DNA of 34,427 nt from a virus (IMGVR_UViG_3300021961_000313:1-34427), one strand, 5' to 3'; counted from the stretch's first letter, positions 1 through 34,427 are shown. Made by a program: numbers and translations. The notes: generated from the sequence alone by a model not told the origin.

Positions 1-1
1 A

Positions 2-670
2 CTTAAGAAGAAATTTAGACGCGATATTGCTGATTATAAAAAAAATGGCGAATTTAAAAATGATAAAGTAGAATACCTATTTTTCCAATGGGGTATGAGG
101 AACGGCGAGATTAGAACAGATGACTATACTGAATTTGAAGATATGATGGATAGAATTGTTTCTGAAGATACTTCTATTAAAGAAGCTTTTACGCCTAAAG
201 AAATTAAAATGGCTACTGGTATTGCATCAGATCCGCGTTATAAAGGTGGTAATTATTCTGGGGCAGTTAGAGCCATAGAAAAAATTAAAAAGGGTTTGGC
301 TAATCATCCTCAAGTTGCAGCTGTACTTAAACGCCAAAATGAAGATAAATTCGAACCTCATATGATGTATGATCCAAAAACTGGTAAAGGTTATATGGCA
401 AATACTATGGACGATCATTTAAGAATGAAAAAACTTGGCTATACGCATGATAAAATATCTGAAGATGGTCATAGAGACGTTAAGTCTGCTATGAATCAAG
501 TAAAAATTGCTGTAAGTGCTCTAAATAAAATGAATACTGAGCTTAGTAAATTAAATCCTGAAGATCCTCTTCCAACATGGTGGACAAACAAAGTTGCTAT
601 TGCAGTAGATAAGTTAGATTCCATGGCAGATTATCTTGATACTCAAGTTGAAGATAAAAAGAAGAAATAG
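2..670 (+). CDS. Conserved protein upstream of prohead protease (5' partial)
   Basis: The reading frame is open to the left window edge, so the start lies outside; at least 222 residues are visible. The in-frame ATG at 95 is internal: coding-like residues (ending FFQWGM) precede it. I do not recognise a domain. The protein is hydrophilic and largely helical, with a Lys-rich C-terminus. It contains SIKE followed by A, which fits the [I/L]xE cleavage rule of T4-like gp21 proteases. It ends one base before the gp21 start. In T4 this slot, between portal gp20 and gp21, holds small prohead core proteins (gp67, gp68). A prohead core or other head-related protein is therefore likely by position, but no homology to gp67/gp68 is visible. 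Coding status is sure, function is not. Confidence 0.75.
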   Translation, partial: LKKKFRRDIADYKKNGEFKNDKVEYLFFQWGMRNGEIRTDDYTEFEDMMDRIVSEDTSIKEAFTPKEIKMATGIASDPRYKGGNYSGAVRAIEKIKKGLANHPQVAAVLKRQNEDKFEPHMMYDPKTGKGYMANTMDDHLRMKKLGYTHDKISEDGHRDVKSAMNQVKIAVSALNKMNTELSKLNPEDPLPTWWTNKVAIAVDKLDSMADYLDTQVEDKKKK

Positions 671-1336
671 ATGAAATTAATAGCAGAATATAACGATTTT
701 TCATTAGATACTTCAATTATCACCGAGGCAAATGAAGCTGGTGATACCGTAAAGAAATACGTGATTGAAGGAATATTTGCACAAGCAAATGAAAAGAATA
801 GAAATGGACGTATATATCCAAAAGCAATTATGGAAAAAGCTGTGGAAAAATATGTTCGTGAACAAGTAAGTCAGAAGAGAGCCGTCGGTGAGTTGAATCA
901 TCCCGAAGGGCCCACTGTCAACTTGGATAAAGTTTCACATCTTATTACCGATCTTAAGTTTGAAGGTAATAATGTGATGGGAAAGGCCCAAATCCTTGAT
1001 ACACCAAATGGTAAAATTGTTAAAGGTTTACTTGATGGTGGAGTAAGATTGGGTGTTTCAACTAGAGGTATGGGAAGTCTGAAGCAAGATAGAGGCGCAC
1101 AGATTGTTCAAGATGATTATATTTTGAATACTGTAGACATCGTTCAAGATCCAAGTGCACCAAGTGCATTTGTAAATGGTATTATGGAAGGAGTGGATTG
1201 GATCTGGAATAATGGCGTTATTGAAGCTAAAGAAATTGAAAGAATGGAGACAGAAATTCGTTCAGCAACTCGCGTAAATTCTTATGAAGTACAAATTCGT
1301 GAGTTTAAGAATTTCCTCTCGTTATTAAAACAATAA
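671..1336 (+). CDS. 21: Prohead core protease gp21 (T4-like)
   Basis: This is the serine protease that assembles in the prohead core and cleaves scaffold, capsid and internal proteins after [I/L]xE before DNA packaging. Visible features are the catalytic-type His77 in GELNHPEG and Ser130 in GVSTRG, the arrangement found in T4 gp21, plus the family block YVIEGIFAQAN...NRNGRIYPK near residues 30-51. Length is 221 residues, close to T4 gp21 (about 212). ITE at residues 17-19 followed by Ala looks like a self-processing site. The ATG directly follows the upstream stop, so translation is probably coupled. It is followed by scaffold and capsid genes, the canonical 21-22-23 order. Very secure. Confidence 0.96.
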   Translation: MKLIAEYNDFSLDTSIITEANEAGDTVKKYVIEGIFAQANEKNRNGRIYPKAIMEKAVEKYVREQVSQKRAVGELNHPEGPTVNLDKVSHLITDLKFEGNNVMGKAQILDTPNGKIVKGLLDGGVRLGVSTRGMGSLKQDRGAQIVQDDYILNTVDIVQDPSAPSAFVNGIMEGVDWIWNNGVIEAKEIERMETEIRSATRVNSYEVQIREFKNFLSLLKQ

Positions 1337-1352
1337 TTAGGAACTATTAAAT

Positions 1353-2393
1353 ATGGATAATCAAAACATTGAAGTAGAAGTTTCCGATTTCGAGAGCGAA
1401 GTTCTAGAAGAAGAAACATCTATTGATGAAGCCACTGTGGCCAAAGTGAAAGCAGTAGATCCAAAAGATGCTGAAGCTGCATCCGTTGACGCTACCGACG
1501 ATGCTGGCGATGTAACTGATAAAGCCCCTGAAAATAAGCCAACTGCTAAAACTAAAGCTGTTGCTCTTAATGCTATGTATCAAAAACTCAAAGCAATGAA
1601 CAAACCTGAGTTAATGGCTGCATACGAAAAAATGATGGGCGAAGGCGAACACGAAGACGATGATGAAGAAGAAATGGAAGAATCATTCGACCATTCTGCT
1701 GAATTGAAACAACTCGTTGATGATGAAGCAACATTGTCAGAAGAGTTTAAGACAAAATCTGCTGTAATTTTCGAAACTGCTTTAAAATCTAAACTAAAAA
1801 CAGAAATCGATCGTCTTGAAGAGAGTTATAAAGAAGAACTTGCTGAAGAAGTTGCTACTTTTAAAGCACAACTTGTTGAAAAGGTTGATTCTTATCTCAA
1901 TTATGTAGTAGATACTTACATGACTGAGAATAAACTCGAGATTACTAATGGTCTACGTACAGAAATTGCCGAAGAATTCATGACAAAACTTAAACAAGTT
2001 TTTGTTGAATCTTATATTGATGTACCTGATTCAAAAGTTGATCTTGTTGATGATATGGCTGCGCAAATAACAGAACTTGAAAAAACTGTGAATAAACAAA
2101 TCGAACAAATGATGGAAATGCATGGTAAAGTTTCCGAATTTGAACGAAATGATGTAATTCGCGAGCATACTCAAGGTCTTGCACAATCAGAAATCGAAAA
2201 ATTTAATTCTCTTATTGAACATATCGATTTTGAAGACACCGATTCTTTTTCTGCTAAACTTAAAACAATTAAAGAATCATATTTCCCTAAAGAAAAAGTA
2301 ATTGCTGAAGAAATTGAAACCCATTTTGGTGAAGTTGTTGAGACTTCAAATAACCCTATGGATCAATATGTTCAAAAATTACGTCGTAATTAA
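1353..2393 (+). CDS. 22: Prohead core scaffolding protein gp22
   Basis: This is the main internal scaffold of the T4-like prohead, degraded by gp21 during maturation. The assignment rests on position between gp21 and gp23, on composition (very acidic and Lys-rich, coiled-coil-like from about residue 125 to 290, an Asp/Glu run around residues 98-110) and on possible gp21 sites such as LSE. At 346 residues it is longer than T4 gp22 (about 269), mainly because of an Ala/Asp/Lys-rich, low-complexity N-terminal third. Scaffold sequences diverge quickly, so synteny carries most of the weight. An AGGA-like ribosome binding site lies about 10 nt before the ATG. Confidence 0.9.
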   Translation: MDNQNIEVEVSDFESEVLEEETSIDEATVAKVKAVDPKDAEAASVDATDDAGDVTDKAPENKPTAKTKAVALNAMYQKLKAMNKPELMAAYEKMMGEGEHEDDDEEEMEESFDHSAELKQLVDDEATLSEEFKTKSAVIFETALKSKLKTEIDRLEESYKEELAEEVATFKAQLVEKVDSYLNYVVDTYMTENKLEITNGLRTEIAEEFMTKLKQVFVESYIDVPDSKVDLVDDMAAQITELEKTVNKQIEQMMEMHGKVSEFERNDVIREHTQGLAQSEIEKFNSLIEHIDFEDTDSFSAKLKTIKESYFPKEKVIAEEIETHFGEVVETSNNPMDQYVQKLRRN

Positions 2394-2415
2394 AGAAAGT
2401 TAAAGGTTATAAAAA

Positions 2416-3738
2416 ATGACTGAATTAGTAAATGTCACATCTCTAGTTGAAAAATGGGCTCCCGTTCTCAACGAAGAAACCGCTGGTAAGATCAAAGATC
2501 AAACCCGTATGAAAGCTGTTGCACATATTCTTGAAAACCAAGAACGTGCTAACAGAGAACAAGCAATGCTTAACGAAACTGTAGCTAACACTACATCTTC
2601 TGCTGCTAACTGGGACCCTGTCCTTATCGCTCTTGCTCGTCGTGCAATGCCTAATCTGATGGCATTTGATGTTGCATCAGTACAACCAATGAGCGGACCA
2701 ACTGGTCTTATCTTTGCTATGCGTTCACGTTACGACGCTGGTACAACTGGTTCAACTGAAGCTCTCTTCAACGAAGCAAATACACAGCACACAGGTGACT
2801 CATCTGGTACTCAAGCTCAAGATCCGTCAGGTCTATCTGGTCTTACTGACTCAAACAGTGACTCAAGCTTAGACAACGATCGTACAGGTCCTGACTTTGC
2901 TGGTGGTATGCCAACAGCTGATGGTGAAGCACTTGGTTCAAACACTGGTGGTTCTGTTTTCTCAGAAATGGGCTTCACAATCCAAAGAGCAACAGTAACA
3001 GCTAAAACACGTGCTCTAAAAGCTGAGTATAGTTTGGAACTGGCACAAGACCTGAAAGCAATCCATGGTCTTGACGCTGAACAAGAACTTGCTAATATCC
3101 TATCAACAGAGATTCTTGCTGAGATTGACCGCGAAACAATTCGTACAATCAACTCACAAGCGAAAACTGGTGCTGTTACAGGTAATACAGCAATTGGCGG
3201 TATCTTTAACCTATCAACAGATGCTGACGGTCGTTGGTCTGTTGAGAAATTTAAAGGTCTTATCGTTCAAGTCGAGCGTGAAGCTAACCAAATTGCAAAA
3301 GATACACGTCGTGGTAAAGGTAACTGGATCATCTGTTCATCAGACGTTGCTGCTGCTCTTTCTGCATCAGGTATGCTTGATTATGCACCTGCAATGTCAA
3401 CAGCTCTTGAAGTTGACGACACAGGAAATACTTTTGCTGGTGTACTTAATGGTCGCACAAAAGTGTATATCGACCCATATGCAACTGTTGATTACGTAAC
3501 TGTTGGATATAAAGGTACAAATAGCTACGATGCTGGTCTCTTCTATTGCCCATACGTTCCACTCACAATGGTTCGTGCTGTTGGTGAAAATGACTTCCAA
3601 CCTAAAGTTGGATTCAAGACTCGTTACGGTATGGCTTCTAACCCATTCGTTGGAACATCTCCTGCTAACGGTCTTGCAACTGCTAAGACTAATGGCTATT
3701 TTAGAGTGTTCAGAGTCGATAATATCCTACAAGCTTAA
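2416..3738 (+). CDS. 23: Major capsid protein gp23
   Basis: This is the major head subunit (HK97 fold) of T4-like phages. It has 440 residues with family blocks such as NWDPVLIALARRAMPNLMAFD (start near residue 65), VQPMSGPTGLIFAMRSRY, and the C-terminal region with NPF near residue 414. The N-terminal segment up to about residue 54 is a likely delta domain: MLNE at 51-54 followed by Thr fits the gp21 rule, as in T4 gp23 maturation. Codon choice is visibly more C/G-ending than in flanking genes (for example GCT, CGT, ATC, AAC), as expected for the most abundant virion protein. No TATAAATA box lies directly upstream, so it is probably read from an upstream head-operon promoter. A strong terminator follows. 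Confidence 0.98.
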   Translation: MTELVNVTSLVEKWAPVLNEETAGKIKDQTRMKAVAHILENQERANREQAMLNETVANTTSSAANWDPVLIALARRAMPNLMAFDVASVQPMSGPTGLIFAMRSRYDAGTTGSTEALFNEANTQHTGDSSGTQAQDPSGLSGLTDSNSDSSLDNDRTGPDFAGGMPTADGEALGSNTGGSVFSEMGFTIQRATVTAKTRALKAEYSLELAQDLKAIHGLDAEQELANILSTEILAEIDRETIRTINSQAKTGAVTGNTAIGGIFNLSTDADGRWSVEKFKGLIVQVEREANQIAKDTRRGKGNWIICSSDVAAALSASGMLDYAPAMSTALEVDDTGNTFAGVLNGRTKVYIDPYATVDYVTVGYKGTNSYDAGLFYCPYVPLTMVRAVGENDFQPKVGFKTRYGMASNPFVGTSPANGLATAKTNGYFRVFRVDNILQA

Positions 3739-3766
3739 TCGCTTTAAGATATCAAATAATAAGATT

Positions 3767-3793
3767 AAGGGTGACTTCGGTCACCCTTTTTTT
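3767..3793 (+). terminator. Rho-independent terminator after gp23
   Basis: A perfect 9-bp stem (AAGGGTGAC / GTCACCCTT) closes a TTCG tetraloop and runs into seven T residues. It lies 28 nt after the gp23 stop and separates the head operon from the next late unit. Confidence 0.93.
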
Positions 3794-3818
3794 ATCTGAT
3801 ATACATAGATTAAACTAA

Positions 3819-3826
3819 TATAAATA
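3819..3826 (+). promoter_or_regulatory. T4-type late promoter TATAAATA
   Basis: An exact TATAAATA box, the -10-like element recognised in T4 by RNA polymerase with gp55, gp33 and gp45. It stands 29 nt before the ATG of the tail-tube-like gene and just after the gp23 terminator. gp55 and gp45 are both encoded in this window. Confidence 0.8.
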
Positions 3827-3855
3827 GATCTGTTATATAATATAAGGATGTAGAA

Positions 3856-4344
3856 ATGGCACTTACTACAAATAAAAATTACTTATCTCCAACTCAATTT
3901 CAAATAGTAATTGAAAGAAAAAATTATCCAAATATTAGTTTTTTTGCTCAGTCAGTTTCACATCCTAGTGTCAGTGTTGCTCCTGCAGAAGTTCCATTTA
4001 GAAGAGCAAATGTGTATATGCCTGGAGATAAAATTAATTTTGGGCAATTAAGTATTACGGCATTAATTGATGAAGATATGAATGATTATGTTGAAATGTT
4101 TAATTGGTTGACTGGCAATTTAGAAAAACATATATCTCCAAATGAGTCAACAGATACAGTTATTTCAAGCACAGCTGATATTACTATTAATGTTTTAAAT
4201 TCAAAGAATAATAAAACAAAAAGTATTCGTTATACATCAGCATTTCCTATTGATATATCAGGAATTGATTTTACATCTGTGACTGAAGAACAATTTTTAT
4301 CTTTTGGTGTTACATTCCAATTTGACCAATTTGTACTAGTATAG
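3856..4344 (+). CDS. Tail-tube-like virion protein
   Basis: A 162-residue protein whose size and layout recall the T4 gp19 / tube-initiator family (about 163 residues). After a short N-terminus comes a strand block SPTQFQIVIER, then 'sVsvaPaeVPFRR..vymPGDKINFG..sItalIDEDMNDY..mfnWL', then a C-terminal strand ending in FDQFVLV. The block of 'PGD' followed by strand, acidic 'DEDMNDY' and a helix is typical of tube-fold phage proteins. It sits behind its own late promoter and before uvsY, so virion function is likely. It could be the tube subunit itself or a related tube/baseplate protein. I infer this from fold-like pattern rather than close identity. Confidence 0.5.
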   Translation: MALTTNKNYLSPTQFQIVIERKNYPNISFFAQSVSHPSVSVAPAEVPFRRANVYMPGDKINFGQLSITALIDEDMNDYVEMFNWLTGNLEKHISPNESTDTVISSTADITINVLNSKNNKTKSIRYTSAFPIDISGIDFTSVTEEQFLSFGVTFQFDQFVLV

Positions 4345-4380
4345 ATATACTATATAATTACTATAATATGAGGATTAATT

Positions 4381-4833
4381 ATGACTACTGTTTATGATTT
4401 GAATACTATATTAGAAGATTGGGATAATGATTCACGTATTGAATCTGATTTATCCAGAGCTTCAACTCAAACACCACTTCTTCATTCAAAATATTTAAGA
4501 ATTTATTCTGAAGTCAAATTGCGTTTACGTGTGGCTGAAAATAACCAGAAAAAACTTTTAAAACAAAAATGGTTATATTATAATGGTAAAATGACAAAAG
4601 AAGAAATTGATCAACATGGTTGGAATTATGATCCATTTGATGGTATGAAAGTTCTTAAAGGAGATATGGATTATTATTACGAAGCTGATGATGATATTGT
4701 CAAAAGCGAGGACAAAATCCAATATTACAAGAATATGTTAGATATTTTAAAAGAAATATTGAACAATCTTGCTTGGAGACACCAATCAATTAAAAATGCA
4801 ATTGATTATAAAAAATTTGAAGCTGGGGTATAA
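4381..4833 (+). CDS. uvsY: Recombination mediator UvsY
   Basis: UvsY loads UvsX recombinase on gp32-coated single-stranded DNA in T4-type recombination-dependent replication. The 150-residue product compares with 137 in T4. It shares the pattern of a helical N-terminus with LLHSKYLRIYSEVK..LR (T4: LYSKWLNKHS), a Lys-rich 'KKLLKQKWLYYNGKMT' segment, the 'KGDMDYYYEADDDIVKSEDKIQYY' region (T4: LSADKDVLKVDTSLQYW) and the terminal 'RHQSIKNAIDYKKFEAG' (T4 ends with DMRAFEAG). AGGA lies about 8 nt before the ATG. Its stop overlaps the uvsW start by one base. Confidence 0.93.
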   Translation: MTTVYDLNTILEDWDNDSRIESDLSRASTQTPLLHSKYLRIYSEVKLRLRVAENNQKKLLKQKWLYYNGKMTKEEIDQHGWNYDPFDGMKVLKGDMDYYYEADDDIVKSEDKIQYYKNMLDILKEILNNLAWRHQSIKNAIDYKKFEAGV

Positions 4834-6332
4834 TGCCAGATTTAGAGACCATTAAAGTCAAGAAAATTTCTCATTCTCAATTGTTTATTGATTGTGATCA
4901 CGGTACTGCTATGGAATTAAGTGATTACTTTAGTTTCTTCGTGCCTGGATATAGATTTATGCCGGCGTATAAGCACGGGATTTGGGATGGAAAGATTAAA
5001 CTCTTTTCGCAAGGAAGAAATTTACCTGTTGGTCTTTTCGATTCACTCAAATATTTTTGTAAATCAAGAAATTATTTCATTGATATAATACCAAGCGAAT
5101 ATGGAACTCCATATGATAAAGATATTCTTGATATTGAAAATCTAGCCAAATTTATTGATAATCTTAATTTAACTGTTGGTGGTGAGACAATTGAGTGTCG
5201 TGATTATCAATTTAAAGCTATTTGTGAGGCTCTTATCCATCGTAGAAGAATACTGCTTTCACCGACTGGTTCTGGTAAGTCATTAATTATATATATTATA
5301 ATGCGATATTTGTTAACAAAGCAAAAAAAGAAAGTATTGATTATTGTACCAACAACTTCTTTAGTACAGCAAATGTATTCAGACTTTGAAGATTATGGTC
5401 TTGATTCTGAAAAAGCAATTCATAGAATATATTCAGGAAAAGAAAAAGATACAAATCAACCGATTGTTGTAAGTACCTGGCAAAGTATATACAAATTACC
5501 AAAAGAATGGTTCAGCCAATTTGGTGTAATTTTTGGTGATGAAGTACATTTATTTAAATCAAAATCGCTTGTTACAATCATGGATAAAGCGACGGAGGCG
5601 GGATATCGATTTGGTACAACTGGAACACTTGATGGAAAGCTTGTCCATGAGTTAACATTACAAGGGCATTTTGGACCGATATATAAGGTAACAACAACTC
5701 AAAAATTACAAAAAGAAAATACTCTGGCTCCTCTTAGTATTTCTGTTTTAAAGCTAATATATTCTGAAGAAGTTCGTCAAAGGGCAAAGGGCTTAACATA
5801 TCAACAAGAACTTGATTATGTCATTACGAATGAAAAGCGAAATAACTTTATTGCAAATCTTGCTGTTGATCAAAAAGGTAATACACTATTATTGTTTCAA
5901 TTTGTTGAAAAACATGGCAAAAAACTATTTGAATTAATAGAAAATAAAGTGAACAAAAATCGTAAGGTATATTTTATATCAGGTGCTACTGATTCAAATG
6001 ATCGAGAAACAATTCGTAAAATTGTTGAAAAAGAAAATGACGCAATTATTTGTGCTTCATACGGTGTATTCTCGACTGGTATTAATATTAAGAATCTTCA
6101 TAATATAGTTTTTGCATCACCAAGTAAAAGTCCTATACGGGTTTTACAATCAATTGGAAGAGGGTTAAGAATTTCTGAAAATGGTCAAGAAACAAAGCTT
6201 TATGATATTAGTGATGATTTACATTGGAATAAAAAACAAAATTATTTATTAAATCATTCAGACGAAAGAATCAAGATATATGATCGAGAACAGTTTAAAT
6301 ATCGAATATATAATATTAATCTACAAGGATAA
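4833..6332 (+). CDS. uvsW: ATP-dependent DNA/RNA helicase UvsW
   Basis: UvsW is the T4 SF2 helicase that unwinds R-loops and branched DNA, and shifts replication from origin-primed to recombination-primed starts. The 499-residue product (T4 about 503) has an N-terminal domain (1-120), Walker A SPTGSGKS at 143-150, the DEVH box at 236-239, motif III TTGTL at 262-266 and motif VI QSIGRGLR at 439-446. It starts inside the TAATG overlap with uvsY, as in T4 where the two genes are adjacent. T4 uvsW is a late gene, which agrees with the late promoter at 3819 heading this unit. Confidence 0.96.
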   Translation: MPDLETIKVKKISHSQLFIDCDHGTAMELSDYFSFFVPGYRFMPAYKHGIWDGKIKLFSQGRNLPVGLFDSLKYFCKSRNYFIDIIPSEYGTPYDKDILDIENLAKFIDNLNLTVGGETIECRDYQFKAICEALIHRRRILLSPTGSGKSLIIYIIMRYLLTKQKKKVLIIVPTTSLVQQMYSDFEDYGLDSEKAIHRIYSGKEKDTNQPIVVSTWQSIYKLPKEWFSQFGVIFGDEVHLFKSKSLVTIMDKATEAGYRFGTTGTLDGKLVHELTLQGHFGPIYKVTTTQKLQKENTLAPLSISVLKLIYSEEVRQRAKGLTYQQELDYVITNEKRNNFIANLAVDQKGNTLLLFQFVEKHGKKLFELIENKVNKNRKVYFISGATDSNDRETIRKIVEKENDAIICASYGVFSTGINIKNLHNIVFASPSKSPIRVLQSIGRGLRISENGQETKLYDISDDLHWNKKQNYLLNHSDERIKIYDREQFKYRIYNINLQG

Positions 6333-6337
6333 AACAT

Positions 6338-6778
6338 ATGTTAAATATTCAACAGTTTGTAATGCATGATGGTACTAATATTATTGCAGAAGTGATTGAA
6401 GATAAAGATGATAATTATATATTAATTAAAAATATGTCAATGCCAATTTTGTATAGTTATGAGGTTTTTGGCGATCAACTTTCAGATTTAGAAGAAAAAA
6501 CTTTTGCATATGATATGCCTGATTCAAAACAAGTTGCAGTTATGATTCCTTATATATTATTTGATACTCCAACACAAATACAAAAAATATATCGTTCATT
6601 GATTATGGTAAATACAATACCTAGTGAAAAATTAAAAACTATTTATTTGACCTATTTAACCTATAGAGCTACAAAGGAAATAGAAGAAATTTTTGATGAT
6701 AGAAAGTCTAAAACTTTGAAGATTAAAGATAATGAAGATAATATTATTAAATTCCAACCAAACCCAACAAAACATTAA
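6338..6778 (+). CDS. Conserved phage protein, possibly Sm-like N-terminus
   Basis: A 146-residue protein I cannot name. An AAGGA ribosome binding site lies about 9 nt before the ATG, and it follows uvsW by 5 nt. The N-terminal half reads as short beta strands (FVMHDGTNIIAEVIED, then NYILIKNMSMPI), the pattern of small Sm-like barrels seen in hypothetical proteins of marine T4-like phages. The second half is helical (about residues 82-125) with a charged tail. There are no membrane segments or catalytic motifs. The Sm-like suggestion is weak. Confidence 0.75.
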   Translation: MLNIQQFVMHDGTNIIAEVIEDKDDNYILIKNMSMPILYSYEVFGDQLSDLEEKTFAYDMPDSKQVAVMIPYILFDTPTQIQKIYRSLIMVNTIPSEKLKTIYLTYLTYRATKEIEEIFDDRKSKTLKIKDNEDNIIKFQPNPTKH

Positions 6779-6793
6779 GTGAGACATTAAATT

Positions 6794-7210
6794 ATGGCCC
6801 TTGTTCATAAACATCTTATTATAAGAGCAGATATTAAAAACCCACCAAAAGATCCTAGTTGGTGTCATCAATGGTTACGTGATTTAGTTGATAAAATCGG
6901 TATGAAAATTTGTCAAGGTCCTATTACATCCTATGTAGATGTTGTTGGTAATAGAGGCCTTACTGGTTTGGTTATTATAGAAACTAGCCATATTGCATTA
7001 CATTGTTGGGATGAAACCGATCCAGGACTTATGCAACTTGATGTATATACATGTGGACCATTTGATCCTAAAATTATTTTTAAAGAAATAGAACAATTTG
7101 AACCGATTCTTTTAGAATACAAATATCTTGATCGCGAACGTAATCTAATTGAATATGATATTGATTTATTGTCAGATCAACCAACCATACCTGGGATAAT
7201 TGAAGATTGA
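6794..7210 (+). CDS. speD: S-adenosylmethionine decarboxylase-like protein (SpeD)
   Basis: SpeD decarboxylates S-adenosylmethionine to supply aminopropyl groups for spermidine. It is a pyruvoyl enzyme made by self-cleavage before a serine. The 138-residue protein has the core TSHIALHCWDE..MQLDVYTCG: Ser65 (would-be pyruvoyl), His66, His70 and Cys87 align with the catalytic Ser63/His68/Cys83 pattern of bacterial class 1B enzymes. The residue before Ser is Thr64 rather than the usual Glu. speD genes are a known auxiliary gene of marine T4-like phages. It is the last gene of the unit that starts at 3819. Family assignment is good; enzyme activity and exact substrate are uncertain because of the altered cleavage site. 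Confidence 0.85.
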   Translation: MALVHKHLIIRADIKNPPKDPSWCHQWLRDLVDKIGMKICQGPITSYVDVVGNRGLTGLVIIETSHIALHCWDETDPGLMQLDVYTCGPFDPKIIFKEIEQFEPILLEYKYLDRERNLIEYDIDLLSDQPTIPGIIED

Positions 7211-7218
7211 TTAATCTT

Positions 7219-7247
7219 ATTATAACCTTTTAAAAATTATTTGTAAA
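7219..7247 (-). promoter_or_regulatory. Leftward sigma70-like promoter (antisense to speD)
   Basis: Read on the minus strand, TTTACA (7247-7242) is followed after exactly 17 nt by TATAAT (7224-7219). This is the same architecture as the rightward promoters of the window. Transcription would begin near 7212 and run into the antisense strand of speD and the genes before it, since no minus-strand gene is credible there. Confidence 0.6.
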
Positions 7248-7310
7248 TAGAAAAATAAAAAAAAATTAAAAAAAAACATTTTTATTTTCAAAAATCTATT
7301 TACAAATAAT
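7236..7310. repeat. Perfect 15-bp inverted repeat around an A-tract spacer
   Basis: The arm 7236-7250 (ATTATTTGTAAATAG) is the exact reverse complement of 7296-7310 (CTATTTACAAATAAT). The arms carry the -35 hexamers of two divergent promoters. The 45 nt between them are almost pure A/T with several A- and T-runs, which could act as an UP element for both. A cruciform or a binding site for a dimeric regulator is possible. The whole gene-free stretch 7211-7365 is explained by this and the two promoters. Confidence 0.85.
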
Positions 7311-7327
7311 CCATAATAATATATTAT
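7299..7327 (+). promoter_or_regulatory. Rightward promoter for 55-47-46
   Basis: CTATTTACA gives a TTTACA -35 (7299-7304); 17 nt later stands TATTAT (7322-7327). The ATG of gp55 is 39 nt beyond the -10 box. The motif is shared with seven other sites on this strand. Confidence 0.7.
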
Positions 7328-7365
7328 TTTATATAATATAATTTAAATAAAAATGTAAGATAGTT

Positions 7366-7950
7366 ATGAAAAAAAATAAGCCTCATTATGTAAACAATAA
7401 AGAATTCTCTCTTGCGGTTGTCGAATATGTTACTACTTTGCAAGAATGTAGAAAAAACAAAAAACCATTACCACCTGTGACAAATTATATTGCTGAATGT
7501 TTTATGAAAATATCTGAACGATTATCATCTGCTTCAAATTTTTCAAGATATACTTATCGGGAAGAAATGGTTATGGATGGTGTTGAAAATTGTCTAAAAG
7601 CAATTGAAAACTATAATATTGATACTGAAACACGATCTGGCAATCCAAATGCTTTTGCTTATTTTACTCAAATTATTTATTACGCATTTCTTCGCCGTAT
7701 TGCAAAAGAGAAAAAACAGCAAGATATAAAATTAAAATATATTGCTGAAGGTACTATATATGATTTTATGGATGTTTCTGAAGCATGTGATATGAGTATA
7801 TCTACTTCAGAATATTATATTGACTCTTTAAAAGAAAGAATTAATGCTGTTAAAACTGCTGATAAATACTTAGCAGAATATAAGAAAACACAAAAGAAAA
7901 AAAGAAATACATCTCACCCTGATAGTGATCTCACTAAAATATTGGAATAA
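7366..7950 (+). CDS. 55: Late-transcription sigma factor gp55
   Basis: gp55 is the minimal sigma factor that lets host RNA polymerase recognise TATAAATA late promoters, with gp33 and the gp45 clamp. The 194-residue product (T4 185) begins with the family block YVNNKEFSLAVVEY (T4: YVNNKELLQAI). It keeps ISERLSSASNFSRYTYREEMVMDGVENC (residues about 50-77; T4: [22 protein letters not shown]) and 'NPNAFAYFTQIIYYAFLRRIAKEKK' (about 97-121). The C-terminus, DSDLTKILE, could be a degenerate clamp-binding tail (T4: SLDFLYE). It is the first gene behind the promoter at 7299. Secure. Confidence 0.95.
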   Translation: MKKNKPHYVNNKEFSLAVVEYVTTLQECRKNKKPLPPVTNYIAECFMKISERLSSASNFSRYTYREEMVMDGVENCLKAIENYNIDTETRSGNPNAFAYFTQIIYYAFLRRIAKEKKQQDIKLKYIAEGTIYDFMDVSEACDMSISTSEYYIDSLKERINAVKTADKYLAEYKKTQKKKRNTSHPDSDLTKILE

Positions 7951-7959
7951 CATTATATT

Positions 7960-9024
7960 ATGGCTAAAATACCAATTCTGACCGATACTCATTGCGGAAT
8001 CAGAAACTCATCTCAAGTTTTTATTGATTATCAAGAAAAATTTTATAAAGATGTCTTCTTCCCATATTGCAAAGAAAATAACGTAAAGACTATTTTGCAT
8101 GGTGGTGACTATTATGACCATCGCAAATACGTTAACTTTAAAGCGCAGCATTCAAATCGTAAAATGTTCCTTGAGCCATTAAGACAAATGGGAATGCATA
8201 TGGATATTATTCCAGGTAATCATGATGTCTTTTATAAAAATACAAATGACCTTTGTTCACTTAAAGAATTGCTTGGTTTTTATACGGCTAATGTGAATAT
8301 TATAATGCAGCCAACAGTTAATGATTATAATGGCCTTCATATTGCGATGCTTCCTTGGGTAAATAATTCGAATTATATTGAGTCAATTGATTTCATTAAA
8401 CATTGTAAAGCGTCTTGGCTTCTTGGTCATCTTGAGCTTGATGGTTTTGAAATGATGAAAGGAATTACAAATCAAGGCGGTATGAATGCGACTCTTTTTC
8501 AAAGATTTGAAAAAGTGCTTACTGGTCATTTTCATACTAAATCATCAAAAGGTAATATTGATTATCTTGGGTCAAGTATGGAATTCACATGGTCTGATTG
8601 TGATGATCCAAAATATTTCCATGTAATTGATACTGAAACTCGTGAACTTGAGATGGTTCGTAATCCAATTACTCTTTTTAAAAAAATATGGTATGATGAT
8701 ACAAATAGAGATTATTCCAAATATGATGTATCAACTTTAGATAATCATTTTATTAAAATAATTGTTCAAAATAAAAATGATCCATTTATGTTTGATAAGT
8801 TTATTGATCGTATTAATGGGCTTAATATACATGAATTAAAAATAGCTGAAGACTTTTCTGAATTTATGGGTGATAATGTTGACGATTCAAAAATTAATTT
8901 TGAAGATACATCACAAATATTGAATTCTTATATAGATGAGATAGATACTAATTTAAATCGTGAAAGACTTAAAAAAATTATAAATGGCATATATATAGAA
9001 TCTATAAACAAGGATATTATATAA
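7960..9024 (+). CDS. 47: Recombination endonuclease subunit gp47 (SbcD/Mre11-like)
   Basis: gp47 is the nuclease of the T4 Mre11-Rad50-type complex that resects DNA ends for recombination and helps degrade host DNA. The 354-residue protein shows the metallophosphoesterase motifs in order: DTHCG (Asp9, His11), HGGDYYDH (47-54), PGNHD (85-89), GHLELDG (156-162) and TGHFHTK (188-194). It overlaps the gp46 start by one base (ATAATG), so the two subunits should be made together. Matches T4 gp47 in length (339) and neighbour. Confidence 0.95.
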   Translation: MAKIPILTDTHCGIRNSSQVFIDYQEKFYKDVFFPYCKENNVKTILHGGDYYDHRKYVNFKAQHSNRKMFLEPLRQMGMHMDIIPGNHDVFYKNTNDLCSLKELLGFYTANVNIIMQPTVNDYNGLHIAMLPWVNNSNYIESIDFIKHCKASWLLGHLELDGFEMMKGITNQGGMNATLFQRFEKVLTGHFHTKSSKGNIDYLGSSMEFTWSDCDDPKYFHVIDTETRELEMVRNPITLFKKIWYDDTNRDYSKYDVSTLDNHFIKIIVQNKNDPFMFDKFIDRINGLNIHELKIAEDFSEFMGDNVDDSKINFEDTSQILNSYIDEIDTNLNRERLKKIINGIYIESINKDII

Positions 9025-10742
9025 TGATAGTCTTCGAATCTATTGAATGGGTCAATTTTTTATCAACTGGAAACAATCCTACTAAGATATTACTAAATAA
9101 AAGCGATACAACTCTTATCGTTGGCCAAAACGGTTCAGGTAAGTCTACTCTTCTTGATGCGCTTTCATTTGGATTATTTGGTAAACCACATCGTAATATT
9201 AATAAAAATCAATTAATTAATTCAATAAATCAAAAGAATTGTAAAGTTACAATTGAATTAAAAGTTGATAATGTTTTATATAAGATTATACGTGCAATTA
9301 AACCAAACTTATTTGAAATTTATAAAAATGGTAAATTAATTAATCAGGATTCAAAGACTCGTGATTATCAAAAGATCCTAGAAAATAATATTCTTAAATT
9401 TAATTATAAGTCTTTTCACCAAATCATTGTACTTGGTTCTTCTTCATTTGTACCATTTATGCAATTACCACAATGGCAAAGACGTGAAATAATTGAAGAC
9501 CTTTTGGATATTTCAATATTCTCTACAATGCGTGAAATCGTAAAAGAAAATACGGCAAAGATAAAAGAACAAATTTCAAATAATGATTATGATTTTCAAT
9601 TGACTAAAGAAAAAATTAAATTGAAGCAGGATTATATTAATGAGATTAATCAAATCAATGATGATATTATTGCTGGTAAAAGATTAGAACAAAAAAATAT
9701 TGAAAATGATATTATTAATAAGCAAAAAGAAATTGCTGAAAAATATAATAGTGTAAATATAGATATAGAAACATTAAAATTAGATCTATATAGCTTAAAT
9801 GAAACAAAACATAAAATTATAGAAGAGTCTTCTGATGTAAAAAACCAAATTAAAAATATTGTAAAAAGCGTAAAATTTTATGAAACGAACGATCATTGTC
9901 CTACTTGTGAACAAGATATTAATGATGAATTAAAGAATACACACATCGAAAAAGCAAAGGAAAACGCTAAATCTTTGCAATCAATTATGGATTCAATTGA
10001 TAAAAGCGAACAAGATACAAATAATAAGATTAAAACAATGCAATCAAATCTTGATGCATTGCAAGAGAATCAATCATTAATTAAAATGAACGAAAATTTA
10101 ATTGAAAAAATGTTTGATCAAATTGCTTTGATTGATAAACAAATTGATGATTTAAAAAATAAAGATTCTGATGTTTCACAATCTAAATCTGAACTTGAAA
10201 AACTTATAAATGCACGTACACATCTTGAAGAACAACGATATGAATTATTAGATAATAGATTATATTATGACGCAATATATCAATTACTTCTTGATAGTGG
10301 TATTAAAACAAAAATTATTAAACAATATCTTCCAATAATTAATAAGCTAATTAATAATTATTTACAGGTAATGGACTTTTTTATATCATTTAATCTTAAT
10401 GAAATGTTTGACGAGGATATACGTTCTCGACATCGTGATACATTTAAATATGAATCATTTTCAGAAGGTGAAAAAGCTCGTATTGATTTAAGTCTTCTTT
10501 TTACATGGAGACAAATCGCAAAAATGAAAAATTCCATTTCTTGTAATCTTCTTATTCTCGATGAAACTTTTGATTCAAGTCTTGATTATGATGGTATTGA
10601 TAATCTTACAAAAATACTATCGACACTTGATAAAAACACTTCTACCTTTATTATTACTCATAAAGCAGATGCTCTTGAAGATAAATTTAGGTCAAAAATT
10701 ACGTTTATAAAAGAAAAGAATTTTAGTAAAATTGCAGCGTAA
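9024..10742 (+). CDS. 46: Recombination endonuclease subunit gp46 (SbcC/Rad50-like)
   Basis: gp46 is the ABC-type ATPase partner of gp47. In 572 residues (T4 560) it shows Walker A GQNGSGKS (34-41), a long coiled coil (about 180-410) interrupted by the zinc-hook CPTC (Cys292, Cys295), the ABC signature SFSEGEKAR (478-486) and Walker B LLILDE (509-514). The end of the gene leads straight into the promoter for gp45. Confidence 0.96.
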   Translation: MIVFESIEWVNFLSTGNNPTKILLNKSDTTLIVGQNGSGKSTLLDALSFGLFGKPHRNINKNQLINSINQKNCKVTIELKVDNVLYKIIRAIKPNLFEIYKNGKLINQDSKTRDYQKILENNILKFNYKSFHQIIVLGSSSFVPFMQLPQWQRREIIEDLLDISIFSTMREIVKENTAKIKEQISNNDYDFQLTKEKIKLKQDYINEINQINDDIIAGKRLEQKNIENDIINKQKEIAEKYNSVNIDIETLKLDLYSLNETKHKIIEESSDVKNQIKNIVKSVKFYETNDHCPTCEQDINDELKNTHIEKAKENAKSLQSIMDSIDKSEQDTNNKIKTMQSNLDALQENQSLIKMNENLIEKMFDQIALIDKQIDDLKNKDSDVSQSKSELEKLINARTHLEEQRYELLDNRLYYDAIYQLLLDSGIKTKIIKQYLPIINKLINNYLQVMDFFISFNLNEMFDEDIRSRHRDTFKYESFSEGEKARIDLSLLFTWRQIAKMKNSISCNLLILDETFDSSLDYDGIDNLTKILSTLDKNTSTFIITHKADALEDKFRSKITFIKEKNFSKIAA

Positions 10743-10747
10743 AACTA

Positions 10748-10776
10748 TTTACATTCAAACAAAAACAGTATATAAT
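10748..10776 (+). promoter_or_regulatory. Promoter for clamp/clamp-loader operon
   Basis: CTATTTACATT with TTTACA at 10748-10753, a 17-nt spacer and TATAAT at 10771-10776. It lies between the gp46 stop and the gp45 ATG (10808), giving a leader of about 25 nt. Confidence 0.75.
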
Positions 10777-10807
10777 TGTATTCAATATTAATAAGGAAAT
10801 CTATATT

Positions 10808-11509
10808 ATGCAAATCAATCAAGAAACCATGGCAGTTCTTAAAAACTATGCTACTATCAACTCTAACTTTGTATTTAAAAATGGTGAATATATCAGTACC
10901 ATTGCTGAAGCAAAAAATATTTTGTCAGTATATAAACTTGATACTCCTTTTGAAAAAGAAGTTGGTATTTATGATATGCCACAATTCTTATCAGCATGTG
11001 CTCTTGTTTCAAATCCTCGCTTTGAGTTTAAAGACGATTATGTTAATATTAAAAGTGAAAGTGGATTGGAAAATATAACATATTATTATTCTGAACCAGA
11101 ACTTCTTACTCATCCAACTGAGAAGATGATTGAAAATGCTATGAATGCAGAACAAAATGATATTCTTGTATCATTTGAACTAACACAAGAAAATCTTGGT
11201 AGACTTCGTCAAGCTGCTTCTGCTCTAGGTCATACTGATTTAGTAATTTCGAAAAAAGCTGATCAAGTAAATGTCTCTTTGTCGGTAAGTGATTGTTCAA
11301 ATACAACAGCCAATAGCTTTGCTATTGATGTACCTGCTCAAGCTAATATTAACGAGTTTAATTTAGTATTAAACATTGCAAATCTTAAAATTCTTTCTGG
11401 ACAAACATATCAAGTGAATATTCTTGAAAAACTCATTGCTCATATTAATAATAGTAATCTAAGTTATTGGATTGCTCTTGAAAAATCAAAATCAACATTT
11501 AACAAATAG
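10808..11509 (+). CDS. 45: DNA polymerase sliding clamp gp45
   Basis: gp45 forms the trimeric ring that tethers the polymerase and, in T4, also activates late transcription with gp55/gp33. The 233-residue product (T4 228) has no catalytic motif, as expected. It is recognised by length, by the N-terminal pattern 'ETMAVLKNYATINSNFVFK' (T4: STIEVLKNFATINKNIVFE style) and by its place between 46 and 44-62. The ATG at 10808 has AAGGAA about 8 nt upstream. Own promoter at 10748. Confidence 0.93.
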   Translation: MQINQETMAVLKNYATINSNFVFKNGEYISTIAEAKNILSVYKLDTPFEKEVGIYDMPQFLSACALVSNPRFEFKDDYVNIKSESGLENITYYYSEPELLTHPTEKMIENAMNAEQNDILVSFELTQENLGRLRQAASALGHTDLVISKKADQVNVSLSVSDCSNTTANSFAIDVPAQANINEFNLVLNIANLKILSGQTYQVNILEKLIAHINNSNLSYWIALEKSKSTFNK

Positions 11510-11517
11510 AGGTAAAA

Positions 11518-11718
11518 ATGGCTAAAGATAAAGAAACAGAAGATATTATCTATAATCTATCAAATCGTGTTGCACGTTCAGGTATTGCAGTAATTGATAC
11601 ATTGACAACTCGTGGCGGTTTTAAAGGTGAAGAACTAAGTACAATTGGTCAATTGCGAGATCAATGTGTTCAAATAATTTCTATATGTGAAGAACGAGCA
11701 CAACAGAATACACAATAA
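11518..11718 (+). CDS. Small conserved protein between clamp and clamp loader
   Basis: A 66-residue soluble, mostly helical protein with an AGAGG ribosome binding site about 6 nt before its ATG. It lies 8 nt after gp45 and 30 nt before gp44. I do not recognise it; there are no motifs. Being inside the replisome operon suggests a replication or transcription accessory, but that is only context. Confidence 0.75.
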   Translation: MAKDKETEDIIYNLSNRVARSGIAVIDTLTTRGGFKGEELSTIGQLRDQCVQIISICEERAQQNTQ

Positions 11719-11748
11719 TACTAACTATTATATTATGAAAAGGCTATC

Positions 11749-12687
11749 ATGTCTAGTGACAATTTTCTTTATGTCGAAAAATATCGACCACAAACTATAT
11801 CTGATTGTATTTTACCAAAAGATATTACTAAAACATTTGAGTCAATAATCAAATCTGGTGAAATTCCAAATATGATTTTTAGTGGTTCTGCGGGTGTTGG
11901 TAAAACAACCGTAGCAAAAGCTTTATGCAATCAACTTCAACTTGATTATTTAATGATTAATGGTTCTGAAGAAGGCAATATCGATACTCTTCGTGGTAAG
12001 ATTAAACAATTTGCTTCATCTGTATCTCTTATGGGTGGCTATAAAGTAATTATACTTGATGAAGCAGATTATTTAAATCCTCAATCAACACAACCAGCAT
12101 TGCGTGGCTTTATTGAAGAGTTTTCAAATAATTGTCGATTTATTCTTACTTGTAATTTTAAAAATCGTATTATTAAACCATTACATTCTAGATGTTCTGT
12201 TATTGAGTTCAATATTCCAAATGGTGAAAAAGCAAAATTAGCTCATGCGTTTTTTCTTCGATTAAAAGAAATTATTAAGGTTGAAAAACTTGATATTGAT
12301 AATGCTGGATGTGTTGCATTAATTGAAAAACATTTCCCAGATTGGCGTCGTGTTTTAAATGAAATACAAAAAATTGGTATGACTGGTTATAAAGATATGT
12401 CACCAATTAATATGGATACTGATAATTTTGATGTATTGATGAAAGCTCTTCAAAATAAAAATTTTAAAGATATGCGCAAATGGGTTGTTAATAATATTGA
12501 TATTGAGTCACAAGTTATTTTTAGAAAAATTTATGATAGTGCATCGCAATATCTTATACCTGAATCCATTCCACAAATTGTTGTTATACTTGCTGATTAT
12601 CAATGGAAAGATACGTTTGTTGCAGACCACGAACTCAATATAGTTGCGTGTCTTACTGAAATAATGGGTAATGCAAGGTGGAAATAA
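11749..12687 (+). CDS. 44: Clamp loader ATPase subunit gp44
   Basis: gp44 is the AAA+ subunit that, as a gp44/gp62 complex, opens gp45 and loads it on primer ends. In 312 residues (T4 319): KYRPQTISDCILP near the N-terminus, Walker A GSAGVGKT (46-53), Walker B LDEAD (103-107) and the arginine-finger SRC motif (147-149). The C-terminal collar region is helical. It is followed by gp62 one base after its stop. Confidence 0.96.
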   Translation: MSSDNFLYVEKYRPQTISDCILPKDITKTFESIIKSGEIPNMIFSGSAGVGKTTVAKALCNQLQLDYLMINGSEEGNIDTLRGKIKQFASSVSLMGGYKVIILDEADYLNPQSTQPALRGFIEEFSNNCRFILTCNFKNRIIKPLHSRCSVIEFNIPNGEKAKLAHAFFLRLKEIIKVEKLDIDNAGCVALIEKHFPDWRRVLNEIQKIGMTGYKDMSPINMDTDNFDVLMKALQNKNFKDMRKWVVNNIDIESQVIFRKIYDSASQYLIPESIPQIVVILADYQWKDTFVADHELNIVACLTEIMGNARWK

Positions 12688-12688
12688 T

Positions 12689-13078
12689 ATGAATCCCTTT
12701 GACTATCTCAATTCAATCAATATGACCAAAGAAGATATTATGGTCGATGAAGATGCTGAAAAAGGTTATAACTCATATATCATCAATCGATCACTATCTT
12801 ACTTTACCGATACGATCTTTCTTGCAAATGAAATGAATTTATATCATAATCTTGATAACCGTTTAAAATACGACTTTTTTATAAATAGTATAAGAAAAAG
12901 AAAACGGTTTAGTAAATTTATGAAAGCCGACATTTTTTCTAAGATTGATGTGATTAAAAGGTATTATAACTATTCTATTGATAAAGCAAGACAAGTTGTA
13001 AATTTATTCACTGATGAACAAATAGAAGAATTGAAGCATAGGATGCGCGAAGGTGGAACAAGATCTACAACAAAATAA
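12689..13078 (+). CDS. 62: Clamp loader small subunit gp62
   Basis: gp62 is the single non-ATPase subunit of the T4-type clamp loader. The 129-residue product resembles the short gp62 of marine T4-like phages: NPFDYLNSINMTKEDIM, then AEKGYNSYIINRSLSYFTDTIFLANEMN, then 'RKRKRFSKFMK'. T4 gp62 is longer (187). I start at 12689 rather than the in-frame 12671 because AAGGTGG stands about 8 nt upstream of 12689 and the family begins MxNPFDY. The start at 12671 would lie inside gp44 without a binding site. Confidence 0.88.
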   Translation: MNPFDYLNSINMTKEDIMVDEDAEKGYNSYIINRSLSYFTDTIFLANEMNLYHNLDNRLKYDFFINSIRKRKRFSKFMKADIFSKIDVIKRYYNYSIDKARQVVNLFTDEQIEELKHRMREGGTRSTTK

Positions 13079-13103
13079 AAAATTCAATTGGACTCCTGCA
13101 GAA

Positions 13104-13481
13104 ATGTTGGAGATTACTTTAAACGAACCAAACGACTTTCTTAAAATAATAGAAACTCTTACACGTATAGGTGTTGCGTCTAAAAAAGATAATTCACTCT
13201 ATCAAAGTGTTCATATCTTACATAAACAAGGTCGTTATTATATTATACATTTTAAAGAACTCTTTTTGCTTGATGGTAAAGTTTCAAATATAACTGAAAA
13301 TGATATTGCACGAAGAAATACAATTGCTCAATTATTAAGCGATTGGGGTCTTATACAAATAGTAGAGCCAAAACAAATTATTAATCTAATGGCACCATTA
13401 AGACAAATTAAAATTATACCTTTTAAAGATAAGGTTAATTGGAATCTAAAAAGTAAATACAATATTGGGTTAAATAATTAA
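13104..13481 (+). CDS. regA: Translational repressor RegA
   Basis: RegA binds the start regions of many early phage mRNAs (in T4 including 44, 45 and regA) and blocks translation. From Met at 13104 the 125-residue product (T4 122) aligns over its whole length: MLEITLNEPNDFLKIIETLT, IGVASKKDNSLYQSVHILHKQGRYYIIHFKEL, RRNTIAQLLSDWGL, and the end 'FKDKVNWNLKSKYNIG'. An in-frame GTG at 13053 would add 17 residues and overlap gp62, but it has no proper binding site. The start at 13104 also has only a weak upstream GGAC, so the choice rests on family length. Part of the 45-44-62-regA operon as in T4. Confidence 0.93.
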   Translation: MLEITLNEPNDFLKIIETLTRIGVASKKDNSLYQSVHILHKQGRYYIIHFKELFLLDGKVSNITENDIARRNTIAQLLSDWGLIQIVEPKQIINLMAPLRQIKIIPFKDKVNWNLKSKYNIGLNN

Positions 13482-13489
13482 TATTTTTT

Positions 13490-14074
13490 ATGAAAAATGT
13501 GAATACTAATTTTTTGGCCAGGCCAAATCCTGAAAAACCAGGTGAAAGATATAATGGACAAGGATGGGGTTTCCTCGATCCAAATAATGATTCAGTTTAT
13601 TCTTGTTGGAAAATAATTCAACAGCAAGTGAATCCTACTAATATTTTAGAAATTGGTTTTTTTGCTGGTCACTCTGCTACAACAATGCTTAACATTTGGC
13701 CTCAATCAAAACTTATATCTTATGATCCAGGTTCTTTTGCTCGTACATCTTATATTAAAGTAAGTGAACGATTTGGTAAAAGATTTGAATTTCGACCATA
13801 TGCAATTAATGAATATCCAGTTATTCCAACTAATATTGATCTTATGTTCATTGATGGATCACATCGGTATGATAAGGTTAAAATTGATATTGAGTATGCG
13901 AAAAAAATAAAACCAAAATATCTTCTTTTTGATAATGTGGAACTTCATGAAGTACGTAAAGCAATTAAAGAATCTGGTTATATGAATGAAGAAATGAATC
14001 CACAATATTTATTTTATACATGTAATCATAAAGGTATCTGTGCTCCAGGAATTTTATTGTTATTAAAAATATAA
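13490..14074 (+). CDS. Class I SAM-dependent methyltransferase (Methyltransf_24-like)
   Basis: A 194-residue protein with a Rossmann methyltransferase core: motif I NILEIGFFAGHSATTM (51-66), an acidic second strand ending LISYDP (75-80), and LMFIDGSHRYDKVKIDIEYA (118-137), the 'IDGsH.y..v..D' signature of Methyltransf_24-type enzymes, which often act on sugars or small molecules. It stands between regA and gene 43, adjacent in T4, so it is an insertion. No clear ribosome binding site precedes the ATG (only A/T). Substrate unknown: given the sugar/DNA-modification genes in the window, a sugar or base target is possible. Confidence 0.8.
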   Translation: MKNVNTNFLARPNPEKPGERYNGQGWGFLDPNNDSVYSCWKIIQQQVNPTNILEIGFFAGHSATTMLNIWPQSKLISYDPGSFARTSYIKVSERFGKRFEFRPYAINEYPVIPTNIDLMFIDGSHRYDKVKIDIEYAKKIKPKYLLFDNVELHEVRKAIKESGYMNEEMNPQYLFYTCNHKGICAPGILLLLKI

Positions 14075-14079
14075 AACTA

Positions 14080-14108
14080 TTTACATTTTACAATAATTAA
14101 TATATAAT
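14080..14108 (+). promoter_or_regulatory. Promoter for DNA polymerase gene
   Basis: CTATTTACATT with TTTACA at 14080-14085, 17 nt, TATAAT at 14103-14108. It lies just after the methyltransferase stop and 24 nt before the gene 43 ATG. A TGAGGT ribosome binding site follows. Confidence 0.75.
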
Positions 14109-14132
14109 GTTTTCTATAACTTGTGAGGTAAT

Positions 14133-16610
14133 ATGTATACATCAGTCAATCGATTTGGCAATTCAATTCTTTATCGCGGCCGCGATCTTAATGGTAATAT
14201 TGTAAAAGAAAAAATTAAATTTAAGCCTCATTTATATGTTTGCATATCAGAGCCGGCTCAATTTAAATCTATGGATGGTAAAAATCTTAAATCAATGCAA
14301 TTTGAGTCTATGCGTGAAGCAAAAGATTTTATAACACAATATGGTGATGTTTGGGATATATATGGTACAACAAATTATATCCATCAATTCATTACTCGTC
14401 GTTTTCCAAAAGACATCTCATTTGATATATCAAAAATTAATGTGGTTAATTTTGATATTGAGGTTGCTTCTAATGATGGTTTTCCAACACCAGATAAAGC
14501 TGATTGCGAAGTAATAAGTATTACCGCTCATACAAGTAATGATAATACTTATTACATTTGGGGTCTTGGTAATTACGATGAAACTAAATGCCCAGTAGAA
14601 AAATTTCGTTACGTAAAATGTAAATCAGAAGCTGATCTACTTGCCAAATTTCTTGATTGGTGGAACAATCCTAATCATACTCCCGATGCTTTAACAGGTT
14701 GGAATATTGAGTTTTTTGATATTCCATATCTTATTAATCGTACTATTAAAGTTCTTGGTGAAAGTAGAGGTCAAGATTATTCTCCTTGGAAATTAATTAA
14801 TGCTCAGACAGTAAATCGTTATGGTATTTCAAATATTAAATATGATATTTCTGGCATTCAAACTCTTGATTATTTGAAACTCTTTCAAAAATTCAATTAT
14901 ACATATGGTCCACAAGAGTCATATTCACTTGATAATATTTCATCGGTTGTTCTTGATGAAAAGAAACTCTCTTACGAAGAACATGGTTCACTTCATAGTT
15001 TATATCTCAATGACTATCAAAAATTTATTGATTATAATATTAAAGACGTTCAACTTGTTGGACGTATTGATGATAAGATGAAATTGATTGCTTTGGCAAT
15101 TACAATGGCTTATAAAGCTGGAGTTAATTTTACTGATACATTTGGCACAACTTCAATTTGGGATTCGATTATCTATCGTAAAATGGCAACAAAAAATATT
15201 GTGCCAATGCCATTAAAACAAAATATTGGAAGTCAATATCCTGGTGGTTATGTAAAAGAACCAATCCCCGGTCTTTATAATAATGTAGCATCATTCGATC
15301 TAAATTCACTATATCCAAATATTATTGTTCAATATAATATTAGTCCAGAAACATTGATTGATGGCAAAGAAGGATATAATGATCTAGTTCAATATTATCT
15401 TGATGGAAATAAACGACCAAGTGACGAATATACATGCACTGCAAATGGTACAATGTATTCAAAAGAAAAACGTGGAATTATTCCAGAAATCATTATTGAC
15501 TATTATAATGAACGTAAATCCATTAAAAAGATTATGTTAGCTTGTGAACAAGATTATGAAAAAAATCCAACACCTGAACTTGAAGCAGAAATTGTAAAAT
15601 TAAACAACTCACAAATGGCAACAAAAATCCTATTGAATAGTTTATATGGTGCACTCGGTTCAAAATACTTTAGGTATTATGATATTAATATGGCTTCTGC
15701 TATTACTCTAACAGGTCAATTGGCGATTAAAACAGCAGAAAGGGCAATAAATAATGAACTCAATAGACTCTTAGAAAATAAAAAAGATTATGTAATTGCT
15801 ATTGATACAGACTCTGTTTATATTAACTTTGATGATTGGGTACAAAAATTCTCTCCAAAAGATCCTATTAATTTTCTCGATAAAACATGTTCTGAACATT
15901 TTGAAAATGTTATTGCGCGTGCATATACTCAATTATTTGAACAGACAAATGGATATGAGCAACGTATGTGGATGGGACGTGAAGTGATTGCAGATAAAGG
16001 TATATGGACAGCAAAAAAACGTTATATCTTAAATGTTCATAATAATGAAGGTGTTCAATATACAAAACCCAAATTAAAAATTATGGGTATTCAAGCAATT
16101 CAATCAAGTACACCATATGCAATTAGAGAAAAACTAAAAGAGTCTTTTAAAGTTCTAATTGATGGATCAGAAACTCGAACACAACAATTTATTGCTAATA
16201 CTAAATCTGAATTTAAAAAATTATCAGTAGAAGAAATTGCTTTTCCAAGAGGTACAACTGAAATTAATAAATTTAGTGATCGTGGAAATATTTATCGTAA
16301 AGGTACACCTATTCATATTCGTGCGGCTTTGCTTTATAATAAAATGATAAAAGATAATGGACTTGAAAACAAGTATGAGTTAATAAAATCTGGCGATAAA
16401 ATCAAATTCGTTTATCTAAAATTACCAAATATCTTACGGGAAAATGTAATTGCGTTTAAAGACTATTTACCACCAGAATTTAATCTACATAATAGTATTA
16501 ATTATGATATGCAATTCGAAAAAGTATTCATATCGCCATTGGAGCCGATTCTCGAGGCAATTGGTTGGAGAATAGAACCATCTGTGAATCTTGAGGATCT
16601 ATTTGGTTAA
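14133..16610 (+). CDS. 43: Family B replicative DNA polymerase gp43
   Basis: The phage replicase, with 3'-5' proofreading. In 825 residues (T4 898): Exo I NFDIE (Asp108, Glu110), Exo II GWNIEFFDIPYL (Asp196), Exo III YNIKD (301-305), polymerase motif A DLNSLYP (389-395), motif B KILLNSLYGALGS (498-510) and motif C DTDS (558-561). The last residues, VNLEDLFG, match the C-terminal clamp-binding tail of T4 gp43 (..SLDFLFG), so binding to gp45 is expected. Intact, with its own promoter and a strong terminator behind it. Confidence 0.98.
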   Translation: MYTSVNRFGNSILYRGRDLNGNIVKEKIKFKPHLYVCISEPAQFKSMDGKNLKSMQFESMREAKDFITQYGDVWDIYGTTNYIHQFITRRFPKDISFDISKINVVNFDIEVASNDGFPTPDKADCEVISITAHTSNDNTYYIWGLGNYDETKCPVEKFRYVKCKSEADLLAKFLDWWNNPNHTPDALTGWNIEFFDIPYLINRTIKVLGESRGQDYSPWKLINAQTVNRYGISNIKYDISGIQTLDYLKLFQKFNYTYGPQESYSLDNISSVVLDEKKLSYEEHGSLHSLYLNDYQKFIDYNIKDVQLVGRIDDKMKLIALAITMAYKAGVNFTDTFGTTSIWDSIIYRKMATKNIVPMPLKQNIGSQYPGGYVKEPIPGLYNNVASFDLNSLYPNIIVQYNISPETLIDGKEGYNDLVQYYLDGNKRPSDEYTCTANGTMYSKEKRGIIPEIIIDYYNERKSIKKIMLACEQDYEKNPTPELEAEIVKLNNSQMATKILLNSLYGALGSKYFRYYDINMASAITLTGQLAIKTAERAINNELNRLLENKKDYVIAIDTDSVYINFDDWVQKFSPKDPINFLDKTCSEHFENVIARAYTQLFEQTNGYEQRMWMGREVIADKGIWTAKKRYILNVHNNEGVQYTKPKLKIMGIQAIQSSTPYAIREKLKESFKVLIDGSETRTQQFIANTKSEFKKLSVEEIAFPRGTTEINKFSDRGNIYRKGTPIHIRAALLYNKMIKDNGLENKYELIKSGDKIKFVYLKLPNILRENVIAFKDYLPPEFNLHNSINYDMQFEKVFISPLEPILEAIGWRIEPSVNLEDLFG

Positions 16611-16611
16611 T

Positions 16612-16633
16612 ACTGTAACAAAAATGTTACAGT
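16612..16633 (+). other. Perfect hairpin directly after gene 43
   Basis: ACTGTAACA and TGTTACAGT form a perfect 9-bp stem with an AAAA loop, starting 2 nt after the polymerase stop. No T-run follows, so it is more likely an mRNA 3' stabiliser or part of a tandem termination region than a terminator by itself. Confidence 0.7.
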
Positions 16634-16636
16634 TAT

Positions 16637-16665
16637 AAAAAAATGCATTGAACGTGCATTTTTTT
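16637..16665 (+). terminator. Rho-independent terminator after gene 43
   Basis: An 11-bp stem (AAAAAAATGCA / TGCATTTTTTT) with a 7-nt loop and a T-run; the A-run upstream would let it work in both directions. It separates gene 43 from the next promoter, which starts two bases later. Confidence 0.85.
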
Positions 16666-16666
16666 G

Positions 16667-16695
16667 TTTACATTATATATGAATTATGGTATAAT
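16667..16695 (+). promoter_or_regulatory. Promoter for 16727-19011 operon
   Basis: TTTACATT (16667-16672 as -35), 17-nt spacer, TATAAT at 16690-16695. The upstream CTA found at most sister sites is replaced by a T-run shared with the preceding terminator. Confidence 0.7.
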
Positions 16696-16726
16696 GAATA
16701 TATTAAAACAACAAAAGGACATATAA

Positions 16727-16990
16727 ATGAATATTCGTAAATCAAAAAACTATGTAACAACAATCGATTTTCTTTGTGCTGGAGACATTTTTGAACTTGA
16801 AAAAATTCGTAAAGCTGTATCTATTATCAATAAAGGTAATAATAAAAAGTATTATGTAAAACTACAAGGTCGTGGTCCACGTAAAGTGAATGCATTAGCT
16901 GATGGTCGAAGCCCTCGTGGTTACGATGCATCTCTTCCTCTTCGTCATGCTAATACAGCAGACGTATATGTATATGAAAGGAATCAATAA
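16727..16990 (+). CDS. Small conserved hypothetical protein
   Basis: An 87-residue basic protein with AAAGGA about 7 nt before the ATG. The C-terminal half is rich in Arg/Gly/Pro: GRGPRKVNALADGRSPRGYD, then LPLRHANTADVYVYER. This looks like a conserved nucleic-acid- or phosphate-binding surface, but I know no name for it. First gene of its operon; the stop overlaps the ATG of the next small gene (TAATGA). Confidence 0.8.
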   Translation: MNIRKSKNYVTTIDFLCAGDIFELEKIRKAVSIINKGNNKKYYVKLQGRGPRKVNALADGRSPRGYDASLPLRHANTADVYVYERNQ

Positions 16991-17112
16991 TGATAGACTT
17001 ATTAATTAATTCAATACAATGGTTTTTCATTGCGTTTGCTTCACTCTCTCTTGGATGGGGCCTTCGCGATATATATGTTAATCTTAAATCCTATTTGAAA
17101 GGTGATTTATAA
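16990..17112 (+). CDS. 40-residue single-pass membrane protein
   Basis: A short gene bracketed by TAATG-type one-base overlaps on both sides, with AAAGGAATC before its ATG. The product has a hydrophobic segment at about residues 4-24 (WFFIAFASLSLGWG), then RDIY and a short basic tail (NLKSYLKGDL). That is one membrane helix with an N-out/C-in type charge pattern. No known function. Its exact fit between two genes is the main argument that it is real. Confidence 0.65.
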   Translation: MIDLLINSIQWFFIAFASLSLGWGLRDIYVNLKSYLKGDL

Positions 17113-17591
17113 TGAGTAAAAATTGGGTAAAAGATATTTCTAAAATGCATCAAAAGTTTGGTGTCAATGAATGGGTTAGAAAGAATAAAGATAATAAAGA
17201 GTTAATGCGAGAATACCTTATGTTTCGCGTTAATTTCCTTCAAGAAGAATTGACTGAAATTCAAACTCAAATGCATGATGCAGATGAAATTGTTGACGGT
17301 CTTGTTGATCTTTGCGTTGTCGCAATCGGTACAATGGATGCCTTTGGCGTTGATGCAAACAAAGCTTGGGACACCGTTCATAAAGCAAATATGGCAAAAA
17401 AACCTGGTGTTAAAGAAGAACGTCCTAACAAATTTGGTTTACCTGATCTTTCAAAACCTAAAGGTTGGAAATCACCATCACATAAAGGTAATGTTGGACT
17501 ATTAGATCAATATGAATTTGTAAATCTATCTGAATATCTTAAAACGCCTACATGGTCTGAAGTCTTAGAAAAATGGAAGTTTTGGCGATAA
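17112..17591 (+). CDS. MazG-like nucleotide pyrophosphohydrolase
   Basis: All-alpha NTP pyrophosphatases of the MazG/HisE superfamily hydrolyse nucleoside triphosphates to monophosphates. In 159 residues the metal-binding set is visible: EELTE (45-49) and DEIVDGLVDL (58-67), followed by 'NKAWDTVHKANMAKK' (about 83-97), a frequent C-terminal signature of the family. The tail after residue 100 is unusual and Pro/Lys-rich. In this phage it could recycle or cleanse dNTPs, for example limit unmodified nucleotides, but the substrate is not visible. AAAGG lies before the ATG. Confidence 0.8.
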   Translation: MSKNWVKDISKMHQKFGVNEWVRKNKDNKELMREYLMFRVNFLQEELTEIQTQMHDADEIVDGLVDLCVVAIGTMDAFGVDANKAWDTVHKANMAKKPGVKEERPNKFGLPDLSKPKGWKSPSHKGNVGLLDQYEFVNLSEYLKTPTWSEVLEKWKFWR

Positions 17592-17594
17592 ATA

Positions 17595-18521
17595 ATGTAT
17601 TCTCTCACGATCTTTAAATCAATATTTGATAATAAAACAGATAAGCGAATGGACTTTGATAATTGGTCAGAGTTCGAAAGTTTACTTGTTGAATTATCAC
17701 AAAAGAACGTGAAGTCAAAAAAAGAAGCATCACTTATATCTCCTGCGGTATATTTACCTAATACAACACGAGCAAATGCAAACGTAACTCATTGGGCAAA
17801 GTGGGCTGCAGTTGATATTGATGAATACGAAATAGATAATAAAAGTTTACAAGAAGAACTTAATAAGACACTTGGTGATTATTATTATGTTTGTTATTCT
17901 ACTGCAAGTTCAACTATTGACTTTCCAAAGTTTCGTATTATATTTCCTTTAGCCAATGCTGTTGAAGCCAATAATATTAAACATTTTTGGTTTGCTTTGA
18001 ACTCATTCATTGAATCAATGGGCGATAAACAAACTAAAGATCTTAGTCGTATGTATTATATTCCAGCACAATATGAAAACGCAAACAATTTTTTATTTAT
18101 TAATAAAGGTAAATTTATTGAGCCACTTGAATTGATGGCAAAATATCCTTATCGTAATGAAATAAGAGGTTTGAATTTCTTTGATAATTTACCTGATGCT
18201 ATTCAAAAAGAAATAATACAATATCGTAAAGATCAATCTGAGAATAATACAATCACTTGGACATCGTATCACAATTGTCCATTTGTTAATAAAAACCTTG
18301 TGATAGAATATAAAAGCATATCAAATACTGGTTGGTATCATTTGATGTATAAGATAATGGTATCAATTGCCGGTAATGCTATAAAAAGAAAATATCCAAT
18401 TACAGCAGAAGAAGTTGAAAAGCTTTGTAAAGAACTTGATATGGAAACAGGTAACTGGTATGAAAACCGACCACTCATTAAAGAAGCAAACAGAGCAATT
18501 GAATTTTGCTATAAAGGATAA
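17595..18521 (+). CDS. Primase-polymerase (AEP)-like protein
   Basis: A 308-residue protein whose middle resembles archaeo-eukaryotic primase-like domains of phage replication proteins: motif I AAVDID (71-76, with the Asp-x-Asp pair 74/76), then YSTAS (101-105), PKFRIIFPL (111-119), and a third acidic position in KDLSRMYYIPAQY (148-160). In typical members the second motif is YSTxS with a His nearby; here that His is absent. The C-terminal third (about 210-308) is a separate helical part. T4 phages use a DnaG-type primase (gp61), so this would be an extra enzyme. Family fit is moderate. Confidence 0.6.
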   Translation: MYSLTIFKSIFDNKTDKRMDFDNWSEFESLLVELSQKNVKSKKEASLISPAVYLPNTTRANANVTHWAKWAAVDIDEYEIDNKSLQEELNKTLGDYYYVCYSTASSTIDFPKFRIIFPLANAVEANNIKHFWFALNSFIESMGDKQTKDLSRMYYIPAQYENANNFLFINKGKFIEPLELMAKYPYRNEIRGLNFFDNLPDAIQKEIIQYRKDQSENNTITWTSYHNCPFVNKNLVIEYKSISNTGWYHLMYKIMVSIAGNAIKRKYPITAEEVEKLCKELDMETGNWYENRPLIKEANRAIEFCYKG

Positions 18522-18525
18522 TATT

Positions 18526-19011
18526 ATGGATGAAATATTTAATTTGATTAATAATCATAAAATTACAGTAGAGCAACATCACCTTGACTATATTGAAAAT
18601 GAATTTAAAAAGAACTATGCGGATAAAAGAATAAATTGTGATTCACTTTTATTAGAGTGCGATTTAATACATAAAGGTTTAGTAGATAAACCTACTGATA
18701 AAGCTCATGATTTCATACAAAATGGCTTTAAGGTTGACGTAAAAGAAATAGATAAATGGCATAATATTAATGATGGTAAATTAAATTGGATGAAAACTTG
18801 TACATTATCTGGAGATGTGACGCATTATCTTACGTATCGAGCAAGAGGCCGAGATAAGTCCCGTATTTATGTATGTGGCGATAAAGTAACTATTGAAGCG
18901 ATTGAAATTTGTGAAGCAAAAGAATATCTTAGCCGCGCTAATAGAAGTCAATTTAGTGGTCATTATATTACTCCACTTCCCTATTTACATTCCAATGAAA
19001 ATGTAGTATAA
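18526..19011 (+). CDS. Hypothetical protein
   Basis: A 161-residue soluble protein. I start at ATG 18526 (AAAGGATAATATT upstream) rather than further up in frame, because the longer version would overlap the previous gene by over 100 nt. Charged N-terminal half; the C-terminal half (DKWHNINDGKLNWMKTC, then RARGRDKSRIYVCGDKVTI) looks globular. No family recognised. The next promoter lies inside its last codons. Confidence 0.7.
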   Translation: MDEIFNLINNHKITVEQHHLDYIENEFKKNYADKRINCDSLLLECDLIHKGLVDKPTDKAHDFIQNGFKVDVKEIDKWHNINDGKLNWMKTCTLSGDVTHYLTYRARGRDKSRIYVCGDKVTIEAIEICEAKEYLSRANRSQFSGHYITPLPYLHSNENVV

Positions 19012-19012
19012 T
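18984..19012 (+). promoter_or_regulatory. Promoter for 19045-21230 operon
   Basis: CTATTTACATT with TTTACA at 18984-18989, 17 nt, TATAAT at 19007-19012, embedded in the 3' end of the preceding gene; the ATG is 33 nt beyond the -10 box. Confidence 0.75.
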
Positions 19013-19044
19013 AGAAACATATATACAATCGAAAGGAATAATTA

Positions 19045-19386
19045 ATGCGTGAATCAATCAAAGTACTGCAAGAATGCGCTGAATTGCAAGATCGTAAATC
19101 TCGTGACTATCAAAATGAAAATTCACATATTGTACAAGCAGATTATTATCCACGTGGTATTGCATCTATTATGGATATTATTCATGCTAAAACTTTACGT
19201 TTGTGGTCTGTACTTGAAGCAATGGAACATGATCCAGATTATCAACCAAATTTTGAGTCTATTGAAGACTCATTTAAAGATCTAATTAATTATGCTTCAT
19301 TTGGCGTATCTTATTGCCGCGGCAAAATTCCTGGCCAAAAATTAGATCGTGACTTCCTTAATCGTAAAAAAGCAGGAGATGAATAA
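19045..19386 (+). CDS. Small helical protein, DUF1599/Nmad1-like
   Basis: 113 residues, GAAAGGA before the ATG. The spacing of AELQDRKSRDYQNE (about 12-25), IMDIIHAKTLRLWSVLE (42-58) and SIEDSFKDLINYASFGVSY (71-89) recalls DUF1599, described as a nucleotide-modification-associated domain: a Lys/Arg-Asp-Tyr start, a helix with 'K..R', and a final 'D...DL.NYA'. If right, a role in modified-nucleotide metabolism fits the neighbouring genes. The match is from memory of the pattern, not an alignment. Confidence 0.5.
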   Translation: MRESIKVLQECAELQDRKSRDYQNENSHIVQADYYPRGIASIMDIIHAKTLRLWSVLEAMEHDPDYQPNFESIEDSFKDLINYASFGVSYCRGKIPGQKLDRDFLNRKKAGDE

Positions 19387-19682
19387 TGTTTATTGTAGAA
19401 GATAATAAATCTAAACAAATATATACTCACGTAGAATCAACCCAGAAAGTGTCTATCTATCCTGATTATACTAAACATACGTATACGCCACGCTTTCATG
19501 TTCATAATTATAAGCCTTCAACCAAACAGCATAAGCAGCGCAGTTTTAAGGCTTTTAAAAATATGACTGTTGCGCGTAATTGGGCAGATGAAGTATGTAG
19601 TATGTTGCCTAAAGAAGACGCTGGTGATGTACATGCCATCGCTAAAATTGTAAAAGTTATTAAAGAAAGAAATAAAAAATGA
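19386..19682 (+). CDS. Small basic hypothetical protein
   Basis: 98 residues, start overlapping the previous stop by one base (GAATAATG with GGAGATG upstream). The middle is rich in His, Lys and aromatic residues (YTPRFHVHNYKPSTKQHKQR, about 33-52), the C-terminus ends in basic residues. No family recognised; nucleic-acid binding is possible from composition only. Confidence 0.7.
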   Translation: MFIVEDNKSKQIYTHVESTQKVSIYPDYTKHTYTPRFHVHNYKPSTKQHKQRSFKAFKNMTVARNWADEVCSMLPKEDAGDVHAIAKIVKVIKERNKK

Positions 19683-20074
19683 TTGAATATCGTACTAATA
19701 CTAATGATATTGGCGGAACAATTGTAAAACAAGATCATCGTTATATTGTAAAAGATAATAATACACTTAAAAATCTTGTAGTATCAAGCACTGAACTTTA
19801 TCCTGGGAAAGAAACAACAGGTCATTTCCATAATGGTCAAGAAGAAGTATATTTTTTTGTTGAAGGCAAAGGTGTAATGTGGGTTAACAAACAAGAATTT
19901 GAAGTAAAAGAAGGCGATGTTGTTCTTATACCTGATGGGGCCTTCCATAAAGTATTTAATAGCGCTTCAAGAAAAGATAAAAAAGCAAAAGCTCTTCGAT
20001 TTATTTGTGTTTTTGATGGAGCACGTGGAAAGAAAAAGGGGTTTTTTAGTCGAATTAAAGATCTATTCAAATAA
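19679..20074 (+). CDS. Cupin-domain protein (sugar-isomerase-like)
   Basis: A 131-residue single-cupin protein with both cupin motifs: GHFHNGQEEVYFFVEGKG (about 44-61; metal ligands His45, His47, Glu52) and GDVVLIPDGAFHKVFN (about 74-89; His85). This is the arrangement of type II mannose-6-phosphate isomerase-like cupins and of small sugar-binding cupins. Next to a phosphomannomutase-like gene, a role in making hexose phosphates is reasonable, but a cupin of this size could also only bind a sugar. The C-terminus is strongly basic (KKKGFFSRIKDLFK). Overlaps the previous gene by 4 nt and the next by one. Confidence 0.8.
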   Translation: MIEYRTNTNDIGGTIVKQDHRYIVKDNNTLKNLVVSSTELYPGKETTGHFHNGQEEVYFFVEGKGVMWVNKQEFEVKEGDVVLIPDGAFHKVFNSASRKDKKAKALRFICVFDGARGKKKGFFSRIKDLFK

Positions 20075-20820
20075 TGAAATATATTTTTGATATTGACGGT
20101 ACTTTGACACCAAGTAGAGGTACAATTGATTCTAAGTTTAAAGAATTTTGTTTAGACTTTTTTAATAAACACGATGTTTATTTAGTAACAGGTTCTGATA
20201 GACCAAAAACAATTGAGCAAATTGGTGAAGATCTCTATAATAAAGCAAAAGTTGTTTATAATTGTGCAGGTAATGACGTATATGTAGCTGAAACAAATGT
20301 GTATCGTTCTGATTGGAAGCTTGAAAATTCAATTTTATTCTGGTTAAGAAATGCTTTACAAAAATCAAAATATCATACAAAAACCGGTAAACATATAGAA
20401 CATCGTATTGGATTGGTAAATTTTAGTATTGTTGGAAGAAATGCTACCGAACAACAAAGAAAAGAATATTATCAATATGATTGTATAAGTCATGAACGAG
20501 CAGTTATTGCGCAAGAACTTAATAAATTGTTTGGCGATAAAATTGATGTGACTGTGGCTGGAGAAACAGGTATTGATATTGTAAAACTCGGTTCTGATAA
20601 ATCACAAATTGTACCAGATTTCAACGGTCAAGATATTGTATTTTTTGGTGATAAAACTGAAAAAGGTGGTAATGATTATACAATTGCTGAAGCTTTTAAA
20701 AAACGTAAACAATCAATAATTATGAGTGCTCAATTGCAAGAAGATGTTGAAATAACTCAGGTGATTGTACCTGTTGAAAATTGGAAAGACACATGGGAAG
20801 TATTAAAAACAATAAATTAA
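20074..20820 (+). CDS. Phosphomannomutase-like HAD enzyme (eukaryotic PMM type)
   Basis: Phosphomannomutases of the HAD type interconvert hexose-6-phosphate and hexose-1-phosphate. The 248-residue product (human PMM about 246) shows HAD motif I FDIDGTLTPSR (Asp6, Asp8), the PMM-specific cap block RIGLVNFSIVGRNATEQQR (about 112-130; human PMM: NGMLNVSPIGR.C..EER) and the C-terminal FFGDKTEKGGNDY (about 191-203; PMM: FFGD.T..GGND). This version is mostly eukaryotic and rare in bacteria. It would feed mannose-1-phosphate or glucose-1-phosphate to nucleotide-sugar synthesis. Starts on the last base of the cupin stop. Confidence 0.85.
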   Translation: MKYIFDIDGTLTPSRGTIDSKFKEFCLDFFNKHDVYLVTGSDRPKTIEQIGEDLYNKAKVVYNCAGNDVYVAETNVYRSDWKLENSILFWLRNALQKSKYHTKTGKHIEHRIGLVNFSIVGRNATEQQRKEYYQYDCISHERAVIAQELNKLFGDKIDVTVAGETGIDIVKLGSDKSQIVPDFNGQDIVFFGDKTEKGGNDYTIAEAFKKRKQSIIMSAQLQEDVEITQVIVPVENWKDTWEVLKTIN

Positions 20821-21230
20821 TAATAGGATTTACTGCATCAGCATTTGATTTGTTGCATGCTGGTCATGTACAGATGCTACGCGAAGCAAAAGAACAGTGT
20901 GATTATCTTATTTGTGGCTTACAGATCGATCCAAGTCTTGATCGATCTAATAAAAATAAACCTGCTCAAACAATAGTTGAACGTTATACTCAATTGATTG
21001 CTTTAAAATATGTTGATGAAATTATTCCATATTCAACAGAAGAGGATCTTGAAGATATATTATCTCTTTATCCAATTAATGTAAGGATACTTGGAGAAGA
21101 ATACCGTGATAAAGATTTTACAGGCAAAACTATTTGTCAAACCCGTGGCATCAAATTATATTTTAATCGTCGTGATCATAGGTTTTCTTCTTCAAGTCTA
21201 CGTAATAAAGTTCAAACTTTACATTCATAA
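20793..21230 (+). CDS. Cytidylyltransferase-like nucleotidyltransferase
   Basis: A 145-residue protein of the TagD / RfaE C-terminal-like group, which transfers CMP or AMP to a phosphorylated alcohol or sugar. Visible: FDLLHAGHVQMLREAK with HAGH at 22-25, and the late RFSSSSLRNK, which corresponds to the second nucleotide-binding motif. I start at ATG 20793, with GGAAAGA about 5 nt upstream; an in-frame TTG at 20781 lacks a better site. It overlaps the PMM-like gene by 28 nt, so the two are tightly linked. The product could be CDP- or ADP-activated; the sequence does not decide. Confidence 0.82.
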   Translation: MGSIKNNKLIIGFTASAFDLLHAGHVQMLREAKEQCDYLICGLQIDPSLDRSNKNKPAQTIVERYTQLIALKYVDEIIPYSTEEDLEDILSLYPINVRILGEEYRDKDFTGKTICQTRGIKLYFNRRDHRFSSSSLRNKVQTLHS

Positions 21231-21235
21231 ATCTA

Positions 21236-21264
21236 TTTACAATCTTTATTTTTTATGGTATAAT
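21236..21264 (+). promoter_or_regulatory. Promoter for 42/DNA-modification operon
   Basis: CTATTTACAATC with TTTACA at 21236-21241, 17 nt, TATAAT at 21259-21264 (extended TGGTATAAT). The gene 42 ATG is 32 nt beyond the -10 box, with AAAAGGA as ribosome binding site. Confidence 0.78.
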
Positions 21265-21296
21265 AGTACCATAATCAAATCAAAAGGACTTACGCT

Positions 21297-21941
21297 ATGA
21301 ATGTACAAAATATTCGAGATATATTTAAAGAAAATCTATATAATGAAGATTTTGTCATTGACAAAACTGGTGTTAAACTACTTGAAATTGTTGGTGCATC
21401 TTTTATTGCCGATGAAGACACAATCTTTGGTAAAGTTAATTACGATTATGTTAAACGTGAAATTGAATGGTATAATTCGCAAGATCTCAATGTGAATGCT
21501 ATTCCTGGCAATATTCCAAAAATCTGGCAAGACATTTCTGATCGTGATGGTTTTATCAACAGTAACTATGGCTGGTGCATTTTCTCTAAAGAAAACCATG
21601 ACCAATATCAAAACGTTCTGAATGAGCTAAATAATAATCCTCGTTCACGTCGAGCAACAATGATATATACAAGACCAACAATGTGGAATGATTACAATCG
21701 TAATGGTATGTCTGATTTCATGTGCACTAATGCTGTTCAATATGTAGTTCGTGATAATAAACTTGATTGTATAGTACAAATGCGAAGCAATGATGTCGTC
21801 TATGGCTATAAGAATGATCGTGCTTGGCAGAAATACGTACTCGAAAATCTTGCTAAAGAATTGCGCGTTGAAGTTGGCAATATCCATTGGCAAGTCGGTT
21901 CACTCCATGTTTATGAAGCTCATTTTGAATTGGTGAAATAA
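21297..21941 (+). CDS. 42: dCMP hydroxymethylase gp42
   Basis: gp42 converts dCMP to 5-hydroxymethyl-dCMP with methylene-tetrahydrofolate, so that the phage builds hmC DNA. The protein is strikingly like T4 gp42: FVIDKTGVKLLEIVGASFIADE (T4: FVVDKTGVKTIEIIGASFVADE), INSNYGW, RRATMIYTRP, GMSDFMCTN with nucleophile Cys143, and QMRSNDVVYGYKND with Asp174. The Cys-to-Asp distance (31) equals T4 Cys148-Asp179, the Asp that marks hydroxymethylase over thymidylate synthase. It ends at HVYEAHFELVK, 214 residues against 246 in T4, lacking about 30 C-terminal residues. The stop overlaps the deaminase start by one base. Very secure. Confidence 0.96.
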   Translation: MNVQNIRDIFKENLYNEDFVIDKTGVKLLEIVGASFIADEDTIFGKVNYDYVKREIEWYNSQDLNVNAIPGNIPKIWQDISDRDGFINSNYGWCIFSKENHDQYQNVLNELNNNPRSRRATMIYTRPTMWNDYNRNGMSDFMCTNAVQYVVRDNKLDCIVQMRSNDVVYGYKNDRAWQKYVLENLAKELRVEVGNIHWQVGSLHVYEAHFELVK

Positions 21942-22387
21942 TGAATATAAAATGGAAAAAGCGCTATCTAAAATTAGCTAAAGAAATATCTGATTGGTCA
22001 AAAGATCCAAGTACAAAAGTTGGTGCTATTATTGTTGGATCAAAAGGACAAGTAATATCGCAAGGTTATAATGGATTCCCTCGTGGTGTCTTTGATGATA
22101 TTGAACGATACCAAAATCGTGATGATAAATTAAAATATGTAGTTCATGCAGAAGCAAATGCAATATATAATGCTGCTCAAAATGGATCTGCTTTGAATGG
22201 GGCTTATCTTTTTGTTCATGGTTTACCAGTTTGTAACGAATGCGCAAAAGCAATCATTCAAGTTGGTATTAGACATATTGTGGTAAGTAAAGCTTCTGCC
22301 GAAAAAAATATTTCTAAATGGCAAGAGTCTTTTCTATTAACAAAAAAGATGTTTGAAGAAGCATCTGTTGAATTGGAAATATTATAA
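21941..22387 (+). CDS. cd: dCMP deaminase
   Basis: Deaminates dCMP to dUMP, the precursor of dTMP, balancing the T and hmC pools. In 148 residues: N-terminal WKKRYLKLAKEISDWSKDPSTKVGAIIV (family start), zinc motif HAEAN (His69, catalytic Glu71) and PVCNEC (Cys98, Cys101). Length is shorter than T4 Cd (193), nearer the bacterial ComEB form. T4 gp42, Cd and thymidylate synthase work in one dNTP-synthesising complex; here 42 and cd are translationally coupled. Confidence 0.93.
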   Translation: MNIKWKKRYLKLAKEISDWSKDPSTKVGAIIVGSKGQVISQGYNGFPRGVFDDIERYQNRDDKLKYVVHAEANAIYNAAQNGSALNGAYLFVHGLPVCNECAKAIIQVGIRHIVVSKASAEKNISKWQESFLLTKKMFEEASVELEIL

Positions 22388-22396
22388 AGGATTAAA

Positions 22397-23215
22397 ATGA
22401 AAATAATAATACCTACACTTGGTAGAATGGATAAACAAGTCACTTATCATAATCTACCTGATCATTGGAAAAAGCATACAAGCTTTGTTGTTCAAGATCA
22501 TGAATATGCTGAAATGGATAAACGCTTTCCTGGCCAAGTTTATGGCTTACCTGCTAATATTAAAAGAATTGCTCCTACACGTAATTGGATATATAATAAA
22601 TTTACTGCTGATCGTTATTTTGTAATGGATGATGATTTATCATTTATAGTGAAAGAACCAAATCCAGATCCTAAAGGAACAGTTTGGTTAACACGTAAAA
22701 TGACTGATAATGATTTTGATGATAGTATAAAACAAGTAGAAGATTGGATGGATGAAGGTATAGTTTATGGTTGCTTTAATCCTACTTGGGTTATGCCAAG
22801 TTTATCTGGATATCCATTTTCAGAAAATGGTAGAATTATGACTAATTGCTTTTTTAATGGACCTAAGCTTCCTCAAGGAATTCAATGGGAACGCGTTGAT
22901 GCTGCAGAGGATTTTGATGTTAATTTACAATTATTAACTCAAGGTTTTGCGAATAGAATAAGTGGTAGATATATGGTATGTCCATCTGAAACAAATGCCG
23001 AAGGTGGTTGTTCAACATGGAGAACATTAGAACTTCATAATGAATCACAAAGAAAACTGCACGAACTTTGGCCTAATTTTGTTAAATTGAGAGAGAAAGA
23101 AGTAAAATCTGGCCCATGGAAAGGACAGAAAAAACTCGTTACTACTATATACCATAAGAAAGCTTTTGCTTCTTCACAAAAACCTGAAGTTGATTTAGAG
23201 GAGTTATTTGGATGA
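22397..23215 (+). CDS. GT-A glycosyltransferase, TAGT-like, probable hmC DNA glycosyltransferase
   Basis: A 272-residue protein starting MKIIIPTLGRMDKQ, followed by a nucleotide-sugar-binding half with APTRNWIYNK (55-64) and the metal-binding DDD in FVMDDDLSF (about 74-82). A later acidic AAEDFDVNLQLL block (about 173-184) would suit the catalytic region. The start, the 'ptRNwi...DDD' core and the length resemble the TET-associated glycosyltransferases of phages that sugar-tag hydroxymethylcytosine. It occupies the place of T4 beta-glucosyltransferase, directly after 42. It ends in VDLEELFG, the same tail type as the polymerase (VNLEDLFG), which suggests docking on gp45. GT-A fold is quite sure; DNA as acceptor is an inference from context. 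Confidence 0.75.
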   Translation: MKIIIPTLGRMDKQVTYHNLPDHWKKHTSFVVQDHEYAEMDKRFPGQVYGLPANIKRIAPTRNWIYNKFTADRYFVMDDDLSFIVKEPNPDPKGTVWLTRKMTDNDFDDSIKQVEDWMDEGIVYGCFNPTWVMPSLSGYPFSENGRIMTNCFFNGPKLPQGIQWERVDAAEDFDVNLQLLTQGFANRISGRYMVCPSETNAEGGCSTWRTLELHNESQRKLHELWPNFVKLREKEVKSGPWKGQKKLVTTIYHKKAFASSQKPEVDLEELFG

Positions 23216-24024
23216 GAATATTAGTAACAGGAAGTAGTGGATTTATTGGATCACATTTAGTAAAATATTTAAATGATGATGGTCATAGCGTTATACCATG
23301 GGATTCGAAAATCGGGTTAGATATTCGTGACATTAAATCAGTAGATGAATTTGATTTTGTTATTCATTTGGCAGCATTCGCAGATGTAAGAAGAAGTATT
23401 GAACATCCTCAAGAATATTGGGACAATAATGTAACACCAACAACAGCTCTTCAAAAATTATGTTATGACCAATCAGTTCCTTTATTATATGCTTCTTCGT
23501 CATGTGTAACTTCTTGGCATAAATCACCATATGGATTAAGTAAAAAGGTAAATGAAGAAACGGCCAGACCTGGACAAGTAGGTCTTCGATTTACAACAGT
23601 ATATGGACCAAGATGTCGTGAAAGTATGTTTATCCCAAAACTTATCACAGGTTCTTTAGAATATGCAACTGATCATATACGAGATTTTATTTATGTGAGT
23701 GATGTTGTAAGAGCAATTATTCTTCTAATGTATAAAATGAATGCTGGATATGAACGACTTGATCCTTATTATGATGTTGGAACAGGTAAAGGAAATAAAG
23801 TTTGTGATATTGCCAGAATTAGAATGAATGTAAAAGTAAAGCCAGGTAATGATTGTGAAGCACTTGATAATACTGCAGATATTACACCATTGAAAAAATT
23901 TGGTTGGTCACCAAAAGTTGACGTCAAAGAATATCTTAATGATCCAATATCTTTAAACGATTTTCAAAAATCTATTTACTTTGACCTTGATGCGTTATAT
24001 AATGATATAGAAAAAAATAATTAA
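23212..24024 (+). CDS. NAD-dependent sugar epimerase/dehydratase (extended SDR)
   Basis: Extended short-chain dehydrogenases of this kind act on nucleotide sugars (4-epimerases, 4,6-dehydratases, UDP-xylose synthase). In 270 residues: NAD-binding GSSGFIGSH (7-15), VIHLAAFADV (50-59), ASSSCV (94-99), active-site YGLSK (Tyr107, Lys111), RFTTVYGPR (126-134) and RDFIYVSDVVRAI (157-169). The substrate-binding C-terminus is shorter than in GalE (338). It overlaps the glycosyltransferase by 4 nt, so it probably makes or modifies the donor for it. Which reaction cannot be told by eye. Confidence 0.88.
   Translation: MRILVTGSSGFIGSHLVKYLNDDGHSVIPWDSKIGLDIRDIKSVDEFDFVIHLAAFADVRRSIEHPQEYWDNNVTPTTALQKLCYDQSVPLLYASSSCVTSWHKSPYGLSKKVNEETARPGQVGLRFTTVYGPRCRESMFIPKLITGSLEYATDHIRDFIYVSDVVRAIILLMYKMNAGYERLDPYYDVGTGKGNKVCDIARIRMNVKVKPGNDCEALDNTADITPLKKFGWSPKVDVKEYLNDPISLNDFQKSIYFDLDALYNDIEKNN
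23975..24003 (+). promoter_or_regulatory. Promoter for uvsX-41 operon (inside the SDR gene)
   Basis: TCTATTTACTT with TTTACT at 23975-23980, 17 nt, TATAAT at 23998-24003, lying in the last 50 nt of the coding region. The next ATG is 43 nt beyond the -10 box. Confidence 0.65.
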
Positions 24025-24045
24025 ACAAACTTAAAGGATTATATT

Positions 24046-24375
24046 ATGAAAAAAATCATGCATGCCAGTGAAATTGGATCAACGCTTACTTATCAAGAAG
24101 GCTATAAAGGCAAAGCAGTCTATAAGACTCTTGACCGTGGCCACTATGCTATTGAGGCAAATAACATTATTATGGAAAATGCTAAAACAGGTGAAAAGTT
24201 TGAACTAGGCAATTGTAAACCAATTTCATCTAAGAAACTATTCGCATCAAACATGACACTTCCACAAAGCGAATTACTACAAACTTTCCCAGGTTTGATA
24301 CAAAAATTCTTTACAGAACGTGGTTCATGGAGTGATAAAACCGCATGGATGATTAATTACTCAGACGCTAAATAA
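24046..24375 (+). CDS. Conserved hypothetical protein before uvsX
   Basis: 109 residues, AAAGGATTATATT before the ATG. Soluble, mixed composition; a beta-rich first half (HASEIGSTLTYQEGYKGKAVY) and a helical second half (LPQSELLQTFPGLIQKFF). No family recognised. Its more balanced codon use suggests good expression. Co-operonic with uvsX, 12 nt upstream of it. Confidence 0.75.
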   Translation: MKKIMHASEIGSTLTYQEGYKGKAVYKTLDRGHYAIEANNIIMENAKTGEKFELGNCKPISSKKLFASNMTLPQSELLQTFPGLIQKFFTERGSWSDKTAWMINYSDAK

Positions 24376-24387
24376 AGGAAATATTAT

Positions 24388-25446
24388 ATGTCAATTATGG
24401 ATAAATTGAAAAAGAATAGTAAAGTTAAAACAACTCAGGTATTAGCTGAATCGAAATTTTTTACTGAAAAGGAATTTATATCAACTAAAGTACCAATGAT
24501 TAATGCTGCGCTTTCAGGCGATATTAATGGTGGTTTGACTCCAGGCTTAACTGTTCTTGCCGGTCCTTCAAAGCATTTTAAGACTTCTTTTGGTCTTATT
24601 ATGGCTTCAGCATATTTAAAAAAATATCCAGAAGCTGTATGTTTGTTTTATGACTCAGAGTTTGGTTCACCTCAATCTTATTTTGAGCAATTTGATATTG
24701 ATACAAATCGTGTTCTTCATACGCCAATTACAAATGTTGAAGAATTAAAATTTGATATTATAAGTCAACTTGAAGCACTTGAACGTAATGATAAAGTTGT
24801 TATTGTGATTGACTCAATTGGTAACCTTGCTTCGAAAAAAGAACTTGATGACGCAATAAATGAAAAATCAGTAGCTGATATGTCTCGAGCAAAACAATTA
24901 AAGTCACTTTTCCGTATGTGTACTCCATATCTTCAAATGAAGAATATACCATTAATTGCAATTAACCATACATATCAAGAAATTGGTTTATTTCCAAAAG
25001 AAATCGTATCTGGTGGAACAGGAATTTATTATTCTGCCAATACAATTTTTATTATTGGTCGTCGCCAAAACAAAAAAGGTACTGAAGTTGTCGGTTATGA
25101 TTTTGTTATTAATGTAGAGAAAAGTAGATATGTTAGAGAAAAGTCAAAAATTCCTATCTCAGTTAGTTGGGAAGGTGGTGTCATGGAGTATAGTGGTCTT
25201 TTGGATGTTGCTCTCATTGGTAATTATGTTGTTAAACCTTCTAATGGTTGGTATCAGCGCATTGATAAAAATACTGGAGAATTTATTGGCCAAAAAGTCA
25301 GATTAGATACAACATTTGAAAAATCATTTTGGCAACCAATCTTTGATGAAACTGATTTTGCTGAATATATTAAATCATTATATTCTCTTTCAGCTCCAAC
25401 TGTAATTAATTTTGATCCAGAAGAAATAGAAGAAAATGTTGATTGA
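24388..25446 (+). CDS. uvsX: RecA-like recombinase UvsX
   Basis: UvsX forms filaments on single-stranded DNA and starts recombination-dependent replication with UvsY. 352 residues (T4 391): N-terminal segment with VPMINAALSGDINGGLTPGL (36-54), Walker A GPSKHFKT (59-66; T4 GPSKSFKS), Walker B VVIVID (137-142), L2-like GGTGIYYSANTI region near 210-221 and an acidic C-terminus (PEEIEENVD) as in T4. AAAGGAAATATT precedes the ATG. Overlaps the next small gene by 11 nt. Confidence 0.96.
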   Translation: MSIMDKLKKNSKVKTTQVLAESKFFTEKEFISTKVPMINAALSGDINGGLTPGLTVLAGPSKHFKTSFGLIMASAYLKKYPEAVCLFYDSEFGSPQSYFEQFDIDTNRVLHTPITNVEELKFDIISQLEALERNDKVVIVIDSIGNLASKKELDDAINEKSVADMSRAKQLKSLFRMCTPYLQMKNIPLIAINHTYQEIGLFPKEIVSGGTGIYYSANTIFIIGRRQNKKGTEVVGYDFVINVEKSRYVREKSKIPISVSWEGGVMEYSGLLDVALIGNYVVKPSNGWYQRIDKNTGEFIGQKVRLDTTFEKSFWQPIFDETDFAEYIKSLYSLSAPTVINFDPEEIEENVD

Positions 25447-25705
25447 AAATATTGATTACGAGCTCTATAAACCTGAAGACAGTGACAAATTTCTGAATAT
25501 TAGAATTCTAAAAGGTAAATATATTAATACAGAATTTTATTATGGAAATATCAAATTGGCAGAAAATAGACTAAAATATCATGTAAAGATAGTTAAGTCA
25601 CCTCAAAATGTTCGTACTACTGATAAACAATTTCAGAGTCATTGTGGTGATATATTAATGCAAATTTTGGATAATGAAAGCAAAATAAATAATTATGAAT
25701 CTTGA
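25436..25705 (+). CDS. Small conserved protein between uvsX and 41
   Basis: 89 residues, starting inside uvsX and overlapping gene 41 by 11 nt. T4 has gene 40 in this slot, but I see no similarity. The sequence has a beta-rich middle (FLNIRILKGKYINTEFYYGNIKL split over about 19-41) and looks globular. Function unknown; conserved position between two replication genes suggests a linked role. Confidence 0.75.
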   Translation: MLIENIDYELYKPEDSDKFLNIRILKGKYINTEFYYGNIKLAENRLKYHVKIVKSPQNVRTTDKQFQSHCGDILMQILDNESKINNYES

Positions 25706-27095
25706 AAATGTAAATCTTCAAAGTGTAATATTGAAAAATCTTCTCACAAATGAAAAATATTTGAGAGAGGTAATTCCATTTATTAAATCAGAATATTTTG
25801 AAGGTATCTATAAAAAAGTTTTTTATGAAGTTACTGAGTTTGTCAATAAATACAATTCATTGCCAACATTTGAGTCTTTAAAGGTTAAAATGGATGAATC
25901 AGAAAAAATTAATGACAATGAATATAATGAAGTAATACAATTATTACCAACTCTTTTTAATCAAGATGATATAGATCATAAATGGTTAAAAGATATGACA
26001 GAAAAATGGTGTCAAGATCGTGCATTAAGTAATGCTATTTATGAATCTATTAATATTATTCAAGGCAAAAATCAAATACGCGGTAAAGATGCTTTGCCGG
26101 CTCTTTTGTCTGATGCTCTTTCAGTGAGCTTCGATCTCAATGTAGGTCACGATTATATTGATAATGCAAATGATCGATTTGAATACTATAACTCAACTGA
26201 AGATTGGAAATTACCATTTGATATTGATATGCTTAATACAATTACTGATGGTGGCCTTGTTCGTAAATCGTTGAATGTTCTTTTAATGGGAACAGGCGTC
26301 GGTAAAAGTTTAGCAATGTGTCATTTTGCTGCGTCAAATATTCTTTCTGGTTATAATGTTCTTTATATTACATTAGAAATGTCTGAAGAAAAAATTGCTG
26401 AAAGGATTGATGCTAACTTACTTGATGTTAATATCAAAGATGTTCCTAAAATGACAAAACAAAAGTTTGTTTCAAAAATTGATGAAATTAAAAATAAATC
26501 AAAAGGTACTCTTGTTATTAAAGAATATCCAACTTCACAAGCAAACACAAATCATTTTAGAGCACTCTTAAATGAATTGAAATTAAAAAGAAAATTTATT
26601 CCTGATGTAATTTATATTGATTATTTAAATATTTGTGCTTCTTCAAAAATTAAAGGATTATCAGGTGGTGTGAATTCTTATACATATATTAAATCAATTG
26701 CAGAAGAAATGCGTGGTCTTGCAGTTGAATTTAATATTCCAATTATGTCAGCAACTCAAGTAACAAGAAGTGGTTATAATAATTCTGATGTTGAATTGAC
26801 TGATACATCTGAATCTTTTGGTCTTCCAGCTACATGCGATGTGATGCTAGCAGGTATTACTTCTGAAGAACTTGAAAGAGCTGGACAAATTATGTTCAAA
26901 CAATTGAAAAATCGCTATGCTGATATTAATCAAAATCGAAGATTTGTTGTCGGTATTGATCGTCCAAAAATGCGTCTTTATAATGTTGGTCAAAATGAGC
27001 AAACATTAATGAAAGAACCAACAGAAATGGATACACCATCATTTGATAAAACACGTATTGGTAGTCGATTATCAAATCTTCAAGGAATTAGTTAA
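25695..27095 (+). CDS. 41: Replicative DNA helicase gp41 (DnaB-like)
   Basis: gp41 is the hexameric 5'-3' fork helicase, partner of the primase. In 466 residues (T4 475): helical N-terminal domain with a DnaB-like 'LKNLLTNEKYLREVIPFIKSEYF' start, Walker A GTGVGKS (199-205), the H1a region VLYITLEMSEEKIAERIDA, Walker B VIYIDY (305-310), and the DnaB-type SATQV/TSESFGLPATCD region (about 355-380). Ends at the next promoter. The partner primase gp61 is not in this window. Confidence 0.95.
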   Translation: MNLENVNLQSVILKNLLTNEKYLREVIPFIKSEYFEGIYKKVFYEVTEFVNKYNSLPTFESLKVKMDESEKINDNEYNEVIQLLPTLFNQDDIDHKWLKDMTEKWCQDRALSNAIYESINIIQGKNQIRGKDALPALLSDALSVSFDLNVGHDYIDNANDRFEYYNSTEDWKLPFDIDMLNTITDGGLVRKSLNVLLMGTGVGKSLAMCHFAASNILSGYNVLYITLEMSEEKIAERIDANLLDVNIKDVPKMTKQKFVSKIDEIKNKSKGTLVIKEYPTSQANTNHFRALLNELKLKRKFIPDVIYIDYLNICASSKIKGLSGGVNSYTYIKSIAEEMRGLAVEFNIPIMSATQVTRSGYNNSDVELTDTSESFGLPATCDVMLAGITSEELERAGQIMFKQLKNRYADINQNRRFVVGIDRPKMRLYNVGQNEQTLMKEPTEMDTPSFDKTRIGSRLSNLQGIS

Positions 27096-27105
27096 TAAAA
27101 ATCTA

Positions 27106-27134
27106 TTTACTTGTTCTTTATTATAGTGTATAAT
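27106..27134 (+). promoter_or_regulatory. Promoter for 27162-29639 operon
   Basis: ATCTATTTACTT with TTTACT at 27106-27111, 17 nt, TATAAT at 27129-27134. It argues that the next gene begins at ATG 27162 and not at an upstream in-frame ATG (27111) that would lie in front of the transcription start. Confidence 0.72.
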
Positions 27135-27161
27135 AGAAACATATTAAAGGATAAATATATA

Positions 27162-27818
27162 ATGAGCGAAATACAATTAAAAAATAAAGCGATAATAAAG
27201 CAGCTTGATTCATACGTAGATGAATTTTTTGATCGAGTTGACTATAAGAACGAACTATACAAAGTTTCTTCTCATGAATATGGTATGCATATTAAACCTT
27301 CTTATTTCATGTCAGAAGAATTTCTTCGTGAATGGAAATTAAACATGCCACATAGTGGTTTTCCCGAAGAACATATGGCAATGCCTATATCAAATATTGT
27401 ACGCCATCGACCTGATTTAAAAGATTTTGAAATGAGAGTTCGTAATGGTTTTTCAGAAGAAATTGGCGCTCATTCATCAGCACTTTTTAATTATTATCCT
27501 CCAGAAGGTGGTGTTGGTTGGCATACAAATTGGAATGCTTCAGCATATCAAGTATTGTTTACATGGTCTCGTGATGGAAATGGTTTCTTTCGTTATTATG
27601 ATAAAGCAAAAGATAAAGTAGTCACAATTAAAGACAAACCAGGTTGGCAAGCAAGACATTATTTTTTTGCTGAAGAATCAGATGTTGATAACCATTGTTG
27701 GCATGCTGCATATACAGAATCAGATAGAATTACATTAGCTTATAAATTTATTGGTAAAGAAGCAATACCACTTCGTGATGATTTAATTCTTGAGCTTGAA
27801 GATGAAAAGGATAATTAG
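27162..27818 (+). CDS. 2OG-Fe(II) oxygenase-like protein
   Basis: A 218-residue protein with a double-stranded beta-helix oxygenase pattern: NYYPPEGGVGWHTNWN (110-125), LFTWSRDGNGFFRYYD (132-147), then DNHCWHAAYTESDRITLAYKF (177-196 region), giving a distal His (178 or 181) and Arg189 for 2-oxoglutarate. The first metal motif is His121-Thr-Asn123, where HxD/E is usual. AlkB-like or prolyl-hydroxylase-like relatives are common in marine T4-like phages, and act on nucleic acid or protein. Whether it still binds iron in the standard way is open. AAAGGA lies about 12 nt before the chosen ATG. Confidence 0.8.
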   Translation: MSEIQLKNKAIIKQLDSYVDEFFDRVDYKNELYKVSSHEYGMHIKPSYFMSEEFLREWKLNMPHSGFPEEHMAMPISNIVRHRPDLKDFEMRVRNGFSEEIGAHSSALFNYYPPEGGVGWHTNWNASAYQVLFTWSRDGNGFFRYYDKAKDKVVTIKDKPGWQARHYFFAEESDVDNHCWHAAYTESDRITLAYKFIGKEAIPLRDDLILELEDEKDN

Positions 27819-27945
27819 AAAAAGAGATCCATATTGGAAATTGATTGATGCATTAAAAAAATCTAATGCAAGTGGATTTCATGAAGATAAGAAAAAGGTT
27901 ATTCCAAGAAAAATTAAATATAAGAAAGGATTAGAAGATGATTAA
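27802..27945 (+). CDS. 47-residue basic protein
   Basis: Overlaps the oxygenase gene by 17 nt and the endolysin gene by 8 nt. The product begins MKRIIRKRDPYWKLIDALKK and is about one third Lys/Arg. Small phage proteins with an 'R-[ND]-P-[FY]-W' start and basic body are frequent in T4-like genomes, mostly without known function. The upstream binding site (TTGAAG) is weak. I accept it because it fills the only gap in a compact operon and has phage-like composition. Confidence 0.5.
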   Translation: MKRIIRKRDPYWKLIDALKKSNASGFHEDKKKVIPRKIKYKKGLEDD

Positions 27946-28450
27946 AATCATAATATTATCGCTTATATTATCTATTACGTACACAACTTCTTCATTTGCA
28001 AAAGATGAATTATTAAAACAAGAAGTTGAATGCCTAGCAAAAAATATTTATTTTGAAGCAAGATCAGAATCAAAAGATTCGCAACAAGCAATTGCTTTAG
28101 TTACATTAAATCGAGTTGTTTCAAATAAATTTCCAAATACTATTTGCGATGTGGTATATCAAGCAAAGGTATCAAGTTGGTGGAAAAAGCATAATGGATC
28201 AAATGTTCCAATAAGAGATAAATGTCAATTTTCATGGTATTGTGATGGTAAACCAGACAATATATATGATAATATGGCTTATGCTTATGCAAAAGAAATA
28301 GCAATTATTACAATTATGGTTTATGGTCGTGAATATGATCCAACAAATAAAGCAACTCACTACCACGCTCATTATGTAAAACCAGATTGGGGTAAAAAAC
28401 AATTTCAAACAGCGCAAATTGGTTCTCATCTCTTTTATAAATTACCTTAA
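27938..28450 (+). CDS. SleB-type cell wall hydrolase (endolysin) with signal peptide
   Basis: A 170-residue protein with an N-terminal export signal (basic MIK, hydrophobic IIILSLILSITYTTSSF, cleavage site near SFA-KD at 19-23). The Hydrolase_2 domain follows: NIYFEARSES with catalytic-type Glu40, AIALVTLNRV, a CQFSWYCDG block (about 94-102), ATHYHAHYVKPDW (about 146-158) and the end IGSHLFYKLP. SleB-like enzymes cleave peptidoglycan. With a signal peptide it would be secreted by the host Sec system and would not need a holin to reach the wall. AAAGGA precedes the ATG. T4 uses a different lysozyme (gp e). Confidence 0.9.
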   Translation: MIKIIILSLILSITYTTSSFAKDELLKQEVECLAKNIYFEARSESKDSQQAIALVTLNRVVSNKFPNTICDVVYQAKVSSWWKKHNGSNVPIRDKCQFSWYCDGKPDNIYDNMAYAYAKEIAIITIMVYGREYDPTNKATHYHAHYVKPDWGKKQFQTAQIGSHLFYKLP

Positions 28451-28473
28451 GGGTTGCGTCTTAATTCGCACGC

Positions 28474-28503
28474 GTGGGTCCACGGTTAGCCCACAATTTT
28501 TTT
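28474..28503 (+). terminator. Probable terminator after the endolysin gene
   Basis: GTGGGT (28474-28479) pairs with GCCCAC (28489-28494, one T-G pair), loop of 9 nt, followed by AA and seven T (28497-28503). An alternative inner hairpin CGTGG/CCACG and an upstream TGCG/CGCA pair (28455-28470) overlap. The element is unusually GC-rich for this genome. Likely a partial terminator, since the next gene follows at once. Confidence 0.55.
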
Positions 28504-28515
28504 AAGGATTATATA

Positions 28516-28740
28516 ATGCAGCACAGTATTGAACAACTAATACAAAAAATAGAAATAATGAAAAATAAAGCAATTGCTTTGCACCGTGAAAGATGTAAAT
28601 ATTCAAATATGACTAACTCTACTTATGATAAAAAATTATGTCAATATTTACTTGCTGATATACAAGCTCTTGCAGGTGACATATATAATGATAGAGAAGG
28701 CGATGAAATTAAAACTGAAATGGAATATAAAAAATTATGA
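28516..28740 (+). CDS. Small helical hypothetical protein
   Basis: 74 residues from ATG 28516, with AAGGATTATATA upstream. A longer GTG-start version from 28474 would run through the terminator hairpin and is rejected. Helical throughout (IEQLIQKIEIMKNKAIALHRER, split), no motifs recognised. Overlaps the next ATG by 4 nt (TTATGA), so it is translated together with the sugar dehydrogenase. Confidence 0.7.
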   Translation: MQHSIEQLIQKIEIMKNKAIALHRERCKYSNMTNSTYDKKLCQYLLADIQALAGDIYNDREGDEIKTEMEYKKL

Positions 28741-29639
28741 GTGAAGAAAAAGTAAAATTGAAAATTGGTATTGTAGGTCATGGATTTGTCGGTAAAGCAG
28801 TTGAATATGGATTTACTACAAATGAAACAACAATGTTTTTAGTTGATCCAAAATATAATACAACAATTGATGACTTAATTGAATGGGAACCAAATATGAC
28901 TTTTATTTGTGCCCCAACTCCAATGAATGAAGATGGTAGTATTGATGCTGTGATTGTACAAGATGCAGTACTTAAATTAAGTCATCACGCAAATTGTGGA
29001 ATTGTTATTAAATCAACAATAACACCTGATATTATGGATTCAATTATCCTTTCAATTAATCCAGAAAAAAGAAAAAAGATTGTATATAATCCTGAATTTC
29101 TTACTGAAAAATCAGCAAACGAACAATTTATTGAACCACAATTTCATATTATGGGTGGTGATTTAGAAGCAACTGCTGCACTTGAAAGAATATATGACTT
29201 ATTCTCATTTTGTAAACCATGTCCAGTTTTTAGAATGACAGCAGTTGAAGCTTCATTTGTAAAATACGCGATTAATACATTCCTTGCAACAAAAGTCACT
29301 TTCTTCAATCAGCTATATGATTCAGTCGAAAAATTTGGTGGTAACTTCTCGACTATTATCAATGCAGTTGGTGCTGATCCTCGTGTTGGTTATTCTCATA
29401 CTCGTGTTCCTGGATTTGATTATAAGCGTGGATTTGGCGGAGCATGTTTCCCAAAAGATATTGCTGCATTCATTGACTTTGATGATAAACAAGAATTATT
29501 AAAAAGCGTTATGGAAATTAATAATAAGTATCGTTCAGAATATGATCTTGACGATCGTGAAAAAGAACAAAAGGTAACATATAATTCAACAGATAAAGTA
29601 AATTCTGATCAATATCAATTATTTGAAACGAATCTTTAA
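28737..29639 (+). CDS. UDP-glucose/GDP-mannose dehydrogenase family protein
   Basis: These enzymes oxidise a nucleotide sugar twice, for example UDP-glucose to UDP-glucuronate. In 300 residues: NAD-binding GIVGHGFVG (11-19), ICAPTPMNEDGS (57-68), NPEFLTEKSA (118-127), the central SFVKYAINTFLATKVTFFN (173-191, Lys176) and GFGGACFPKD (232-241) with catalytic Cys237. Usual enzymes have about 400 residues; the C-terminal UDP-binding domain is missing, replaced by a short charged tail. Such short forms occur in phages. It probably supplies the sugar pathway encoded at 19.7-24.0 kb. It is the last gene before the late promoter. Confidence 0.9.
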   Translation: MSEEKVKLKIGIVGHGFVGKAVEYGFTTNETTMFLVDPKYNTTIDDLIEWEPNMTFICAPTPMNEDGSIDAVIVQDAVLKLSHHANCGIVIKSTITPDIMDSIILSINPEKRKKIVYNPEFLTEKSANEQFIEPQFHIMGGDLEATAALERIYDLFSFCKPCPVFRMTAVEASFVKYAINTFLATKVTFFNQLYDSVEKFGGNFSTIINAVGADPRVGYSHTRVPGFDYKRGFGGACFPKDIAAFIDFDDKQELLKSVMEINNKYRSEYDLDDREKEQKVTYNSTDKVNSDQYQLFETNL

Positions 29640-29652
29640 AATATCTTATTAT

Positions 29653-29660
29653 TATAAATA
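29653..29660 (+). promoter_or_regulatory. T4-type late promoter TATAAATA
   Basis: An exact TATAAATA box in the 54-nt gap after the sugar dehydrogenase, 33 nt before the next ATG. It heads the run of five genes to 34231 and the partial gene beyond. Confidence 0.82.
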
Positions 29661-29693
29661 GACTTATATTTGCTTTAATGGGATAATTGATTT

Positions 29694-31028
29694 ATGCTTT
29701 CACTTAAAAGATTTATTTACGAGGAAAATAGTGTAGACACACTATTATATAAACTCCATAGTTATGGATATGATAAAGTAAATATGTTACAAAAAAATAC
29801 TGTAGCAGTTTATGTTCCGAAATCTGATCGTGAAATAGTATTACAGGATTTATCAACAAAATTAAATACTCCTATTTCAATGCCTATAAGTGGTTTAAAA
29901 TCAAGTATTGGTGCTCTTGAAATAAATAATGGTCCTTTTTCGGGATTAAAGTTATTTGTAAAACCAGATGCAAGCAAAAATTTAAATACAGATCAACAAG
30001 AATCTCTTCATGCTTATTATATTGCAACTATATTTAATAAACCAAATACAGAATTTAGTATAGATGATGTTATTCAATATGGTCAAAAAGATGTAAGAAG
30101 TAAATATTCTGCAAAAGAATTAATAGAAATTGCAAGTGCTGGTTGGATAAAATCAGCAATATTAATTGCTCAAACAATATATTCTAAATATGCTGGACAG
30201 AAGTATTTGGTTGTTCAAAGATCAAAATCAAAATTTGTTGACAATATTTCTCAAGCTTTTAAAATATTAAATAATAAAAATGCAGTAAGTATTAATCAAG
30301 ATAAATGGAATCCTGCAGATATATGGTGTGTTGATCCAAGTCTTATCTCATTTGATTTTTCTAAATTTTCGACTTTAGATGAACTTAATGATTGGATATT
30401 AGAAAAATTTAATACTAAAGATTTATTGCCAATTTCATTAAAACAAACAAAGAAAAATCCAAAGTTTGAAATTAAAAATCTTGAAAGAAAAAATAAAACT
30501 ATTATTTTTAGCAATTATGATTTAGGAAAAGTATCATATACTAATTCACTCGATATGAATGTTTATTATAATAAAGATAATATTATACAATTTAGAAATT
30601 TTGGTCGTCCAGAAAATATTGCTGGAGAAATAAGCGGTAAAGGTGCTGCAGCAGGTAAAATAGGATTTTCTATTATTGATCAATTTTTTAAAAAATATAC
30701 AAAGAGATATATTAAAATATTACATTCAAAAGATATTGCAAAGCAATATACAATAAATCCTGATAAATTTTTATCTGAATTATACAATCAGGCAATTAAA
30801 TTAGATTCGAGATTAAAGTCAACCTCTCTTTCTGATTTCATTAAAGAAATAAAGTCAAAAAAGAATGAACTAACATATATAATATCTAAATATCAAGTAA
30901 CTCAATTGGCACAAATGCTAGATAGTATGAATAATATGACTAAGAATAAACTCATTGGTGATATTATTTCTTATGCAGGATCTGAATTAGATTCAAGTTC
31001 GGTGTATATTAAGGTATCTGAAGGATAA
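29694..31028 (+). CDS. Putative packaged head protein, possible PD-(D/E)XK nuclease-like
   Basis: 444 residues beginning MLSLKRFIYE followed by Glu, a match to the T4 capsid-targeting leader (Met, aromatic/hydrophobic at 4 and 7, Ile8, Glu10). The body is Lys- and Asn-rich. In the centre, QDKWNPADIW (202-211) followed about 36 residues later by LPISLKQT (245-252) fits the Asp...[S/E]xK core of PD-(D/E)XK nucleases, and a 'DKWxPADI..ISLK' arrangement is familiar from large hypothetical virus proteins. I could not place further domains. A late promoter lies directly upstream. Nuclease activity is a hypothesis; head location is inferred from the leader. Confidence 0.7.
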   Translation: MLSLKRFIYEENSVDTLLYKLHSYGYDKVNMLQKNTVAVYVPKSDREIVLQDLSTKLNTPISMPISGLKSSIGALEINNGPFSGLKLFVKPDASKNLNTDQQESLHAYYIATIFNKPNTEFSIDDVIQYGQKDVRSKYSAKELIEIASAGWIKSAILIAQTIYSKYAGQKYLVVQRSKSKFVDNISQAFKILNNKNAVSINQDKWNPADIWCVDPSLISFDFSKFSTLDELNDWILEKFNTKDLLPISLKQTKKNPKFEIKNLERKNKTIIFSNYDLGKVSYTNSLDMNVYYNKDNIIQFRNFGRPENIAGEISGKGAAAGKIGFSIIDQFFKKYTKRYIKILHSKDIAKQYTINPDKFLSELYNQAIKLDSRLKSTSLSDFIKEIKSKKNELTYIISKYQVTQLAQMLDSMNNMTKNKLIGDIISYAGSELDSSSVYIKVSEG

Positions 31029-31030
31029 TG

Positions 31031-32251
31031 ATGCAAAAATTTAGACAATATATAACTGAACAAAAGAATACCCATATGACCCATATGGAAGATTCTGTGA
31101 TTTATGGTGGAGTGAACGGAGCACGTCAAGCAATTAATGGATTACGTAGCTTAAGAGATATGCTATCTGGCGTTCATGATGGATTTATATCTGTTAAATG
31201 GGATGGTGCACCTGCTATTTTTGCTGGTAATGATCCTCGTGATGGAAAGTTTTTTGTTGCTAAAAAAGGCATTTTTAATAAAGATCCAAAGGTATATAAA
31301 ACAGATAGTGATGTTGATGCTGATACGTCTGGTGATCTTGCAATTAAATTAAAACAAGCACTTAAATATTTGCCCAAATTAGGTATTAAAGGTGTATTAC
31401 AAGGCGATTTCTTATATTCAAGATCAGATATTAAAAAAGATAAAATTGATGGGCAAGAATATATAACATTCCATCCAAATACTATTGTTTATGCTGTACC
31501 TATTAATACACGAATGGCTAATGAAATATTAAAATCTCAAATTGGTATTGTTTGGCATACATCCTATAGTGGTAATACATTTGAAACTATGAAGGCAAAA
31601 TTTGGTGCGGATGTTTCTAATTTAGCAAAATCAAGTGATGTCTGGTCGCAAGATGCTGTTATTAAAGATCTAACGAATGCTACATTATCTAAAGAAGAAA
31701 CAAATAATATTAATAATAAACTTTCTGAAATTGGTGTTCTATTCAATAAAATATCAGGTAATGTTCTTCGTCAAATTGAACAAAATAGAGAATTGGCTCA
31801 AACAATTGAAACATTTAATAATACGTATGTTCGTAAAGGTGAATACATAATTGATACGACAAAACATACAAATGATTTGATTAAATATATTAAAGATAAA
31901 TTTCAAAAAGAAGTTGATAAACGTTCAACACAAAAAGGTAAAGATATACAAATAACAAAACGTGATGAATTTCTATCATTCTTTAGTCCTGAAAATAAAA
32001 AGAATATAAAACTTATTTTTGATCTACAAAAATTAATTGTTGAAGCAAAATTAATACTTTTAAATAAATTACATGAATTAAATAATATTGGTACCTTTAT
32101 TAAAACAAATAATGGATATAAAGTAACTGGTCAAGAAGGATATGTAGCAATTGATCAATTAACTGGTGGAGCACTTAAGATTGTTGATCGATTGGAGTTT
32201 TCTCATAATAACTTTTCGCCAGATGTACTTAAAGGATGGCAAAAAGTATGA
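31031..32251 (+). CDS. Nucleic-acid-ligase-like nucleotidyltransferase, putative packaged protein
   Basis: 406 residues. Covalent-nucleotidyltransferase features: VKWDGAPAIFAG with the KxDG motif at Lys56-Gly59, FFVAKKGIF (74-82), VLQGDFLYS (122-130, motif III-like), EGYVAIDQL and LKIVDR near the C-terminus (motif IV/V-like). Homologues are widespread in marine T4-like phages as hypothetical proteins. The start is MQKFRQYITE then Gln, a capsid-targeting-like leader. Of the two adjacent ATGs (31028, 31031) I prefer the second: AAGGA at 31021 is then 5 nt away, and the leader has exactly the T4 register. It may seal DNA or RNA; substrate unknown. Confidence 0.75.
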   Translation: MQKFRQYITEQKNTHMTHMEDSVIYGGVNGARQAINGLRSLRDMLSGVHDGFISVKWDGAPAIFAGNDPRDGKFFVAKKGIFNKDPKVYKTDSDVDADTSGDLAIKLKQALKYLPKLGIKGVLQGDFLYSRSDIKKDKIDGQEYITFHPNTIVYAVPINTRMANEILKSQIGIVWHTSYSGNTFETMKAKFGADVSNLAKSSDVWSQDAVIKDLTNATLSKEETNNINNKLSEIGVLFNKISGNVLRQIEQNRELAQTIETFNNTYVRKGEYIIDTTKHTNDLIKYIKDKFQKEVDKRSTQKGKDIQITKRDEFLSFFSPENKKNIKLIFDLQKLIVEAKLILLNKLHELNNIGTFIKTNNGYKVTGQEGYVAIDQLTGGALKIVDRLEFSHNNFSPDVLKGWQKV

Positions 32252-33393
32252 AATTTGAAATAAAATCATTTAGTAATTATCTTACTGAAGAATCAAATAT
32301 GATGTTCTTTACCTTTGGTAGGTTAAATCCTCCTACCATTGGTCATGGCTTATTGCTTGATAAATTAAAAAAACTTTCAGGTTCAAATCCATATAGAATA
32401 TACCTTTCACATTCAGAAGATAAAAAGAAAAATCCGCTTTCTTATAGTGATAAAATAAAATTTGCACGTAAAATATTTCCAAAGCACGCAAGAAATATTA
32501 TTTTTGATAATACAGGTAAAATAGTAAACGTATTTAAAATTGCTGATGCTCTTTATTCAGAAGGCTTTACATCAATTGCAATGGTTGTTGGATCAGATCG
32601 AGTTCGTGAATTTGATATATTATTAAATAAATATAATGGTGAAAATCGTACAGATGGTTTTTATAAGTTTGAGGTGATTAAAGTACTTTCTGCTGGCGAA
32701 AGAGATCCTGATGCAGAAGGCGTATCTGGAATGTCAGCTTCAAAAATGAGACAAGCTGCAATTGATAATGATTTTATTTCATTTAATAACGGAATACCTG
32801 ATACATTATCAAATGATGAAACAAAAAATCTTTTTAATCTCATTCGTAAAGGAATGGGACTTAAAGAACGTATTGAATTTCGTAATCATTTAGAATTAAA
32901 AAAGGTATCTGACATAAGAGAGAAATACATATTAGGTGATATCTATCAAATTGGTGATCGAGTTGAAGTGAAAGAAACAAATGAGCTTGGCACTATAACG
33001 AAATGTGGTACAAACTATTTAATTATCCTCCAGGACAATGGTGAAAGTACAACAAAGTGGCTGCACGATGTCAAAGAAGTAAAAGAAGCTAAAAAACGTG
33101 AAATGCCACTTTCTAAATACACAAAAAAATATCATCAGATGTATGGTGAAGACTCAAATCTTATAGAAGCAGATGTTAAGAAGGCTCTTCAAACTAAATC
33201 AAAAGAAACTGGCATTTCATATAATATATTAAAACAAGTGTTTGATCGTGGTTATGGCGCATGGAAATCATCACATCGTCCAGGTACTAATCCAACTCAA
33301 TGGGGATTAGCACGTGTGAATTCATTTGCCACTGGTGGCACTACCCAAAAAACAGCAGATGCTGATCTTTGGAAAAAACATAAAGGCGGTTAA
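32248..33393 (+). CDS. NMN-adenylyltransferase-like protein with DUF5824-like C-terminus
   Basis: 381 residues in parts. A leader MKFEIKSFSNYLTE then Glu (capsid-targeting-like) is followed by a nucleotidyltransferase domain (about 17-200) with FGRLNPPTIGH (23-33), VVGSDRVREF (113-122) and GMSASKMRQAA (161-171), the HxGH and ISxTKxR-type motifs of NMNAT-like enzymes. A small beta domain (about 228-275, YQIGDRVEV...GTI) comes next. The C-terminal domain (about 310-381: GISYNILKQVFDRGYGAWKS, HRPGTNPTQWGLARVNSF, ADLWKKHK) looks like DUF5824. LIE at 305-307 followed by Ala, just before it, is a further possible gp21 site. Start at 32248: AAAGGA lies 11 nt upstream; 32236 has none. Confidence 0.8.
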   Translation: MKFEIKSFSNYLTEESNMMFFTFGRLNPPTIGHGLLLDKLKKLSGSNPYRIYLSHSEDKKKNPLSYSDKIKFARKIFPKHARNIIFDNTGKIVNVFKIADALYSEGFTSIAMVVGSDRVREFDILLNKYNGENRTDGFYKFEVIKVLSAGERDPDAEGVSGMSASKMRQAAIDNDFISFNNGIPDTLSNDETKNLFNLIRKGMGLKERIEFRNHLELKKVSDIREKYILGDIYQIGDRVEVKETNELGTITKCGTNYLIILQDNGESTTKWLHDVKEVKEAKKREMPLSKYTKKYHQMYGEDSNLIEADVKKALQTKSKETGISYNILKQVFDRGYGAWKSSHRPGTNPTQWGLARVNSFATGGTTQKTADADLWKKHKGG

Positions 33394-33857
33394 TGAAGAA
33401 ATTTAAAACATTCATAACTGAAGCAAAAGCACCACGCTGGAAAAAGGCGGGTCCTAATGGTGAAATTGAAGCTACCATTGGTGGTGATAAGTGGAAGATC
33501 GAAAAAGCTTTAGACTTTAATGAGCGTCATAGAGGCGAATTTCACGTTTACCAATGGGAGAGAGGCGACTGGCAGTGGGCAACTACTTTATATGGTAAAG
33601 CCAATGCCAAAGATTGGATTATGAGCATAATGTCAGAAAAGAAATCAGATGGATCAAGATCTGAACCTTGGGAAGATGGATTTAAACGTCGTGTTGTAAA
33701 GACTACAAAGCCTGAGCATAAAGAACAAGGTTATAATTGGAGAATCAAAGGTAAAGACCGTGATGAAATCTCCATTAAACTGTATAAGAAAAAACCTGAT
33801 TTTAATGAATTCAAAAAACAAATGAAACGTGTCGCAGGACACGAGTTTGGTGGATAA
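33393..33857 (+). CDS. Small putative packaged protein with capsid-targeting leader
   Basis: 154 residues starting MKKFKTFITE then Ala-Lys, the closest match here to the T4 leader MKTYQEFIAE-Ala. After the predicted cleavage the protein is basic, Trp- and Lys-rich: WKKAGPNGEIEATIGGDKWKI, FHVYQWERGDWQWATTLYG, 'RGEF', and a C-terminus ending RVAGHEFGG. The Trp-rich beta pattern looks like a small single domain that I cannot name. DNA binding is possible from charge. Starts on the last base of the previous stop. Confidence 0.75.
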   Translation: MKKFKTFITEAKAPRWKKAGPNGEIEATIGGDKWKIEKALDFNERHRGEFHVYQWERGDWQWATTLYGKANAKDWIMSIMSEKKSDGSRSEPWEDGFKRRVVKTTKPEHKEQGYNWRIKGKDRDEISIKLYKKKPDFNEFKKQMKRVAGHEFGG

Positions 33858-34231
33858 TGCATAGTTTTCTAAAACATATTAACGAAAGATTTGGCGAATA
33901 CGAAGGTAAACAAGTACCACTCGAACAGCCAATGATATATCCAGTAAAAGAAGAACCTGAATTAAATTCTCCAAAGAGATCTTCAGGTGATAAAAAATAT
34001 GTTGTATACGTTAAAAATCCTGAAACAGGTAACGTAAAAAAGATAGAATTTGGTGATGAAAAAGGTGGCCTTACAGCAAAAATAAACGATCGAGAGGCTG
34101 CAAAGAATTTTTCGTCTCGACATAATTGTGATACAAAAAAAGATAAAATGACTCCAGGATATTGGTCATGTCGTCTTCCACAATATGCTAAAGAACTTGG
34201 ACTTAAAGGTGGAGGCTCTTACTTCTGGTAG
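33857..34231 (+). CDS. Small virion-type protein with capsid-targeting leader and conserved C-terminal domain
   Basis: 124 residues beginning MHSFLKHINE then Arg, again with Phe4, Ile8 and Glu10. A Pro/Glu-rich linker (about 15-45) leads to a domain KYVVYVKNPETGNVKKIEFGD (47-67), FSSRHNCD (84-91) and PGYWSCRLPQYAKELGL. This compact 'V.NP.TGNVKK..FGD ... RHNC ... YWSC' domain is common in proteins of marine tailed phages, alone or fused to head proteins. The two Cys (about 90 and 105) could bind a metal. Coupled to the previous gene by a one-base overlap. Confidence 0.78.
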   Translation: MHSFLKHINERFGEYEGKQVPLEQPMIYPVKEEPELNSPKRSSGDKKYVVYVKNPETGNVKKIEFGDEKGGLTAKINDREAAKNFSSRHNCDTKKDKMTPGYWSCRLPQYAKELGLKGGGSYFW

Positions 34232-34242
34232 GATAAAAAAAT

Positions 34243-34427
34243 ATGGCACAATATAATATTGATAGAGGCGCTAAACTTACTAATAATGATACCATTTATG
34301 AAGTAATTATGCTTGGTGATCAAGATGGTAATATTATTAATACCTTCGGTGCTGCTTCGAACGTTATTATTTCTGCAGGCGATTTAGCCGGTTACTCTGC
34401 TATCAACAAATTTGGAAGAAATCCAAG
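34243..34427 (+). CDS. Putative virion protein (3' partial)
   Basis: The ATG at 34243 has AGGATAAA about 9 nt upstream, at the end of the preceding gene. The 61 visible residues read MAQYNIDRGAKLTNNDTIYE then EVIMLGDQDGNIINTFGAAS and INKFGRNP at the window edge. The 'INKFGxNxD' phrase is familiar at the start of structural proteins of marine phages, but I cannot name the protein. No capsid-targeting leader is present, so it is unlike the five genes before it. Confidence 0.7.
   Translation, partial: MAQYNIDRGAKLTNNDTIYEVIMLGDQDGNIINTFGAASNVIISAGDLAGYSAINKFGRNP

Follow-up and report, generated by a model that had tools for sequence, protein, structure and literature searches.

Five consecutive genes at the right end of a marine T4-like phage fragment (29694-34231) begin with a leader of the pattern M-x2-[F/L]-x2-[F/Y/H]-[I/L]-x-E. 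This arrangement is best explained by a capsid-targeting leader of the T4 type that directs the gene products into the head, in our judgement a highly probable reading; the virion data that bear on it come from related phages. The sequence-only reading of this DNA had already proposed packaging into the head, and the proposal is now well supported by the leader together with a late promoter and gp21, by the presence of five of the six leader proteins of Synechococcus phage S-CREM2 in its virion, and by homologues of gene 3 in three virion proteomes, two of which are known in part.

Five adjacent leader genes

The window, the whole stretch of DNA that was analysed (34,427 nucleotides), is a 34-kb piece of the genome of a marine T4-like phage. 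Among annotated phages it is closest to C48C1 and the Melnitz methylophages, with the Pelagibacter phage HTVC008M more distant; all are filed under Kyanoviridae. The layout runs from gp21, gp22 and gp23 through replication genes to the five leader genes (Table 1). The gp21 that had been placed at 671 is borne out by the S77 protease match at that position, and by analogy with T4 the leaders probably dock onto the gp22 scaffold. An ORF at 95-670, adjoining gp21, has a domain in common with a cargo-cluster ORF of L012 (88%, residues 32-83).

Table 1. Head genes, late promoter and leader genes in the window. The slash stands after the final Glu of each leader.
Feature	Position	Strand	Description
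gp21 prohead core protease (Peptidase S77)	671..1336	+	PF03420 E=3e-42, phrog_207; expected cut after [IL]xE
gp22 scaffold	1353..2393	+	PF25623 E=1e-60
gp23 major capsid protein	2416..3738	+	PF07068 E=1e-143
T4-type late promoter octamer TATAAATA	29653..29660	+	41 nt upstream of gene 1
Gene 1	29694..31028	+	leader MLSLKRFIYE/EN + 434-aa basic protein, phrog_1462, possibly PD-(D/E)XK nuclease-like
Gene 2	31028..32251	+	leader MQKFRQYITE/QK (start 31031) + DUF6267, ligase-like nucleotidyltransferase domain
Gene 3	32248..33393	+	leader MKFEIKSFSNYLTE/ES + NMNAT/cytidylyltransferase-like domain + DUF5824
Gene 4	33393..33857	+	leader MKKFKTFITE/AK + 144-aa basic protein
Gene 5	33857..34231	+	leader MHSFLKHINE/RF + 114-aa basic protein, phrog_7595

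All five N-termini given in the sequence-only reading are present in the window where it had located them. The leader pattern is found in none of the 40 remaining window genes, and about 0.03 matches would be expected by composition across all 45; five adjacent matches are far beyond chance. The residue pattern described earlier stands for the terminal Glu, which is invariant, and fails for Ile at position 8. Because gene 1 has Leu at position 4 and gene 3 has Leu at position 8, strict invariance is limited to the final Glu. Gene 2 has adjacent ATGs at 31028 and 31031, the second of which yields a ten-residue leader. The four-residue extension of the gene 3 leader is the natural reading, since its ATG at 32248 overlaps the gene 2 stop as ATGA. 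The mature proteins are all basic, with pI values of 9.1-9.7 (pI ≥9.0 in 8 of the 40 other genes, p=0.0008).

The five genes had been called late with no evidence offered, and at the sequence level the designation appears to hold, given the octamer 41 nt before gene 1. The window contains three copies of this octamer compared to 9.1 expected, and two of the three sit 37-41 nt before a start codon, one at the tail-tube gene at 3856 and the other at gene 1. The copy before gene 1 is also kept in contigs L005 and L006, the latter being 81% identical overall. Among related loci, the octamer lies at -75 to -15 of 39/254 leader ORFs versus 189/2579 others, which makes it about twice as frequent (p=3e-5). 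Genes 2-5 each overlap or abut the preceding gene at ATGA or TAATG junctions, and the best explanation of the arrangement is a single late operon.

Constraint on the leader and comparison with T4

Position statistics were obtained from 109 distinct N-termini of DUF6267 (gene 2) homologues, which were chosen by the protein body only and without selection for a leader. F stands at position 4 in 81%, Y or F at position 7 in 76%, L, I or V at position 8 in 89% and E at position 10 in 77%; positions 2, 3, 5, 6 and 9 vary more. The last figure replaces an apparently invariant E10 in an alignment of the KWDG homologue set, which was an artefact of sequence choice. In the T4 IPIII leader, substitutions assigned targeting chiefly to residues 4 and 7, and processing to residues 8 and 10 (PMC9026906), and these are the same positions that are conserved here. 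The leader is present in 95 of 134 distinct N-terminal regions of gene 2 homologues and its core in 38 of 118 for gene 5, and 20 sequences homologous to gene 1 carry leaders at the same slot.

As a positive control, the pattern was applied to T4, where it recovers IPII, IPIII and the uncharacterised gp61.1. IPI, which has a longer leader (MKTFKEFTSTTTPVSTITE), is not matched. An earlier statement that IPI-III all start with MKTYQEFI[A/K]E is therefore correct for IPII and IPIII (MKTYQEFIAE) and incorrect for IPI. The window leaders resemble the capsid-targeting sequence (CTS, 10-19 aa) of the T4 internal proteins in their ten-residue length, in the hydrophobic or aromatic residues at positions 4 and 7 and in the [I/L]xE at positions 8-10. 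The resemblance extends to the presence of gp21 in the genome, to late genes, to basic cargo and to unrelated bodies behind a common leader. However, the T4 cargo consists of small restriction-enzyme inhibitors, IPI-III being inhibitors of GmrSD variants (PMC12373910), whereas three of the five cargo proteins here are 42-49 kDa, at least one or two resemble enzymes, and all five are encoded in one operon of a Kyanoviridae-type phage. The polyvalent and MuF-fused injected effectors (PMC5512222) are likewise packaged in the head and presumed to act as infection begins, but those are fused to structural or large multidomain proteins, whereas each protein here has its own ten-residue tag that would be removable.

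The proteins may be packaged and yet remain mostly uncleaved, or be cut elsewhere, with [I/L]xE only partly functional. Many homologues of genes 3 and 5 keep F4 and the aromatic residue at position 7 and have lost [IL] at position 8, homologue leaders of this kind being MKSFKEYNEE and MKKFTEWKHE, and Asp at position 10 in T4 permits targeting without processing. However, [IL]xE is kept in all five window leaders and in most DUF6267 leaders, and we consider it fairly unlikely that cleavage at this site generally fails. A point against the main reading is that internal [LI]xE sites are not depleted in the cargo proteins (11 seen, 11.5 expected), with no sign of selection against them.

HTVC008M, a relative with gp21, has only degenerate leaders and none of the strict form, which also counts against the main reading. 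The protease was present in all ten phages checked; four of these are jumbo phages, and their NMNAT homologues are without the leader. Since these homologues do without it in phages that carry an S77 protease, the tag is to be seen as an add-on and not as a part of the enzyme.

Leader proteins in published virion proteomes

The virion proteome of S-CREM2 lists 52 proteins detected out of 219 CDS (PMC10665884, Table 3). Six CDS of this phage carry the leader in register, and five of them were detected in the virion: gp6 (SAM hydrolase), gp13, gp14 (kinase), gp136 and gp154 (cytidylyltransferase). The sixth, gp175, is a 55-aa protein that was not detected. Although few proteins enter such a test, the difference from 52/219 overall is significant (p=0.003). 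To avoid tuning, a leader profile was also trained only on DUF6267 N-termini from other phages. It places the same six leader proteins on top, five of the top six being virion-detected, and six of the seven highest-scoring S-CREM2 proteins are virion proteins (p=0.0008, again for a small set). The scores of the five best are not reached by any of 876 internal-Met decamers. The Cas9-like gp12, also a virion protein, has RFASFMAE after a short extension.

The sets of detected proteins in S-SM1 and S-SCSM1 are known in part, and the comparisons that include these phages are limited accordingly. In S-SM1 the leader is in register in 1 of 234 CDS, the cytidylyltransferase, which is reported in the virion (PMC3037559). 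In S-SCSM1 the NMNAT carries the leader and was detected in the virion, and a second protein with the leader, SSCSM1_30 (MKTFKQFMSE), carries no virion label in the known part of the detected set (PMC9602691). Homologues of gene 3 were thus detected in the virions of S-SM1, S-SCSM1 and S-CREM2, with the leader in all three. Pooling these partial sets gives 7 of 9 leader proteins detected compared to 19% of all CDS (p=2e-4, with an approximate gene total for S-SCSM1). As the cytidylyltransferases are orthologues, the same pooled test, again with the approximate S-SCSM1 total, was repeated with the orthologous NMNATs counted once (p=0.003). In S-PM2 the cytidylyltransferase is without the leader and undetected in the virion, but the same study also failed to detect several core structural proteins.

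The leader might instead target the prohead core, so that the proteins serve in the core or in assembly, or are lost before the head matures, and are not injected effectors. T4 IPIII also influences head assembly, and the ORF beside gp21 at 95-670 shares its domain with a cargo-cluster ORF, as noted above. On the other hand, the cargo comprises unrelated enzyme families (SAM lyase, kinase, NMNAT-like, HD, Zeta-toxin-like), and the proteins found in mature S-CREM2 virions include ones with the leader. A role confined to the core or to assembly is unlikely.

The authors of the S-CREM2 study noted that the detected enzymes may be carried over from the lysate (PMC10665884), and those of the S-SCSM1 study noted that such enzymes could be virion-borne or contaminants (PMC9602691). 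Carry-over of abundant late proteins would account for virion detection if the leader served, for example, as a translation-initiation or stability feature with no relation to packaging. The constraint, however, acts on the amino acids and follows the register of the T4 leader. In an independent phage (S-CREM2) the leader predicts which proteins are detected, and it is added to or absent from otherwise similar NMNAT domains. Contamination combined with such an unrelated function is very improbable. The predicted cargo of the window is homologous to, or similarly tagged as, the virion-associated enzymes (NMNAT/cytidylyltransferase, SAM hydrolase, kinase) detected by mass spectrometry in purified particles of S-CREM2 and, in so far as the sets are known, of S-SCSM1 and S-SM1. 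What differs is that the openly readable accounts give no mechanism of inclusion, whereas the leader supplies one. A search of openly readable papers found no link between the leader and marine virion enzymes.

Exchange of the leader between unrelated genes

Compared across related contigs, the leader behaves as a module. Contig L005/L247 is ~97% identical to the window but has MQKFRQYITE on gene 4 in place of MKKFKTFITE. The gene 2 leader of this contig is encoded by exactly the same 30 nt, which thus stand in front of two unrelated bodies. An assembly error at the repeat is possible for the L005 case because the contigs are metagenomic. In L006 the MKKFKTF leader is found, with near-identical DNA, on an unrelated ORF, and gene 4 has MKSFSVFITE. 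The gene 4 body is 80-92% identical in relatives with the leaders MQKFRQYITE, MKSFSVFITE and MLTFGEYITE. In leader families 5 and 10, which have dissimilar bodies, the leaders agree at 29 of 30 nucleotides and the sequence just upstream at 12 of 12.

A survey of 293 sources with 4,879 ORFs found 398 with the leader versus 3 with the reversed motif, which is not an unbiased rate because the loci were sampled around leader genes. Short as the pattern is, chance resemblance is ruled out by this control together with the five matches in a row in the window. A permuted motif was set aside as a control, since it has residue classes in common with the leader. The bodies behind the leaders form 47 sequence families in the sampled loci, some of them single-member and possibly chance matches, and whole genomes carry 0-6 leaders. 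Families other than those of the window match Zeta toxin, HD_4, PAP2, DnaJ, SAM lyase and protein kinase profiles.

Identities of the cargo proteins

The five proteins had been read as nuclease-like, ligase-like and NMNAT-like enzymes plus two small proteins. The NMNAT-like assignment stands by sequence: gene 3 matches PF01467 above cut-off as well as phrog_395 and phrog_3041, has the motif GRLNPPTIGH (expected GRxNPPTxGH) and a C-terminal DUF5824, and is NMNAT/cytidylyltransferase-like. Gene 2 matches DUF6267 in Pfam (E=1e-104), with KWDG invariant in 32 homologues. RNA and DNA ligases lead the structural matches of its predicted core, with RNA editing ligase 1 at Z 7.0 (113 residues, 3.2 Å) followed by RNA ligases. 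Structural Z values under 8 are suggestive only, and the KWDG motif and predicted core suggest a ligase-like protein. The nuclease-like assignment holds at motif level only. Gene 1 has WNPADIW(205)...ISLK(247), reminiscent of PD-(D/E)XK (PAD...ISLK), and its best structural match, HinP1I, is very weak (Z 2.8), with no further fold suggested; the protein is possibly PD-(D/E)XK nuclease-like. Foldseek gave no match for genes 1 and 2 at E≤0.001, and sequence searches among solved structures returned nothing relevant for genes 1-3, including no match of gene 2 to solved ligases.

Proposed mechanism and implications

By analogy with T4, each protein would be docked onto the prohead core late in infection through leader residues 4 and 7. 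The gp21 protease would then cleave after the Glu of [I/L]xE, and the mature enzymes would remain in the head alongside the DNA until both pass into the host at infection. As a guess, the cargo may contribute to the protection or repair of nucleic acid and of the NAD pool during the first minutes after entry. It is equally a guess that the five proteins act, like IPI, against a host restriction enzyme; the SAM lyase that carries the leader in the S-CREM2 virion fits counter-restriction. Because the tag is of the T4 type and the tagged proteins of S-CREM2 are nearly all found in the virion, these phages probably deliver a ready-made enzyme set with their DNA.

The CTS mechanism is known in T-even phages. 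New here are a marine multi-protein late operon, larger enzymes, leader exchange and support from published proteomes. A broader proposal, to which we give an even chance, is that marine T4-like phages use an interchangeable packaging code. A leader cassette of ~30 nt would recombine onto many unrelated late genes and so change the set of enzymes (nuclease-, ligase- and NMNAT-like proteins, SAM lyase, kinase, HD-domain alarmone-hydrolase-like and Zeta-toxin-like proteins, and DnaJ) that is preloaded in the head and delivered before phage gene expression. If true, such a code would account for the enzymes that have been reported from the virions of cyanophages.

The ten-residue rule would allow the injected proteins of marine T4-like phages to be predicted from genomes alone. 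The leader gives a mechanism for the presence in cyanophage particles of NMNAT-like, SAM-hydrolase and kinase proteins that were deemed possible contaminants. It also singles out dozens of uncharacterised families in abundant ocean phages as proteins that probably act against host defences in the first minutes of infection.

Leader-tagged proteins in related phages

The leader MESFKQYISE precedes an HD_4 (SpoT/MESH1-type) domain in a related locus (L093:2845-3408), and this protein is a possible injected alarmone hydrolase. In another related locus (L084:231-7750), consecutive leader genes encode unrelated bodies behind near-identical leaders (MKTF/MKSF), and a DnaJ-domain protein is found among them. 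T4 gp61.1, judged by its N-terminus, looks like an additional tagged T4 protein. In S-CREM2 gp12, a few extra N-terminal residues come before a leader-like RFASFMAE; the protein matched no Pfam family.

In L005, a close relative of the window, an inserted ORF (MKTFFNIREAF...) divides gene 4 (5168-6170). The downstream half starts with MLTFLEFAEG and so has its own leader-like N-terminus.

Features in the window and in reference phages
Feature	Location	Description
T4 gp61.1	NC_000866 18966-19130 (L397)	54 aa, uncharacterised; N-terminus MKTFKEFIKE
S-CREM2 gp12	L193:7704-10313	annotated Cas9-like; detected in virion
ORF	window 95-670	immediately upstream of gp21
Second well-placed TATAAATA	window 3819-3826	37 nt upstream of tail-tube gene (3856)

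Late promoter octamer and a possible core protein domain

The late promoter octamer TATAAATA occurs below expectation across the window, and its third copy (12880) is intragenic.

The ORF preceding the gp21 protease gene occupies the place of T4 gp67/gp68. Its domain is common to an ORF within the L012 cargo cluster (88% over residues 32-83), and the cluster of the related Melnitz methylophages has it as well. A core protein domain may have been transferred to the cargo operon.
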